A stretch of 64,000 nucleotides of DNA from Methanofervidicoccus abyssi (GTDB taxonomy: Archaea > AGJL01 > Methanococci > Methanococcales > Methanococcaceae). Positions 1 through 64,000 of this stretch are shown piece by piece. Both the position numbers and the translations under genes were made by a program. The stretch is taken from positions 1 to 64,000 of the forward strand of contig NZ_BFAX01000005.1 of the NCBI RefSeq assembly GCF_004310395.1. The letters are read 5' to 3'. Every line of letters starts with the position of its first letter. Position 1 is the first letter of the stretch. The notes below the pieces were generated by a model. It was not told where the DNA came from. It ran no database searches and worked only from the letters and a program-made list of their open reading frames with translations.

Positions 1-49
1 GCTTAGTCGGACCCCAATAGCAGTGGCCTCCGGCGGGATCAACCGGAAT
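1..49 (-). rRNA. rrs: 16S rRNA, 5' end only (runs off the window)
   Basis: Read on the minus strand, the sequence begins ATTCCGGTTGATCCCGCC and continues through GGAGGCCACTGC, which is the universal start of archaeal 16S rRNA. Only about 49 nt lie in the window; the rest of the gene and presumably the rrn operon continue beyond position 1. One base differs from the commonest archaeal form (CCCGCC where CCTGCC is usual), which could be natural. The exact 5' end is uncertain by one or two bases. Confidence 0.95.
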
Positions 50-111
50 TAAAATGGAGTACGATCGCCACCGGTCGTTACCAGGTATCACTTGGTTGCA
101 GGCTTACATCC

Positions 112-134
112 AACCTAAGTCTTTGACTTAGGTT
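112..134 (-). other. rRNA leader hairpin
   Basis: A perfect 10-bp inverted repeat (AACCTAAGTC / GACTTAGGTT) with a 3-nt loop lies about 63 nt upstream of the 16S 5' end, inside the transcribed leader. Together with the GC-richer sequence at 50-111 it probably belongs to the pre-rRNA leader structure or the 16S processing stem, whose other half would lie beyond the window. Function is inferred from position. Confidence 0.6.
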
Positions 135-194
135 ATCATTCCATTGCATAATATTTGCCATGTATAGAGTATTGTATTGTTTTTAGGTTTAGAA

Positions 195-241
195 CGATAG
201 GGATATAAATGTTGTAGAAGTATATATAAATATATAAAACA
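195..241 (-). promoter_or_regulatory. Candidate rrn promoter (TATA-rich)
   Basis: On the minus strand the region contains TTTATATATAC and, a little downstream, ACATTTATATCCC, both resembling the methanococcal box A (AANNNTTTATATA) of stable-RNA promoters. It lies 150-190 nt ahead of the 16S gene, a normal distance for an rRNA leader. Which TATA element is used cannot be decided from sequence. Confidence 0.4.
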
Positions 242-311
242 CACATCTTTTAAAACTTCTGAAAATTCTTTTATAACTAAAATAATAATTTAAGGAATTT
301 CTTTTTGGAAT

Positions 312-848
312 TTACCACCATATATTTTTAATTCCCAGTAAATAGGCCACAATATTACTTGATAGATGTATCACAGGTGTAATGATCAATATTGTAACTA
401 TCATGTCTAAGGTTAGAGGTGCAAAAGGATAGGCAAATAACATTGCAAATACAACGAAGTCAAGTTGATCGAGTAGAGGTGCAGGTTTTCCCCGCTCTAT
501 TCCTAACCTTCTCTTGATAAAACTACCTACCATGTCCCCAAAGAGGGCTCCCAAGGATAGGAAAAAACCAACATATATCCATTTAAAGAGGTTATAGTAG
601 AACTCAGAAGTTCCTACTATATCCAGATTTAGAAGGATACTCTCAAAAGCAGCAGCGATACATCCACAAAGTAAACCAAAGAAAAATCCTCTATATGTAA
701 CTCCATCGCCTAGTAATCTTCTTCCATCTAAGAAGCACTTCCCTAAATCCACTGGGGCTCCTCCACCAAATACACAGGCGGCAGCATTTGCAACATAGGC
801 TGGTAAAATATATATTAAAGAGTTAAAAAGTATTCGGACAGGATTCAT
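312..848 (-). CDS. carS: CDP-archaeol synthase (CarS)
   Basis: Integral membrane protein of 178 aa in the CarS/DUF46 family, which joins CTP to 2,3-di-O-geranylgeranylglycerol phosphate to give CDP-archaeol, the activated precursor of archaeal phospholipids. The N-terminal signature is clear: PAYVANAAACVFGGG followed by PVDLGKCFLDGRRLLGDG and TYRGFFFG, then several hydrophobic segments to the C terminus. Start placed at the ATG at 848 because GAGGGG sits just ahead of it; an in-frame TTG four codons upstream (860) is less likely. It is divergent from the lipid reductase at 1041, so the two lipid genes may share a control region at 860-1040. Confidence 0.9.
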   Translation of the reverse strand: MNPVRILFNSLIYILPAYVANAAACVFGGGAPVDLGKCFLDGRRLLGDGVTYRGFFFGLLCGCIAAAFESILLNLDIVGTSEFYYNLFKWIYVGFFLSLGALFGDMVGSFIKRRLGIERGKPAPLLDQLDFVVFAMLFAYPFAPLTLDMIVTILIITPVIHLSSNIVAYLLGIKNIWW

Positions 849-1040
849 AAGACCCCTCAATCTCCTATAAAATTTTTATATAGACCACTTTTTTAAGAGA
901 CTAAGTATATAGATACAACTCTAATCTCATAAGCGGGTTATTATATTGTTTTATTATTATTTTATTATTCATATTGGTTATTATAATTAAATTTTTTTAT
1001 AACAATTATGCTATAATTCAACCAAGGATATAGGGAAACT

Positions 1041-2255
1041 ATGGATCTGGATAGATACGATGTCGTTATTGTTGGAGGAGGGCCAATAGGTTGTATCACT
1101 GGAGAGAGTATAAAACATCATAAGGTGTTAATTGTTGAAGAGCATAGTGCGGTAGGAGTTCCTCTACAGTGTGGAGGACTTGTTAGTAAAAAGGGGGTGA
1201 AGGAGTTAGGATACCCAAAAGGCGTGGTAAACAAAGTTAAGGGGGCTTATATATTTTCAAAAAATAGAAGTATAAAAATTGAAGATAGGGACATTAGGGC
1301 TTATGTGTTTGAAAGGAAAATCATGGACAAAGATATAGCAAAGAGAGTATCTAAGAAGGTTGATTTCCTACTTAAAGCCTACGGTAGATTGGTTAAAACT
1401 CCCTACCATCAGAAGGAGAATAGATCGGAAAATATTCTCAATTTCAAAAATCAGATTAAGAAGAAAGGATACACCCTCTCTGTAAGTTTTATGGGGGATA
1501 ACTACCGTCTAAATCCCAAGGTTATAGTTGGTGCAGATGGAGTAAGATCCAGTATTGGAAGATCTGCAGGAATACCTATGATTAGAGAGGTACTCTCTGG
1601 GGCCCAGCTTGAGATGGTTAATGTGAATGTTGACAGTGATTTTGTCTATATATTTTTAGATAAATCTTACTCTAAAGACTTCTTTGCATGGATAATTCCT
1701 ATGGGAGAGGATAGAGTAAGGGTTGGCCTATGTGATACGTCAGATGGATACAACAAACTTATTAATCTTATAGAGAATCACCCTGTAGTCTCCCAGATGC
1801 TGAAGGGCGGCATTCCTGTAGAGTTCTCTGTAGGAGCCCTTCCTATAGGGTATGCAAAGGAGACAGTTAAAAATAATCTCCTCCTTGTTGGAGATGCTGC
1901 AGGACATGTGAAACCTTTAAGTGGAGGGGGACTATACTACGGAGCAAAATGCGCCAAGATCTGTGGAAATGTTATAGAAGAATACCTCAGGGAAGAGCAT
2001 GATATTGGGTACTTGAAAAAATACCATAAACTCTGGAAAAGGGAAATATGGAGAGAGATTGATTTTGGACTCAAGTTTAGACGTATCTTAAAGAAGATGG
2101 ACAACAACAAAATAGACAAGCTTCTAGAGTTCATCGAGAAGAACGAGCTTATAGACTATATTGTAGAAAAAGGAGATATGGACAATCCCTCCAAAGTACT
2201 AGAAGGAATATTTAAAAAATTTTTAGGAAATTGTATAAAAAGTTTATTAAATTAA
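1041..2255 (+). CDS. Geranylgeranyl reductase family flavoprotein
   Basis: FAD-dependent oxidoreductase of 404 aa related to digeranylgeranylglycerophospholipid reductase, which saturates the isoprenoid chains of archaeal membrane lipids. The N terminus has the Rossmann FAD motif VVIVGGGPIG (about residues 9-18), then the family PLQCGGLVS motif (about 41-49) with the cysteine seen in GGR enzymes, GADGVRSSIGR in the middle and the second FAD motif LLVGDAAGHVKP near residue 280. The C-terminal third is lysine-rich and helical. Archaea carry several paralogues, so the exact substrate is not certain. Its last codons are duplicated 2.3 kb downstream (see repeat). Confidence 0.82.
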   Translation: MDLDRYDVVIVGGGPIGCITGESIKHHKVLIVEEHSAVGVPLQCGGLVSKKGVKELGYPKGVVNKVKGAYIFSKNRSIKIEDRDIRAYVFERKIMDKDIAKRVSKKVDFLLKAYGRLVKTPYHQKENRSENILNFKNQIKKKGYTLSVSFMGDNYRLNPKVIVGADGVRSSIGRSAGIPMIREVLSGAQLEMVNVNVDSDFVYIFLDKSYSKDFFAWIIPMGEDRVRVGLCDTSDGYNKLINLIENHPVVSQMLKGGIPVEFSVGALPIGYAKETVKNNLLLVGDAAGHVKPLSGGGLYYGAKCAKICGNVIEEYLREEHDIGYLKKYHKLWKREIWREIDFGLKFRRILKKMDNNKIDKLLEFIEKNELIDYIVEKGDMDNPSKVLEGIFKKFLGNCIKSLLN

Positions 2256-2346
2256 ATCTTAAAATTTAATAATTATTATTAAAATTAATAATTAAGAGAA
2301 AAGATAATGGAAAAGAACCTTTAAAAATGACCTCTATCTATCATGT
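2202..2346. repeat. Direct repeat, copy 1 (lipid reductase 3' end plus spacer)
   Basis: The stretch starts in the last codons of the lipid reductase (GAAGGAATATTTAAAAAAT), runs through the AT-rich spacer and ends at CTATCTATCATGT, where the phosphohexomutase remnant begins. A shorter copy lies at 4515-4619 in the same orientation; the shared right part includes AGAAAAGATAATGGAAAAG and GACCTCTATCTATCATGT. Confidence 0.85.
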
Positions 2347-2678
2347 ATCCTACCTCTATTTTCGAAGACTATAAATTGCATACTCTTATGGAGAAGGTAC
2401 CTTCCTATGTAAATTTAAGGAAAAAAATCAAGTGTAATGAGGATAAAAAATCAAGTGTGATTAAGTATATAATAGAAAGTGGAGAAAAAATATATGATGG
2501 TGTAGTCCCTGAAACTGTAGATGGTGCCAGGTTTAATTTAGAAGATGGATGGGTACTTATAAGGCCCTCTGGAACTGAACCCTATACAAGAATAAGGGTT
2601 GAAGGGAGGGATAATAATATAGCAAAGGGTCTTTTAGAAAGGGGCCTTAAATTAATTAAAGAGGCCCTAAAAACCTAA
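2343..2678 (+). pseudogene. Phosphohexomutase (GlmM-like) C-terminal remnant
   Basis: A 111-aa reading frame matches only the last quarter of alpha-D-phosphohexomutases (phosphoglucosamine or phosphomannomutase, normally about 450 aa). The phosphate-binding loop of domain 4 is intact (WVLIRPSGTEPYTRIRVEG, about residues 72-90), preceded by the usual KVPSY link from domain 3. The catalytic serine, metal-binding and sugar-binding domains are missing, so it cannot be a mutase. The frame opens exactly at the end of the duplicated segment, suggesting that a rearrangement removed the 5' part. Expression as a stray domain cannot be excluded. Confidence 0.8.
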
Positions 2679-2694
2679 ATTTTTAATTATATTT

Positions 2695-3519
2695 TTACTC
2701 TACTCTTTTATAGGATATGAATAACATAACTATAATAGATACAATTACTGCACCAATGGGTATGGGAGCCCTAATTGATAAACCTCCACCTGGAGTTACG
2801 AAAAAGTTAGTAGGTGGGGCATACTGTAAAGTCTGGCCTGCATATGGTGTATCGCCAGATATATTGTATATAATAGCTTCGGATCCATTAAATGGAATTA
2901 TTCCGCTATAATATTCATTACCGCTATTTTTATAAGGCATTTGTACTTCCCAGGTAATGTTTCTATTTAAGTTTTGGAGTACAAAGGAGAGGTTGTGGTA
3001 ATAACTACCACCTTGGTGGGCTCCACTAAAGTTTATTCCATCTTCTGATATATATATGTCCCAATATCCATCTGCATAGTTGTCATCATTATAATTATCA
3101 TTCATTATTATTTTGATCTGGGATCCTACTGGTATCTCTGTAGTATATGGAAGAGAAGTTACGTTATAAGTGTTCCCTCCACTCTGTTCAAATATTGTAT
3201 GTGTATTACCATCTGGATCTGTCCAGGATAATACTGCGGTAGGTGCTGGGTCTGTAGTTCCGTCATCATCATTTAATTTTATCACCTGTCTTATTATATC
3301 TCCGTTGTCCAACTGATAATCTATAACTGTATATATATAATCTGGACCATTATATGAATTATCTCCATCAAATGTATTCCCTAAGGGATCGTAGTAAGTA
3401 CCGTTATACTCATATACTCCCAACCAGGCTTTCACAATCTTAGGCTCTTCTCCATATACTTGTAATGGCATTAGGATTATCGTTATTAACAATAATAATT
3501 TTAATAGATTGTTTCTCAT
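2695..3519 (-). CDS. Secreted, C-terminally anchored surface protein, unknown family
   Basis: I do not recognise the family. The 274-aa product has a typical Sec signal peptide (NNLLKLLLLITIILMPLQVYG, about residues 2-23), a long hydrophilic region rich in Asn, Asp, Tyr and Thr with several N-x-S/T sequons, and a C-terminal hydrophobic segment (about 250-268) ending in a basic KRVE tail. This layout is that of an extracytoplasmic protein tethered by its C terminus and probably N-glycosylated. It lies between gene remnants on the opposite strand, inside the interval bounded by the two direct repeats. A GGCGATAATAT site precedes the ATG. Confidence 0.7.
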   Translation of the reverse strand: MRNNLLKLLLLITIILMPLQVYGEEPKIVKAWLGVYEYNGTYYDPLGNTFDGDNSYNGPDYIYTVIDYQLDNGDIIRQVIKLNDDDGTTDPAPTAVLSWTDPDGNTHTIFEQSGGNTYNVTSLPYTTEIPVGSQIKIIMNDNYNDDNYADGYWDIYISEDGINFSGAHQGGSYYHNLSFVLQNLNRNITWEVQMPYKNSGNEYYSGIIPFNGSEAIIYNISGDTPYAGQTLQYAPPTNFFVTPGGGLSIRAPIPIGAVIVSIIVMLFISYKRVE

Positions 3520-3677
3520 ATATTATCGCCTTTGTGGTGTTTATATTATATAACACATATATATGAAGGTTGTATCTTCTCCCTTATAAACCTTCCGAGA
3601 AATAAATATATTATAAAAATTATATAATAATTATTTTAATTAATTATAGGTAATAAAATATGAAAAATAAAACTAAC

Positions 3678-4302
3678 ATGGGAGATTACAATGTTGGGGA
3701 TTAAATATCTCTAAAAACGAAAAATACTCAATACACAGGTACTGTTATGCCCTCCCTGTATATGGTATATTGGTTATTAAAATGAAAAATGGATACAACA
3801 TAGGTATTTCAAAGGATAATATCCTATCCATAGAAAAAATAGAGATTGGAAAACCCCCGACCTACAAAAAAACCAAAGATAAATATTGAAAAAAGAGAAA
3901 AACCTAAAAAACATATCCATCCTATCCACTGGGGGCACTGTAGCCTCTAGAGTGGATTACAACACAGGAGCAGTTCATCCAGCATTTAAGGCAGTGGACC
4001 TGATATTGGTAGTGCCAGAATTACTTGAGATCGCAAATATATCTGGTAGGCCCCTAATGAATATATTAAGTGAAAATATATTGCCCAATCATTGAAAGAT
4101 TATTACTAAGGAGATTAAGAAAGAAGTAGAGAACGGGGCCAATGGGATTGTTATTAACCCATGGTACAGATACCATGCACTACATAGCCAGTGCCCTGTC
4201 CTTTATGATAGATACAAACATACCCATTGTGCTTGTGGGAGCCCAGAGAAGTAGTGATAGACCCTCCTCAGATGCAGCATTAAATCTCATAATAATAATA
4301 AT
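3678..4302 (+). pseudogene. gatD: Broken gatD (Glu-tRNA(Gln) amidotransferase subunit D)
   Basis: Successive pieces in different frames match GatD, the asparaginase-like subunit of the archaeal GatDE complex. Visible are the N-terminal domain (MGDYNVGD, then a stop, then TQYTGTVMPS), after a frame change VIKMKNGYNIGIS, after another stop and frame change [22 protein letters not shown] with the asparaginase threonine motif, and, after another shift, [15 protein letters not shown] and [18 protein letters not shown]. The match ends near 4302, so the C-terminal half is gone. At least three disabling lesions are seen. An intact gatD must exist elsewhere if the organism makes Gln-tRNA by this route. 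Confidence 0.88.
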
Positions 4303-4748
4303 CAGGAATATTTTCTAATGGAAATTAGAACTAATAATAAAAATATCGAAAAATCTCCATTAATAGAGGTTCTATGCTATTAAAGAGAAGGAATTAACAA
4401 AGTTTATACTCTTCTCTCCCTGTATCTTAATAAATAAAGATTAACAGAAATCTAGTTATCTTTACCAATTCTTACAATTATGACTACTGTATCTTTATAC
4501 TCTTCTTCCCCTTGGAAGGAATATTTAAAAAATTTTAATTTAATAATTATTATAAAATTAATAATAAGAGAAAAGATAATGGAAAAGAACTTAAAAATAA
4601 AGACCTCTATCTATCATGTTACCCCGGTAACTATGGTATAGTTTCTCCTTTGTATCTCAGTGTTTATTCGAGATATTTTCTGAGTAGTAAGGGGATTTGG
4701 CTCATAACTTTTTATTATAATGGTTTAGGAATAATGTTGATGAATACC
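4303..4748. other. Long spacer with no gene
   Basis: About 450 bp between the gatD remnant and the next gene. It holds the second copy of the direct repeat (4515-4619) and otherwise only short, stop-rich frames. TTATTAAAATTAA-type AT-rich sequence is common. No RNA gene was recognised. Confidence 0.6.
4515..4619. repeat. Direct repeat, copy 2
   Basis: Same-orientation copy of 2202-2346. It begins with GAAGGAATATTTAAAAAAT (the codons for EGIFKK of the lipid reductase, here non-coding), lacks about 40 bp of the spacer found in copy 1, and ends with GACCTCTATCTATCATGT. Copies are about 2.3 kb apart. Confidence 0.85.
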
Positions 4749-5696
4749 CTACATTAAAATTAAAAATCCTATTATAAATATATCCAAGAGTAAAGTAATG
4801 GCACCATTTATCATAACTATTTTTGTCCCAAGTTTCGGTCCAAAGAGAGTTATATGTAAAGGTAAGGAGTGTTTTACGTATCGAGATGAGAAGGTTATTA
4901 TATTTCCAATGGTAAGACCTATCAACACCTCCTTTGGATTTAGTATACCCTCTCTCAAAAATCCTCCAGCCATTACTACAGCTCCGTAAACATTTATTAC
5001 TTCAGTTAAGGCCAGTAAACCAATATTCGGATTTAAATTGAATGTTTTAGTTACAGGCATAATTAAACTGTTCAAGTATTGAAAAACTCCTAATTTAGAT
5101 AAAAGTATAACTAAAAACATGGTAGTATACATTACTAGTACTAATCTCTTCGAAAATTTCAATGTACTGTACAGGGAAGTCTTTATACTTTTCTTTTTAT
5201 AACCTTCTACCACTATATCTTTCTCTATATTTCCATTCTTCGATAATCTCTTTAGATAGAACATTCCTAATACAGTCTTTATAAGTGCTACACCTAACCT
5301 AATGAGTAAGAACAACACTCCAGTTAAACCTAATATAGGTATTACAACAGGTAGGAAAAAAGTAAATGTATGGGATAGAAGAGAAGGAAAAGAGTTGGCA
5401 AGGGATGTTGCAATTACCTCTTCCTCACTTATTTTATTACTTTTTAAACCTTCTGCTAAAATGGAATATCCGACTGTAGGACTAAATAAACATGCTAGTA
5501 TAGAAGAAAGAGCAAGAGAATTTATATTTAGATGTTTCGTAATAGGTAATATATTTTTTGAGATCTTCTCCAGGATACCTGAGTTAATTAGATAATTCAT
5601 GATAAAGATTGTAGGGATAACTATAGATATCAATTTTAAAGTATAGATTAGGGATGTTTTAAATGATATGATTAAGATATCAATAGAAGGATGCAT
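4749..5696 (-). CDS. Nucleoside-recognition (Gate) domain membrane protein
   Basis: A 315-aa multispanning membrane protein with the Gate domain arrangement: an N-terminal hydrophobic hairpin, a conserved CLFSPTVGYSILAEG stretch (about residues 68-82), a second Gate repeat with TEVINVYGAVVMAGGF in the C-terminal half, and FSSRYVKHSLPLHITLFGP near the end. The two-fold repeat is characteristic of spore-maturation and nucleoside-transporter-like proteins found in many methanogens. The transported solute is unknown. A GAGGGG site precedes the ATG at 5696. Confidence 0.72.
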   Translation of the reverse strand: MHPSIDILIISFKTSLIYTLKLISIVIPTIFIMNYLINSGILEKISKNILPITKHLNINSLALSSILACLFSPTVGYSILAEGLKSNKISEEEVIATSLANSFPSLLSHTFTFFLPVVIPILGLTGVLFLLIRLGVALIKTVLGMFYLKRLSKNGNIEKDIVVEGYKKKSIKTSLYSTLKFSKRLVLVMYTTMFLVILLSKLGVFQYLNSLIMPVTKTFNLNPNIGLLALTEVINVYGAVVMAGGFLREGILNPKEVLIGLTIGNIITFSSRYVKHSLPLHITLFGPKLGTKIVMINGAITLLLDIFIIGFLILM

Positions 5697-5759
5697 ATAA
5701 CCCCTCTTAATATTTTAAAACACTGTTAGAAATCGTTAAAACATTAAAGGAGTATCTAA

Positions 5760-6179
5760 TCATTCTTTAACTTTCTCCACAACTAAGAACACCCCTTCAA
5801 TTCCAACTATTCTAACCTTATCACCTTTTTTTAAAGGTTCCCTCCCTTTAATATGCCATTTTTCATTATCTATGGTAATCAGCCCCTGTCCATTCTTATC
5901 TAAGTCTACAGATAGAATTATCACTTTTCCTATGAATTTTTCGGGGCCTATCTTTATATCCTCCCCTACTTTATATACCAAACTCTGTAAAATAACAACT
6001 GTAACTATCCCTGCAACTAGGGCGAGGGGTAGTGCCAAAGATGGAGCATAGAGTAGCATTACACCGTATATAGTCAAGGATATTCCAACTGCTGGAAAAT
6101 AAAGACCAGGTATAATAGATTCTAGGAGTATAAATGATAATCCCATCAAAATTAATAGGTACCCTATATTCAATATCAT
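5760..6179 (-). CDS. NfeD-like membrane protein
   Basis: A 139-aa protein with three or four N-terminal transmembrane helices (about residues 4-70) and a soluble C-terminal OB-fold (about 80-135; KFIGKVIILSVDL, REPLKKGDKVRIVGIEGVFLVV). This is the short NfeD architecture, which lacks the N-terminal serine-protease domain and is usually paired with stomatin-like proteins in membrane quality control. No stomatin gene is adjacent here. GGTGATGTT precedes the ATG. Confidence 0.78.
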   Translation of the reverse strand: MILNIGYLLILMGLSFILLESIIPGLYFPAVGISLTIYGVMLLYAPSLALPLALVAGIVTVVILQSLVYKVGEDIKIGPEKFIGKVIILSVDLDKNGQGLITIDNEKWHIKGREPLKKGDKVRIVGIEGVFLVVEKVKE

Positions 6180-6307
6180 AACATCACCTTAACCTCTAAA
6201 ACTTCCGCCCTTTCAGAGGAAAAATCATGATAACTCCAACGGTGTAATAATTTTCTCAATATTTTTACTACTATTTTTGTATGGTTTCCCTGCAAGACTT
6301 TTGTTCT

Positions 6308-6952
6308 TTAGGGTAGAGAGGAATCATAATTTTTCAAATCCTCGAAGGTATTTATATTTATAAATACCCTTTTACTTCTATCTATATCCTTTGAAGATAC
6401 ATATAGAGGGTTCAACCTCTGAATTAACTCCCTTATAGGGATTCCTTTATTTCTGACTGTTATCTCCTTTACTAACTTTTCTAGAGTATTCAAGGAAGAT
6501 CTTTTATATAGAGAAAAAAGGGGCTCAATGTATCCATTCTCGTGTTTAGGTACTATACAGTTGTAGCCTTTAGATTCTGCAGTATCTATATACTTCAGTA
6601 GGTTCTCCAAGGATTCTCTATTTATAAAGGGAGTGTCACAGGGAAGTACAAGAATCCAATCTCCCTCAGTTATCCTCATGCCTGAGAGTATTCCTACTGT
6701 AGGCCCTCTGTTGTATATCACATCCCATGTTACAGTCTGTCTGTATTTCTTCAACAGATACACTATTTTATCAATGTGATCACTATCCAAATATCTAATA
6801 TTTTTAAACACTAAAACAAAGGGGATCTTCATCTCCACAAGTACTCTGATAGTACTCTCTATTAGATAACTTTCTTTCCATCTCCTAAATGGTTTCTCAC
6901 CACCTAATCTCTCTGCATTACCTCCCGAGAGTACAATCGCTGAAATCTTCAT
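6308..6952 (-). CDS. mobA: Molybdenum cofactor guanylyltransferase-like protein (MobA)
   Basis: Nucleotidyltransferase of 214 aa resembling MobA, which attaches GMP to molybdopterin for molybdenum or tungsten enzymes such as formylmethanofuran and formate dehydrogenases. The N terminus carries the sugar-nucleotide-type P loop AIVLSGGNAERLGGEKPF, and LVLPCDTPF holds the metal-binding Asp. The start at 6952 (MKIS) is chosen because GTGATATT lies directly before it; 12 further codons upstream have no binding site. Other NTP-transferase roles are possible, but the GG(N)xxRxGG form fits MobA. Confidence 0.8.
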   Translation of the reverse strand: MKISAIVLSGGNAERLGGEKPFRRWKESYLIESTIRVLVEMKIPFVLVFKNIRYLDSDHIDKIVYLLKKYRQTVTWDVIYNRGPTVGILSGMRITEGDWILVLPCDTPFINRESLENLLKYIDTAESKGYNCIVPKHENGYIEPLFSLYKRSSLNTLEKLVKEITVRNKGIPIRELIQRLNPLYVSSKDIDRSKRVFININTFEDLKNYDSSLP

Positions 6953-7043
6953 AATATCACAGTATATAAAAAAATATATATTAAACAAGAATTTTAATTT
7001 TATATATTAATTATAATAAAAATATTAAACAAACGGTGATACT

Positions 7044-7490
7044 GTGAAAACAAAAGTTATAGTCCTATCTGAAGATGCCAGGACATCTCCTTCAAGACTT
7101 TTTAGATTTTTGAATTCTCTGAATTACAATATCAGAGTAAAGGAGACATGTTTTGGAGCGTATATTGAAGGAGAAGATGAAGTTGTTGACGAAGTTGCCA
7201 AAATAGTCAGAAACTTAGAGAAAAATAAGATCTTCTGTAAGGATAGAGGGTATCCAATATGGGATAAGAGAGTATGTAGGGCCTACAGGGGTGGAGGTCC
7301 TAGGTTTGGATTTCACCAGTTGGAGGCTGAACAGAGGACCTTGGAGTTAATATCTAAGGGATTGGAGGAATTAGATAAGGGTAATTTAGAAGACGAAGAA
7401 ATAGATAAGAAATATAAGGAGATTACTCATAGGTATAAGAAGTTAGATATTAAGAAATTTAAGGAGATATTAGAAACACAGATAGATTGA
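7044..7490 (+). CDS. Methanogenesis marker protein 6
   Basis: A 148-aa protein of the family found essentially only in methanogens and called methanogenesis marker 6; its biochemical role is not established. The conserved core is visible: VIVLSEDARTSPSRLFRFL, VKETCFGAYIEG, GYPIWDKRVCRAYRGGGPRFGF and HQLEAEQRTL. Both cysteines (about residues 36 and 79) are in conserved blocks. Start is GTG at 7044 with GGTGAT four bases upstream. It is transcribed away from mobA and toward the convergent kinase gene. Assignment rests on memory of family motifs rather than a search. Confidence 0.75.
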   Translation: MKTKVIVLSEDARTSPSRLFRFLNSLNYNIRVKETCFGAYIEGEDEVVDEVAKIVRNLEKNKIFCKDRGYPIWDKRVCRAYRGGGPRFGFHQLEAEQRTLELISKGLEELDKGNLEDEEIDKKYKEITHRYKKLDIKKFKEILETQID

Positions 7491-7543
7491 TAGGAAAAAT
7501 ATTCTATCGTTGGAGGGCTCTGTCTTTTATTTCTGTCCATATT

Positions 7544-8218
7544 CTATTGTGAGGATGTCCTTTTAACTACGTATTTCTTATAATTCCTCACAAATTTTCT
7601 TATTTTCTCTAATTCAACCTCAGAGATATTTAATATTTCACATGTCCTTCTTGCGATATAAGATTTACCAAAGAACAGAGAAACTGCACTGCTAAAGTTA
7701 CGAGGAGTCCTCCCAATTTTGGCACTGCCGAAATCTATAATATACACCTTAGAAGATTCATTTATTATGATATGCTTTCCCCCCTGTATCTCACCATGAT
7801 CTATTCCATGGATGTCGAGATGAATACACTGTTTTAAAACCTCCTCTATAATTTTAATATATTCCTTTCTATCTATGTTTTCAGTGGAAACATAATTCTT
7901 CAAGTTGATCCCTTCGATATACTCCATTATAAGGTAATCCTTGGAAAAAGTATACAACTTAGGACCTATATTTAGAGTATTGACTTCTTTTAATATACAA
8001 CCTTCTTCATAGATTGTGTTTTTAGCATCCACCCTTGGTACCTTTATGGCAACTTTTTTGTCGTTATACAAACCTTTAAATACCACACCTCTGTGTCCCT
8101 TACCAAGGATATCTAAGAGTATTATATTGTAGTTGTTCAACATATTCTCTAATCTCTTCCAATCTACCAATTTACCTATGATTTTATACTCCTTAAATCT
8201 ATGTAAGTTATGACTCAT
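7544..8218 (-). CDS. Predicted atypical Ser/Thr protein kinase (COG2112 type)
   Basis: A 224-aa small kinase-like protein. Seen are the glycine loop LGKGHRGVVFKG (about residues 38-49), the ATP-binding lysine in VAIKVPR, a hinge MEYIEGINL, a catalytic-loop equivalent HGIDHGEIQGGKHIII and the metal-binding IIDFGSAK (about 166-173). Compared with the HGDLxxxN loop of Bud32 and RIO kinases, the catalytic Asp is replaced by Glu and the Asn by Lys. As I recall this is typical of the COG2112 family, so activity is uncertain. Substrates are unknown. A GGGAAGGTT site precedes the ATG. Confidence 0.72.
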   Translation of the reverse strand: MSHNLHRFKEYKIIGKLVDWKRLENMLNNYNIILLDILGKGHRGVVFKGLYNDKKVAIKVPRVDAKNTIYEEGCILKEVNTLNIGPKLYTFSKDYLIMEYIEGINLKNYVSTENIDRKEYIKIIEEVLKQCIHLDIHGIDHGEIQGGKHIIINESSKVYIIDFGSAKIGRTPRNFSSAVSLFFGKSYIARRTCEILNISEVELEKIRKFVRNYKKYVVKRTSSQ

Positions 8219-8417
8219 AACCTTCCCTTGTGCAATATTATAAAATAATCACAATTATATTATAAATTTATTGTAAATTAAAAATCTATTATATCTAAAC
8301 CAGTCATTTTTATTTTATACACTGAAGATACAAAACAACTTAATCCTTATGGACCCAGATGGAATATTCTTTTAATCTATAAAAAGAGCAGGACTCTATT
8401 AAACATTGAGGGATAAC

Positions 8418-9782
8418 ATGATAACAACAGTATTCAAAGATAAAAAAATCTACGAGAAATACAGAAAAACTGTGAATGAAATTGCTGAGAAGATAAAGAA
8501 TCATCAGGGGTTGATAAGGATAATTACTCACTACGATACAGATGGACTGGCTTCAGGCACTATACTCATAAAGATGTTATACAGATTAAACAAGAACTTC
8601 CACCTCTCTATTGTGGAGCATCTAAATGAGAAGGTTATAAACAGAATATATAACAACGAGTACAACAACACCCTCTATATTTTCTGTGATATGGGTAGTG
8701 CCTACATCGACACAATTGCAGGGAAGGACATGAATGCCATCATCTTAGATCACCATCCTCCAAAGTTGAGATATACCAAAGTTGAAGAAGTGCATCAACT
8801 TAACCCTCACCTATTCAACCTCAATGGGGTACGGGAGGTATCTGCAAGTGGTGTCTGTTATCTAGTGGCGAGGGAATATGAGTTTTACGACCTAAGTATA
8901 TTCGCCATTGTAGGTGCTATTGGAGACGTGCAACATGAACCTTTCATAGGTATGAACAAGTTTATAGTAAACGAGGCGAGGGAACACAGGTATCTAAGGA
9001 ACATAGTAAAGGATATTATATACAATGCCTATGATCTCCCTATCTGGCAGTCTATATTGTATTCCACAAAACCCTATATTAAGGAGTTAAGTGATGAAGA
9101 GAGTGTAATGAACCTACTCAAGGAAGTAGATATAGATCCTAACAAAACCTACTTAGAAGAAGAGGAGAAGAATAGATTAGTTTCTGCTCTTAAGAGGTAT
9201 GTAGATGAGTCCCAGATTGTTGTAGATAGGTACATTATAAACCATAAGATAGAAGATGCCTACTATCTATCGGAGATTCTTAACGCCTGTGGTAAGAAAG
9301 GCATGGGTTCTGTGGGCATAGGTGTCGCCTTAGAAGATGACGAGTGTATCAAGATAGGAAAAAAGATCTATATTAAGTACAAGAATGATATAATAGAACA
9401 ACTTAAGAATATAGAACTTCATAAATTGAACAATATAGAGTATTTCTTTGGAAAGAAAGGTACTATTGGACATATGGCCTCTCTACTTGTAAGGGATAAA
9501 CCAGTTATTGGTATCTACGAGGAGGAAGGGTACTATAAGATGTCTTCCAGGGGTAACAGGTTGTTGGTGGAGAAGGGATTAGACCTCTCAAAGGTTATGA
9601 GTATCGCTTCCCAATTTGGAGGTAGTGGTGGAGGTCATAACATAGCCTCTGGAGCGAGAATACCTAAGATATACCTCAACGCTTTCCTACAGAAGGTAGA
9701 TGAGATCGTAGGGAATCAATTGAAGAGAAGGGAGAGAGAAATGGAGAACAGAGAAGAAGTAGATAATAAAGGTACTGATTAA
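8418..9782 (+). CDS. RecJ-like DHH-family nuclease
   Basis: A 454-aa DHH/DHHA1 phosphoesterase of the archaeal RecJ group, some members of which associate with GINS at the replication fork and others act on RNA. Motif I is THYDTDGLASG, motif II FCDMGS, motif III ILDHHPPK and motif IV AIVGAIGD; the C-terminal DHHA1 domain ends in FGGSGGGHNIASGARIP, which grips the nucleic acid. Start placed at ATG 8418 because GAGGGAT lies just ahead; a TTG four codons upstream is possible. The acidic and basic C-terminal tail after residue 430 is lineage-specific. Confidence 0.85.
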   Translation: MITTVFKDKKIYEKYRKTVNEIAEKIKNHQGLIRIITHYDTDGLASGTILIKMLYRLNKNFHLSIVEHLNEKVINRIYNNEYNNTLYIFCDMGSAYIDTIAGKDMNAIILDHHPPKLRYTKVEEVHQLNPHLFNLNGVREVSASGVCYLVAREYEFYDLSIFAIVGAIGDVQHEPFIGMNKFIVNEAREHRYLRNIVKDIIYNAYDLPIWQSILYSTKPYIKELSDEESVMNLLKEVDIDPNKTYLEEEEKNRLVSALKRYVDESQIVVDRYIINHKIEDAYYLSEILNACGKKGMGSVGIGVALEDDECIKIGKKIYIKYKNDIIEQLKNIELHKLNNIEYFFGKKGTIGHMASLLVRDKPVIGIYEEEGYYKMSSRGNRLLVEKGLDLSKVMSIASQFGGSGGGHNIASGARIPKIYLNAFLQKVDEIVGNQLKRREREMENREEVDNKGTD

Positions 9783-10311
9783 AGAATATATGGAACTAAT
9801 AACCTGTCGAAAATCGTAAATAAAATAAATAAAAATAATAATCGTAAATAAAATAACAAAAAGTAAATAAAGTATAATTTAAACTCTGGTTAATACCTAA
9901 TATATCCTTCTATCCCTCTAGACTATATATTATATACTATGAAAAGTGAGATAAAATTTCCGTTAATCTCCTTTCTTAGAAGTTTTTACTCCTTTTCTGT
10001 TATTTCTCTTTATGTTTTTTATAAATATTATTATTTTTTTGATCATGAAAATTCTTATTATTTTATCGAGGTCTCCATAGTAGTTGTTGTTCGATATAAT
10101 ATTTTTGTTGCTATATTATAAAAAATAAAAACCTACAATTAGTTATCCATGATATAGAAGTTCCTACAACCTTTAGACATGAATTAAGAAGCTATAATCA
10201 TTAAACATTTAGAGAATATTTCTAACAGTGATAAAATATAAAAGATTTCTATAAACAGTTAAATTTTTATCTTTTTAACTATCACTTTATGAGAAAAGAG
10301 TCTATAATTGT
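9783..10311. other. Long AT-rich spacer, no gene recognised
   Basis: About 530 bp between two convergent genes. Short A/T-dominated frames exist, one of 60 codons starting at 9939, but composition (runs of Phe, Tyr, Ile), lack of a binding site and lack of any familiar motif argue against coding. Two copies of AATCGTAAATAAAATAA occur at about 9812 and 9840. No RNA gene seen. Confidence 0.5.
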
Positions 10312-10833
10312 TTAAAAATCCCATCTCTTAAGCACATTGTAAATAGGACCACTCCTTGTTAAGGTACTCTTCATCAACACTATACTATCTACATAGAGAG
10401 TTCCTATATCTACATCTCTGTATTTCTTTATTCTCTCTTTAAGAATTTTTTTATCCTTAAGAAACTTCACCCTTCCTATGGTTATGTGTGGTACATACTC
10501 CCTCTCCTTTTTAAAGTTCAACCCTTGAAGCTTCATATCCACCTCTTCAAAAAGAGGCACGAGATTGGAGGCTCCCACCCAGATAACCCTTATATAGTTC
10601 TCATTGGGAAATACTCCCAAACCCCCTATATGACTCTCAACAGGTTCTATGGATAGATCCATATTCTTAATATCTTCAACAGTTTTTTCCTCGATTTCCC
10701 CAAGAAATTTAACTGTAATATGGAGGTTCTCCCTTTCGACTAATTTGATCCCCTCTATTTTGAAGTTACTCTTTAGATTCTCCAGTTCCTCAACTATCTC
10801 ATCACTTAACTCAATTGCTAAAAAGCACCTCAT
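10312..10833 (-). CDS. thpR: RNA 2',3'-cyclic phosphodiesterase
   Basis: A 173-aa member of the LigT/2H phosphoesterase family that opens 2',3'-cyclic phosphates at RNA ends. Both catalytic HxTx motifs are present: HITVKFLG (about residues 43-50) and HITIGRVKF (about 125-133). It begins four bases after the stop of the Trm112-like gene and its GTGA binding site lies in that junction, so the two are translated from one message with purB and apgM. In the cell it may act in RNA end processing; the physiological substrate in archaea is not settled. Confidence 0.9.
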   Translation of the reverse strand: MRCFLAIELSDEIVEELENLKSNFKIEGIKLVERENLHITVKFLGEIEEKTVEDIKNMDLSIEPVESHIGGLGVFPNENYIRVIWVGASNLVPLFEEVDMKLQGLNFKKEREYVPHITIGRVKFLKDKKILKERIKKYRDVDIGTLYVDSIVLMKSTLTRSGPIYNVLKRWDF

Positions 10834-10837
10834 ATTT

Positions 10838-10999
10838 TCACTTCTTTAACAATATAGGAATATCATTTATTATAGGGTATTCTTCCTTACATCTTTTACA
10901 TAGAAGTTTATATCTTCTATACTTTTCTTCCACAAGTTCCAACTCCCCTCTACAGGATGGACACTGAAGTATATCTAAGTATTCCCTTATCCACGTCAT
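10838..10999 (-). CDS. Trm112-like zinc-ribbon protein
   Basis: A 53-aa gene that is easy to overlook. It reads MTWIREYLDILQCPSCRG, then a basic middle and LCKRCKEEYPIINDIPILL. The CxxC...CxxC knuckle followed by YPI..DIP.LL is the hallmark of Trm112/UPF0434 proteins, which are small activators of RNA and protein methyltransferases. The ATG overlaps the purB stop as ATGA, and thpR follows after 4 nt, so it is translationally coupled to both. The methyltransferase partner is not in the cluster. Confidence 0.82.
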   Translation of the reverse strand: MTWIREYLDILQCPSCRGELELVEEKYRRYKLLCKRCKEEYPIINDIPILLKK

Positions 11000-12339
11000 C
11001 TTCTCAACTCTTTTATAACGTTATCTACTATCTTTGGAGCGAGTCCTATATAGGTGGAATAATCAAACAGCTCCTCTAGCTCCTCTTCACGGAGATACTT
11101 CATAATCTCATCATCTTCTCTTAGAACTTCCTTAAGATGCCTACTTTCTTCGTAGGCTCTCATGGTACATCTTCTCACTACTTCATGGGCTCTCTGTCTT
11201 CCCATCCCCTTCTTAGCAAGGGTCATCATCACCCTCTCAGCCATTATAAGTCCCTTTGTCAATTCCAAGTTTCTCTTTACATTCTCCTTATTTACCCTCA
11301 ATTTTCTAATACCCTTTATACTCAGATTTAATATATGGTCTAAGAGTACACAGGATTCAGAGAAGAGACACCTCTCTGCAGAGGAGTTTGTTAGATCCCT
11401 CTCCTCCCATAGGGGAATGTTGTCAAAACCTGCAAGGACATTTGCCTTGATTATCCTCGAGAGACCACAGATCTGTTCAAAAGTTATTGGATTTCTTTTA
11501 TGAGGCATTGTAGAACTTCCAACCTGTTTCTTAGGATCGAACTCCTCCTCCAATTCTCCAATCTCTGTCCTCTGCATGTTTCTAACTGTTACCCCTATCT
11601 TATTTAGGGTCTGGGCAATAAGGGCAAGAGTGGCCAGAAATTCTCCATGTCTATCCCTCTGAATAACCTGGTTGGAGATAAGAACTGGGGTTAATCCTAA
11701 AATCTCCCCTACCTTCTTATGTACCTCCATACCTTTATCTCCAAGTGCTGCCATGGTACCTACAGCCCCAGTAACCATGGAGACACAGAGTCTCTTTTTA
11801 CACTCTTTGAGTCTATCTATATGCCTCTGGATCTCAGAAGCCCAGAGGGCGAACCTCATACCGTAAGTTGTAGGGATGGCATGTTGTCCATGAGTTCTTC
11901 CAATACAGACGGTGTATTTATGCTCCTCTGCCTTCTTAAGTAGTTCTTCCTTTAACTCCTCCAACTTCCCAAGTAGAATATCTATGGTCTCCTTAAACTG
12001 TAAGGACTGGGCGGTATCTACTATGTCGTTGGATGTTACACCAAAGTGGACATACTCCCCAGCATTTCCTTCACATACCTCTGCAAGAGCTTTTACCATG
12101 GCCATAATATCATGTTTTATCTCCCTCTCGATCTCTTTAACCCTCTCTAACTTCACGTATTTTGTAGACGCCTTTCTACAGATCTCCATAGCAGCTTCTT
12201 TAGGTACAATACCAAGTTCTCCTTGAGCCTTTGCAATAGCACCTTCTACCTCAAGCATCTTCTGTAGTCTATTCTCTTCATCCCAGATTCTCTTCATCTC
12301 CTCTGAACCGTATCTATAGTCTATAGGATGCACTGCCAT
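10996..12339 (-). CDS. purB: Adenylosuccinate lyase
   Basis: A 447-aa fumarase/aspartase superfamily enzyme that releases fumarate from SAICAR and from adenylosuccinate in purine synthesis. The family signature GSSTMPHKRNP (about residues 276-286) holds the catalytic Ser loop, and the His-containing GRTHGQHAIP block (about 147-156) is also intact. Length is normal. It starts 11 nt after apgM and overlaps the Trm112-like gene, so it sits in a four-gene minus-strand cluster. GGGGTATTAAAT precedes its ATG. Confidence 0.96.
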   Translation of the reverse strand: MAVHPIDYRYGSEEMKRIWDEENRLQKMLEVEGAIAKAQGELGIVPKEAAMEICRKASTKYVKLERVKEIEREIKHDIMAMVKALAEVCEGNAGEYVHFGVTSNDIVDTAQSLQFKETIDILLGKLEELKEELLKKAEEHKYTVCIGRTHGQHAIPTTYGMRFALWASEIQRHIDRLKECKKRLCVSMVTGAVGTMAALGDKGMEVHKKVGEILGLTPVLISNQVIQRDRHGEFLATLALIAQTLNKIGVTVRNMQRTEIGELEEEFDPKKQVGSSTMPHKRNPITFEQICGLSRIIKANVLAGFDNIPLWEERDLTNSSAERCLFSESCVLLDHILNLSIKGIRKLRVNKENVKRNLELTKGLIMAERVMMTLAKKGMGRQRAHEVVRRCTMRAYEESRHLKEVLREDDEIMKYLREEELEELFDYSTYIGLAPKIVDNVIKELRR

Positions 12340-12350
12340 ATTTAATACCC

Positions 12351-13571
12351 CTAAGCACCGTATTTTTCAGATTTATTTATAAGATCTAAGAGTATAGGCA
12401 TAATATACTTACCTTTTATCCAGCATAGGCCTCCCTTGTAAGTGGAGAACTCGTCAAATCTATCTACATCGTCTGGCCTAACACTTTTACCCCATATTAC
12501 TATAGGGACAGGATCTGCAGAGTGGTCTCTCACCTCTATTGGAGAACTGTGATCCCCAGTTACTACAATATAAACCTCCTCCCTATCTATGTTGTTCAGT
12601 ATATACTCCAACATCCTATCTATATTTTCAAGTACCTTTACCTTCGTCTCGTAGTCTCCGTCATGGGAAGCCTCATCGGCACCTTTTACATTAACCATTA
12701 TAAAGTCGTAATTTTTAATACTTTCTACAACAGCCCTGGCCTTACCCATGTAGTTTGTAGAAGGAGTGCCTGTAGCACCCTCTACAGGTATAAAGTCCAG
12801 CTCTACCATCTTCCCAATACCTTTTATCAGTCCAGTACCTGCAATACAGGCACCCCTTAACTTGTATCTCTCATAAAATGGTTCTATATAAGGTACCATC
12901 CCTCCTCCTCTAGGTAGGATGATATTTCCAGGAAGTAATCCTTTCTTCCTTCTATCTTCGTTTACTGGGTGATTATTCAATCTCTCGTAGGAGATTTTTA
13001 TAAGTTTATTGAGGATATCTGCAGTCCTCTTTGCCTCCGGAGAACTATCTAAGGGCTTAACCTCAGATACCTTAACACCTACTTTATGAGGATCTCCATC
13101 TGATACCTTATCACTTAACCCCTCCCCCCTTAGAACAAGGGCTGCCCTATAACCTCCAGACTCCTTAAATATTACCTTAACTCCATCTATCTCCAACCCA
13201 TCTATAACCTTTTCAAGTTCCTTAGTTTCTTTTATTCTCCCTGCTCTTCTATCCAAAACCTTGAAGTTCTCATCTACAGTGGCGAAGTTACACCTAAATG
13301 CAACATCCCCAGGCTTCACCTCTATACCTACACCTGCTGCCTCAAAGGGACCTCTACCAGTGTAATACTTATAAGGATCGTATCCAAGGAGTGCTAAGTG
13401 GGCAGTATCACTCCCAGGTCTTACTCCTATATCTACGGCATTCATTATCCCACAGATCCCCTCTTTAGCCATTCCATCTAATGTTGGAGTGTTCGCCTCC
13501 TTTAAAGGAGTATTTCCTTTAGAGTTAGGCCTATCTCCCAATCCATCTATAATAAAAAGTATTATCTTCAC
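12351..13571 (-). CDS. apgM: Cofactor-independent phosphoglycerate mutase (archaeal ApgM)
   Basis: A 406-aa alkaline-phosphatase superfamily enzyme interconverting 3- and 2-phosphoglycerate. Seen are the N-terminal metal site IIDGLGDRP, the catalytic-serine region [25 protein letters not shown] and the C-terminal metal ligands in [20 protein letters not shown]. Start is taken as GTG at 13571, four bases after GGTGAT; TTG at 13583 lacks a site. It heads the apgM-purB-trm112-thpR cluster and is divergent from the amidohydrolase at 13699. Confidence 0.93.
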
Positions 13572-13698
13572 AGATATCACCAAAGGGTTGTGGATTACAG
13601 AACAAATAAAGTTTCACATTTTATTTTTTATAATCTCTTTTATTATTATTTTTATTATTATTGATTAATATATTAAAAGAGTAATTTAAAGGTGAACC

Positions 13699-14847
13699 AT
13701 GTATTCTAGAGATACTGTTTATCTAAAATCCCACTTCCTATATGGTGAAGACTTCCAATACAGAAAAGGTGTTCTTGTAATTGAAGATGGTATAATAAAA
13801 GGATTTACAAGAGAATATATAAGAGATCCAATTTCTCATAAAGGTGTTGTGATACCTCCCCTTATAAACGCCCATACTCATATAGGAGATAATATTATAA
13901 AAGATGTAGGGATAAACAAAACCTTAGATGAACTTGTAAAACCTCCCGATGGACTGAAACATAGATTTTTAAATACCTGTAGTGATGAGGAGTTAATAGA
14001 TGGGATGTTAGATGGGTTGGAAGAGCTTAAAAATAATGGTGTAACTTACTTCTGTGATTTTAGGGAAGGGGGGTTAAAGGGTGTGTATCTTCTAAAAAGG
14101 GCATACAATAAGTATAACAGAGAGTTTCCATACCCTATAATATTAGGGAGACCTACAACTTACAATAAAGAAGATCTAAAAAATGAGATAAGAAAGATTC
14201 TGAAGGTGGTAGATGGAATAGGGCTAAGTGGATGTAACGAGTATTCAGATGAAGACCTGAAGGTTATCAGAAAGTTAGACTACAAAATATTCTCCATCCA
14301 TGCCAATGAACATAAAGGTTCTATAGAGTTCTCTAAAAGTACTTATGGAATGAGTGAGATAGAGAGGATAATAGATCTAAAACTCCATCCCACATTTATC
14401 GTACATGCTACCTATACAACTCCTTACGAGGCACAGCTTTTAAGAGAGTGTAACATAGCAGTTGTTGTATGTCCAAGAGCAAATGCCTCCTTTAACGTAG
14501 GGTTACCGGATATCAAAAACCTACTGAATAATGACGTACTTGTTGGATTGGGGACTGATAACTTTATGGCTAACTCTCCCTCTATACTTAAGGAGATGGA
14601 TTTTATATACAAAATATACCATATAGATCCCAAAGAGATACTTAGATTCTCCACGATAAACAACTGTAAAATACTGGGACTTGAAGGGATTGGATTGATA
14701 GAGGAAGGTTATAAAGGGATATTTACCTTCATAAGGGACTGTCCTTCTATAAGATATTCAAAGAATATAGTTGCTTCTATAATAACGAGATGTGAAAAGG
14801 GAGATATCGTAATTTACGGGGGAAATAATGATAGGGGAGCTTATTAA
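13699..14847 (+). CDS. Amidohydrolase-superfamily protein, substrate unknown
   Basis: A 382-aa metal-dependent hydrolase with the deaminase-type layout: a small beta domain, PPLINAHTHIGD with the two-histidine metal motif (about residues 56-65), IHANEH (about 200), HATY (about 239) and the final Asp in VGLGTDNFMAN (about 281-285). This fits chlorohydrolase and guanine or adenosine-type deaminases, but the set is distinct from 5'-deoxyadenosine deaminase. Its last 20 bp overlap the UbiD-type decarboxylase, so the two are co-translated and may share a pathway. I would not name a substrate. Confidence 0.75.
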   Translation: MYSRDTVYLKSHFLYGEDFQYRKGVLVIEDGIIKGFTREYIRDPISHKGVVIPPLINAHTHIGDNIIKDVGINKTLDELVKPPDGLKHRFLNTCSDEELIDGMLDGLEELKNNGVTYFCDFREGGLKGVYLLKRAYNKYNREFPYPIILGRPTTYNKEDLKNEIRKILKVVDGIGLSGCNEYSDEDLKVIRKLDYKIFSIHANEHKGSIEFSKSTYGMSEIERIIDLKLHPTFIVHATYTTPYEAQLLRECNIAVVVCPRANASFNVGLPDIKNLLNNDVLVGLGTDNFMANSPSILKEMDFIYKIYHIDPKEILRFSTINNCKILGLEGIGLIEEGYKGIFTFIRDCPSIRYSKNIVASIITRCEKGDIVIYGGNNDRGAY

Positions 14848-16099
14848 CTCCATAGAAAAGATAGAGGTACCTTCTGCAGATAGAAAATTCGGTATAACTA
14901 GGATACTGAAAAAATACGATGGAATTCCCGTGTATATAAAGGATGTAAATGGCTATGAGGTTATAGGAAACCTATGTAATAGGGAAACAATAGCTAAAAG
15001 TCTGGGAATTTCTGTAAAGGATCTTACGAGACATATGTTAAGTTGTATGGAGAGGGAAAAAGAGGGAAAATTAGTTATAAACAACAAGTTGAAGAAAGAG
15101 TATATAGAAGATGATCCTAGGGAGATAAACAACTATCCAATACCAATATACTACCCTAAGGATGGAGGGCCCTATATTACTTCAGGTGTTGTAATTGTAA
15201 AAGATAAAGATTATGGAGTTAATGCCTCTATACATAGGATACTTGTAAAGGAAGATCATTTAGTAATCAGGATGGTAGAACAGAGACATCTCCACTGTAT
15301 ATATACGAAAAATATCCAGGATGGAGAAGTAGACGTCGCCATAGTAATAGGAGTCCACCCTGCTGTACTTCTAGCCGCAGCTACTTCTGGAGATATCACA
15401 TTCAACGAGTTGAGATACGCTTCTGTCTTAATGGGAGAACCCTTAGAACTTATAAAGTGTGATACTGTAGATCTAGAGGTACCTCCTGGAGAGTTTATCA
15501 TCGAAGGTAAAATCACTAAGGAGATGGAAGAAGAAGGCCCCTTTGTTGATATCACTGGAACCTACGACAAGGTTAGAAAACAGCCAGTTATAAAGATAAC
15601 ATCCCTAAAGAGAAAAGAAAACCCTATATTTCACGCCCTCCTACCTGGAGGAATAGAGCACAAGGTACTTATGGGATTGCCCCAGGAACCTAGGATATTT
15701 AAAGGTGTAAGGAATGTAGTGCCAACTGTAAAGGATGTTGTATTAACAGAAGGAGGATGTTGCTGGCTACATGCTGTAATATCTATTGAAAAGAGAACGG
15801 AAGGAGATGGAAAGAATACAATACTTGCAGCCTTAGCTTCCCATCCGAGTTTAAAGCATGTAGTGGTTGTAGATGACGATATAGATATACACAACCCCAA
15901 GGATGTGGAATACGCTATAGCGACGAGAGTACAGGCTGATAGGGATGTGGTTATAATAAAAGGTGCTAAAGGATCTTCCCTAGATCCTTCAATAGATGAA
16001 GACAAAACAACTGCAAAGATGGGTATAGATGCCACTATAAGTTTAAGAAAAAATAGGGATGATTTTATTAGGGTAGAAATATCTAAAGATAGATTTTAA
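14828..16099 (+). CDS. UbiD-family decarboxylase (probable anhydromevalonate phosphate decarboxylase)
   Basis: A 423-aa UbiD-fold enzyme, which uses prenylated FMN to decarboxylate unsaturated acids. Family blocks include IPIYYPKDGGPYITSGV, GVHPAVLLAAATSGD, LVDLEVPPGEF-like text (VDLEVPPGEFIIEG), EEEGPFVDITGTYD with acidic catalytic residues and the C-terminal KMGIDAT. In archaea with the modified mevalonate route the UbiD homologue decarboxylates trans-anhydromevalonate 5-phosphate to isopentenyl phosphate (shown for Aeropyrum pernix); assigning that role here is inference. Start overlaps the amidohydrolase by 20 bp. A UbiX partner is not in the window. Confidence 0.8.
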   Translation: MIGELINSIEKIEVPSADRKFGITRILKKYDGIPVYIKDVNGYEVIGNLCNRETIAKSLGISVKDLTRHMLSCMEREKEGKLVINNKLKKEYIEDDPREINNYPIPIYYPKDGGPYITSGVVIVKDKDYGVNASIHRILVKEDHLVIRMVEQRHLHCIYTKNIQDGEVDVAIVIGVHPAVLLAAATSGDITFNELRYASVLMGEPLELIKCDTVDLEVPPGEFIIEGKITKEMEEEGPFVDITGTYDKVRKQPVIKITSLKRKENPIFHALLPGGIEHKVLMGLPQEPRIFKGVRNVVPTVKDVVLTEGGCCWLHAVISIEKRTEGDGKNTILAALASHPSLKHVVVVDDDIDIHNPKDVEYAIATRVQADRDVVIIKGAKGSSLDPSIDEDKTTAKMGIDATISLRKNRDDFIRVEISKDRF

Positions 16100-16357
16100 A
16101 AATTTGAAGATGCTAGAACTTAATGAATAAAGAGATTATCCAAGCCAAAGTGTAAGGAATTCTGTCTTCTTCGAAGATCATAATGAAGTCTATCTATCCC
16201 GTAAATTGCCTTATCCGGAGAAATGAAAATTGACATTAAATAAATAATTTGTTCATTACCATTATCATAATTTTAATTTACTTTGGATTAAAGATATTTA
16301 TATCACATTCCCATCTACTAATAAATGTCTTCAAAGTTTCAACGGAGGAGGTATAGT

Positions 16358-18940
16358 ATGAAAGAAGTGTTAGAAAAGATTCACAAATTTTTCAAGAAAC
16401 ATGAACATCTAAAGTTGATTCTTATTCTACTGCTTATAGGTCTTATAAGTTTCCAACTGAGGGCTCAACCTGCAGATATGGGATTTACTAATAGCGAGGT
16501 ATTAAAAGAGGTGTTCTCCGATGAACATGGAAGGATGTATCTTGTAGGGTTGGATCCTTACTACTATCTGAGACTTACTGAGAACTACTACAACCATGGT
16601 TATCTCGGAGAAACGTTGAAGTATATAAATGGGAAGTGGGTACCTTACGACACCTGCCAGTATGCTCCTCCTGGTCATCCAATAACTATACCTGTACCTG
16701 CCATAACCTATGCAACTATCATAGTGTATGAAATATGGCATTCCATAGATCCAACAGTAACTCTAATGAACGCAGCCTTCTGGGTACCTCCTCTTCTAAG
16801 TACCCTCTTAGGTATACCTATCTTCTTCATAGTTAGGAGAGTTACCAGAAGTAATATTGGTGGGGTTGTAGGGGCATTAACTATAGTCTCCACCCCTACA
16901 TTGCTCTATAAAACCTCTGCAGGTTTTGCTGATACTCCTATATTTGAGATATTGCCTATACTCTTCATAGTATGGTTTATTATGGAAGCTCTTCACAATC
17001 AGAAGAACTTGAAATTATCCCTAGTATATACACTCTTGGCAACACTTACAATGGTACTGGCCCCAAGGATGTGGAAAGGTTGGTGGTATGGATACTACAT
17101 AGTTGGAGTCTTCTTAGTACTGTATGCAGTATATACTCTCCTTATAAGTATATATAAGGACAAAATATCCCTTCCACTTTTAGTAGATGATATAAAGAGA
17201 CTTCTACCCATACTAAGTATTTTTATTCTTGGAAGTGCTCTTCTCATATCTCTACTTTATGGTGTAAATGTTTTCATGGGAGGTATCTTCTCACCATTTA
17301 AATTTATCAAAATAAAGGAAACTACCATGACCACAGGTTGGCCTAACGTATTTACCACAGTATCTGAACTTCAGACACCAACAATTAAAGAAATTGTAAA
17401 TGGAGCATTAGGGGATTTTTTATTATTTATATTAGGTGTCTTGGGAATATTAGCATCCTTTATCTCCATGAGGTATGAAAAGGAAAATATTAAGATAGAT
17501 CTGAAATACGCCCTCCTTCTTACAATATGGCTCGCTGCAACATATTATGCTGCTACAAAAGGAATAAGGTTTATCAGTTTAATGGCGCCTCCTCTCTCCA
17601 TAGGGGTGGGTATATTCATTGGACAGTTGGTGAATATTATAAACAGAAGGACTGATGAATTGATAAATTGGATAATTTATCCAACAGTTGGAATATTCTT
17701 CTTCTATACCTTGTTTAAGACACTCCCCAAGATACCAAAGATTATACTCCCCACAACTTACGTTCCAATCGCCGCCTATGGATTTCTACTTGTCTTAGGA
17801 ATACTTAGTATATACAAGATAACAGATATAGTAGTTTCTCATAATAACCGAATGAAAAAGATTGCTACTTTACTACTGGCACTGTCCTTAGTCTTACCTC
17901 CCTTAGCCAGTGCTGTTCCTTTCTATACTGCACCAACATTTAACAACGGTTGGAAGGAGGGATTAGATTGGATAAAGGAAGATACACCAAATAACACAGT
18001 AATTACTTGTTGGTGGGATAACGGACATATATACACCTGGGCTACAAGGAAGATGGTAACTTTCGACGGAGGAAGCCAGAACTCTCCGAGGGCCTATTGG
18101 GTAGGTAGAATCTTTGCAACATCCAACGAAAACCTATCAGTAGGTATAATAAGGATGCTCGCCACAAGTGGAGATAAAGCCTTTGAAAGGGGAGGTATCC
18201 TTATGAACTATACTCACAACAACGTATCTATGACAGTTAAAATACTCAATGAGATACTCCCGGTAAGTAGAAGTAAGGCCTATAAGATACTTACTGAGAA
18301 ATATCATCTAAGTGACAAAGATGCCAGAACACTTCTAAACTACACCCATCCAGAAAATCCTAACCCAGATTATCTTATTACCTACAACAGGATGACTGAT
18401 ATAGCTTCTGTCTGGAGTATGTTTGGTTTCTGGAATTTCGATTTACCTCCAGAAACTCCTGTCTATAAGAGAGAAAAAGGATATTATGTAAGGTTACCTG
18501 GAGGAAATGGATTTTTAATTAATAACTCTTTCGTAATTGTAACACCTATTCAAAAGATAGTGATAAAAAACAACACACTATACAGTTATGATATAGCTTA
18601 CGATATGGATAGAAATGCTATAGTAAGTAAAAATATAACAGAATTTCACAAAGTTATTGTGGAGTATGGAGATAAGTTGTATAGTAAAGTATTCAATAAA
18701 AATGGTGTCTATAGTTTAATTGTTAGAGTGAAATCTTTAGATAACAAAAGATATGTGATATACGCGTGGATATCAACAAGAAACCTGGAAGACAGTATAT
18801 ACACAAAACTTCACTTCTTAGATGGTGCTGGATTGAAACATATTAAACTGGTTAAGGCTACATGGGATCCTACAAATCCAGGAATACAGCCAGGATTCAA
18901 GATATACAGGGTAGATTACGGAAAAGAGTATTTAAATTAA
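16358..18940 (+). CDS. aglB: Archaeal oligosaccharyltransferase
   Basis: An STT3/AglB protein of 860 aa that transfers the lipid-linked glycan to Asn in N-x-S/T sequons of surface proteins, archaellins and pilins. About 13 hydrophobic helices form the N-terminal half; the first loop has the metal-binding GLDPYYYLR, the second DxE-type site is FADTPIFE, and the soluble domain carries the catalytic-pocket motif TCWWDNGH (about residues 560-567), the methanococcal variant of WWDYG. Start at ATG 16358 is chosen because GGAGGTATAGT precedes it; an ATG 11 codons upstream has no site. The secreted protein at 2695 and pilin at 33016 are plausible substrates. Confidence 0.93.
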   Translation: MKEVLEKIHKFFKKHEHLKLILILLLIGLISFQLRAQPADMGFTNSEVLKEVFSDEHGRMYLVGLDPYYYLRLTENYYNHGYLGETLKYINGKWVPYDTCQYAPPGHPITIPVPAITYATIIVYEIWHSIDPTVTLMNAAFWVPPLLSTLLGIPIFFIVRRVTRSNIGGVVGALTIVSTPTLLYKTSAGFADTPIFEILPILFIVWFIMEALHNQKNLKLSLVYTLLATLTMVLAPRMWKGWWYGYYIVGVFLVLYAVYTLLISIYKDKISLPLLVDDIKRLLPILSIFILGSALLISLLYGVNVFMGGIFSPFKFIKIKETTMTTGWPNVFTTVSELQTPTIKEIVNGALGDFLLFILGVLGILASFISMRYEKENIKIDLKYALLLTIWLAATYYAATKGIRFISLMAPPLSIGVGIFIGQLVNIINRRTDELINWIIYPTVGIFFFYTLFKTLPKIPKIILPTTYVPIAAYGFLLVLGILSIYKITDIVVSHNNRMKKIATLLLALSLVLPPLASAVPFYTAPTFNNGWKEGLDWIKEDTPNNTVITCWWDNGHIYTWATRKMVTFDGGSQNSPRAYWVGRIFATSNENLSVGIIRMLATSGDKAFERGGILMNYTHNNVSMTVKILNEILPVSRSKAYKILTEKYHLSDKDARTLLNYTHPENPNPDYLITYNRMTDIASVWSMFGFWNFDLPPETPVYKREKGYYVRLPGGNGFLINNSFVIVTPIQKIVIKNNTLYSYDIAYDMDRNAIVSKNITEFHKVIVEYGDKLYSKVFNKNGVYSLIVRVKSLDNKRYVIYAWISTRNLEDSIYTKLHFLDGAGLKHIKLVKATWDPTNPGIQPGFKIYRVDYGKEYLN

Positions 18941-19277
18941 GTTTGTTTTTCTTAATAATTTTTTTATAAAATCTCATTTATTTACGAAGATAATAATAAA
19001 AATAAATAAATATATGGTAAAAAATAAAAGTTTGAAGAGAGATACGATTTCAATCCATTAATCAAAGCTCTATTTATTAAAGTATAGTGAAGATAATCTC
19101 CTTCAAAGGGGTGTTAACAAGAATTTAATCTTGTATTTTTCAACATCCAGGGGTAACACTCAAAAAGAGATGATATAGGAGATCGCCTCCTTATATTATC
19201 TAATTATATCTTATGTATTACAAATATAATTAAAGTTTCAAATTTTACAAACTTATTAACTTATTAACTGTGATACT
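18941..19277 (+). other. Spacer upstream of secG with strong RNA-like hairpins
   Basis: About 340 bp. The left part is AT-rich. From about 19085 to 19200 base composition rises and nested inverted repeats appear: GGGTGTT/AACATCC enclosing ACAAGA/TCTTGT (about 19109-19147) and, at 19169-19200, GATGATATA-GGAG / CTCC-T-TATATTATC with a five-base loop. The helices read on the plus strand and lie 80-190 nt ahead of secG, so they could be a non-coding RNA or a leader. Confidence 0.45.
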
Positions 19278-19442
19278 ATGACTAGAAGAGATGAAGATAG
19301 AGGATTGGTCACAAGTGCAGGATTGATTAGATACATGGATACAGATATATCAAAGATAAAGATAACACCTGAGAAGGTGTTAGGGATTACAATCTCCATA
19401 ATTATCTTAGAGATCATCCTAAACTACGGCACCTTTATTTAA
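19278..19442 (+). CDS. secG: Protein translocase Sec61 beta subunit
   Basis: A 54-aa gene too short for most scans. The product starts MTRRDEDRGLVTSAGLIRY, continues KIKITPEKVLG and ends in one hydrophobic helix (about residues 37-51). This is the archaeal Sec61 beta (SecG) family, the small tail-anchored subunit of the SecYE beta translocon. GTGATACT lies just before the ATG. trpB follows 19 nt later, so the two may be co-transcribed although they have no functional link. Confidence 0.88.
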   Translation: MTRRDEDRGLVTSAGLIRYMDTDISKIKITPEKVLGITISIIILEIILNYGTFI

Positions 19443-19461
19443 AAAGTAAGGTGATAGAGAG

Positions 19462-20628
19462 ATGAAATTTGGTGAGTACGGAGGACAGTACGTCCCAGAG
19501 GTACTTAAACCTCCTCTAAAAGAGTTGGAAAGGGCTTACAAAAAATACAAAGATGATCCTGAATTCAGGGAAGAACTTGACTACTATCTAAAGAACTACG
19601 CCGGTAGAGAGACGCCTCTCTATTTCGCCAAGAACCTCACAGAGAAGATAGGAGGAGCTAAGATATACCTGAAGAGGGAGGATCTACTACTTGGAGGTGC
19701 TCATAAGATAAACAACAGTATAGGACAGGCTCTCTTAGCAAAAAAGATGGGAAAGACGAGATTGATAGCAGAGACTGGTGCCGGAGAGCATGGACTATCT
19801 ACTGCCATGGCTGGAGCACTTTTCAAGATGAAGACTAGGATATACATGGGTACTATAGATATGGAGAGACAGAGACTAAACGTGTATAAGATGAAACTCC
19901 ATGGGGCAGAGGTTTATCCAGTAGACTCTGGCTCAAAGACTTTAAAGGATGCTATCAACGAGGCATTAAGAGACTGGGTGGAAACCTTCGAATATACTCA
20001 TTATCTCATAGGTTCCGTTGTAGGACCTCATCCATATCCTACAATGGTTAGGGATTTTCAATCTGTAATAGGGAGAGAAGCTAAGAGACAGATCTTAGAA
20101 ATGGAAGGAAGACTACCTGACTGTATTGTCGCCTGTGTTGGAGGAGGGAGTAACTCCATAGGTATCTTCCACGAGTTTATAGATTATAAAGAAGTTAAGC
20201 TAATTGGAGTTGAGGCTGCTGGAGAAGGACTAGATACAGATAAACATGCCGCTACCTTACTTAAGGGTAAGAAGGGTATACTCCATGGTATGTACTCCTA
20301 CTTCCTTCAGGATGAAGACGGACAGATAAAGACCACCCACAGTATCTCTGCAGGGCTGGATTATCCTGGAGTAGGACCTGAACATGCCTATCTCAAGGAT
20401 ATAGGTAGAGTAGAATACGTAGGAATAACAGATAAGGAAGCTCTAAATGCCTTCTTGGAACTCTCAAAAACTGAGGGGATAATTCCTGCCCTTGAATCCT
20501 CTCATGCCATCGCCTACGCAATGAAAATAGCGAAGGATATGGATAAGGATGAGATTATTATAGTAAATCTATCAGGTAGGGGGGATAAAGATCTCGATAC
20601 AGTTATGAAGTATGTAAAATTTAAATAG
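19462..20628 (+). CDS. trpB: Tryptophan synthase beta subunit
   Basis: A 388-aa PLP enzyme that condenses indole with serine. The TrpB1 type is clear: [12 protein letters not shown] at the N terminus, the PLP lysine in GGAHKINNS (about residue 82), ETGAGEHG with the catalytic Glu, the phosphate-binding GGGSNSIG and the C-terminal SGRGDKD. Length is typical. GGTGATAGAG precedes the ATG and trpA follows after 11 nt, so the two subunits of the complex are co-expressed. Confidence 0.97.
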
Positions 20629-20639
20629 GGAGTGATTAC

Positions 20640-21410
20640 ATGGAAAAGAAGTTAGTTAGTTTTATAGTTGCAGGGGATCCAAACATAGGGGCAACACTAA
20701 GGTTTATGAAGGCCCTAAGTAAGTACTCGGATATAATAGAGTTAGGAATACCCTTTAGTGATCCCATGGCAGACGGAGAGACAATCCAGAAGGCAAATAT
20801 TAGGGCGTTAAAGAGAGGAATGAAGGTTTCCAAGGTTTTTGACATTATAAAAGAGTTTAGGAAATACTCCGATACTCCTGTAGTTGTGATGACATATTAT
20901 AACCCTGTATTTAACCTGGGAGTGGAGAACTTCGTAAGGAGGTTGAAGGAAGCTGGGGGTAATGGTTTAATAGTGGTAGATTTACCTGTTGAGGAGGCGG
21001 AAGATTATCTCTCCATATGTAGGAAGTACAATATTGGTACAGTATTTCTGGCAGCTCCAAATACTTCGGATGAGAGATTGAAGGAAATAGATAAGGCATG
21101 TACTATGTTTCTCTACTTAGTTTCACTCTACGGTACTACAGGAGTTAGGGAAGAAATCTCCACCTTGGCACTTAACTTTTTAAAGAAGGCTAAGGATATA
21201 TGTAAAAATCCTGTCTATGTCGGATTTGGGGTATCAAAGAAGGAACATGCTAAGAGGTTTATTGAGGCTGGAGCAGATGGAGTTGTTGTAGGGAGTGCCT
21301 ACGTAAGGATAATTGAGAAATATGGTGATTCCGAAGAAACTGTAAAAAAACTTGAGGAGAAGTGTAGAGAGTTGAAATGGGGGATTTTAGAGGGAAGTAG
21401 GGATAAATAA
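20640..21410 (+). CDS. trpA: Tryptophan synthase alpha subunit
   Basis: A 256-aa TIM-barrel enzyme that cleaves indole-3-glycerol phosphate and channels indole to Trp[21 protein letters not shown] (about residues 34-53) has the catalytic Glu and Asp region, and GVSKKEHA...[10 protein letters not shown] is the phosphate site. GAGTGATTAC precedes the ATG. It closes the secG-trpBA transcription unit; the next trp genes begin 460 bp downstream. Confidence 0.97.
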
Positions 21411-21873
21411 TTTATAATAATAATTAAAAATAGTTAAGATAAATTTAATTGAGAGAGTTATTAAAAATATAAATTAAAAATATAAAAATAATAAAAAATA
21501 TATAAAAATAAAAAAATATCAGCACTGGGGAATGGAGGGGATTTACATTAATCATTTTTTAGTTTTATATTTTTATTTTTATTTTATTTCTTTATACTTT
21601 GATATCCATTAAGAGCAGAATTCATCGTTTAAACTATTACATCGTTATCAAAGAGATATATTAAAGTAAGTAGATTAAGGGATGAAACTGTTATTTTTTA
21701 TCGTTCTATTAAATTTATAATTTTCATTATATATTTTTATTATTTTTTGATTTTTGATAAGAACCAAGTTAAGATGGATGTATATTAATATAGATAATCT
21801 TATCTAACTCTTATGCTATAAAGATGGATAGAGATAAGATAATATATATCTAAAATCTTGACTGGAGATAACT
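21411..21873. other. Spacer upstream of trpEG; possible operator
   Basis: About 460 bp of AT-rich DNA. Near its right end a near-palindrome AGATAATCTTATCT (21792-21805) is followed by AGAGATAAGATAATATATATCT (about 21829-21850), which shares the GATAA half-sites and includes a TATA-like element. These could be promoter and regulator sites for trpEG, but no TGTACA-type TrpY box is seen. Confidence is low. Confidence 0.3.
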
Positions 21874-23229
21874 ATGAAACTCTACAGAAAAAAGTTCCAC
21901 TACGTAGATCCTATAAAGTTATACAGCGTATTAAGGGAGGAGGGAGATTATCCATTTATATTAGAATCTAGGGACAAGCATCCATCGAAGGCGAGATATA
22001 CCTACATCTCTGCAAATCCAGAGTTTATAGTAAAAATTAAAAGGGACACAAGGATAGACAATACCAGAGTATCCAAGGAGAGTAATCCCTTTAAAGGCCT
22101 AAAGGAAGTATATTTCAACGAAATAGGAGATAAGATACCTTCCAATATCGATGCAAATGAGAGATTTATAGGAGGTTTCTTAGGATATATAGCTTACGAT
22201 GCTGTATATAATTACATAGGAGGAGATATCGAAGAAGCGTCAGTCTTTGGATACTACAGGCATCTCTATGTATACGACCATATACTAAATAGATACTACT
22301 ACCTTACACTAGATCACTCAGAGGAAGATATAAAGAGAGCTGAAAAGATAGTTGATAGGGCAAAAAATACGAAAATTCCAGATGAATCAGGTAGTTCAGA
22401 GATCGTAAGTTGTGATGCAGAGAAGAAGGATTATATTGAGATGGTGAAGAGAGCTAAGGAGTATATATACGATGGAGATGCCTTTCAGATAGTTATATCC
22501 AGGGAGTATAAACTAAGGAGTGATCTGTCTCCCTTTAAGATATATAGGAATCTCAGGGAGATAAGTCCAAGTCCCTATATGTTTTTCTTGGAGTTTGAGA
22601 AGAAGGTTTTAGGAACTTCTCCAGAAACTATGGCTTCTGTAGAGAGAAATATACTAAGGATAAACCCTATTGCAGGAACTATAAACGTTGGAAGAACTGA
22701 GGAGGAGACAAAAAAGTTGGCAGAGAAACTCCTCCAAGATGAGAAGGAGAAGGCCGAACATATGATGCTGGTAGATCTAGCAAGGAATGACGTCAGGAAG
22801 GTTTCAAAGCCTGGATCTGTTAGATTGAAGAGGTTCTTTGAGGTGGTTAGATACAGCCATGTGCAACATATAGAGAGTGAAGTTGTTGGAGAGTTAAGAG
22901 AAGATATTACAATGTTTGATGCTGTAGAAGCATCCTTTCCAGCAGGTACCTTAACTGGAGCACCTAAGTATAGAGCTATGGAGATAATAGATACTTTAGA
23001 GAGATCTAGGAGAAAGGTGTATGGGGGGGCTGTAGGATACTTCTCACTGAACAACTACGGAGATACTGCAATTGCTATAAGGATGGCTGAAGTAGAGAGA
23101 AATAACCTTATAAGAGTGAGGGCTGGAGCGGGAATAGTGGCGGACTCCGTGCCAGAGAATGAATACATAGAAACTGAGAGAAAGATGGCAGCAATTATGA
23201 GCGCTCTGAATGTTAATAGACAACGGTGA
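21874..23229 (+). CDS. trpE: Anthranilate synthase component I
   Basis: A 451-aa chorismate-binding enzyme that makes anthranilate with TrpG. Visible motifs are FIGGFLGYIAYDAV in the N-terminal domain, DAFQIVISREY, LGTSPETMASVE, INPIAGT with the catalytic region, EKAEHMMLVDLARNDV, the conserved FPAGTLTGAPKYRAMEIID and the IRAGAGIVADS-type end (RVRAGAGIVADSVPE). GGAGATAACT precedes the ATG. trpG starts 4 nt after its stop. Confidence 0.97.
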   Translation: MKLYRKKFHYVDPIKLYSVLREEGDYPFILESRDKHPSKARYTYISANPEFIVKIKRDTRIDNTRVSKESNPFKGLKEVYFNEIGDKIPSNIDANERFIGGFLGYIAYDAVYNYIGGDIEEASVFGYYRHLYVYDHILNRYYYLTLDHSEEDIKRAEKIVDRAKNTKIPDESGSSEIVSCDAEKKDYIEMVKRAKEYIYDGDAFQIVISREYKLRSDLSPFKIYRNLREISPSPYMFFLEFEKKVLGTSPETMASVERNILRINPIAGTINVGRTEEETKKLAEKLLQDEKEKAEHMMLVDLARNDVRKVSKPGSVRLKRFFEVVRYSHVQHIESEVVGELREDITMFDAVEASFPAGTLTGAPKYRAMEIIDTLERSRRKVYGGAVGYFSLNNYGDTAIAIRMAEVERNNLIRVRAGAGIVADSVPENEYIETERKMAAIMSALNVNRQR

Positions 23230-23233
23230 AACT

Positions 23234-23824
23234 ATGATACTTATCATAGATAACAAGGATTCCTTTGTATGGAATTTGGCGGAGTATGCCTCTATATACG
23301 ACAGTGTAGAAGTGGTATCAAATACTATAACTGTAGAGGAGGTTAAGGAGATAGATCCCTCAGGTATTATAATATCCCCAGGCCCTGGAAGTCCAGAAAA
23401 AAAGAGGGATGTTGAGAACTGCCCAGATATTGTAAAAAGTGTAGATGTACCTATATTAGGTGTATGTTTAGGGCATCAGATTATCGCCTATACCTTTGGG
23501 GGAAAAGTAGGAAAGGTATCCCCTGTCCATGGCAAGGCATCCCTAATAAAACATGATGGGAAAGGTATATTTAAAGGTGTAAAGAATCCTCTTGTAGGAG
23601 GTAGATATCACTCCCTGGCAGTGCTCGAAGTACCTAAAGACTTTGAGATCAGTGCTACTACTGTAGGTGAAGAGAGAATAGTGATGGGCATAAGACACAA
23701 ATATAAACCCATTGAAGGGGTGCAATTTCACCCTGAGAGTGTGCTTACAGAGTGGGAGAGTAAAGAAGGTTTAAAGATAGTTAAGAATTTTGTGGATATT
23801 GCTAAGGGGTGGAGAAAGAAGTAA
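23234..23824 (+). CDS. trpG: Anthranilate synthase glutamine amidotransferase
   Basis: A 196-aa class I glutamine amidotransferase that delivers ammonia to TrpE. The Cys nucleophile is in GVCLGHQ, the oxyanion region in SPGPGSPE and the His-Glu pair in GVQFHPESVLT. The ATG at 23234 is preferred: GGTGA overlapping the trpE stop sits 4 nt upstream and the protein then begins MILIIDNKDSFVWN, the normal family start; an upstream in-frame start within trpE is not needed. trpC, trpD and trpF are not in the window. Confidence 0.95.
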   Translation: MILIIDNKDSFVWNLAEYASIYDSVEVVSNTITVEEVKEIDPSGIIISPGPGSPEKKRDVENCPDIVKSVDVPILGVCLGHQIIAYTFGGKVGKVSPVHGKASLIKHDGKGIFKGVKNPLVGGRYHSLAVLEVPKDFEISATTVGEERIVMGIRHKYKPIEGVQFHPESVLTEWESKEGLKIVKNFVDIAKGWRKK

Positions 23825-24392
23825 TAAACCTTATAGCATGGTTCAGGAATATAGTCTGGATTTTATTTTTATATGATGTTCTTTATTTTTAATTTTAATT
23901 ATTTCTAATAATAATATTATTTTTTACTCTTCGATTATTATAATTCTAAAAAGAAGGGTAAAAGGATAAATCTACCATCACCTGTTATAAACCTTTAGGG
24001 TTAAAAGACGGCATGGATTTTTTTAAACCTTTTTTTATTCAAAAGTGCCTAATTCTAACGAATACCGTAAGATAGGTGTTTTATCCTTTTGTTTTAATAG
24101 CCAAAACATTAACTTTTTGAACTATAACAATAATTAAGAAAAATAATAAATAATTAAAAAAATAAAAAAACAACATAATAAGTAAAAAATAAACAATATG
24201 AGATAAAAAATCTTTAAAAAGATAGGTTAACATAAATTTCTTGCTTCTCTACAGGTTTATGGTAGCTCAAAGGGATACCAATTATATTTGCTCCTTTTCT
24301 TTTTATTCTTTGTTAGGTTTCTAATTGTTATTTTTAAGATTTAAATCACACATATATAAAATATAAAAATATAAAAACAGCAGGTGAATAAA
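23825..24392 (+). other. Long spacer with a copy of the dispersed hairpin element
   Basis: About 570 bp of AT-rich DNA. Near 24226-24290 it contains AGGTTAACATAAATTTCT, TTGCTTCTCTACAGG and then GGTAGCTCAAAGGGATACC, a hairpin with a D-arm-like loop, similar to the element at 60113-60172. No protein gene is seen. Confidence 0.45.
24226..24290 (+). repeat. Dispersed hairpin element, copy D (divergent)
   Basis: Shares with copy C an AGGTTAAC start, TGCTTCTC, CAG and a hairpin region ending in GGGATA; here the stem is GGTA/TACC around GCTCAAAGGGA, followed by AATTATATTTG. Similarity is partial and needs gaps, so membership is tentative. Confidence 0.4.
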
Positions 24393-25178
24393 ATGGAGGA
24401 CGAGAAAATAGAATCATCGAAAAATAATAAAAAAATGGAAGATGAAAAAAGAACAGAACATAAGAGAAAGAGATATTCTCTTGAAGATCTTATATCCTTA
24501 GCAGAAGAGATAAAAGATAAAGATCTAAGAGAGAAAGTTATAGAATTTCTGAAAAATCCCTTTCCAACACATAGAGATATTGAAAGTACAAATGTTCCCC
24601 TTGAGGACTCGCCTGCCAGTATTAGATGGCATCACAAGTATAAAGGAGGTTTAATTGAACACACCTTAGCTACAACAAAGATAGCGTTGAAGATAGCAGA
24701 TGCGCTTGAGGAAGTATATAATCTAAACATTAACAAAGATGTGCTGATAGCAGGAGGACTACTTCATGACATTATGAAACCCTTTAATTATGTGGAAGAT
24801 ATTGAAGGTGAGAAGTACGATCACATTCCAAAGTTCCACTTAGATCATCTTACCCTAGTAGTTGCCGAACTTTACAAGAGGAATTTTCCTATAGAAGTTA
24901 TAAAGGTGGTGGCTTCCCATCATGGAGAGTATGGTTCTATGAAACCAGATTCCATAGAAGGGTGGATCCTTCACTATGCAGATACAATAGACGCTTTTCT
25001 AAACGATATCGCTATTAAGATATGTCAGGCGAGGGCTAAGGATATAGGGATAAATGAGATTGAGATATACAACCTATTTACACCCTTGAAGATATACGAA
25101 ATTAGAACTAGAGAAGGTAGAGAGAAATTAAGGGAAAAGTTAAGTGAAATATTCAATATAGAAGGTGAAAAAGAGTAG
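24393..25178 (+). CDS. mptB: HD-domain phosphohydrolase, probable MptB (dihydroneopterin cyclic phosphodiesterase)
   Basis: A 261-aa HD-superfamily protein. The metal ligands are seen in RWHHKYKGGLIEHT, the HD pair in GGLLHDIMKP (about residues 124-133) and HHGEYG. The family member of Methanocaldococcus (MptB) opens 7,8-dihydroneopterin 2',3'-cyclic phosphate in methanopterin synthesis using Fe(II); I recognise the protein by its overall sequence, not by neighbours. The first 30 residues are a charged, low-complexity extension. ATG 24393 is chosen because AGGTGA precedes it; GTG at 24384 overlaps that site. Confidence 0.65.
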   Translation: MEDEKIESSKNNKKMEDEKRTEHKRKRYSLEDLISLAEEIKDKDLREKVIEFLKNPFPTHRDIESTNVPLEDSPASIRWHHKYKGGLIEHTLATTKIALKIADALEEVYNLNINKDVLIAGGLLHDIMKPFNYVEDIEGEKYDHIPKFHLDHLTLVVAELYKRNFPIEVIKVVASHHGEYGSMKPDSIEGWILHYADTIDAFLNDIAIKICQARAKDIGINEIEIYNLFTPLKIYEIRTREGREKLREKLSEIFNIEGEKE

Positions 25179-25389
25179 AATGATTAGTTCTATCAGAGAG
25201 AGAAGTAAAAAATAACAATAATAAAGTGATTTTTCTCTATACCAGGTATATACTAAGAGAGTGGTATTAAGTACAATCGGTTGGGATAGATAAAACTTAT
25301 AGTCTTTTATATTTTATTAATTTTTATGATCTTACAATTAAAAGCTTCACTCTTTAGGATGGAGAAGAAGCCGGTTATTATTAAAACCT

Positions 25390-25905
25390 TTATATCTTAC
25401 TAACCACAACTTCAAGAGCCCTCATAAAGGCATTCTTCTCAGGTATTACAACTGCAACTGGTACCCTTACAACCTTCTCAATACTGGAACTTACAATAGG
25501 TGCACATATTATAGCCTTGACACCTTCTCTCTCCGCCTGGATGGCAGCAACTATACAGTCCTCCAGGGAATTTGCAGGGTACTCCTTCAGTAGGTATTCC
25601 TTACCTTGAACTTTAAACACCTTAGTTTTTATATTATTTAGAGAAGGCCTGGCAGCAATAACTGCTATCTTGTCCATTTCCTCATCTTTCATTTCAAATT
25701 TTTTCACGGTATCAACTATTTTTTTAAGGGTGGATACTCTAAAATCTCCACCCTGTATTATCTTGTATAGGGTGCTGTATGGAATGTCTGATATTTTTGA
25801 GAACTCCTTCAGGGAAATGTTAAGTTCCAGTAATACTCTTTTAAATTCCTCTGGAAACCTGTCTGAATCTATGCTCAACAGAAGTCTCTCGTAGGCTCTC
25901 ATCAT
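25390..25905 (-). CDS. HTH transcriptional regulator with small C-terminal domain
   Basis: A 171-aa protein. Residues 22-65 form a Cro/C1-type helix-turn-helix (LNISLKEFSKISDIPYSTLY as recognition region). The C-terminal half (KIAVIAARPSLNN, DCIVAAIQAEREGVKAIICAP) resembles a conserved archaeal ligand or sensor domain of unknown ligand. The ATG overlaps the methionine synthase stop as ATGA, so the pair is coupled and the regulator may sense a product of methyl or methionine metabolism, which is inference. AGGGAGAG precedes the start. Confidence 0.7.
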   Translation of the reverse strand: MMRAYERLLLSIDSDRFPEEFKRVLLELNISLKEFSKISDIPYSTLYKIIQGGDFRVSTLKKIVDTVKKFEMKDEEMDKIAVIAARPSLNNIKTKVFKVQGKEYLLKEYPANSLEDCIVAAIQAEREGVKAIICAPIVSSSIEKVVRVPVAVVIPEKNAFMRALEVVVSKI

Positions 25906-26876
25906 CTCTCCCTTAACTCCCTTTCAAACTCCTCCGAGGCTTTAACCATAACTTTCAACTTATCATAGGCTACATCTATAGGTAGAAGCCTCATACCACA
26001 GTCTGGATCCACCATGAGGTATTCATTTAACCTCTTCAACAACTCTTCATTACTCTGTACCTCTGAAAATAAAGGATTGTTCCTTAGTATCTCCAGGGCC
26101 TCATTCAGTAGATCCTTAACAACCTCAATGGATTCTATCGACTTTACCTTGGTGTTTATACATCCAAAACCTATCTTTTTATTTGTTTCTTCTAATATAT
26201 CTAAATTTTTTCTATTAGATGCAAACTCATGATCTAGAATATCTACGTTGAAAGTGTTTAACTCCTGGAAGATATCTGAGACATCTCCACATACATGTAG
26301 GGCTACAGGGATCTTGATGTTTTCACTTATCCTCTTAATCGCCCTCCTTGCAGTATTTAAATCGTAGAGACCTGTAGATAGTATGGGCTCATCTATCTGT
26401 ATCATACATACGTAATCCTGGATAGACTCTACCTCCTTCTTCAGTGCATTTGCTAGATCGTATATTAAAGTTTCATCTCTATTGTCTGTGTAGTAATCTT
26501 CCACCCTTACAGATCCTGCAATGGTACAGGGGCCTGTTATTATTCCTTTGATTCCTTTCTTTTCATTGGAGTATTTATTTATTATCTTCCTAACGAACTT
26601 TATATCCTTTAAGGTAATAGGTTCGAGAAACTCAACTTTTCCCACAACTTTCTTACCCTCAAAACCGTAGAGACCATTTACAAATATTTCCACCATATCT
26701 CCCCTTACCTGCCCATCACTTACTATATCTATACCTGCGTTTAACTGGTCCCTAACTGCCCTCTCAATGGCATATTTGTACCTGTCATAGATACCAAAGA
26801 TGTCTAATACCTTCTCCCATAGATTCTCAGGTTCTTTTGTAATCACTGGATAACTACCAACTACAGTTTTTATCAT
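25902..26876 (-). CDS. Archaeal core methionine synthase (MetE C-terminal-type)
   Basis: A 324-aa protein equivalent to the catalytic C-terminal barrel of MetE only. In methanogens such proteins methylate homocysteine from a corrinoid-bound methyl group rather than folate. TTVVGSYP-like start (IKTVVGSYPVI), QIDEPILS, the zinc ligands in LHVCGDV and the last zinc cysteine in VDPDCGMRLLP are all present. Start is set at ATG 26876 (MIKTVVG); GTG at 26885 is the alternative. It is coupled to the HTH gene downstream. Confidence 0.85.
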   Translation of the reverse strand: MIKTVVGSYPVITKEPENLWEKVLDIFGIYDRYKYAIERAVRDQLNAGIDIVSDGQVRGDMVEIFVNGLYGFEGKKVVGKVEFLEPITLKDIKFVRKIINKYSNEKKGIKGIITGPCTIAGSVRVEDYYTDNRDETLIYDLANALKKEVESIQDYVCMIQIDEPILSTGLYDLNTARRAIKRISENIKIPVALHVCGDVSDIFQELNTFNVDILDHEFASNRKNLDILEETNKKIGFGCINTKVKSIESIEVVKDLLNEALEILRNNPLFSEVQSNEELLKRLNEYLMVDPDCGMRLLPIDVAYDKLKVMVKASEEFERELRER

Positions 26877-27550
26877 AACAACCACTAAATTAAACTGTAC
26901 TAATGATACTAACTAAGGTAACATCATCTTACAACTTCTATATGTCCCACTAGCTAGAGATTTATCCTCCCAATATTCTAATAGATATTTTTATCTATAT
27001 CCCGGAATGTTTAGAAAGATAGATACTTTCTTCTTTCAAAGATTTAATATTTGACTATGTATAATAATTAAATTTTTAAATTTAACTTTAACTAGAGAAG
27101 ATTAGACTATCAACTACTTTTTACAATTTCTATAATTTTTATGTAATAAACAAGACTTTTTAAATTAACAATAACTTCAAAGGAATCTCAATAAAAATTA
27201 ATAATAATAAATTTAAATTAGTAGTTAATAAGAAAATAATAATAAAAAAATAAAAAGAAGATTTAATATAAATCCTGCGTTATTTTCCAGTATACAGTAT
27301 AGTTCATGAATAAAACTTATTTCATGTTTTTTCATTCTTTATTATTATTTTCTGGTTTTAAGAGAATTTTGTCTTTCTCAGTATTCTTTATTTTTGGTTT
27401 AACAGTTTTTTAAGATTTTATTATTTTATTATTAATTTTAATGTTTTATTAATTATTTTTTTATCGGAGATACTGGATAGTTATTGTTAGTTTAATTTGT
27501 TTATTACTTTTTAATAAACTTGGACATTGGAGAAAGGGATTCTCTGATTA
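26877..27550 (+). other. Long spacer with a copy of the dispersed hairpin element
   Basis: About 670 bp, one of the longest gaps in the window, almost entirely A/T. It holds copy A of the dispersed element at 27262-27325. The adjoining genes are transcribed leftward on both sides (minus strand). No protein or recognised RNA gene was found. Confidence 0.5.
27262..27325 (+). repeat. Dispersed hairpin element, copy A
   Basis: Begins TTTAATATAAATCCTGC, then TTATTTTCC, CAGTATAGTTC and ends ATGAATAAAACTTA. It aligns with copy B (37143-37207, minus strand) with one single-base gap and roughly four in five positions identical. AGTT/AACT can pair around CATGAATAA. Both copies are non-coding and flanked by unrelated genes. 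Confidence 0.65.
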
Positions 27551-28336
27551 CTACACTATCAGCTTTTTACCAACGTGTCCATATATAAAATTATTCAATT
27601 TACTTAAGATTTTCGTAGCGTATAGACCTGTGCAGTGTAGGGGCATTATAAATTCAAAGTTGTGTATAGAGAAATAATCGTATATCATTTTTATATATTT
27701 CTTTGAAGCGTGCATTAGATGGAAACCTCCCACAACTCCCCTAACCTTCTTATTTATCTTCTTAGCGTATTCTATGACGTTGATTATTCCACTGTGGGCA
27801 CATCCTGTAAATACTACATCTTCCACAATTATAAACATATCGTCATTTACGTAGTCTATTTTATGTGTCCCATCCTTTAACACCATATAAAATGGATCGT
27901 TCTCGTGGGGAAATAACCTTTCAACTTTTCCAGATACTATCATATCTCTTTCATAGCGAGGTTTATCATTTACAAGTATTAGATTCTCCCTTTTTAGACA
28001 CTCTTTCAGTTCTTTATCTATCCCTATGTACCTTCCTTCTATATATCTATCTACAAAGGCTTCTGGATGAATATAGATAGGTATCTTAGGTCTACTTTCT
28101 CCTTTCTCTATAAAGTATTTCAAACCATCTGCATGGTCGTAATGACCATGACTTATAACTATACAGTCAAAGTTGTCGTCTTCTCCTATTAATTTCAAAT
28201 TTCTCTTTAACGTACAGGGATCCTGACCCGTATCAAATAGTATTTTTTTATCTTCAGTTTTTATAATTACAGATAAACCATGTTGGGCAATATAGGGTTT
28301 ACTGGCGATGTTGTCAATAAGAACTACGATTTCCAT
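27551..28336 (-). CDS. MBL-fold hydrolase, COG1237 type
   Basis: A 261-aa metallo-beta-lactamase-fold protein. Metal-binding motifs are ILFDTGQDP, ISHGHYDHADGL (about residues 58-69), GCAHSGIINV (about 172) and a final PLHCTG. The HxHxDH pattern and GGFHLMHA block match the COG1237 group, whose methanogen members have been annotated as the dihydropterin-ribofuranosylaminobenzene phosphate synthase of methanopterin synthesis. That specific role is not proven by this sequence. Start ATG 28336 follows AGGTGG; GTG at 28345 lies inside that site. Confidence 0.72.
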   Translation of the reverse strand: MEIVVLIDNIASKPYIAQHGLSVIIKTEDKKILFDTGQDPCTLKRNLKLIGEDDNFDCIVISHGHYDHADGLKYFIEKGESRPKIPIYIHPEAFVDRYIEGRYIGIDKELKECLKRENLILVNDKPRYERDMIVSGKVERLFPHENDPFYMVLKDGTHKIDYVNDDMFIIVEDVVFTGCAHSGIINVIEYAKKINKKVRGVVGGFHLMHASKKYIKMIYDYFSIHNFEFIMPLHCTGLYATKILSKLNNFIYGHVGKKLIV

Positions 28337-28554
28337 AAGAGCCACCTATTAAAATCTACGATTTAATTTATAATAATGAAAATTTATTGCTACTAAGTAT
28401 GTAAATGGAAGCTGATATATCTATAATACCTGAAACTAAAATATTACATAAAACATCAATATAATAATCTGATATATGAATTACCTCTATACACACTTTT
28501 ATACTTTGATACAAATGGGAATTATAATTATTAAACTCTCATCTTGGGGTAACT

Positions 28555-29268
28555 ATGAAGATATTTGGAATAATAGATCTATCCACGTTAGACTATCCTA
28601 AAAAATGTTCTTCCGTTGTATTTATGAGTGGTTGCAATATGAAGTGTGGATACTGTCACAACTACACACAGATGAAGAAAAATACCTACAACATCTCCCC
28701 CTACAAGGTTTATAAAAGTATGGATTTAACCTTTTCAGAAGCCATAGTAGTAAGTGGAGGGGAACCTACGGTACAACCTCAGGCTCTCATGGAGTTTTGT
28801 AAGATAGTGAAGAGAGAAAGAAATCTTCCAATAAAATTGGATACCAATGGATCCAACGTAGATACTGTAAAGGAGTTGGTCCAGGAAGGACTTATAGATT
28901 ATTTAGCTGTAGATGTTAAATGTGCCTTCGAAAAATACTGGGATATTGCTCAATATGACGGTAGTAAAATAGAGAGTAACGTAAAAAAACTTATAAAAAT
29001 CTGTAAGAAAGAAGGTGTTTTCATTGAGTGTAGAACTACATATATACCAGAGAAAATAGATAGAGAAGATATCTACACTGTTGTTAGAACTGTGAAAGGT
29101 TGTGATCTCTATGCCCTACAGCAGTTTGACAGAGAGCACTCTTGGAAAGAGGAATACAGGAAGATGAGAGAACCTACCTTGGAAGAACTTGTAGAGTTGG
29201 GAAAGATAGCCAAGGAGTATGTTCCCAGTGTCGCTGTGAGATCTAAGGAAGGGATACTGTATCTTTAG
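28555..29268 (+). CDS. Radical SAM activase, anaerobic ribonucleotide reductase / PFL-activase type
   Basis: A 237-aa radical SAM protein. The cluster motif is SGCNMKCGYCHN (CxxxCxxC, about residues 25-33), with the SAM-binding VVSGGEPTVQP following. Size and the N-terminal IDLSTLDYPKKCSSVVF match NrdG-like activases, which generate the glycyl radical of anaerobic ribonucleotide reductase. The partner reductase is not in the window. Other glycyl-radical or tungsten-linked activases remain possible. GGGGTAACT precedes the ATG. Confidence 0.75.
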   Translation: MKIFGIIDLSTLDYPKKCSSVVFMSGCNMKCGYCHNYTQMKKNTYNISPYKVYKSMDLTFSEAIVVSGGEPTVQPQALMEFCKIVKRERNLPIKLDTNGSNVDTVKELVQEGLIDYLAVDVKCAFEKYWDIAQYDGSKIESNVKKLIKICKKEGVFIECRTTYIPEKIDREDIYTVVRTVKGCDLYALQQFDREHSWKEEYRKMREPTLEELVELGKIAKEYVPSVAVRSKEGILYL

Positions 29269-29515
29269 TTTTAGTTTATGATAATTATTATTAAAATAAA
29301 AAGAATATAATAAAATAGTAAAAATAGTGGCGAAAAATGTTTAAAGAAAATAATGAAGGATCAACCCAGAAGATCTTCTAAATACTGTCGTCTAAGGGAG
29401 AGAAGATAGTGTGCCTTTTCGTTGGAATTCTGTACCTCTATCAGTGATGTAACCTATTGCTGTTAAGTTATATTATTATTTTTAATAAATATTTTAAATA
29501 AACTACTGGGATAAT
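29269..29515 (+). other. Spacer with hairpins, possible non-coding RNA
   Basis: About 250 bp. Contains a 12-nt palindrome AGAAGATCTTCT (29368-29379) followed by a hairpin ACTGTC/GATAGT enclosing TCT/AGA (about 29384-29412) with loop AAGGG. The GTCTAAGGGAGA region loosely resembles the hairpin of the dispersed elements. Function unknown. Confidence 0.35.
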
Positions 29516-30349
29516 ATGTTAAACTTTGGAACTGCAGGCATACCTTTAAATACAAAACCAAGGACTACTAAAAACGCCTTTTACCTCCTAAGGAAGATGA
29601 ATTTAAATGCCATGGAATTAGAGTTTGTCCATGGAGTCAATATAAAAGAGAAAGGTGCTAAGGATCTGGTGGAACATTCAAAGAAGATTGTAGTAAGTGC
29701 CCATGCACCCTATTATATAAATCTAAATGCAAAAGAAGAAGAAAAGGTTATAAGAAGTATAAACCATATAATAAATACTGGGAAGATTATCAACATCTTT
29801 AACAAATACTCTGATGCTAATAGAAATATTATTTTTCATCCAGGATATTATCTTAAGATGGATAAAAAGGAAGTATATAAAATCATGGTGAAGAACATAG
29901 AAAAGATAATAAACTACCTGAAGGAGAACAGGATAAATGTGATGTTGAGACCAGAGACTACTGGAAAAATTACTCAGTTTGGGGACTTAGATGAAATACT
30001 CTCCCTCTCCCACGAACTTGGAATACTGCCCTGTATAGATTTTGCCCATATATATGCAAGGAGTATGGGAAAGATAAACGACTACAACGCGTTTTACAAG
30101 ATACTGGAGAAGGTAGAAAATACCTTAGGAAAAAAGGGGATATACGATATGCATATTCATATATCAGGAATTGACTATGGAAAAGGAGGGGAGAAGAATC
30201 ACCTCCCCCTTAAGGAGTCGAACTTTAATTACAGATCCCTTCTAAAGGCTCTGAAAGATTATGGTGTAAGGGGCACTGTCATCTGTGAGAGTCCAAAGTT
30301 GGAATACGATGCCCTTATCTTAAAGAGGGAGTATGAAGAGTTAGAATGA
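29516..30349 (+). CDS. Endonuclease IV-like TIM-barrel protein
   Basis: A 277-aa xylose-isomerase-like barrel of the AP-endonuclease 2 family. Metal-site blocks are SAHAPYYINL (about residues 62-71), IIFHPGYY, RPETTGKITQFG, CIDFAHIYARS and DMHIHISGIDYG. These fit endonuclease IV, which cuts abasic DNA sites, although the canonical G(E)xxxG spacing differs and archaeal paralogues of unknown activity are common. It stands alone between non-coding gaps. GGGATAAT precedes the ATG. Confidence 0.75.
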   Translation: MLNFGTAGIPLNTKPRTTKNAFYLLRKMNLNAMELEFVHGVNIKEKGAKDLVEHSKKIVVSAHAPYYINLNAKEEEKVIRSINHIINTGKIINIFNKYSDANRNIIFHPGYYLKMDKKEVYKIMVKNIEKIINYLKENRINVMLRPETTGKITQFGDLDEILSLSHELGILPCIDFAHIYARSMGKINDYNAFYKILEKVENTLGKKGIYDMHIHISGIDYGKGGEKNHLPLKESNFNYRSLLKALKDYGVRGTVICESPKLEYDALILKREYEELE

Positions 30350-30452
30350 TACAAAACTGTGCTTTTCATTTTTTATTACTAAGTATTTCTGTAATTATTC
30401 TCATTATGAAGAGGTTTTTTATTTTTAAAACTATCACTTTAAAGGGATGAAA

Positions 30453-32276
30453 TTACTCCACAGTAACACTTTTAGCAAGCCCTCTTGGTTTATCAACATC
30501 CCTACCAAGTTCTACAGCCTTATAGTATGCCAACAACTGGCAAACTGGTGCATAGAGGAAAGGACTTACTTCCTCTAACACATCAGGTATCTCTATCAAG
30601 TGATCAACAACTTCTATTTCCATAGGGGATATGGCAACTACCTTACCACCTCTAGCCTTTATCTCCTCTATGTTTGATACTACAGATCTGAAGAGATCGC
30701 TACTGGAAGGTGGCACGAGAGCTACAGTATCCATGTTATCGTCTATAAGAGATATGGTGCCATGTTTCAGAAATCCACTACTCATGCCTTCAGCATGTAG
30801 ATACGTGATTTCCTTGAACTTCAGAGCACCCTCCAAGGCATTTGGTAGATTTATGCCCTTGGAGATAAATAGATAGTTTTTAGCCTTTAAACTCTTTGAT
30901 ACCTTCTTTATAGCATCCCTGTTCTCCAATATCCCTTTGATATATTCAGGGATCTTCTCTAGCTCCTTCTCAAATATCCTCATATCTCTACTAATTATTT
31001 TACCGTACTCTATAAACAATCTATACAGTATCATAAGTTGAGATACGTAAGTTTTTGTTGCACATACTGCAATCTCAATACCTGCCCCCATCATAACTGT
31101 GATATCACTTATCCTTGTTGCTGTAGATCCGAGTATATTTACTATTGTAGCAGTTTTTGCCCCTTTACTTTTTGCATATCTTATAGCCCTTATGGTGTCA
31201 TAAGTTTCTCCACTTTGAGTGATCCCTATAACTAAGGTATTTTCATCAACTATTCCCTTTACTAGGAACTCAGATGCATCACATGGGATTACTAACTTAT
31301 TTAACTTTGAAAACCAGTATTCTCCAACCATTCCTGCATGGAGAGAAGTACCCATGGCAACGATATACACCCTATCGTAATCCCTTATACATCTTACCAA
31401 CTCCTCGATCTCCTCCCTGGATATCCGTGCAGAGTTCTTTATAACTTCGGGCTCCTCCATAATCTCCTTAAGCATGAAGTGCTCATAACCTCCCTTCTCT
31501 GCAGTTTCTATATCCCACTCTATAGTAATCCTCTTCCTGTTGTTGCTAACATCTTTATCTTCTTCCAAGTTGTATATACCGCAGGATACTTTGTTCCCAT
31601 CCTTTTTAAGAATAACCATATCTCCCTCCTCTAAGGGAATAATCTCCTTCGTCCACTTCAAAAAGGCAGATATATCACTACCTAAGAAACATTCTTCTTC
31701 CTTTACACCTAAAAGTAAAGGATTCTCATTCCTTACTCCAAGGAGTAAATCTGGGAAGTCCTTATTCAGTATAAGTATTGCATAGGTGCCCTCTAACCTC
31801 TTTATTGCCCTCTTTACAGCGTTAATGTAATCCTCCTGGAAGATTTGGGATTTATCTAACCTCTTCAGCTCTTCCTCAATTAGATGTGCTATAACTTCAC
31901 TATCTGTCTGGGACTTGAATTTATGTCCTTTTTTAATCAATCCCTCTTTTAACTCTCTATAGTTTGAGATTATCCCATTATGAACCACTGCTAACTCTCC
32001 TTTACAGTCTGTATGAGGGTGGGCGTTCTCCCTTGTTATACTTCCATGAGTTGCCCATCTAGAGTGTCCAATACCTGCCTTTCCATCTACGTCGAGGAAA
32101 TTCTCATTTTTAGAAACTTCATCTACCTTACCAACACCTTTTTTTATTATCAATTTATCTCCGTCAACAACTCCAATACCACAACTGTCATATCCTCTAT
32201 ATTCTAACCTCTTCAGTCCCTCCAGTAGGATCTCTGAGGCCTTTCTATCTCCCAGGTATCCTATTATTCCACACAT
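30453..32276 (-). CDS. glmS: Glutamine-fructose-6-phosphate aminotransferase
   Basis: A 607-aa two-domain enzyme making glucosamine 6-phosphate for UDP-amino-sugar and surface glycan synthesis. The N-terminal glutaminase starts with the Cys nucleophile (MCGIIGYLG) and has GIGHSRWATHG; the C-terminal SIS domains have GTSLHAGMV, ITQSGETYDT and the C-terminal LAKSVTVE, the normal end. AGGTGTTAAT precedes the ATG, which removes to leave Cys at position 1. Divergent from tRNA-Arg, with about 68 bp shared upstream. Confidence 0.97.
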   Translation of the reverse strand: MCGIIGYLGDRKASEILLEGLKRLEYRGYDSCGIGVVDGDKLIIKKGVGKVDEVSKNENFLDVDGKAGIGHSRWATHGSITRENAHPHTDCKGELAVVHNGIISNYRELKEGLIKKGHKFKSQTDSEVIAHLIEEELKRLDKSQIFQEDYINAVKRAIKRLEGTYAILILNKDFPDLLLGVRNENPLLLGVKEEECFLGSDISAFLKWTKEIIPLEEGDMVILKKDGNKVSCGIYNLEEDKDVSNNRKRITIEWDIETAEKGGYEHFMLKEIMEEPEVIKNSARISREEIEELVRCIRDYDRVYIVAMGTSLHAGMVGEYWFSKLNKLVIPCDASEFLVKGIVDENTLVIGITQSGETYDTIRAIRYAKSKGAKTATIVNILGSTATRISDITVMMGAGIEIAVCATKTYVSQLMILYRLFIEYGKIISRDMRIFEKELEKIPEYIKGILENRDAIKKVSKSLKAKNYLFISKGINLPNALEGALKFKEITYLHAEGMSSGFLKHGTISLIDDNMDTVALVPPSSSDLFRSVVSNIEEIKARGGKVVAISPMEIEVVDHLIEIPDVLEEVSPFLYAPVCQLLAYYKAVELGRDVDKPRGLAKSVTVE

Positions 32277-32299
32277 ATATTAACACCTTCAAGATTTAC

Positions 32300-32344
32300 C
32301 ATAAAAAATATATAATACAATATTATAGAATACTATTACAGTAT
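32300..32344 (+). promoter_or_regulatory. Candidate tRNA-Arg promoter
   Basis: AAAAAATATATAATAC at about 32304-32319 resembles the methanococcal box A and lies about 26-40 bp ahead of the tRNA. It also lies upstream of divergent glmS, so it may serve one or both. Confidence 0.4.
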
Positions 32345-32422
32345 GGGCCCGTAGTTTAGCCTGGATAGAATGCGGGGCTTCGGACCCCGTGGTCGAGGGT
32401 TCAAATCCCTCCGGGCTCGCCA
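32345..32422 (+). tRNA. tRNA-Arg (anticodon TCG)
   Basis: A full cloverleaf folds: acceptor GGGCCCG/CGGGCTC, D arm GTTTAGCCTGGATAG, anticodon stem CGGGG/CCCCG around loop CTTCGGA giving anticodon TCG, and T arm GAGGG-TTCAAAT-CCCTC. Discriminator G and an encoded CCA follow. No intron. The last 22 bases overlap, antisense, the end of the UPF0200 gene. Confidence 0.95.
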
Positions 32423-32991
32423 CTATTTTCTTTTTCCCAGGAGGAGATTATCTTTTTTAACACATTTTCCAAGTTCTTCAAATAGGTATTGTAATCCTCT
32501 TCTTCGTTAACGATCATATAATCAGCTAGGGATATCACATTACCGATGGTAAAACCTAACTCTCTCATATCTCTCTCAACAAAGGCCTCCCATTCCGAAG
32601 TATCATCTTCCCTTTTTCTCTTTTTCAGCCTCTTAAACCTCGTTTTAGGGGAGGAATGAATTGCGACAATAGTAAGAGGATAGTGTTTTCTAAAGTAATC
32701 TACCTCGTACATACTTCTTATACCTTCAATAATAACTATATCCTCATCTTTATACTTCTCTTCTATATACTTAAGACAGAAAACTGCTATAGCTTCCTTT
32801 CCATATTCTTTTCTTAACTCTACAGCGGTATTTCCAACATTTTCAGGTGTTAATTCCAAACCTCTTTTTAACGTTTCATGACGAACAATATCCCCCATAG
32901 AAACTACCGGAATGTTGAACTTAGGTGCCACCTCGAATATTGCACTCTTACCAGCTCCCGGCATCCCTGCAATACCTATCAACCTCTTCAT
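32401..32991 (-). CDS. UPF0200-family P-loop kinase-like protein
   Basis: A 196-aa nucleoside/CoA-kinase-like protein of the UPF0200 family (MJ1399 type). The Walker A loop is [11 protein letters not shown] (about residues 6-16); [18 protein letters not shown] and the basic lid region [13 protein letters not shown] follow. The reaction is unknown. The final residues GEPGGI and the TGA are read from DNA that is also the 3' end of tRNA-Arg on the other strand, so the true coding part ends at about residue 190 and the tail is a by-product of the overlap. The pilin gene lies 24 bp upstream. Confidence 0.85.
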
Positions 32992-33015
32992 ATTTTCCCT
33001 ATAACCTTATCTCTC

Positions 33016-33213
33016 TTATACAGTACTCAATACCCGAAGTATGGTATTGGAAGTGTTATTTATAGTATTTATGGAAGTATCTCTAATACTTAAAGATGTT
33101 TCAATCATATAATATCCTACTATCACTGCTGCAAGGACAACAGTTATCATTAGAATACTAAACTCTAAACTTATCTGTCCATTTTTGGAGAGTAACTTTT
33201 TCACTGACAACAT
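33016..33213 (-). CDS. Class III signal peptide pilin-like protein
   Basis: A 65-aa type IV pilin-like protein. A short basic leader is followed by KNGQISLEFSILMI, the class III pattern of Methanococcales pilins in which cleavage occurs before Q and E sits at +5, then one hydrophobic helix (about residues 17-36) and a small Ser/Thr/Asn-rich head with an N-x-S sequon (NNTSN). Such proteins are processed by the EppA-type prepilin peptidase and may be N-glycosylated by AglB. It stands alone or upstream of UPF0200. Confidence 0.82.
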   Translation of the reverse strand: MLSVKKLLSKNGQISLEFSILMITVVLAAVIVGYYMIETSLSIRDTSINTINNTSNTILRVLSTV

Positions 33214-33333
33214 AAATCACACCATTAAAATTTTATAAATATAATTATATGCGTAATAGTTAATATAGAATTTATAAAATTATATAAAAAAATTATATAA
33301 AATTACCTTTACAAAAAAGTTAAGAGGTTTAGA

Positions 33334-34089
33334 ATGGAAGAGAACAGCACAATAATACTGGGATTAGATGAAGCTGGGAGGGGCCCTGTCTTAGGTCCTA
33401 TGGTAATAGCACTTGTCAAAGCTAGAGAGAAGGATCTGGAGGAGTTTAACAAATGGGGCCTGAAAGATAGTAAAAAATTGAATAAAAACAAGAGAAATGA
33501 ACTGTACAATTTAATAGTAAATAGGTACGAAGTTAAAACTATTGTTCTTGAAGCTAAAGATATAGATGAAATGATAAAGAGAAGTAATTTGGACAACATA
33601 GAAATTGGGATATTCTCAAAACTGATAAATAAAGTATTGAAAGAGGAGTATAAGATAGAAAACAGGGACGATATATGCACTTATTACGATAAGAAGTTTA
33701 AGATATACATAGATGCCTGTAGTAACAACGAGAAGGTATTTTTAAATAAGATAAAGTCTAAGTTGATATTCTATAACAGCAATATCGAAATAATTGCTGA
33801 ACATAAGGCTGATAATAAGTATAAGATAGTTTCTGCCGCATCCATTGTAGCAAAGGTTACCAGGGATAGGATAATAGATAATTACAAGAAGATATACGGG
33901 GAGATTGGGAGTGGATATCCAAGTGACAGAGTTACTATAAACTATCTGAGAAACTATATCAAAGAGTATGGCGAACTACCAGAAATCGCCAGAAAATGCT
34001 GGAAGACTTCTCGAGAGATGTTGAGAAGTGTATTAAAAGATAGAGGGAGTTCTAAGGATAAAAGGTATGTCCAGAAAAGGTTGATATGA
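33334..34089 (+). CDS. rnhB: Ribonuclease HII
   Basis: A 251-aa type 2 RNase H that cuts RNA in RNA-DNA hybrids and removes misincorporated ribonucleotides. The catalytic acids are in LGLDEAGRGPVLGP (D and E) and in YIDACSNN; EHKADNKYKIVSAASIVAKVTRD is the conserved central block and GSGYPSD follows. An insertion of about 20 residues around position 110 lengthens it slightly. GAGGTTTAGA precedes the ATG. Confidence 0.96.
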   Translation: MEENSTIILGLDEAGRGPVLGPMVIALVKAREKDLEEFNKWGLKDSKKLNKNKRNELYNLIVNRYEVKTIVLEAKDIDEMIKRSNLDNIEIGIFSKLINKVLKEEYKIENRDDICTYYDKKFKIYIDACSNNEKVFLNKIKSKLIFYNSNIEIIAEHKADNKYKIVSAASIVAKVTRDRIIDNYKKIYGEIGSGYPSDRVTINYLRNYIKEYGELPEIARKCWKTSREMLRSVLKDRGSSKDKRYVQKRLI

Positions 34090-34325
34090 AGTTTTTTATA
34101 TAATAGTATATTAAAATTTAGCGGAAAATAGATTAAAGAGATAAAATAGGATAAAATCACATAACCAAGGATAAAAGGTATGATACATCATCCAACGTAT
34201 AAAGTATTTTTTCTAATTATTATATTATAATAAATTATAATTTATAAATTATAATCTCTAATTATTTTTGAACTCATTTATTGGCTATTAAATAACTCTT
34301 TTTTATCACAATTAAAAACTTCAAC

Positions 34326-35174
34326 ATGGTGAAAACCTTGAGAAAGAAACTTCTTGTAGATGAAAGGGGGAAAAAATATCTACTGAAAAAGGATGTTGAA
34401 AGGTTTGGTAATGATTTAGGTGTAGTTGATCTAAAAGGTATAAAAGAGGGAAGTGTATTAAAGTCTCATAAGGGCCACACTTTCTACCTCTTGGAGCCTA
34501 CTATATACGACGTAGTTAAAAAGATGAAGAGAAGGGTAACTACGTTGTTGCCTAAGGATATAGGCATTATCCTTACTTACTGTGGGATAGCAGATGGAGA
34601 AACTGTCGTGGAAGCAGGTACTGGGTCTGGGGCTCTAACCATCTATCTTGCAAATGCAGTTGGAAAGAGAGGTAAAGTTATTACCTACGAGAAGAGGCCT
34701 GAATTTGCTAAGGTGGCAAGGGAGAATTTGGCATCTGTTGGATTGGTGAGAAGAGGGCAGAGGATAATAGGACTAGATGAAGACGATATCTTAGATAAAG
34801 AAAGAGAGGAAAATGAAGATGGATTGTACAACGTTGTTCAGAAGATTGGGGATGTTACCCAGGGTATAGAGGAGAGAGATATAGATGTTGTGGTGTTAGA
34901 TCTTCCAGATCCCTGGAACGTTGTAGAACATGCAAAAAAGGCCCTGAATAAGGCTAAAGGTAGGATTGCAATATACGTTCCTTATATTGAACAGGCGAAA
35001 AAAAGCGTAGAGGCTTTAAAAAAACATGGGTTTATGGAGATAAGAACTGTTGAATGTTTAGTCAGAGATATAGAAATATCGGAGAAAGGTGCTAGACCTT
35101 CTCCCAGGATGATAGGGCATACTGGGTATATAGTAGTAGCGAGGGTAAAACCTGAGAATGATGATAGAGAATAA
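34326..35174 (+). CDS. trmI: tRNA (adenine-N1) methyltransferase TrmI
   Basis: A 282-aa SAM-dependent enzyme that makes m1A at positions 57/58 of the tRNA T loop. An N-terminal beta domain precedes the Rossmann domain with EAGTGSGALTIYLA (about residues 97-110), YEKRPEFAKVARENL, VVLDLPDPWNV and the C-terminal GHTGYIVVAR. ATG 34326 lacks a clear upstream site; a TTG at 34338 has GGTGA five bases ahead of it, so either the message is leaderless or translation starts there. Confidence 0.9.
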   Translation: MVKTLRKKLLVDERGKKYLLKKDVERFGNDLGVVDLKGIKEGSVLKSHKGHTFYLLEPTIYDVVKKMKRRVTTLLPKDIGIILTYCGIADGETVVEAGTGSGALTIYLANAVGKRGKVITYEKRPEFAKVARENLASVGLVRRGQRIIGLDEDDILDKEREENEDGLYNVVQKIGDVTQGIEERDIDVVVLDLPDPWNVVEHAKKALNKAKGRIAIYVPYIEQAKKSVEALKKHGFMEIRTVECLVRDIEISEKGARPSPRMIGHTGYIVVARVKPENDDRE

Positions 35175-35364
35175 TTCAGGAGTTATAACGTTTTATTAAA
35201 GTTAATTTAAAATAATTAGAGTAAAAAAATAGTAAAAAAAGATTAATTAGAATCTAATCACTGAACTATCATTCATACAAGTCGTTGTTTGGTATGTATT
35301 AACATTAAGATTGAAACAATTATTTGATAGAACAATTGGATATAAACCCAAGAATAGAGTTAAA

Positions 35365-35478
35365 TGGTGCCGAGGGAGGGATTTGAACCCTCGACCTCTC
35401 GGTTTCCCAGGACCCAAGGAGAAACCTTGGGAATATCCGTATGAGCCGAGCGCTATAACCAGACTAAGCCACCTCGGC
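35365..35478 (-). tRNA. Elongator tRNA-Met (anticodon CAT) with intron
   Basis: Acceptor GCCGAGG/CCTCGGC pairs perfectly; D arm GGCTTAGTCTGGTTATAGC, anticodon stem CTCGG/CCGAG with anticodon CAT and T arm GAGGG-TTCAAAT-CCCTC are present; discriminator A and an encoded CCA follow. A 36-nt intron at 35404-35439 separates positions 37 and 38. Intron-bearing tRNA-Met is known in Methanocaldococcus. Confidence 0.95.
35404..35439 (-). other. tRNA-Met intron (bulge-helix-bulge type)
   Basis: A 36-nt insertion one base 3' of the anticodon, the canonical archaeal site. TTCCCA and TGGGAA within it can pair to form the central helix of the bulge-helix-bulge recognised by the archaeal splicing endonuclease, with CCAAGG/CCTTGG forming a further hairpin in the intron. 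No coding capacity. Confidence 0.88.
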
Positions 35479-35504
35479 ACATTTCCATACATCTTTTAAG
35501 TATC

Positions 35505-35545
35505 AACATCTTATATATATAATTTTCGGCGAAATGTTTATATAT
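35505..35545. promoter_or_regulatory. Divergent tRNA promoters (box A elements)
   Basis: For tRNA-Leu the plus strand has AAATGTTTATATA at 35532-35544, an exact fit to methanococcal box A (AANNNTTTATATA), about 34 bp ahead of the gene. For tRNA-Met the minus strand has GAAAATTATATATATAAG at about 35510-35527, about 35 bp ahead. The two tRNA genes thus share one 99-bp divergent control region. Confidence 0.7.
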
Positions 35546-35577
35546 CACTATTTAGTATTAGATAATGCCTATTTTAA

Positions 35578-35662
35578 GCGGGGGTAGCCGAGCCTGGCCA
35601 AAGGCGCTAGGTTGAGGGCCTAGTCCCGTAGGGGTTCAGGGGTTCAAATCCCCTCCCCCGCA
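35578..35662 (+). tRNA. tRNA-Leu (anticodon GAG)
   Basis: An 85-nt class II tRNA: acceptor GCGGGGG/CCCCCGC, D arm GCCGAGCCTGGCCAAAGGC, anticodon stem CTAGG/CCTAG around TTGAGGG (anticodon GAG), a long variable arm TCCCGTAGGGGTTC and T arm AGGGG-TTCAAAT-CCCCT. CCA is not encoded. Its last 27 bases overlap, antisense, the end of the flippase gene. Confidence 0.95.
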
Positions 35663-36916
35663 CTTTTTATATACTCTTTTTAGATATATTGTTATCAAAG
35701 TAAAGATGAGGATGGAAGATACAAGAGTCCCGTAGGCACCTCCTATAATACCTATCTTTTTTACAAGTAGATAGTTCAAGATACCGTTTAATGCAATTCC
35801 AACTAGGAGGATATAGAGGGGTATCCTTCCATAACCTAAACCTTGAAGTGCCGAGGCACATACAGTATATGAACTCATAAAACCTGCTGAAATCGACAGT
35901 ATCTTTAAAGAGATAACTGCCCTTTCATCCTCCACTCCAAAGAAGATTCTCAAAACTTTTTCTGGAAAGAGAAACATAATTAGAAGTACTGGAGTTATTA
36001 GGACCAAATTTATAAGAAGTGCTTTTTTTATACTCTTGAAATCTCGAGTCTTAGCAACCCTTGGTAGTAAAGGTATTCCCACTGCAGAGGCGAAGAGAAA
36101 AACCCCCCGGGAGATTAGAGAAGCGTATCCGTATATACCGTTATCTTGAGCTCCCAGGAGGGACATTATAACTATACTATCTAAGTCGTTCAGGAGACGG
36201 TAGGATGCAGTCCCTAAAGCTATAGGTATGGAGTAGAGAATCACCTCTTTAATTAAATCTCTTTTTTCTATAAGAGTATTAATAATATCCAACTTCTCCA
36301 TACTCACATATCTCCTCAATAGTCTAAATCCAAAAAAACCCCCAAAGATATAGGAGAGGGATATAGAGAGTATAGCCCCTAAGACACCTAAGTAGATGGA
36401 TAGTATCACTGCCAAAGGTATTTTAAACAGATACTCAACTATCCAGGTTTTTGAAAGATCTTTCATCTTCAGAAATCCCTGAAGTACTCCCCTACTCCAA
36501 GATATAAAGGAAGACGATATTACTGTAAAACCTACCACTAAGTAAATTGAGGTATCTATATTTTCATAACCTCCTCCTACGATATACCTGAGAAGGAAGA
36601 TAGATAAGGCACCAAAGGTAGAAAGTATTATCATTATAAACAAGATAGAGAAGATCCAAGTGTGATCTCTTTCTGAATATTGGGAGATATACCTTGCCAT
36701 AGATGGAGGTATTCCTGAACAGAAGAGTATGGTAATAGTATCCATTAGAGGCATTAATCCCTTCAAGATACCAAAACCTTCTGTCCCTAGGATAAGAGCA
36801 GTTACAAAGTAAAATAGATAAGCCATGCCCTTGGAGTAGATGTTGGAAAGTATCATATAGACACTGTCTCTAACGAGATGATCCTTTTTCAATCTTTTTA
36901 GGAGGTTTTTTATCAT
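35636..36916 (-). CDS. Polysaccharide/oligosaccharide flippase (Wzx/MATE-like)
   Basis: A 426-aa membrane protein with about 12-14 hydrophobic helices of the polysaccharide-biosynthesis flippase family. It begins with a basic stretch and SVYMILSNIYSKGMAYLFYFV; the GTEGFGILKG segment after helix 2 and YGYASLISRGVFLFASA are typical. It probably flips a lipid-linked glycan for surface glycosylation, which would supply AglB, though that gene is 17 kb away. The stop and the last residues (GGGDLNP) come from the tRNA-Leu gene on the other strand. GGGAAATT precedes the ATG. Confidence 0.82.
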   Translation of the reverse strand: MIKNLLKRLKKDHLVRDSVYMILSNIYSKGMAYLFYFVTALILGTEGFGILKGLMPLMDTITILFCSGIPPSMARYISQYSERDHTWIFSILFIMIILSTFGALSIFLLRYIVGGGYENIDTSIYLVVGFTVISSSFISWSRGVLQGFLKMKDLSKTWIVEYLFKIPLAVILSIYLGVLGAILSISLSYIFGGFFGFRLLRRYVSMEKLDIINTLIEKRDLIKEVILYSIPIALGTASYRLLNDLDSIVIMSLLGAQDNGIYGYASLISRGVFLFASAVGIPLLPRVAKTRDFKSIKKALLINLVLITPVLLIMFLFPEKVLRIFFGVEDERAVISLKILSISAGFMSSYTVCASALQGLGYGRIPLYILLVGIALNGILNYLLVKKIGIIGGAYGTLVSSILIFTLITIYLKRVYKKCGGGDLNP

Positions 36917-37318
36917 AATTTCCCGTAATAGTGTTGCTATTAATTAAAAATAAAGAAAAAATGAAAGACTTTTCTCTATATTTTTCATGTATATTCTTTA
37001 ATGGAGCTGTGTTATAAGGAGTTTATTAGTTAATGAACTAAACTTTTTAAACTGACAACAACCATACAGTGTCTTCAAATGAAAAATATAATAAAAAGAA
37101 TAATTAGAATAGAAAAATAAAAATTAATACTAAGATGAAAAATAAAATATGTTCTTATCCCTGAACTGAACTGTGTGCCGGGAAAATAATGCAGGATTTA
37201 TATTAAACCTTCATCTCTTTTTTTATTTTTTTATCTTTATTTTTTTATTTTTATTATAATATTATTCCTCATAATTATACAATTATATGTCTAAAATCCC
37301 CATATTTTTTATTAATTA
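36917..37318 (-). other. Spacer with a copy of the dispersed hairpin element
   Basis: About 400 bp between the guaAB stop and the flippase start, very AT-rich except for 37143-37207, where a GC-richer element (copy B) lies on the minus strand. It lies downstream of guaAB and could be part of its 3' untranslated region. Confidence 0.5.
37143..37207 (-). repeat. Dispersed hairpin element, copy B
   Basis: On the minus strand: TTTAATATAAATCCTGC, ATTATTTTCC, CACACAGTTCAGTTC, AGGGATAAGAACATA. It matches copy A at about four of five positions. The hairpin here is GTTC-AGGGATAA-GAAC, where copy A has GTT...AAC and copy C GTTT...AAAC, a compensatory pattern. Confidence 0.65.
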
Positions 37319-38248
37319 TTACTCAAACTCTATAGTCGCAGGAGGTTTATCTGTAATATCGAATACAACCCTTGCAACATTCGGAACCTCTGAAGTAATC
37401 CTCTTACTTATCCTCTTTAGAAGACTGAAGGGGATTTCAGGGACACTTGCTGTCATAGCATCTAGGGACTCTATCATCCTAACTGCTACTATCCAGTTGT
37501 ACTCCCTTATATCTCCCTTAACCCCTGTAGCCTTACTGTCAAGTACTACCGCAAAGTACTGCCAGAGTTTTCTATTCAATCCCTCCCTCTCCACTTCCTC
37601 CTCAACTATGGCGTTTGCCTCCCTACATATCTCCAATTTCTCTGGAGTAATTTCTCCTAATACTCTCACTGCTAGACCTGGACCTGGAAAGGGCTGTCTA
37701 TATACTATTTTATCTGGGAGACCTAATTCCTTTGCAACTAATCGAACTTCATCTTTGTAGAGGTCTCTCAGTGGCTCTACAACCTCTAAAACCATACCAC
37801 TTGGTAGGGCTATGTTGTGATGGGTTTTAATTTTTCCTTCACTCTCTATCCAATCTGGGGCTATGGTACCTTGGATTAGGACCTCCTCTCCGTTTTCTTT
37901 TGCAACTTCCTCAAATACTTCTATAAACAACTTGCCTATAATCTTTCTCTTCTTCTCCGGATCCTTTACGCCTTTCAAAGCATTTAAAAAGAGATCCTTT
38001 TTATCCACAATCTTGAGATTTAGTCCTAAACCTTCTTTGAATATCCTGTATATCTCCTCTGCCTCTCCCTTCCTCATAAGTCCTGTATCTACAAATACTG
38101 CCAAAAGTCTATCTCCTATAGCCTTGGCTGTAAGTACTGCCGCTACAGAACTATCTACTCCTCCACTGAGAGCTATTATAGCTCTCTTATCTCCTAGTTC
38201 TTTCTTTAACTTAGAGACAGTCTCTTCTATAAACCTCTTTGCATCAAA
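37319..38248 (-). CDS. guaAB: GMP synthase ATP-pyrophosphatase subunit
   Basis: A 309-aa protein that adenylates XMP and aminates it with ammonia from a separate glutaminase subunit (GuaAA), as in archaea. The PP-loop is [12 protein letters not shown] (about residues 28-39); [28 protein letters not shown] and [11 protein letters not shown] follow. Start is placed at GTG 38248: GGTGAT lies 4 nt ahead and the protein then begins [11 protein letters not shown] longer frame reaching back over the pyrG stop has no site. pyrG ends 7 nt upstream, so the two nucleotide genes form an operon. The glutaminase subunit is not in the window. Confidence 0.93.
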
Positions 38249-38255
38249 CACCTGA

Positions 38256-39908
<1,653 letters not shown>

Positions 39909-40022
39909 CTAGGAACCTCCAGATATTTGTTAAAAATTGAATAATAATAAATTTAATAAAAATTTAATTAACAAAATAAAAATTAAAAATAGAATAAAAA
40001 AAATATTAAAAGTCGATACTTC

Positions 40023-40373
40023 TTAGGAGACATTAGGGCTTTCCTGGAGTATCTTCTGAAGTGTCTGTTGTAATTCATTCAATCTCTCCTGCATTTTTTT
40101 CTCCTGTTTTTCTAAGGTTTTTACCCTTAACTCCAAGGTTTCCAACCTTTCCTTTAACTCCTTTTCAACATCTTTCTTATTCCTCTTTACAAAGATACCA
40201 CCACACATCTTATAAACTTCTTCTGATGGAGATTTCTCCATTTCCTCTAAAGCCTTTTTTATATCCTTTATTTGAGATTCTATCTGCTGTCTTTGTAAGA
40301 TTACTATCTGTAACTGCTGCTGTAGTTGTTGAAATTGTAAAACCTGGTTCTGGACATTTGCTGGTAACTCCAT
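40023..40373 (-). CDS. pfdB: Prefoldin beta subunit
   Basis: A 116-aa coiled-coil chaperone subunit; four beta and two alpha subunits form the jellyfish-shaped hexamer that hands unfolded proteins to the thermosome. Two long coiled-coil helices (about residues 5-45 and 70-112) flank a beta hairpin region with [17 protein letters not shown], the family signature. ATG 40373 follows AGGTGA; a GTG three codons upstream overlaps that site. It closes the superoperon running from zpr1 and psmA. Confidence 0.92.
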
Positions 40374-40421
40374 AAAATTCACCTTTTTATTTTTATTATT
40401 TATATTATTATATCTTGATTA

Positions 40422-40667
40422 TTATCTTGTCAATTTATATATACTTTCCGCAACCTTTATCCATCTTATATAGGAGTAGATAGATGCTTTCAATATACCG
40501 AGATCCTTAGCGTAGGTTTTCACCTTCAATGTATTTCCCTTAATAACCATATCACTCCTGGACTTTATCTGTGTATCTAAATGTTCCAATAGAATACTTC
40601 TATATACTACCTCCGCCTCCTCCTTAGAGTCAAATTCTATCTCTAGAGAAAAACAGAGATCTCCCAT
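40422..40667 (-). CDS. pcc1: KEOPS complex subunit Pcc1
   Basis: An 81-aa protein of the Pcc1 family, the dimerising subunit of KEOPS, which makes the t6A base of ANN-decoding tRNAs. The pattern LEIEFDSKEEAEVVYRSILLE, then a two-strand stretch and SIYSYIRWIKVAESIY is typical. ATG 40667 gives the normal family length; an upstream TTG would extend it over the Brix stop. Pcc1 and Brix are neighbours in many archaea. Confidence 0.85.
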   Translation of the reverse strand: MGDLCFSLEIEFDSKEEAEVVYRSILLEHLDTQIKSRSDMVIKGNTLKVKTYAKDLGILKASIYSYIRWIKVAESIYKLTR

Positions 40668-40677
40668 AATATCCCAT

Positions 40678-41193
40678 TTAAGTGGGAGTTTCAATATCTA
40701 AAACCCTTAGATCCTTTACAACTATAAGAGGTCCTATTTTTTTATCTCCTTTATAAAATTGAATGTAAAAGAGAGGTCCATTACCTCTTCGATTCTCTTC
40801 AAAGCACATCCTGAAGGAGGAATCCTCAGAGATGATACCAAAATCCTTAAAGAAGTTGTAGAAGAGATCTTTATATGCTACAGTATTCCCATAAAATTCC
40901 ATCTTTATTTTTCCTTCATCGTTTTTAACCTTTCTCCTACATACTTCCCTCTGAAGTTTCACAGATATGAAGAAGAGTATCAACTTCTTATCATTCATAT
41001 CGTAAAGTTTCAACTTCCCTGGATTTCCTCTGTACTCGTCTATTTTAATTATCTTTGGATGTTTATTGAATATATCTTTTAGTGGAGTTTTACCCCTTGT
41101 TAGAGGTTTCCCCGCCAATACCCTCGCCAGATCCTTTACAAAACTCCTAGTCCGTCGGGAGGGCTTCCTAGAGGTAATTATAATTACTCCCAT
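40678..41193 (-). CDS. Brix domain ribosome-biogenesis protein
   Basis: A 171-aa single Brix-domain protein related to eukaryotic Imp4. It begins GVIIITSRKPSRRTRSFVKDLARVL, the conserved rRNA-binding sigma70-like start, followed by KPLTRGKTPLKDI and, near the end, GPLIVVKDLRVLD. Archaeal members are thought to act in pre-rRNA processing. ATG 41193 is preferred with GTGATAGAG ahead of it. It lies between rpoP and pcc1. Confidence 0.85.
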   Translation of the reverse strand: MGVIIITSRKPSRRTRSFVKDLARVLAGKPLTRGKTPLKDIFNKHPKIIKIDEYRGNPGKLKLYDMNDKKLILFFISVKLQREVCRRKVKNDEGKIKMEFYGNTVAYKDLFYNFFKDFGIISEDSSFRMCFEENRRGNGPLFYIQFYKGDKKIGPLIVVKDLRVLDIETPT

Positions 41194-41204
41194 CTCTATC
41201 ACAT

Positions 41205-41345
41205 TTATCTCGCAATAACCTTTTTGACAACCTTGGGCCTAACCTTTACAAGGATCTTGTTACTACAGTGAGGACATTTGGCCTTTAGATTTAACTCACT
41301 TGATGGGATAACCTTACCACAGTTCAGGCATTTGTACTCTGCCAT
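41205..41345 (-). CDS. rpoP: RNA polymerase subunit P (Rpb12-like)
   Basis: A 46-aa gene, easily missed. The product is MAEYKCLNCGKVIPSSELN, then AKCPHCSNKILVKVRP, ending KVVKKVIAR. The CxxC...CxxC zinc ribbon and the KI..KVRP end define RpoP, the archaeal counterpart of Rpb12. It sits between L37Ae and Brix, its usual place in archaeal genomes. Confidence 0.93.
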   Translation of the reverse strand: MAEYKCLNCGKVIPSSELNLKAKCPHCSNKILVKVRPKVVKKVIAR

Positions 41346-41374
41346 AGTTCCACCGTAAAAAAGAAAAAATAAAA

Positions 41375-41665
41375 TTAGATCTCTCTACTTTTCTTCTCTA
41401 TAACCCTTCTAATAGCCTTGGTTACAATTTTACCTGCACCAGTTTCTGGGGTATAAGCTCCTCCTGCTATTTTAGCACCACATTTCTTACATACCCATAT
41501 TGAAGTACTTACTCTTCTTAACTTTTGGAATCCACAGACTGGACATTTATAACTCTTTTTTTGTTTTATCTCTACGTCTCTTACTCTTACTCTGATTTTT
41601 CTACCGTATCTTGGTCCAAATCTCCCTGCTGGTCCTACCTTCTTTGTATGACTGAACCTTGCCAT
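41375..41665 (-). CDS. rpl37A: Ribosomal protein L37Ae (eL43)
   Basis: A 96-aa large-subunit ribosomal protein with a C4 zinc finger: CPVCGFQ and CKKCGAK (about residues 41-62). The basic start [21 protein letters not shown] and the [16 protein letters not shown] end are diagnostic. ATG 41665 follows AGGTGGGAGAT; a GTG three codons ahead overlaps the site. In many euryarchaea exosome genes lie between SBDS and this gene; here SBDS is directly upstream. Confidence 0.95.
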
Positions 41666-41684
41666 ATCTCCCACCTTCTATCTT

Positions 41685-42386
41685 TTACAACTTTCTTAAA
41701 AGTTTGGTTTGGACGTTACCCTTTGTAAGTTTGTTTAAATGGGAGTAGAACTCTCCCTCTATCCCACTAGGTATCTCTATTATAAATATGAGGGAGCCGT
41801 CCTCCTGCCATTCTTCCTCTTTTACAGTCCCATACTCACGGAGAGAGTAGTATACGGAAGAGGTATATTCAGGAGGGACCTTAACTGCAATTTCCCTCCT
41901 CTCAAACTTTATAGGTATTATCTTCTTAAGTTCTTTCATAATAAGGGGGACTTGCTCTTCTGCAGATTTGTAGATGTCTATATTTACCTTCGCCTCCTCT
42001 AAGGCTTTCTCAATTCTCTTTGGAGGATGAGGAGTACCTGTTTGTGGATTTATAGCATTTCTAGCAATTATGGAGATTATCTGTTTCTTCTTTTTCTCCT
42101 TCATCTCTTTTCTCTGTTGTGCAGTAAGTTGGACAGTACCCTTAGTTATTATCTTCTTAGCAATTTCATATATATCTGTAGTTCCAAAAACTTTTTTTAG
42201 AAGTTCCTCTGAGACTTTCTCTCCCTTATTGGCATCCCTGTAAACAGTCTCAGAGGCAAGTATCTCAGACATGTCTACAGGCTGACCTTCCTTTAATTTA
42301 GCTGCCAAGTATGGATCTACCAGTATTTCAAACTTCTCTCCATGGGATTGAAACCGTGCAATTACCGCCTTTTCCAACGATACCAT
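41685..42386 (-). CDS. sdo1: Ribosome maturation protein SBDS
   Basis: A 233-aa homologue of Shwachman-Bodian-Diamond protein, which with an EF2-like GTPase releases anti-association factor aIF6 from the 60S-like subunit. The N-terminal FYSH domain includes [17 protein letters not shown], the middle has [14 protein letters not shown] and [14 protein letters not shown], and the C-terminal domain [28 protein letters not shown] precedes the ATG. It follows psmA in the superoperon. Confidence 0.95.
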
Positions 42387-42483
42387 ACTATCCCCTTTTA
42401 ATTTATATACCTTTCGATTAACAGTATTAACAATAAGAATGAAAAAATAGAAAATATAGAAAATATAGTATCTAAAAACTCAT

Positions 42484-43284
42484 CTATTTCTCCTTACTGT
42501 CCCCCTCTTCTTTATCCTCCTTACTACTCTTCTCCTTCTCCTCTTCTTCTTCAGCCTTAATAAGTTCTTTAGCCTTCCTTACAAGTTCTTCAATCTTTTC
42601 ATAGTCTATCTTCTCCATAATCTTAGTGTCTGTCCTAATTATTGCCATATCCACATTTTTTGGATTTAACTCTTCCTTGGAAACCTTATAGAGAGTATAT
42701 ATAGCCAACTCCATAGCCTCATCTAACAACATATCTTCTCTATATTTCTCCTCCAAGATATCCATTGCTAAAGACCTGCCTGCACCTATTGCCGAGGCCT
42801 TGTACTCTATTAAGGCTCCACTGGGATCTGTTTCAAACAATCTGGAACTATGTCTATCTATACCTGCAATTAGTAGGGATACTCCAAAAGGCCTAACACC
42901 TCCATGCTGTGTATAGGCCTGCTTAATATCACTGATTCTCTTTGCAAGGGCTTCAACTGTTATAGGTTCATCGTAGGTTAGCCTGTTTATCTGGGCCTCT
43001 AATCTAGCCCTGTCTATCAATACTCTGGCATCTGCCACAAGTCCAGAAGTTGCAGCCATTATATGATCGTCAATTTGGAATATCTTCTCTACAGAACATA
43101 TCTCTATTAACTTACTTGTAACCTTTCTATCCACTGCCAATATCACTCCTTCTTTACACCTGATACCAATAGCTGTAGTACCCCGTCTAACAGCCTCTCT
43201 TGCATACTCTACTTGATACAGCCTACCCTCTGGACTGAATACCGTTATTGCCCTATCGTATCCTGCTGCTGGAACTAGTTGCAT
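42484..43284 (-). CDS. psmA: Proteasome alpha subunit
   Basis: A 266-aa alpha subunit of the 20S proteasome. The gating N terminus is YDRAITVFSPEGRLYQVEYAREAV (about residues 9-32), followed by the standard Ntn fold with GVRPFGVSLLIAG and LFETDPSGA. The C-terminal 35 residues are a long Lys/Glu-rich extension, charged and probably disordered, ending in KEGDSKEK rather than a compact tail. GGAGGGAAAAGG precedes the ATG. The beta subunit is not in the window. Confidence 0.96.
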   Translation of the reverse strand: MQLVPAAGYDRAITVFSPEGRLYQVEYAREAVRRGTTAIGIRCKEGVILAVDRKVTSKLIEICSVEKIFQIDDHIMAATSGLVADARVLIDRARLEAQINRLTYDEPITVEALAKRISDIKQAYTQHGGVRPFGVSLLIAGIDRHSSRLFETDPSGALIEYKASAIGAGRSLAMDILEEKYREDMLLDEAMELAIYTLYKVSKEELNPKNVDMAIIRTDTKIMEKIDYEKIEELVRKAKELIKAEEEEEKEKSSKEDKEEGDSKEK

Positions 43285-43333
43285 CCTTTTCCCTCCAGAT
43301 GATCTGTATTAATTTAAAAATTATAACGATTAG

Positions 43334-43924
43334 TTATTTATTTTTATTCTTTTCCATGATGAATATATTACCTCCACTTAGAATTTTAATCTCTTCTTCA
43401 CTTAGTTTTTCTTCTTTAACACCATCACCAATTATAGCACTATGACCTAGGGGATCTTCTATAATGAGAGTGATATTTTCTTTTCCTCTCTTAACATCTT
43501 CAATTTTTTTCAGAATTTCCTCCCCCTTTCTCTTTTCTTCCCCATCTACCCATTTTAAAAGCATCTTTAAAGAATCCTCAAGACGATTTAAAACTCCTTC
43601 TACATTAGATATATAGCCCTCAGATGCCGGTCCAGGTCTAACTTCGAACCCCCATTCAGGTATCTTTATATAGCCAGTGGAACTTCTAACAACCCTCTTA
43701 TTCAGATCCTCTTCCCCACACACTCTTAGGATGTATCTTTTAGGTTCTTTAACTTCAAGAGGAATGATATCACTTTTTCTATACTTACACTTATCACATA
43801 TCATAGTTGTCTCCATTACCTTACCAAAGTAAGGAATATCTAACTGGTTACTAAATATTTTGAAGGTATTTTTTCCTCCACATATGGGACAATCTATGAC
43901 GTTAACTGGTTTGATATTTTCCAT
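43334..43924 (-). CDS. ZPR1-type zinc-finger protein
   Basis: A 196-aa archaeal ZPR1-related protein. The zinc finger is CPICGGKN ... CDKCKYR (about residues 12-48), followed by a beta-rich domain with VCGEEDLNKRVVRSSTGYIKIPEWGFEVRPGPASEG in pieces and a helical C terminus. Eukaryotic ZPR1 is a chaperone for elongation factor 1A; whether the archaeal form does this is inferred. ATG 43924 is used with GTGATAGAA ahead. It heads the psmA cluster. Confidence 0.83.
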   Translation of the reverse strand: MENIKPVNVIDCPICGGKNTFKIFSNQLDIPYFGKVMETTMICDKCKYRKSDIIPLEVKEPKRYILRVCGEEDLNKRVVRSSTGYIKIPEWGFEVRPGPASEGYISNVEGVLNRLEDSLKMLLKWVDGEEKRKGEEILKKIEDVKRGKENITLIIEDPLGHSAIIGDGVKEEKLSEEEIKILSGGNIFIMEKNKNK

Positions 43925-44101
43925 TTCTATCACACTTCTTAAAAATCTATAAAAGATACTTAATGATATAATAAAATAGTGATATAATATTATTGATATA
44001 ATAATTATTAATGTTATTATTCTTGATAGGTCGAGTTGTCAGAAAATAACGATTCCTTTTAATCTAATCTTAACTACTAAGGTATATAAGTTTCTATCGT
44101 T

Positions 44102-44142
44102 TGAATTTTTTTATCCTGTTCCCCTACTGTTAAAAAAATTCA
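44102..44142. repeat. Long perfect inverted repeat
   Basis: TGAATTTTTTTA (44102-44113) and TAAAAAAATTCA (44131-44142) are exact complements, 12 bp, around a 17-nt C/T-rich loop (TCCTGTTCCCCTACTGT). It lies 260 bp ahead of the eha regulator and 180 bp ahead of zpr1. It could be a regulator site or a cruciform or a terminator-like hairpin. Confidence 0.7.
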
Positions 44143-44338
44143 GGAAGTAAAATAATATAATATAGAATTCCTTCTCTCTTTTTCACATAGTTTTAAGACC
44201 ACCTATTTCTATTATTTTGATTATTTTATTAATATAAATATAATAACTATTGTTGTTCCAGTTGAACAAAACCTGATTTAATGTTATGATTAGTGTTATT
44301 TAAAATTACTAATGACTACAAATTGTACCTTTAATATC

Positions 44339-44352
44339 AAAAATTATATATA
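44339..44352 (+). promoter_or_regulatory. Candidate promoter of the regulator-eha operon
   Basis: AAATTATATATATC resembles an archaeal TATA box. Transcription from about 25 bp downstream would give a short leader of about 30-40 nt. As no other gap of useful size occurs before ehaO, this may drive the whole eha operon. Confidence 0.45.
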
Positions 44353-44404
44353 TCTTTCTGATAGAATAATATTATTCCTATGCGATATTTTTTAAGGGGA
44401 AAAG

Positions 44405-45040
44405 ATGTATAAAAAACTAGATGTGATAGAACATGCTATTCTTCTAAATCCTAAATATATAAGGATATTCCGCAATAAGTTGAAAATAACCCAGTCTAAA
44501 TTAGCAAAGGAAAGTGGAGTTAGTCAGTCTCACTTGAGTATGTTAGAAAAGGGGAAGAGAAAGGCTACTAAATCTCATGCCGCTGCAATAACCTTAGGAC
44601 TTCTAAAATGTAGCGATATCTGGGATAAAAAAGATCCTATAGATTACCTATTAGATGTTCTTTCCTTGACAAAGTTAGAATCTACAGTTGTGAAGTTTGT
44701 GAAGGAAATAACAGAGGGAGACAGTATATATAAGAGATACATTGAGGGCTATCCTGTTTATATTGTGGATAGAGATAGCTTTACAGACTATCTGAAGAAA
44801 AACATTAATGTAATCTCTATAAAGGATGTGAAGTTTTTCAGAGGTAGGATGGTAGTAGAAGGGCTATATTCTGACAACCAGGAGGTAACTATATCTTTAG
44901 ACTGCTCAGATATAAGGAGATTGGAAGGTAAGATATCTAAAACCATCGGGAAAAAGATAATAATCCAGATATTCCCAAAGGATGAGATACCACCTATATA
45001 CTCCCTTAAAAAGGATGGAATGGTTATAAACTGTTGGTAG
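44405..45040 (+). CDS. Xre-type HTH regulator, first gene of the eha operon
   Basis: A 211-aa DNA-binding protein. Residues about 17-70 form a Cro/C1-type helix-turn-helix (RNKLKITQSKLAKESGVSQS, HLSMLEKGKRKATK). The C-terminal domain, about residues 80-211, is not one I recognise; it is rich in beta-type segments (GYPVYIVDRDSF, VKFFRGRMVVEG). The stop is immediately followed by GTGATG and ehaA, so it is co-transcribed with the hydrogenase and is the obvious candidate to control it. The signal it senses (H2, ferredoxin state, metal) is unknown. GGGGAAAAG precedes the ATG. Confidence 0.8.
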   Translation: MYKKLDVIEHAILLNPKYIRIFRNKLKITQSKLAKESGVSQSHLSMLEKGKRKATKSHAAAITLGLLKCSDIWDKKDPIDYLLDVLSLTKLESTVVKFVKEITEGDSIYKRYIEGYPVYIVDRDSFTDYLKKNINVISIKDVKFFRGRMVVEGLYSDNQEVTISLDCSDIRRLEGKISKTIGKKIIIQIFPKDEIPPIYSLKKDGMVINCW

Positions 45041-45043
45041 GTG

Positions 45044-45307
45044 ATGAAGTTGATATTTTATTATATTCTCTCTCTTGCGATATCCTTAGTTGTTGGATTT
45101 ATTATAAAGTTACCTTTAAAGGTGGATACTAACTCCTTCAAGGGAAATCTATTCTTTCCTACTGTATTTGTTACCTTGGGATTAATAGCTGTTGTTGATC
45201 TTTTATTTAGTTTAAACGTAGTTTTTAGTACCATAGTTGGAATATTATCCCCCTTCTTTTCTAAGTACGTCGATGTTATATTTCCAGGTGTAAGTTATGG
45301 AAATTAG
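45044..45307 (+). CDS. ehaA: Energy-converting hydrogenase A subunit A
   Basis: An 87-aa membrane protein with two to three hydrophobic helices, matching EhaA by size, sequence feel ([30 protein letters not shown]) and position at the head of the eha gene string. Function of the single subunit is unknown. ATG 45044 follows GGTG; the GTG at 45041 overlaps that site. It overlaps ehaB by 11 bp. Confidence 0.88.
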
Positions 45308-45794
45308 TTGGGTTGAGTTGTTAAAACTGTTGATAACTACGGGAGTATGTTGGATAAACTTTGTAGTGATAGATACTTACTTTGGACTACCCAAGAAGCC
45401 TGGAGTATCGGGGGCAGAGGTAATTGGAAAAACTTTGGAGAAGTTAGGGGGAAATATAAACGGAGGGTACTTTATGGGAAATATCGTATGTTCTCCAGAT
45501 GCCTCTGCAGGTACCTTGATGGCAAGTATATTTTACTATCTAATGGGGTTTAAAGGAGGTCTTATTGCGGCACTTCTCATATTCTTGGGTAATAGGTTGT
45601 GTAACGATCCTGGTTATGCAGGTACCGTTGGGGCCTTTAGTGCAACGGTAATTATACATCTCTTCAGTGGTTTTATCGAGCCTAAGTACTTTCTCGGAGG
45701 AATGGTGATAGCAATATTTACGATTCAGGGACTCTACCATGTTGGGGCTTCTAAGGTTTTAGGATACATTGGAAAGAAATTGGGGATGATATAG
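45297..45794 (+). CDS. ehaB: Energy-converting hydrogenase A subunit B
   Basis: A 165-aa integral membrane subunit with about four helices. [21 protein letters not shown] and [15 protein letters not shown] are the conserved loop blocks of EhaB. It overlaps ehaA by 11 bp and ends directly against ehaC, so translation is coupled. Part of the membrane arm of Eha; no catalytic role is known. Confidence 0.9.
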
Positions 45795-46049
45795 ATGGAT
45801 ATTGTAATGTTGTTGATAGGTGCTATATCATTTGTAGTTGGGTTTAGAGTATTCTTAACGAAGAATAAAGTGCAAAAACTACTCTATATGTGCTGTTTAA
45901 ATTTCGCCATTGCTGCACTTATTGCACTTTATGTTAAAAGTCCAATGGGTGGGGTTGTAGCAGCAGTCTATTTCCTAGGATCTACTCTATCCAGTAATGC
46001 CATAGCCCATACTCTTGGGAAGATCCAAAGAATTGAAGGTGAAGGATAA
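45795..46049 (+). CDS. ehaC: Energy-converting hydrogenase A subunit C
   Basis: An 84-aa membrane protein with two or three helices, beginning right after the ehaB stop. MCCLNFAIAALIALYVKSPMGG and AVYFLGSTLSSNAIAHTLGKI, seen in pieces, fit EhaC. Its small size resembles the NuoK-like or MrpF-like subunits of Mrp and complex I families, a relation I infer from layout only. Confidence 0.86.
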   Translation: MDIVMLLIGAISFVVGFRVFLTKNKVQKLLYMCCLNFAIAALIALYVKSPMGGVVAAVYFLGSTLSSNAIAHTLGKIQRIEGEG

Positions 46050-46059
46050 TGGTGATAAT

Positions 46060-46338
46060 GTGGAATTACTTCCCTTAGTGTCGATCTTCTGCGTTGTTAT
46101 GGGATGTATCGGTGTTATCCTAAATACAGATTACTTAGATAAGATAATCATGTTGGAGTTTTTGACAGGTGGTTTAATCGGTCTTATAGTATCCTTTTAC
46201 TACTTGGATGTAGCAACCCTAACTTCTATAATGGAGCCTGTAAGCACTATAATACTCCTGTTGGGATCTCTTAAGTACATCTACATTAAGAGATCCAAGA
46301 AGAAATACAGTTCAAAACTGCCAATACTTGTAAAGTAG
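46060..46338 (+). CDS. ehaD: Energy-converting hydrogenase A subunit D
   Basis: A 92-aa membrane protein with three hydrophobic helices. Start is placed at GTG 46060, since GGTGAT lies four bases ahead and the protein then begins MELLPLVSIFCVVMG; a longer frame reaching into ehaC from a TTG would add a hydrophilic stretch that has no site. The tail is basic (KRSKKKYSSK). Matches EhaD by position and profile. Confidence 0.85.
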   Translation: MELLPLVSIFCVVMGCIGVILNTDYLDKIIMLEFLTGGLIGLIVSFYYLDVATLTSIMEPVSTIILLLGSLKYIYIKRSKKKYSSKLPILVK

Positions 46339-46345
46339 GGATAGA

Positions 46346-46600
46346 ATGGATGTGGTGGTGCCAACCCTTTATCTAGGATACTTTCTACTTATATTAGGAA
46401 CCCTAGGTGTTATAATAGGCCCAAAAACTGAGGATCCCCTTGTTAGATTCTTAAATGTGGAGGTACCTACAGTAGGTGTAATGTTGATATTTCTAGCGTA
46501 TAATCTAACTTTGGCACTTATGACATACATCACCATAAACGTCCTAATTACCTTAGTGTTTATAAGAACTATAATTAAAAGGGAAGAGTTGGAGGCATAA
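46346..46600 (+). CDS. ehaE: Energy-converting hydrogenase A subunit E
   Basis: An 84-aa membrane protein with three helices ([19 protein letters not shown], a second and a third of like length). It resembles EhaE and the NuoK-type small subunits. GGGATAGA precedes the ATG and ehaF starts 2 nt after the stop. Confidence 0.86.
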
Positions 46601-46602
46601 TT

Positions 46603-47070
46603 ATGGATATTGGAAAGGTGTGGAATTATATCTCACGTCCAGAAGTTGTGCCTAGGTTATTTGCACTATTTCTCTGTTTGATAATGATTGTTGAGTTTTT
46701 CATACCTACAACTTATAACGAGAATCAGCTGTATCCAAAGTGTCCTCCTCAGAGCCAGATATTTAAATCACCTCTTGCACCTTATGACAGGGGAGGAGAA
46801 CCTCTCAAGAAACCCGCAGATATTAAAACCCAGTATCCTCAATTTGAACCTATAAAGGGAAAAATAACTGCCTATCTTACCCCTCCTGCTATATGGATCT
46901 CTAAGATGACTCCCTACTTTGGAACAACCATAGTATCAACTCCAGGAGGAATACTGGACGAGATACTCTACTATACGAGGGGGCTGGATACTGTACTGGA
47001 GTCCTTAACACTCCTAATATCTTTCATAATCTTCAGTTGGGTGTACCTCCATAGAGAGAAGGTGGAATAA
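46603..47070 (+). CDS. ehaF: Energy-converting hydrogenase A subunit F
   Basis: A 155-aa protein with a hydrophobic helix near each end (about residues 18-35 and 133-148) and a proline-rich hydrophilic middle (about 36-125) likely on the outer face. [21 protein letters not shown] and [21 protein letters not shown], in pieces, are EhaF-like blocks. Its last base overlaps the ehaG start (TAATG). Confidence 0.87.
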
Positions 47071-47768
47071 TGGATATTGTCCAAAGTATGTTTAATCATT
47101 CCGTCTTTGCAGGTTTTGTTGTAGGGATGCTCTCCCTTATTGCAATAAGTTATCAGAGATCTGATATACATACACTTATTTTAACCGATGTTGTAGAATG
47201 TGCTATGTTGGTTATTATTGCTGCTGTTGGAACCGATCTTGCCGAGGCCCTTATTCTACCTGGGTTAGTTGTAGGACTGGCGGAATTTTTAGTAGTCTCT
47301 GAGATTCTGATACAGAAAAGTAAATTGAGGGAGAAGAAAAAGGATAAAAAGATATCAAAGTTATTTGAAGAGTTCTTAGCTGTGAAAGAACCTGAAATAG
47401 TTGGGAAAATAGAGCACCCGAAGATGGAAGTACTTTACAGTGCTCCAAGGTTTATAGGTATTATACTGGTTATCTACGGAGCATTTTTAACAGGTTTTAC
47501 AGGAGGGGCTGTAATGTCTGTTGGTTTACTGTTCTACCTCCTCTCTCAGGGAATGATTGATAAGAAAATATCTTCAGAGAACATAAGAAATTTTTGGGAG
47601 GCTATTTCAGGATTTTCAGGGGTTATGTGGGCATTCTGGATACTCTTTGGATTTATAGGTTTTTACCTCTTCCCGCATCACTATGTAACTTTCCTTCTGA
47701 TAGCAGGAGGTGCCTTGGCACTTAAGGTAGGTTCTAAACTTGGATTAATAGGAGATCTGAAGTTCTAG
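47070..47768 (+). CDS. ehaG: Energy-converting hydrogenase A subunit G
   Basis: A 232-aa membrane protein with about six helices and a cytoplasmic Lys/Glu-rich loop (about residues 90-125, KLREKKKDKKISK). It starts within the ehaF stop. Matches EhaG by order and profile. No known catalytic residues; part of the membrane module. Confidence 0.87.
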   Translation: MDIVQSMFNHSVFAGFVVGMLSLIAISYQRSDIHTLILTDVVECAMLVIIAAVGTDLAEALILPGLVVGLAEFLVVSEILIQKSKLREKKKDKKISKLFEEFLAVKEPEIVGKIEHPKMEVLYSAPRFIGIILVIYGAFLTGFTGGAVMSVGLLFYLLSQGMIDKKISSENIRNFWEAISGFSGVMWAFWILFGFIGFYLFPHHYVTFLLIAGGALALKVGSKLGLIGDLKF

Positions 47769-47776
47769 GTGGTGAT

Positions 47777-48439
47777 ATGCCCTTTAATATTATCTCTATA
47801 TCGGGGGATTTTTATGGGTATATTCCCTTTGGAGACATAGTATTCTACATTACAGAGTTCTCTGCGATATTCTTCATAGTTGTCATGTTCTTTACCTTAG
47901 TTGTCTACTTTACAAAACCTGAGAAACAGTTGGAGTCACAAATAGGGAGTTTTGATAAACTCAACTATGTCTCCCTTGAGGAGCTGAAGGTAAGGAGGCT
48001 GATGGCTATTATCTGTGGCATCTGCACTGCATTTGCCATGCTTACGGGAGATCTGTTTAACTATGCGCTCTTCCTCGCAGTAATAGGTATAGCTAACATA
48101 GGTATCGTCTCGGCAGTTAAAAAGGAGTGGGTACTAAATGCAGCTTACCACTACGGTATAATAGCTATGATATCATCCCTCCCCCTCTTCGGAGGAGCTG
48201 CCCTAATACTGGCTAAAACTGGCACCCTCTCAATATTGGAGTTGGCAAAAGGACATTACGATCTACTATTCCAGAAAATTCTCTATGCAGTAGGTATGGT
48301 TGGAGAGACAGGAGTTGCTCCCTTTTACGCCGCAAAGGCTGAAATGTTCAGGGCTCCTGGAGCACCATATATCCTGATGATACATCTATCTTCCCTACTT
48401 ATAGTAATAAAGACTGCAGAAATACTACTAACCATTTAA
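47777..48439 (+). CDS. ehaH: Energy-converting hydrogenase A subunit H (proton-pump related)
   Basis: A 220-aa membrane subunit related to the antiporter-like subunits of complex I (NuoL/M/N type) but much shorter. MLTGDLFNYALFLAVIGIANIG and FQKILYAVGMVGETGVAPFYAAKAEMFRAPGAP, seen in pieces, carry the Lys and Glu residues expected in an ion path. It likely moves Na+ or H+ as ferredoxin is reduced. GGTGGTGAT precedes the ATG. Confidence 0.88.
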   Translation: MPFNIISISGDFYGYIPFGDIVFYITEFSAIFFIVVMFFTLVVYFTKPEKQLESQIGSFDKLNYVSLEELKVRRLMAIICGICTAFAMLTGDLFNYALFLAVIGIANIGIVSAVKKEWVLNAAYHYGIIAMISSLPLFGGAALILAKTGTLSILELAKGHYDLLFQKILYAVGMVGETGVAPFYAAKAEMFRAPGAPYILMIHLSSLLIVIKTAEILLTI

Positions 48440-48449
48440 AGGGGATCTT

Positions 48450-48656
48450 ATGACACCTGAAAGAAAAAGCGGAATACTGTCTCTTATAGTTGGAATCTTA
48501 GGGTTTCTCTATATTATACTCTATCCAAGAAATGTACTGATTGTTTACTTAGGTACTGCTCTATTTACTCCCTTCATCCTCTACGGTGTAGGAATAACGT
48601 TTATTCCAAAAACTAGGAGGAAAAAGGAAGGACTCCTTCCATTTAGGGGGTGGTAA
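48450..48656 (+). CDS. ehaI: Energy-converting hydrogenase A subunit I
   Basis: A 68-aa protein with two hydrophobic helices and a basic C-terminal stretch (PKTRRKKEGLLPFRGW). Position between ehaH and ehaJ and size fit EhaI. Its stop codon shares the GGTGGTAATT leader of ehaJ. Confidence 0.85.
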   Translation: MTPERKSGILSLIVGILGFLYIILYPRNVLIVYLGTALFTPFILYGVGITFIPKTRRKKEGLLPFRGW

Positions 48657-48658
48657 TT

Positions 48659-49546
48659 ATGGAGTTGTACAATATAAAGTATGTAATAGATGCACTTGCC
48701 TACAGTTTATACGCCTTCTTAGTGGGAGGTCTACTGTTGGGACTACATAGAAAGATAGTAGCCAGGATCCAGGGAAGACCAGGTCCTCCTATTATCCAGT
48801 ATATTCTCCACACCTTTAAATTCTACTTTAAGGAGATAACGTTTCCTATAACCGCAGGAAATCCCCTATATATATTTGTAGCACTAATGAGTATTACGGT
48901 ATGGATATCTACACTCTACCTTGGAGTTGTATTTAACTCTTCTTTACTAATACTTATGGGTCTATACATCCTCCAGAAGATAGTGGAGCATGGTTGTGGT
49001 CTCAGTAGTGGATCCCCGTATGGGAAGTTGGGAGGTGTAAGAAGTGTATTCTCCGCCGCTGCAGAAGTGCCACTCTTTGCAGTAATAGGTACTATATATC
49101 TCCTAACCAAATCTCTGATAATAGGAGATATTATAAGATATCAAGAAGTACATGGACCCATAATCTTCCAACTACCCTTTGCAGCATTTGCCTTCTTTGT
49201 ACTTCTTCTTTCAAAAGCTCCCAATAGCCCCTTTGCCATAGTGAAGGATAAGAGTATAGTAAGTGGATACATTACAGAACATTTCGGTATCTTAGAATCT
49301 CTGATAATGATAGCCGATGGAATAGCGTGGTTTGTTCTCCTCTGGATATTTATAGGAGTATTTATCGGTCCTTTATTAATATCCAACCCGCTGTTAACAT
49401 TACTTGGAATGGTAGCTTTAACTTTTATAGTATCTCTCATCTGTGCCTTAACTCCTCTCTTAACACCAAATCACTCAGTTATGATTCAGATACTTATAAG
49501 TGCTCTTGCTATTGTGGATCTACTACGTAGGGCTATTATGGGATAG
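48659..49546 (+). CDS. ehaJ: Energy-converting hydrogenase A subunit J (NuoH-like)
   Basis: A 295-aa membrane subunit of the NuoH/EchB family that couples the hydrogenase module to ion movement. LGLHRKIVARIQGRPGPPIIQ (in pieces, about residues 26-46) is the classic first loop, and LLSKAPNSPFAIVKDKSIVSGY-type text follows, with EHFG carrying the conserved Glu. About eight helices. Start is ATG 48659 with GGGGTGG ahead, not the GTG at 48650. Confidence 0.93.
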   Translation: MELYNIKYVIDALAYSLYAFLVGGLLLGLHRKIVARIQGRPGPPIIQYILHTFKFYFKEITFPITAGNPLYIFVALMSITVWISTLYLGVVFNSSLLILMGLYILQKIVEHGCGLSSGSPYGKLGGVRSVFSAAAEVPLFAVIGTIYLLTKSLIIGDIIRYQEVHGPIIFQLPFAAFAFFVLLLSKAPNSPFAIVKDKSIVSGYITEHFGILESLIMIADGIAWFVLLWIFIGVFIGPLLISNPLLTLLGMVALTFIVSLICALTPLLTPNHSVMIQILISALAIVDLLRRAIMG

Positions 49547-49558
49547 TTGGGTGAAATT

Positions 49559-49831
49559 GTGATAGAGGTAAGGTATATAGACTATTTACTGATCTCCGTC
49601 TTTGTTCTCCTGATGATGGCAGTATCTGTAACTCTTGTACAAATCAACGTACTTCACCTTGTAATACTTATAATAGGGATACTTTTTACAGTGCTTCTAC
49701 TTAGATATAAATACAAATCCTTGGGGAAGTTGATGGAAACCTTGGAGTTGTTATTTATGATGTTGGTACTCGTAGGCATAATTTACTTGGGATACAGGAT
49801 GTACAGTATCCATTCTACAGGGATATTTTAG
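49559..49831 (+). CDS. ehaK: Energy-converting hydrogenase A subunit K
   Basis: A 90-aa membrane protein with three helices. Start is set at GTG 49559 (MIEVRYIDYLL) because GGTGAAATT lies ahead of it; a TTG just after the ehaJ stop is less likely. Matches EhaK by position and profile. Function not known. Confidence 0.84.
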   Translation: MIEVRYIDYLLISVFVLLMMAVSVTLVQINVLHLVILIIGILFTVLLLRYKYKSLGKLMETLELLFMMLVLVGIIYLGYRMYSIHSTGIF

Positions 49832-49843
49832 GGTGATACTCTT

Positions 49844-50158
49844 ATGGAGGAAGTACCATATAACCTACTCTGGTGTGTACTTTCCTTAACTTTCGGGGGG
49901 TTTATAGGGTTATCTTACAGTTATAATCAGTATGTAAAACCCTACGTAGAGAAGAGTATAGATAAGCTAGCATTAGTTTGTGCTGTACTTGGAGGTATAC
50001 TGTTCTCAACACCTCTACCTTACAGTGCAAACTATCCCATTTCTTCATTCCTTCTAGGTATTCCCTTTGGTATGAGGCCAGGTTATGGTAGAGTTGAGTT
50101 AATTATTGGCGTATCTATTGCAGTCTTAGGTTATCTAATTAGAGGTTCAATAGGTTAG
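49844..50158 (+). CDS. ehaL: Energy-converting hydrogenase A subunit L
   Basis: A 104-aa membrane protein with three helices and the loop [20 protein letters not shown] followed by MRPGYGRVE. Position and profile fit EhaL. GGGTGATACTCTT precedes the ATG. No catalytic residues are expected. Confidence 0.84.
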
Positions 50159-50163
50159 AGAGT

Positions 50164-50589
50164 ATGGAGTTGGATATGGAGATGATAGATAAGGTACAGT
50201 GTAAAGGTACCTTGGAACAGAAGTACAACATAATAAAAAATAGATACATTATGGAGGAAGTTATTGTACCTATTGCTAAGGCATTGGGATTATCCTTAGA
50301 TGAAGTTATAGAGTTGTTTGTGAGGGAGTACGACGGTGCTGCACTCTATGAAACCCATGCATTTGCAGAGCAGGCGAGGATGGCATGTTTGGGGAGGAAG
50401 GTGGATATAGATCTAGGATTATGTTGGATATGTGACTTTTATGGGTTGATATCAAAGAGAGAGGGAGATCTAATAAGAAAAAAAGTAGTCGAAGATGTAT
50501 TGGTAAATAACATCCCGTATAAGGAAGCTTTGAAGAGGGGAAGAGAACTACTTGTAAAACTACTAAAAAGTAATAAGGAGATAGAATGA
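50164..50589 (+). CDS. ehaM: Energy-converting hydrogenase A subunit M (DUF1959)
   Basis: A 141-aa soluble helical protein, the first hydrophilic gene of the operon. [22 protein letters not shown] and [16 protein letters not shown], in pieces, fit the DUF1959 family that is fused to eha and ehb operons. Its role is unknown. The stop overlaps the ehaN start as ATGA. Confidence 0.85.
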
Positions 50590-51044
50590 TTAAAGAGTTT
50601 TTCAGAAAGAGATCTATACATGTATGTGTGGTGAATACGGGGGGATGTAACGGATGTGATATAGAGTTAGTGTCTTTATTATCTTCAAGGTACGATATTG
50701 AACAGTATGGTATATACATCCACAATAACCCAAGAGAGGCGGATGTATTAATAGTAACTGGACCTGTTACTCTCCCCTGGAAGAATAGATTAAAAGAGCT
50801 GTACGAAAAAACTCCAGAGCCTAAGATAGTTATAGCTGTCGGAGCCTGTGCTCTAAGTTGTGGTATATTCAAAGAGGGACATGTATGTGGCCCAGTGAGT
50901 AAAATCATTCCAGTTGATGGAGTAATACCAGGATGCCCCCCAAGACCTTCCCAGATAATAGAAACTATATTGAAGGTAGTTCCAATTTCTGTAGCGGAGA
51001 GGGAAAGGGTAATTAAAGAAGTAGATACTTCTCAGCAATCTTAG
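50586..51044 (+). CDS. ehaN: Energy-converting hydrogenase A small subunit
   Basis: A 152-aa NuoB/EchC-type small subunit holding the [4Fe-4S] cluster next to the NiFe site. The ligands are CNGC (about residues 21-24), C88 in VGACALSCG and C117 in IPGCPPRP, the complete set. It is coupled to ehaM (ATGA) and separated from ehaO by a 73-nt gap with an unusual tandem palindrome. Together with EhaO it forms the catalytic module. Confidence 0.95.
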
Positions 51045-51076
51045 TTAAGAATCAGTTAGGAGTATAATTATTATGT

Positions 51077-51108
51077 TAATAATTATTATAATTAATAATT
51101 ATTATAAT
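51077..51108. repeat. Exact tandem repeat of a 16-bp palindromic unit
   Basis: TAATAATTATTATAAT occurs twice in direct succession with no mismatch. The first 12 bases of each unit are self-complementary (TAATAATTATTA). It fills most of the only sizeable gap inside the eha operon, between the small and large catalytic subunits, and could form alternative hairpins in the mRNA. Confidence 0.85.
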
Positions 51109-51117
51109 TGGGATATT

Positions 51118-52245
51118 ATGAATGTAATACCTGTAGGACCTATAAATCCTATTTTCAAAGAACCTATACGTATAAAACTCATCGTAGAGGGGGAAATAGT
51201 AATTGGAGCTGAAATTGAAATGGGTTATGTGCATCGAGGGATTGAGAGGATAATGGAGGGGAAACACTATCTAAAGGGAATTCATCTCGCTGAGAGAGTA
51301 TGTGGTATATGTTCGTATATCCATACCCAGACATTTGTGGAATGTATAGAGAAAGTGTCCAATATAGAGGTACCAGATAAGGCTAAATATCTCAGGATTA
51401 TCGCTACAGAACTTGAGAGGATTCACAGCCACCTCATTGCTGTTGCAGTTTATGGGATGGCTATTGAGCATGAGACTTTCGGTATCTGGTGTTTGAATAT
51501 AAGGGAGAAGGTGATGGATCTACTGGAGACTATCGCTGGAAATAGGATAAATATGGGTTTTAACGTCGTTGGTGGGGTTAGACAGGACATAACCAGGGAG
51601 ATATTGGAGAGTATCTACAACACATTAGATACCTTGGAAGAAGATGTGGAAGATATATTGGAGATCTTCAGGAAGGGGCCCTTAATAAGTTTAAGAAGTA
51701 AAGGGATAGGAGTCATCGGTTATAAGGAAGTAATGAAAACCAGGGCTGTTGGACCTGTGGCACGAGCTTCTGCACTACCTGAGAGTGATTGGAGACTGAG
51801 ACATCCTACATATAAAGAGTTAGGTTTTAAACCTGTATGGGCTGAAGAAGGAGACAACTACGCCAGGACATTAGTTAGATTGAAGGAGATACTTACAAGT
51901 ATAGAGTTGTTAAGGAGAGCTCTTGAATTCTACGAGGAAAGTACTGGGATGGTGAGAAAGAAGGTAGATATAAAGGGAGGATCTGGAGAGTGGAGAAACG
52001 AAGCTCACAGAGGAGAAGTTACCTACAAGATATCTATAACAGATGGAGGAATTATAAAGAGAATACTAATTAGGACACCTACAGTGATGAACCTTTCAGC
52101 GTACAAGTATATGTTAAAAACCTGTCCTACAGTTTCAGATGCCGTTGCAACTTACATCTCTATAGATCCCTGTATTTCTTGTACAGAGAGAAGTATATAC
52201 TTAGTAGATAGGAGAACGGGAGACGTAAAACCGTACTCCAAATAG
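51118..52245 (+). CDS. ehaO: Energy-converting hydrogenase A large (NiFe) subunit
   Basis: A 375-aa NuoD/EchE-type subunit that binds the NiFe centre and splits H2. Both ligand pairs are intact: RVCGICSY near the N terminus (C62, C65) and DPCISCTER near the C terminus (C352, C355). The protein continues 20 residues past the last Cys (ending DVKPYSK), as in complex-I-like hydrogenases. MGYVHRGIE is the conserved N-terminal block. ATG 51118 is preceded by GGGATATT; an upstream ATG at 51073 would add a hydrophobic run translated from the tandem palindrome and is rejected. Confidence 0.95.
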
Positions 52246-52256
52246 GATGTGAAAGT

Positions 52257-53465
52257 ATGGCGTCCTCACTGTGGTATCTCTATGTACTTACAAAGAAGAA
52301 GTTTATTAAAAGGTTTCTCCAGGCAAAGACGGAGAAGAAATACATCTTACCTCCAAAGAGGTTTAGGAAGATTCCTCCCACTGTAGAGTATCCTGAAAGA
52401 TGTATTAGTTGTGGAGCCTGTGAAAGTTCCTGTCCATCCTTTGCCATAAAGATGATATTCTTCCAGGATCACAATAAGAAACTGCCTAAGATAGATGTTG
52501 GTGCCTGTATAGGTTGTGGAAACTGTGTAGAATCCTGTCCATCTAAGGTGCTGGAGATTGGAAACTTGAAGGAAGAAACCTTAAGTCTTCCCTGGAATGT
52601 TCCTAAGTACAAGAATTACATAATAGACGAGGAGTTATGTGTGAACTGTGGTTCTTGTAGAACGGTATGTCCAGTGCATGCTATAGATTACGATAAAAAC
52701 ACCCATAAAATAGATACTAACAAATGTATCGGATGTGAGAGGTGTGTAGAGGCATGTCCTGTAGTAGATGCTATTAGGATCTACGACGAGAAAGTGTTGA
52801 AGGAGAAGTTCGATCTATGTTTTAGGATAAAATTTAGCAGGGTATTGAAGGAGGAAGAAAGGAGTGAGGTAATCTCTGAGACCCCAAGGATTGTAAAAAG
52901 TTTATGTATAAACTGTGAAAACTGTGTAGATGTGTGTCTAGGGAGTATAAACTTGGAGAATTACAAGGTTGTCAGTTGCGTCAAGTGTGGTAGTTGTATA
53001 GAGGTTTGTCCTACAGGTGCAATGAGAATAGGAGAAGTTTCAAGAGTGCCCAAGATAAGGGATAAATGCTACATTATAGAGGAAGATAAATGTATAGGTT
53101 GTAGGATATGCTACAGGGCATGTAATGTAAATGCAATAGATATCTGTTGTGACACAAGGTTACCTTATATAAACCCAGAGAAGTGTGTAAGATGTGGAGT
53201 ATGCTACAAGGAGTGTCCAGTTGAAGCTATATCCCTGACTGACATGGAGAACTCCCTGAAACTCTACAGGGTTAGGAAGGCACGGGATAATTTTGAGGCC
53301 ATGGTTATCAAAGACTTAGATGAAATCTCCAAAAAGTATGCTCAGTTGAAAGGTGATCTGTTGGAGTTCTCCCAGAAGGAGGTTGAAAAAACCCTTAGTA
53401 AGATAGTTAATGAAAAAATAATAAAACAGGATGATTCCGATGCTACTAGAGATGATACCTGTTAA
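52257..53465 (+). CDS. Eha polyferredoxin, 8 x [4Fe-4S]
   Basis: A 402-aa polyferredoxin with eight CxxCxxCxxxC motifs starting at about residues 49, 84, 128, 157, 217, 241, 279 and 310. Proline follows the last cysteine in six; the fifth has CLGS and the seventh CNVN. The N terminus is basic and the last 70 residues are helical and free of cysteine. It begins 11 nt after ehaO and corresponds to the EhaP/EhaQ polyferredoxins, carrying electrons between Eha and ferredoxin or heterodisulfide reductase. Named P or Q cannot be decided here; the M. thermautotrophicus ones are recalled as 6- and 10-cluster types. Confidence 0.88.
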   Translation: MASSLWYLYVLTKKKFIKRFLQAKTEKKYILPPKRFRKIPPTVEYPERCISCGACESSCPSFAIKMIFFQDHNKKLPKIDVGACIGCGNCVESCPSKVLEIGNLKEETLSLPWNVPKYKNYIIDEELCVNCGSCRTVCPVHAIDYDKNTHKIDTNKCIGCERCVEACPVVDAIRIYDEKVLKEKFDLCFRIKFSRVLKEEERSEVISETPRIVKSLCINCENCVDVCLGSINLENYKVVSCVKCGSCIEVCPTGAMRIGEVSRVPKIRDKCYIIEEDKCIGCRICYRACNVNAIDICCDTRLPYINPEKCVRCGVCYKECPVEAISLTDMENSLKLYRVRKARDNFEAMVIKDLDEISKKYAQLKGDLLEFSQKEVEKTLSKIVNEKIIKQDDSDATRDDTC

Positions 53466-53940
53466 AGATATTATCCGTAAGTATTTTGAGGAGGACTCTG
53501 TAGAGATAAGTTTAGAGAATAAGGTGATGAGAAAGAGTATAGTAATAGATCCCAAGAAATGTATATCTTGTGGTATCTGTGTAGAAGTCTGTCCCTTAAA
53601 GGTTATCAGGCCCAAAACTCCACATCCAAAAATAGATGTTAAGAGGTGTGTCTTCTGTGACCACTGTGTGGAAGCCTGTCCAGTCGGTGCTGTAGAGATA
53701 ATATACCTTGTTGGAAAGGTTATAAATAACTATCTTCTGATATACAGAGTAAGTAGGAATAAAAAACTTGTGTATAATCCCAAGAGATGTATAATGTGTC
53801 TAGTGTGTAAGAAAAACTGCCCCTTTGGAGTTATTGATGTAGGGGATGGGGAGATTAAGTTCGATATGAATAAGTGCACACTCTGTGGCCACTGTGGGTA
53901 TCTATGCCCCTGTGACGCTATAGGGTTTGAAGGGGAGTAG
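53440..53940 (+). CDS. Eha small polyferredoxin, 4 x [4Fe-4S]
   Basis: A protein of about 166 aa with four CxxCxxCxxxC motifs (about residues 41, 70, 117 and 146 counting from ATG 53440): CISCGICVEVCP, CVFCDHCVEACP, CIMCLVCKKNCP and CTLCGHCGYLCP. It overlaps the large polyferredoxin gene by 26 bp. In-frame ATGs lie at 53431, 53440 and 53452; AGGATGAT before 53440 favours that one. It is the last eha gene; no ehaR-, S- or T-like gene follows. Confidence 0.85.
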   Translation: MLLEMIPVKDIIRKYFEEDSVEISLENKVMRKSIVIDPKKCISCGICVEVCPLKVIRPKTPHPKIDVKRCVFCDHCVEACPVGAVEIIYLVGKVINNYLLIYRVSRNKKLVYNPKRCIMCLVCKKNCPFGVIDVGDGEIKFDMNKCTLCGHCGYLCPCDAIGFEGE

Positions 53941-53970
53941 GTTTTTTGTTATATTATTTTTAACAATAAA
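53941..53970 (+). terminator. Candidate eha operon terminator (T-rich)
   Basis: Immediately after the last stop come GTTTTTTGTTATATTATTTT and further T runs, the form of archaeal intrinsic termination. No stable hairpin is needed in archaea. No other terminator was called inside the operon. Confidence 0.4.
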
Positions 53971-54185
53971 AATAATAAATATTATAATAATGTAAGTATT
54001 TATAACTAGATAAGTGGAAATAAGGGTTTTAAGGGGGTTGAACTGTAAGATCTTAAAAAATAGAAAAAATTATTATTAAACTAAAAAAATTAAGTATGAA
54101 ACTTTGATAAGTGTTTGAAGATGGACCGGAAGACGGAGATTTATTGTCAGTTAAGATAACTTTTTTATAAGTTTAAGGGGTCCCT

Positions 54186-55265
54186 ATGAATACTAAAGAA
54201 AATATCGAAGAAAGATTCCATACTTTTTTAGATATACTTAGTAAAAATTTAAAGGATATTCCTGCAGTTGAAAGAATATCTATGGAGAATGAAGATATAG
54301 AAGAAAAGGCCTTTAAGGTGCTTCTCTCCACTATACTTAGTGCTAGGACAAAGGATGAGATCACATTGGAAGTCTCGAAAAGATTGTTCAAAAGGGTAAA
54401 AACCCTTCAGGATCTAGTAGATATAGAGGAAGAAGAGTTAGAGAAACTTATATATCCAGTAGGCTTCTACAGGACTAAGGCAAGATATCTAAAGAAATTA
54501 GGGAAGATATTAATAGAAGAATTTCAAGGTAAAGTTCCAAGTAGGTTGGAGGATCTTATAAAACTACCTGGTGTTGGGAGAAAGACTGGAAACTTAGTAA
54601 TCACCTTGGCATACAACGATTATGGTATATGTGTAGACACCCATGTCCATAGGATATGCAACAGATGGGAGTATATAGATACTGAGACACCTGAAGATAG
54701 TGAGATGGAGTTGAGGAAGAAACTTCCAAAGAAATACTGGAAGATCATAAACATGCTACTTGTAAACTATGGCAAAAAGGTATGCTCTCCAATTCCAAAG
54801 TGTCATCTATGTATCGAAGAGATAAAGGAATTATGTCCCTACTACCATAAGATACAACGTATAGAGAAGGTACTAAAAAAATACAAGTTTAGAAGAGTTT
54901 CAAAAAACAACATCCCGGACAAAAAGGGTACTTACATCTTAAAGATAATGTTAAAGGAGTCTAGGAATATTAAATATGGAAAAAATACAAAAAAGTTTAA
55001 AAAGGGTTATTATTTCTACGTGGGATCTGCTATGGGGGAGAAGAATAACCTGCGGAGAAGGATAGAAAGACATCTAAGAGAAGATAAGAAACTCCACTGG
55101 CATATAGATTATCTACTACAGTACGGCACGATAAAGGAAGTATATATCTCAGAGGAAGGTATAGAGTGTGAAGTGTCTAAGGAGTTAAGTTTCCTTGAGA
55201 GTGTGGAAGGCTTTGGATCTTCAGATTGTGGTTGCAGAAGTCATCTTTTCTATCTGAAGATTTAA
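54186..55265 (+). CDS. nth: Endonuclease III fused to a GIY-YIG-like domain
   Basis: A 359-aa protein in two parts. Residues about 1-225 are endonuclease III: a helix-hairpin-helix [12 protein letters not shown], the catalytic Asp in [11 protein letters not shown] and a cluster motif [10 protein letters not shown]...C (about residues 201-218). Residues about 240-359 are a DUF123/GIY-YIG-like domain with [18 protein letters not shown] and [23 protein letters not shown]. The same fusion is known for the Methanocaldococcus enzyme. The first half is a DNA glycosylase/AP lyase; the role of the second half is open. GGGGTCCCT precedes the ATG. Confidence 0.88.
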
Positions 55266-55554
55266 GTTCAGTTAAATAAAATCCTGTGCTCATTGGAAAT
55301 TTTATAAAAATGGATAAAACCCGTTCCCATCAAGACAGTGGTTAAAGAACTATAAAATTTGAAGATATCAGAGAGATCATCCTTCTCAGTATTCTGGACA
55401 AATAATATATCCTATAGAAAATAAAAATACTGTCTCCTGGGCTAAACTGGACAGTGGAGAAACAGATGAGATTTCTTTTTTTCTTTTTTCCTATTTTTTA
55501 TTATTTTTATTTTATTATTCTTTTTATTATTTTAATAGGGACAAGGTTTATCAT
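55266..55554 (-). other. Spacer with a possible hairpin element
   Basis: About 290 bp between convergent genes. At 55424-55478 the minus strand has TCTGTTTCTCCACTGT, then CCAGTTTAGCCCAGG and GACAG, a strong hairpin (CTGTC/GACAG) with a D-arm-like interior that loosely resembles the dispersed element. No gene is seen. Confidence 0.4.
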
Positions 55555-56418
55555 TTAGATCTTCAAGATCTTCTTAGCCCACCTGTGTGCCCAACACTGA
55601 ATACAGACTCCAACTGGTAGAGATGCAGTGTGACATCCCATATACTCTATAAATACATCTAACGCCGTAATACTCCCTCCAAGTCCCATGGTTCCAATAC
55701 CTAACTTATTGATATCTTCCAAGAGTTCCCTCTCCAACTTTGCAATATTTTTATTGGAGTGTCTCCCTCCTATTCTCCTTAAAAGCGCTTTCTTTGCAAG
55801 TTTTAGGGCTATATCTCCAGTACCTCCTACACCTACACCTAATATTATAGGTGGGCAGGGTTTTCCCCCAGCATTAACTACCGTTTCCAATACAAATTTT
55901 TTTATACCTTCTATACCTTCTGCAGGAGTTAACATCTTAAGGGCACTCATATTTTCACTACCGGCCCCCTTGGGAAGCACCTTTATCTCTATTTCTCTAT
56001 CTAACTTATCATCTACTTCTATATCCACCAAGGGAAATCCCAGTCCAATGTTTGTTTTAAGGTTCTCCCTTGTAAAGGGATTTACCACGTTAGGTCGTAA
56101 AGGGATCTCCTCAGTTGCTCTAATTACACCTTCCTTTATTCCATTTAAAATATGGATGATCTCAGAAGAAGATATGTTCTTTCCCACCTTTAGAAATACA
56201 AGAGGAACCCCCGTATCCTGACAGAGGGGAATAGAATTATTCTTAGCAACCTCTATATTCTTCAGAATAGCTTTTAAGATACTCTTTGAGATCTCATTCT
56301 CCTCTCTCTCCATGGCAGATATGAGGGCTTTCTCCACATCTTCAGGCACAGTAGTGGCCGTTTCTCTGAAGAGTTTCACCACCACATCTGGTATATCTTC
56401 TATACCTTCGCTTTTCAC
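55555..56418 (-). CDS. Fumarate hydratase class I, alpha subunit
   Basis: A 287-aa protein equal to the N-terminal half of class I fumarase (also the tartrate-dehydratase alpha type). IPLCQDTGVPLVFLKVG holds the first cluster cysteine (about residue 59); KPCPPIILGVGVGGTGD and MGCHTASLPVGVCIQCWAHR hold others of the [4Fe-4S] site. In methanogens it works in the incomplete reductive TCA path. Start is taken as GTG 56418 with GGTGGTACT ahead, giving MKSEGIEDIPDVVVKLF; ATG 56436 overlaps the CBS stop as an alternative. The beta subunit is not in the window. Confidence 0.9.
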   Translation of the reverse strand: MKSEGIEDIPDVVVKLFRETATTVPEDVEKALISAMEREENEISKSILKAILKNIEVAKNNSIPLCQDTGVPLVFLKVGKNISSSEIIHILNGIKEGVIRATEEIPLRPNVVNPFTRENLKTNIGLGFPLVDIEVDDKLDREIEIKVLPKGAGSENMSALKMLTPAEGIEGIKKFVLETVVNAGGKPCPPIILGVGVGGTGDIALKLAKKALLRRIGGRHSNKNIAKLERELLEDINKLGIGTMGLGGSITALDVFIEYMGCHTASLPVGVCIQCWAHRWAKKILKI

Positions 56419-56432
56419 AGTACCACCTAAAA

Positions 56433-57278
56433 TCAATAGAGATCTCTGAGGAATGCTATAATATCCTTCTCTGTTATTATACCTACTAAGTTATCCCTGT
56501 CCTCCACAACTGGAAGAGCCCCTATACTACCTTTGATCATAATCTCTGCAGTACTCTTAAGAGAGTCGTCCTTACACACTCTCAATGGGTCTTTGGTCAT
56601 TACTTCCTCCACTCTCACATTTGTTATCTCTTTAACATTTCCTGTAATCATATGGTTGAAAGCCCAGTCGCTACCTAACAGTCTTATAAAATCTGTAGAT
56701 GTTACCATACCAACGAGTCTATCCTCGGATACCACCGGAAGTCTTCTAAACCCATTTCTCAACATAACCCTTGCTACATCTTTCAACCTCATTCCTGGAG
56801 TAGCCACTATTGGATCCTCTGTCATATAATCCTGGACAGTTTTTTCTTCTATTCTATCCATAAGATAGCGAATAATATCTCTCTCGGTTATAAGAGATAT
56901 AAGTATATCCTCCTTATCAACAACAGGAATTCCCCCTACGTTCTTTTCAATAAATATCTCTATTACCTCCTCCAAAGGTGTAGATTCCCTAACACATATA
57001 GGGTCATTAGTCATTATCTTCTTTACAGGTTCATTTATTGCAGATAGGAGATTATGACGATGTTTAAACTTTACAAGGTTGTACTTGGATCCTCCTCCCA
57101 TAAAATCCAGTATATCCATAGAAGTTACGATGCCTACAATTCTATCTGTACCCGCATCCACCACAGGTACTCTCCTAGTACCACTGTTGTTCATCTTCGA
57201 CACAGCCTCTTTTATGGTGGTAGAAAGATATACTTTTACAATATCCTTTTTGTCCTTTATTACGCTCCCTACCTTCAA
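56433..57278 (-). CDS. Four-CBS-domain protein
   Basis: A 281-aa protein made of four CBS modules (about residues 10-60, 83-140, 146-200, 222-280) arranged as two Bateman pairs, with repeats of the form RRVPVVDAGTDRIVGIVTSMDI. Such modules bind adenine nucleotides or SAM and regulate a partner. Start is a TTG at 57278 after GGGGGAT; no better start is near. Next to fumarase alpha and 67 bp after the second CBS gene. The partner enzyme is unknown. Confidence 0.86.
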   Translation of the reverse strand: MKVGSVIKDKKDIVKVYLSTTIKEAVSKMNNSGTRRVPVVDAGTDRIVGIVTSMDILDFMGGGSKYNLVKFKHRHNLLSAINEPVKKIMTNDPICVRESTPLEEVIEIFIEKNVGGIPVVDKEDILISLITERDIIRYLMDRIEEKTVQDYMTEDPIVATPGMRLKDVARVMLRNGFRRLPVVSEDRLVGMVTSTDFIRLLGSDWAFNHMITGNVKEITNVRVEEVMTKDPLRVCKDDSLKSTAEIMIKGSIGALPVVEDRDNLVGIITEKDIIAFLRDLY

Positions 57279-57345
57279 TATCCCCCTCTTTAATTTTTAA
57301 TTTTATATAATTATTATTATATAATTAAAGTATTTAATAAGGATC

Positions 57346-57897
57346 TTAAATACTGTCACTATCTATGCAATTTTCACAAACGTACTTTCCATTTACGTAT
57401 CTCAGACGCCCCTGGTTACCACACACCTCACATACCCCGTATAAATATTCGTACTCCCTAGGATAATCCTCTTCATTTTTTATCTTAGATACTTCTATCA
57501 TTATTTCAAAGATTTTTGGTGAGACAGATGTAATATCGCTAACGGTGATTATACCTAAGAGTTTTCCATTCTCAATTACCGGAAGTCTTTTGATATTCTT
57601 TTTAGCCATCAACTTCGCAGCATCTATCACTGAAGCCTTTGGAGATATGGATATAAGTTTTGGAGACACAATATCCTTAATTAAAATTTCTTTTGATCTC
57701 AGATTTCTTGCAACAACTTTGTGAACTAAGTCTTTCTCTGTGATTAACCCTATAGGCTCCATTGAATCATTTACCACTACTAAACATCCTATCTTTTTAT
57801 TCTTGAGTATATTGGCAGCGTCGTAGGCAGTAGTACTCAACTTTACAGTCTCCACGGGAGTACTCATAACTTCACTTACACTTATGTCAAATTCCAT
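57346..57897 (-). CDS. CBS pair with C-terminal zinc ribbon
   Basis: A 183-aa protein: two CBS modules (about residues 8-60 and 73-125) followed by a short helix and a zinc ribbon CEVCGNQ ... CENC (about 151-172). This combination is seen in many methanogens. The zinc end may bind nucleic acid or a protein. GGTGGTAGT precedes the ATG. Likely co-transcribed with the four-CBS gene. Confidence 0.84.
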   Translation of the reverse strand: MEFDISVSEVMSTPVETVKLSTTAYDAANILKNKKIGCLVVVNDSMEPIGLITEKDLVHKVVARNLRSKEILIKDIVSPKLISISPKASVIDAAKLMAKKNIKRLPVIENGKLLGIITVSDITSVSPKIFEIMIEVSKIKNEEDYPREYEYLYGVCEVCGNQGRLRYVNGKYVCENCIDSDSI

Positions 57898-57986
57898 ACT
57901 ACCACCATTTATAATTAATGAATAATAATATAATTAATAATAATTATTAATCATTATAATTTTTATTATTTTATTTTTGGTATTTA

Positions 57987-58502
57987 TTAATTTTCAATCA
58001 TTTTATTTAGATACACTCTGTTTGTCACCCCCTGTCCCAACTCCTCATAGAGTGTAACTTCAATCCACTCTATGTTATTACCCTCATTTAACTTGAGAAG
58101 ATTTTCTTTAATAACCTCTGTTATATACACCGATAACTCCTCTGCAGTAATCCCTCTCAGTGGTAGAAGTAGAACGTCCTCTAAAGGGATCTTGTATTCC
58201 TTTTTACACTTTCCATAGCAGTATATAAAGTGTATATAATTTCCCTCGATAGTGTATTTCAGGTGTGGATGATCCCTGGGCAACAACAGTTTGTGGTCTA
58301 AACTCTTACATATCTCCTTCACCACTTTTTTTAACATTTTAAAATCTAAGATAAAACCAAATTCTCCAGAAGGTTCCCCACCTAATTTAACATCTACATA
58401 GTAAGTATGTCCATGTATAACTCCACAGGAATCATGTCCAAATACTATATGGGCAGATGAGAACCTCAATCCCAGATACAACCCCTTTAACTCCAATATC
58501 AT
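57987..58502 (-). CDS. QueD/PTPS-family protein (6-carboxytetrahydropterin synthase-like)
   Basis: A 171-aa member of the 6-pyruvoyltetrahydropterin synthase family. Zinc ligands are SSAHIVFGH and the IHGH of CGVIHGHTYYVDV; the cysteine four residues before HGH matches the QueD catalytic position. LDHKLLLP and an acid EEL near residue 127 are also present. It likely makes the 7-deazaguanine precursor used for archaeosine in tRNA. It is longer than bacterial QueD because of an insert around residues 90-110 with KC..KE.. text. GAAAAGG precedes the ATG. Confidence 0.8.
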   Translation of the reverse strand: MILELKGLYLGLRFSSAHIVFGHDSCGVIHGHTYYVDVKLGGEPSGEFGFILDFKMLKKVVKEICKSLDHKLLLPRDHPHLKYTIEGNYIHFIYCYGKCKKEYKIPLEDVLLLPLRGITAEELSVYITEVIKENLLKLNEGNNIEWIEVTLYEELGQGVTNRVYLNKMIEN

Positions 58503-58698
58503 CCTTTTCCTCTTTTTAGTTATTGTGTTAATTTTATTAATAATTTTAAATAATAATGGATAAGTATTTATATAACTCCTTGAAAAGTTGTAGAAGTTTT
58601 ACCCTACAATTTCTCTCTATTATATAGCAAAGTCCTAACAGAAATTATGTAAAATGAAACCTATTAAGTACAAATACCTCACTACCTCTGGTGAAACT

Positions 58699-59880
58699 GT
58701 GGAGTTATATATAACGTTCTTTATTATAATAACCTCTATATTTTTAGCACCTATTATTTTAAAGAGATTTAATATACCTGGAATTACTGCTGTAATGTTA
58801 GCAGGTATACTCATAGGTCCCTACGGTCTTGGAATCGTGAATGATATTGACGAATCTCTTAGAACATTCTCTACTTTTGGAGCCATATTTCTAATGTTCT
58901 TGGCTGGAATGGAAGTAGACAATGAAACTTTAATTAGAGGATTTAAAAATTCTCTATTTATCTCTTTCTTTTCTGCTATAATATGTGGTATTGGAGGGTA
59001 CTATATAGGAAGTCTCTTAGGTCTTAACCACTTAGGAGCCCTACTGTACAGTATTATGTTTGCCTCGAACTCTGTAGGAGTAGTCTATGCTCTACTGAAC
59101 GAGTTGGATATGACGAAGTCGAAATTTGGAACTGTACTCCTGGGAGCTGTTGTGCTATCTGAAGTACTGGGAATGATGCTATTGGCAATAGTATCCAAGA
59201 TCAGTTTAAATCAGGGGCTGGAGACATCTGTATTATTTATTCTACAGGAGTTACTCTACATCTTAGGATTATTACTTCTAATTCCCTTTATAACAAAGAA
59301 GATATTTAAGAAATTTGAAAACCTTCATTGTAGAAAGATACATTTTGTACTCCTGATAATACTTATCTCCATACTCATTGGGGAGTATGTGGGAATGCAT
59401 CCTATGATATGTGCATTTATCACAGGTGTAGCTGTATCTGAGGCTCTAACTAAGGAAGAGCATGACAATATCCTCAACAGTAATCTAAACGCCATAGGCT
59501 ACAGTTTCTTTATACCTATCTTTTTCCTTACCTTAGGTATGAACACAGACATAAGAATATTGCTAAACTTGGATAACTTAGGAATACTCGTTAGTACATT
59601 GGGGGGTTTTATGGTTTTAAAAACCATATCTGGATACCTTTCCTTTAAGATAATAGGTTACGATAGATTGAGAAGTCTTTATGGAGGTCTGTTGACAATT
59701 CCTCAGATTTCAGCTCCACTTGTTGTAGCTTCTGTTGGAATGGATTTAGGTGTGATACCACATAGTTTCTATGTAACTATAATTATAATGATGCTTTTAA
59801 CCTCCATCATAGCCCCGATAGTTATTAAGTATATGGTGGATAGATATCCTCTACCAAGTATAGGTAATATCAAAAAATAA
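58699..59880 (+). CDS. CPA2-family cation/proton antiporter
   Basis: A 393-aa membrane protein with 11-12 helices of the KefB/Na+-H+ antiporter type. IPGITAVMLAGILIGPYGLG and GAIFLMFLAGMEVD are the first conserved blocks. Helix 5 reads LLGAVVLSEVLGM where most family members have two aspartates (VVDDVLG), so an S-E pair takes their place. Start GTG 58699 is favoured: GGTGA four bases ahead, and the protein then opens on its first helix; ATG 58654 has no site. Ion use cannot be predicted. Confidence 0.82.
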   Translation: MELYITFFIIITSIFLAPIILKRFNIPGITAVMLAGILIGPYGLGIVNDIDESLRTFSTFGAIFLMFLAGMEVDNETLIRGFKNSLFISFFSAIICGIGGYYIGSLLGLNHLGALLYSIMFASNSVGVVYALLNELDMTKSKFGTVLLGAVVLSEVLGMMLLAIVSKISLNQGLETSVLFILQELLYILGLLLLIPFITKKIFKKFENLHCRKIHFVLLIILISILIGEYVGMHPMICAFITGVAVSEALTKEEHDNILNSNLNAIGYSFFIPIFFLTLGMNTDIRILLNLDNLGILVSTLGGFMVLKTISGYLSFKIIGYDRLRSLYGGLLTIPQISAPLVVASVGMDLGVIPHSFYVTIIIMMLLTSIIAPIVIKYMVDRYPLPSIGNIKK

Positions 59881-60425
59881 AAAATAAAAGAGAGACTATC
59901 TTTCTTTCGGATGTCTCTGGGTACTAAAGAATCTTATTTGTAACATTTAATAAAATAATATATATAACAAAATAAAAAGTAAAAAAATAATAATATAGAT
60001 AAAAAAGTAAATATAATCCATCTCTGAAAATCGAGCACTGGAAAAATAGGTAAAATTCCTGTCAAATCTTTTTTAGGAGTTTTTTTATACTTTTTAATAA
60101 AACTCTTTAAGAAGAAGGTTAACCTGCTTCTCCAGTATATAGTGTAGTTTAGTGGATAAACGTTATATTTTTACTTTTCCTGAATTTTTCTTTATTTAGT
60201 TTAATCTTATTGTTTTTTATTAGAGATCTTAGAAGGTGTTATTGAAAAGTTTTTCATTATACTATATTATTTTAATTATTTTAACTATATTATTTTATAT
60301 ATTTTTATTTAAGAATTAGGATTTAAGATAATTTCAGACACATTTCAAAAAACGTACGCAATATTTTATTACAAACTAAAATAAATTACTAATTTAAAAT
60401 TCTTCACTCGATCTTGGTGAAAGAT
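59881..60425 (+). other. Long spacer with a copy of the dispersed hairpin element
   Basis: About 545 bp of AT-rich DNA between two plus-strand genes. Copy C of the dispersed element lies at 60113-60172, preceded by an inverted repeat GAGTTTT/AAAACTC (about 60077-60105). No coding frame is convincing. Confidence 0.5.
60113..60172 (+). repeat. Dispersed hairpin element, copy C
   Basis: AAGGTTAACCTGC, TTCTCCAGTATATAGTG, then GTTTAGTGGATAAAC and GTTATATTTT. The central part CCAGTATAxAGTxTAGTT matches copy A closely after a 4-nt gap. The hairpin is GTTT-AGTGGAT-AAAC. TAGTTTAGTGG also fits the box A of a tRNA D arm. Confidence 0.55.
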
Positions 60426-61847
60426 ATGAAGGACAGAGAAATCCCATACATTAAAATTCTACAACTTATAAAGAATTTTTTTAACATCAGTATATTCTTA
60501 GCTTACAATGCCAATGTAGATGCTATAAAGATCTTTAAAGATGGAAAAGAGGTGGAAGAATTAATAAATCAGTTCTCAGTGGAGGAGATACTGAAAAGTA
60601 TAGAAAGGTATCCTAGAAAGATAAAAAGCCCCTTAGATTTCATGGGAAGGTTAATACACAGTATGAAGTATGGAAAACCTGCTGAGGTACCTATGGTAGA
60701 GGATAACTCCCTAAATAGATGGTTCGATAGTATGAAGTACGATGAAGAGAGGATAGGGGGGCAGGTTGGAATAATCTCTAACCTACTATCTATCTTAAAC
60801 CTGAAGAGAATTATAGCCTACACACCTCTCCTATCAAAAAAGCAGGCTGAGATGTTTAATAACAATGATAATCTACTATACCCAACAGTTCTCAATGGAA
60901 AACTCATCCTAAGAAAACCTATAGAAGTATACAGAGAAGAAGATCCTATTAAGATAAACCGTATCTTTGAATATAGAAAAGGTATAGAATTTTCTCTTGG
61001 GGAGGAAAGGATAAAAACGCCCTATGCAAGTAGGTTCATTGTCGCATCAAGGCCTGACAGTTTTAGGATAGAAATTAGAGAAGATCTAAGAGACAAGTTA
61101 CCGGAAATTGGAGAAATGGTAGATTGTGCTATTCTTTCGGGATATCAGGGGATAAAGGAGAAATATTCGGATGGAAAAGATGATCTTTACTACATTGAGA
61201 GAGCCCAGGAGGATATAGACTTACTGAGAAGGAATAAAAATATAAAGATACACTTAGAGTTTGCCTCTATCCAGAGTAAGAGACTTAGAAAGATGATTGT
61301 GGATAAAATAGTCTCTAAGGTAGATTCTTTAGGAATGGATGAGACTGAAATAGCCAACGTTATCCACGTTATGGGCTACGAAAATCTAAGTAACAACATA
61401 ATAAAAAACAGTTCGTTGGAGGATATCCTTTATGCCTCAAAAATACTCCTTGAGAGTTACAGTAACTTAGAAGTTGTACAGGTTCATACACTCTACTACA
61501 TACTTTACCTCTGTAAAGGAAATGTTCCTTTGGAAGAGAGTGAACTTGAAGAAACTTTGGAGTTGGCCACAGTTTTAGCAAGTACAAAGGCTAAATTAGG
61601 TAAAATATCCTCACTTGAAGATCTGAAGGAAGGTATAAAGATACCTTACAATAGATACTGGAGGTTGTTTAGGAAGATTGTAGAAGATCTAAGAGCGAGT
61701 CCAGAATACAGAGATTACAAGATTGCACTGGTACCTACAAGATTAGTAGAGAATCCTAAATCCACAGTGGGACTAGGGGATACTATCTCTTCTGGAGCCT
61801 TTGTTGGATACATCTCTCTTTTAAAAAACAAAGGATATCTAAATTAA
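60426..61847 (+). CDS. pfkC: ADP-dependent phosphofructokinase/glucokinase
   Basis: A 473-aa ribokinase-fold enzyme that phosphorylates fructose 6-phosphate (and glucose in the Methanocaldococcus enzyme) with ADP instead of ATP. YNANVDAIKIF near the N terminus and RIGGQVGIISNLL are substrate-site blocks; the catalytic GLGDTISSGAF lies at about residue 453. ATG 60426 follows GGTGAAAG; the TTG at 60414 sits inside the leader. It stands alone. Used mainly in glycogen breakdown and sugar formation in methanogens. Confidence 0.95.
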   Translation: MKDREIPYIKILQLIKNFFNISIFLAYNANVDAIKIFKDGKEVEELINQFSVEEILKSIERYPRKIKSPLDFMGRLIHSMKYGKPAEVPMVEDNSLNRWFDSMKYDEERIGGQVGIISNLLSILNLKRIIAYTPLLSKKQAEMFNNNDNLLYPTVLNGKLILRKPIEVYREEDPIKINRIFEYRKGIEFSLGEERIKTPYASRFIVASRPDSFRIEIREDLRDKLPEIGEMVDCAILSGYQGIKEKYSDGKDDLYYIERAQEDIDLLRRNKNIKIHLEFASIQSKRLRKMIVDKIVSKVDSLGMDETEIANVIHVMGYENLSNNIIKNSSLEDILYASKILLESYSNLEVVQVHTLYYILYLCKGNVPLEESELEETLELATVLASTKAKLGKISSLEDLKEGIKIPYNRYWRLFRKIVEDLRASPEYRDYKIALVPTRLVENPKSTVGLGDTISSGAFVGYISLLKNKGYLN

Positions 61848-61866
61848 TACATACTTAATATACTTA

Positions 61867-62745
61867 TTACTTTCTGCATATTATATAATTCGTCTTAAGT
61901 ATGGCATCCTTGCCTTTTACCTTCAAGGTACCATTTTCTATCACTACTATATCTCCATCTTCCACATCTCCCTCAATCTCTATCTCTCTAAATTGTCTTG
62001 GATTTGGACATATTTTATCTATTGCTAAATGATCCTCATTTAGGACAAGTTTTCCATCTTTTATAATACCAACCTCTCCGTTGTTCTCGATCTTATCCAC
62101 GATAGCCAACACCTTTCTAAAATCTATCATCTTCTGTCTTAACTCCTCCCTGTACCTCCTTAATTCCTCTAAATCTTCTTCAATAACCTTCTCCAGATCC
62201 TTTTCTCCCTCATCTATATATAAAATATCGAAATCCTTGGAAGACGTTGGACCTCTACAACATCTCTTTAATACTCCCTCGATAACATCCTTCACCTCCC
62301 CAATACCCATCCTGGTAAAGTCGTACATGTATTTTCTCAATTCCTTTCTGGCTATCTCTTTCAAATGTTTATTTCCAAAGATAATAACACCATTACCTCT
62401 CTTTACAGACTTACCTATAACATCGTCATTTAGTATATCCACAATAACACACATTCCCTTAGTTAAATACATTCTCCTCCTACGTGAATCTGCGCCTATA
62501 GATCTAACCTCCCCAACTAACGTGTTGTTTATCTTCTTCACTTTAACTCTTTCATCTTCTATATACACTTTAACTCCTAACTCCTCAGCAACCTTCTTTA
62601 ACTCTTCCTCATCTTTAATCTTTCCAGAGTATAGTTTTTTCTCCAACTCCTCTCTTTTCTTAGGATCACCTCTGAATATAATGTTTCTCTTGTCTCCCCC
62701 AATCACAGCACCGTTATTTCCGTAATATCCTATTACAATACTCAT
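61867..62745 (-). CDS. DUF2121 protein, methanogen-conserved, function unknown
   Basis: A 292-aa soluble protein. It starts MSIVIGYYGNNGAVIGGDKRNI, which resembles the N-terminal strand pair of proteasome-type folds, but no active-site Thr is seen. The middle has RSIGADSRRRRMYLTKGMCVIVD and two cysteines (LKRCCRG); a coiled-coil-like Glu/Lys/Arg region runs at about 195-235. I associate it with the DUF2121 family of methanogens; no reaction is known. ATG 62745 follows GGTGATGG. It is divergent from hypA. Confidence 0.65.
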   Translation of the reverse strand: MSIVIGYYGNNGAVIGGDKRNIIFRGDPKKREELEKKLYSGKIKDEEELKKVAEELGVKVYIEDERVKVKKINNTLVGEVRSIGADSRRRRMYLTKGMCVIVDILNDDVIGKSVKRGNGVIIFGNKHLKEIARKELRKYMYDFTRMGIGEVKDVIEGVLKRCCRGPTSSKDFDILYIDEGEKDLEKVIEEDLEELRRYREELRQKMIDFRKVLAIVDKIENNGEVGIIKDGKLVLNEDHLAIDKICPNPRQFREIEIEGDVEDGDIVVIENGTLKVKGKDAILKTNYIICRK

Positions 62746-62827
62746 CTCCATCACCAAAAATAATCTATAAAAATAATTAGAATTTGTTATTTTAATTTTT
62801 TATTATTATTTAATAAAAGGTGTAAAT

Positions 62828-63199
62828 ATGCACGAGTTATCCTATGCCACTTCGATGTTAAATACTATCTTAGATACAGTAAAAAACCACAATTTCAAAA
62901 ATGTCAAAAGAGTAAGTAAGATAAATCTGGAGATTGGAGAGTTAACATTTATAAACGTGGAGCAGTTGAAGTTCGCCTTCGAGGTGATCTCCAAATCTAC
63001 CATATGTGAAGGGGCCGAGATAGAGGTAAAGTTTATAAAGCCTTATATAGTATGTAATCACTGTGGATATAGAGGAGAATTGGATACTGTAGATGACGTT
63101 ATTATAAGTTGTCCAAAATGTGGCAGTCCGTCATTGAAGATAGAAGGAGGTAAGGAATTCAACATAAAGAATATAACTGTTGAGTTTGAAGAGGAGTAA
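62828..63199 (+). CDS. hypA: Hydrogenase maturation nickel metallochaperone
   Basis: A 123-aa HypA that, with HypB, brings nickel to NiFe hydrogenases. The nickel site is the N-terminal MHELS (H2), and the zinc finger is CNHCGY...CPKCGS (about residues 76-102). INLEIGELTFIN is the family middle block. AGGTGTAAAT precedes the ATG, keeping His at position 2. It would serve Eha and the other hydrogenases of the cell. hypB is not in the window. Confidence 0.95.
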   Translation: MHELSYATSMLNTILDTVKNHNFKNVKRVSKINLEIGELTFINVEQLKFAFEVISKSTICEGAEIEVKFIKPYIVCNHCGYRGELDTVDDVIISCPKCGSPSLKIEGGKEFNIKNITVEFEEE

Positions 63200-63369
63200 G
63201 TATATATATTTTTATCTTCTTGTTGTTATTTTTAACCCTTCCAGTTTCCTATTAAAAATATAAAACTAATAACAATTATAAAAGATATTACAAAAATAAT
63301 AAAAATAGAAAATAAGTTTAAAAAATGATCTCGTTGTTATTCTCTACTACTAATTTTATTAAAATTACT

Positions 63370-64000
63370 TTACCTTTTTCCCCTCCATATCTTCGGATAG
63401 GTACCTCTCTTCATCAATACTCTTTCTGTATCTACCACTGGGTTGGTGTATTTCTTACCTTCTTTTCTAATCTTTAATATATCCTTCGTGCTTAGTAGTG
63501 ACTTTCCTATCGCCACAGCCTCTCCTTTTAAGGTTTCTACCACTACAACTTCCCCAACTCCAATCCCTTTACTGATCTTAGAGATGCCACTTAGATAGAC
63601 ATCTGCACCATGACATATAGCATCTACTGCACTGTCTTTTACTACCACCTTCTTCAGATGTTGGAGTCCATACTCTAGAGGCTTAACTATCTTCCTAAGG
63701 TCTTCCTCATCTCCATCCTCCTGCCAAAATATATAGGCATCCTTTAGATCTTGGAGATATACAGCCTCATCTTCTGTAAATGGGCCACTTTTTATTCTCC
63801 GGAGTTCCTGCATATGGGCAGAAGTACCTAAGGCCTCTCCAATGTTCCTTGCAAGGGTCCTAATGTAAGTTCCAGATTGACATCTCACCTTAAATAGAAT
63901 ATCCCTTCCATCTATTTCCAATATCTCCATATCGTATATCTTCCTTATCCTCGGGTTTCTCTTTACAGCAGATTTCAAAGGAGGTCTTTGAATTATTCTC
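63370..64000 (-). CDS. cbf5: tRNA/rRNA pseudouridine synthase Cbf5, C-terminal part (runs off the window)
   Basis: The frame is open to the right edge and continues upstream of the first in-frame TTG, reading RIIQRPPLKSAVKR, a block found in the middle of Cbf5/dyskerin. What is visible is the rest of the catalytic TruB-type domain (SGTYIRTLARNIGEALGTSAHM) and the PUA domain (GADVYLSGI, VGEVVVVETLKGEAVAIG, MKRGTYPKIW). The catalytic Asp lies outside. In archaea Cbf5 acts with Nop10, Gar1, L7Ae and H/ACA RNAs and also on tRNA U55. Confidence 0.93.
   Translation of the reverse strand, partial: RIIQRPPLKSAVKRNPRIRKIYDMEILEIDGRDILFKVRCQSGTYIRTLARNIGEALGTSAHMQELRRIKSGPFTEDEAVYLQDLKDAYIFWQEDGDEEDLRKIVKPLEYGLQHLKKVVVKDSAVDAICHGADVYLSGISKISKGIGVGEVVVVETLKGEAVAIGKSLLSTKDILKIRKEGKKYTNPVVDTERVLMKRGTYPKIWRGKR

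Follow-up and report, generated by a model that had tools for sequence, protein, structure and literature searches.

Intergenic repeats of Methanofervidicoccus abyssi very probably form a decaying, lineage-specific MITE family with an IS630 partner in a congener

Results

Architecture of the repeated element

The window, that is the whole stretch of 64,000 nucleotides analysed here, belongs to the 1.31-Mb genome of Methanofervidicoccus abyssi (G000), and its spacers hold several copies of a repeat. A sequence-only reading had paired 64 bp at 27262-27325 (+ strand, element A) with a stretch at 37143-37207 (- strand, element B). Within the window the two align at 79% identity over 97 bases with an E-value of about 1e-12 to 3e-13, and the match is thus real. 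Their neighbours had been described as unrelated, which proved incorrect: inverted arms on both sides of the core delimit a longer element. The reported 64 bp form the core of an element of ~300 bp with inward-facing inverted repeats (TIRs, consensus TATAGTMAWRAACAWAACTTTTTAAA) at its ends. A full copy runs from its left end (TATAGTCAAGAACATAACTTTTTAAA) through an AT-rich arm, a core of ~110 bp and a second AT-rich arm to the right end, which is inverted. The length of complete copies is about 300-316 bp, and that of A ~373 bp. The element codes for no protein, gene-sized ORFs falling outside the copies.

Element A is a whole MITE-like copy at 27139-27511 (+), with TIR profile matches on both sides. 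Its left TIR, TTATGTAATAAACAAGACTTTTTAAA, at 27139-27164 (+), faces inward, is found by the TIR profile at E 4e-6 and matches the TIR consensus at 85%. The right TIR lies at 27486-27511 (-), where the consensus matches 27449-27508 (-) at E 8e-8 and the outer end, set by eye, is approximate. Between them, the conserved core at 27251-27348 (+), which includes 27262-27325, was detected by the core model R1 (E 4e-14) and by an independent profile (28.2 bits, 27251-27335). Used alone as a query, A matched other parts of the genome over long stretches and also, in inverted orientation, sequence immediately before itself, and a second conserved block is present on both flanks of the core in opposite orientations. 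Element B, at 37026-37217 (-), comprises a core at 37132-37216 (40.6 bits, independent profile) and a right inverted repeat with its outer end at 37026 (TIR profile E 7e-6); its left end is decayed or unrecognised.

The arrangement recurs beyond A and B. Near cores, 34 of 35 TIR profile matches face inward, with the left end 58-111 bp upstream of the core start and the right end 152-298 bp downstream of it, and both TIRs were found in several copies, A among them. The left end often continues as CTATAATAAAAAT and the right as TTAACAACAACCATCGAG. In two alike pairs of paralogues in the close relative G001 (C67/C223 and C11/C85), similarity sets in at the TATAGT end. Every end starts with TA, which is compatible with a TA duplication and inseparable from the repeat; neither a clean TA empty site nor, in the units of the genomes G012 and G016, a duplication longer than TA was seen.

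The independent profile was built from 60 copies of two other genomes, without any window sequence, and seven window copies scored above all shuffles. The best of 20 dinucleotide-shuffled windows reached 11.2 bits and 40 shuffled spacer sets reached 7.3 bits, against 18.4-41.1 bits for the copies. Three of the weaker relatives proposed earlier were borne out: the one reported at 60113 is a core copy at 60100-60187 (+) with the window's best score, 41.1 bits; that at 55424 lies at 55414-55492 (-) with 32.2 bits; and that at 24226 is a degenerate copy at 24207-24304 (+) with 19.0 bits, orthologous to the G001:C56:1338 copy, with which it has locus-specific sequence in common. A fourth, at 29384, was not among the profile matches above shuffles in the window and is not supported as a family member. 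Two further copies had been missed, one at 59989-60083 (-), a divergent neighbour of the 60100 copy (31.8 bits; R1 E 8e-7), and a degenerate one at 9900-9986 (-), with 18.4 bits versus 11.2 for the best shuffle. The higher GC content ascribed to the family applies to B and the 60113 and 24226 copies (32-33%) but not to the core of A (23%, compared to 25% in the window's long spacers). A CRISPR leader or array was rejected, as the window has no regularly spaced direct repeats.

Copy number and distribution among genomes

With the core model, up to 150 first-look candidates were scored per genome, so that copy numbers are lower bounds and E-values rough. G000 was searched genome-wide and its sequence read in stretches around the matches. 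Further copies abound there, contrary to the absence of matches that would have refuted the sequence-only reading, with at least 54 places at E<=1e-3, or about one per 24 kb. At E<=0.1 there were at least 111 in G001 and at least 88 in G004, two close relatives, and the other 19 genomes of the family had no more than 7 each among the matches listed. In a scan of a genome collection with the core pattern, the only relative matched was the metagenome-assembled 'Methanothermococcus okinawensis isolate SZUA-1532'; three unrelated bacteria that also matched were taken as chance. Neither the TIR nor the core pattern had an exact match in viral contigs, and plasmids held none to the whole element.

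Allowing two mismatches, the TIR pattern occurred 54 times in G007, a congener, at dispersed places, 22 times in G001, 8 times in G004 and 7 times in G002, and not at all in most other genomes, while a reversed control pattern gave zero matches in 36 genomes. TIR-anchored units of G006 and G007 have a core weakly similar to that of the family (E 3e-5 to 4e-3). A looser TIR pattern found compact TIR-bounded units in other genera, of 71-277 bp in G012 and 113 bp in G016, the latter up to 99% identical to one another and shorter than the full copies described here.

Some of these units have features of their own. Two in G012 (L336 351-627 and L339 262-538) have a TIR-bounded interior made of some seven different perfect short hairpins, such as ACCTACTCAACTTCGTTGAGTAGGT, and shorter G012 units are without some of them, as if hairpins were modules gained or lost. 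In G016, an ORF of 402 amino acids (L329 2131-3339), archaeal ATPase-like as its family was judged by eye, starts inside a 113-bp TIR unit, which may supply its start region.

An IS630 element with similar ends in a congener

Among 22 Methanococcaceae genomes, DDE_3/IS630 transposases were found in G007 only. The G007 transposase is of IS630 type (PF13358 E 9e-28; NF033545 126 bits, cut-off 100) and is placed between TIRs at L352 902-2015. This genome has three complete IS copies of ~1.11 kb with ends TATAGTCAAGMACATAAT...ATTATGTTCTTAACTATA and inverted partner TATAGTTAAGAACATAAT. The copies start with TATAGTCAAGMACATAA, as G001 copies of our element do at their left end, and their first 17 bases equal that left end, with one base variable between IS copies. 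These common ends are the strongest argument that the repeated units would be MITEs of an IS630 element. Against it, the right end of the G000 and G001 copies (TATAGTAATAAACAAAAC...) is unlike the right end of the G007 IS, and the 22-genome scan gave no DDE_3 match in G000. An autonomous copy within G000 was considered and rejected, because TIR matches there flank no gene-sized ORF. In the G007 IS the transposase frame is split into two overlapping ORFs, which makes its own activity uncertain.

Placement and history of the copies

The copies are essentially intergenic, as judged from mechanically called ORFs. In tandem gaps, 33 lie on the same strand and 31 on the opposite strand (p 0.9), and an mRNA leader or terminator was rejected for this lack of strand bias. 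Convergent gaps hold more copies than divergent ones (39 vs 18, p 0.008), the pattern that a loss of insertions close to promoters would produce. Across twelve pairs of orthologous gaps, identity was 0.68 in the core, 0.69 in the upstream spacer, 0.61 in the downstream spacer and 0.80 at fourfold sites, and in pairs with well-aligned spacers the core was if anything less conserved than the spacer. Functional constraint on the core was accordingly rejected, since there is no excess conservation between orthologues. Thus, intergenic placement without strand bias, avoidance of divergent-promoter gaps and a core no better conserved than spacer point to decaying mobile DNA rather than a conserved RNA.

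In a tree of cores, the genome labels are clustered (31 changes, compared to a minimum of 32 in 500 label shuffles), and the two closest pairs of cores (98% and 95%) are non-allelic copies, each pair within one genome. This suggests that amplification went on after the species split, while the many copies at orthologous places in G000 and G001 indicate that part of the spread is older. Occupancy also differs between genomes. Where G001 has its C103 copy, G000 has a 72-bp gap without the element, and the same two genes abut in G005, G008 and G010; the gap that holds B spans 405 bp in G000, and G005 and G010 have about 12 bp there. Such differences reflect gain or loss, not separable here because compact genomes may have lost spacer DNA. 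For one G016 unit, an exact empty site was not found in G014, the spacers being too diverged.

Two 455-bp segments in unrelated spacers of G000 (C1:213943-214390 and C2:165270-165718) are 97% identical. Their similarity begins inside the element and extends past it, which looks like a recent copying event by recombination rather than by transposition.

Origin of the element

The earlier suggestion of a miniature mobile element is well supported by the TIRs, the high copy number, a distribution restricted by lineage and the presence, in a congener, of an IS630 element that has the same ends. Very probably, the repeats are a lineage-specific, now mostly inactive family of MITEs that was mobilised in trans by an IS630/Tc1-mariner transposase. 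A transposase from an IS630 element whose ends match would have bound the inverted repeats and moved the unit to TA dinucleotides, the presumed target, in spacers. The autonomous element would then have been lost from this genome, leaving copies that decay through mutation, deletion and recombination with one another. Against a MITE, paralogues are most alike in the core and not at the ends, an unusual pattern for such elements. Copies probably also recombine with one another, which may be the reason that the core has stayed alike.

In being short, non-coding, multicopy and intergenic, with inverted ends common to a transposase-bearing IS630 element and TA-TAGT termini compatible with TA insertion, the family resembles the prokaryotic MITEs derived from IS630/Tc1-mariner elements. 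It differs from them in being old and heavily decayed, in having its autonomous partner in a congener only and in the conservation of core over arms among paralogues. REP/REPIN repeats are likewise palindromic, intergenic and of high copy number. REPINs, however, are much shorter and rely on transposases of the RAYT (Y1) type, whereas the ends described here match an IS630 DDE element. Many self-folding intergenic copies are also a feature of Correia elements and other bacterial MITE-like repeats, the subject of a review (PMC10969869), but their ends and host differ. The archaeal MITEs listed in a passage of this review, likewise non-autonomous mobile units, are from Sulfolobus, Halobacterium, Haloquadratum and Desulfurococcus, and the passage includes no Methanococcales (PMC10969869). 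None from Methanococcales was described in the literature that could be searched; the family would add this order to the archaea with MITEs and link it to an IS630 element in a congener.

That a palindromic spacer repeat was spread by homologous recombination and gene conversion, with no transposase involved, is highly improbable. The 455-bp pair fits such a history, as do a C3 copy that is highly identical to a C1 copy over about 63 bp only, the G001 C67/C223 pair, alike only from the left end to +110, and cores more diverged than well-aligned spacers at occupied orthologous loci. Against it stand the defined inverted ends common to the IS630 element and, in several genomes, the short and uniform relatives that are bounded by TIRs but differ in their interiors; reshuffling of copies by recombination after their transposition is the more likely role. 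We regard as similarly improbable that a transposon-derived core was adopted by the host, for example as a many-copy protein-binding site or a 3'-end RNA processing element serving dozens of operons, and kept similar by gene conversion.

The sequence-only reading had also offered small RNAs or a regulatory element. A family of small regulatory RNAs, each with its own promoter in a long spacer and with its conserved, functional part in the core, would account for the better conservation of core than arms among paralogues, for the TATA-like TTTAATATAAAT at the core start in G000 copies and for the folding of whole elements: A and one G001 copy self-fold far better than shuffles, with z about -5.2 each (z = -5.2 for A, with 0 of 100 shuffles as good). 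However, RNAalifold found no consensus pairs in the core in an 18-sequence alignment, and a GC content of just 23-33% is less than a structured RNA of a thermophile would be expected to have. Rfam, run on the window and five element-bearing loci, gave no credible match to the element, the window's only matches at E<=1 being tRNAs and 16S rRNA. Gene-orientation bias and excess core conservation are likewise missing, the core evolving no slower than adjoining spacer at orthologous loci, and a repeat with at least 54 to more than 100 copies per genome is nearly absent from close relatives. Together these results make a small RNA family highly improbable. Least probable of all are dispersed DNA sites for a host protein of the nucleoid, replication or segregation kept by selection, which would fit the regular presence in spacers and the retention of the core among paralogues but not the absence or rarity of copies in sister species of the genus or the lack of orthologue-level conservation of the core.

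Spread and decay of a lineage-specific MITE family would explain why some genomes of this genus of thermophilic methanogens have long AT-rich spacers where, at some of the same sites, the genes of close relatives nearly abut. Its copies are ready markers of the history of mobile DNA, and expression data should be required before repeated, foldable stretches of such spacers are annotated as small RNA.

Other repeats in the spacers

A separate, second family of inverted-repeat spacer sequences has ends CCYTAGTTCCCATCAAAGTAGTGATTAAAAG and was met in L168 (G004:C1:1136300-1138800), L169, L159 and L163 and at window positions 55323-55346; its units are often about 316-360 bp in G004, where the stretches examined gave 31 matches. 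A TATAGT-ended inverted repeat near 23.3-23.6 kb in L346 (G014:C15) differs in the sequence next to its ends (TATAGTTGTTTGCG...CGCAAACAACTATA) and may represent yet another related family. The third motif that recurs in spacers, ACTCCTGAAYATTGGAGGAAGGG, occurs at window positions 27519-27546, at about 1850-1890 in L009 and at about 1753-1775 in L002, and none of its 15 matches in the sequence examined falls inside an ORF.
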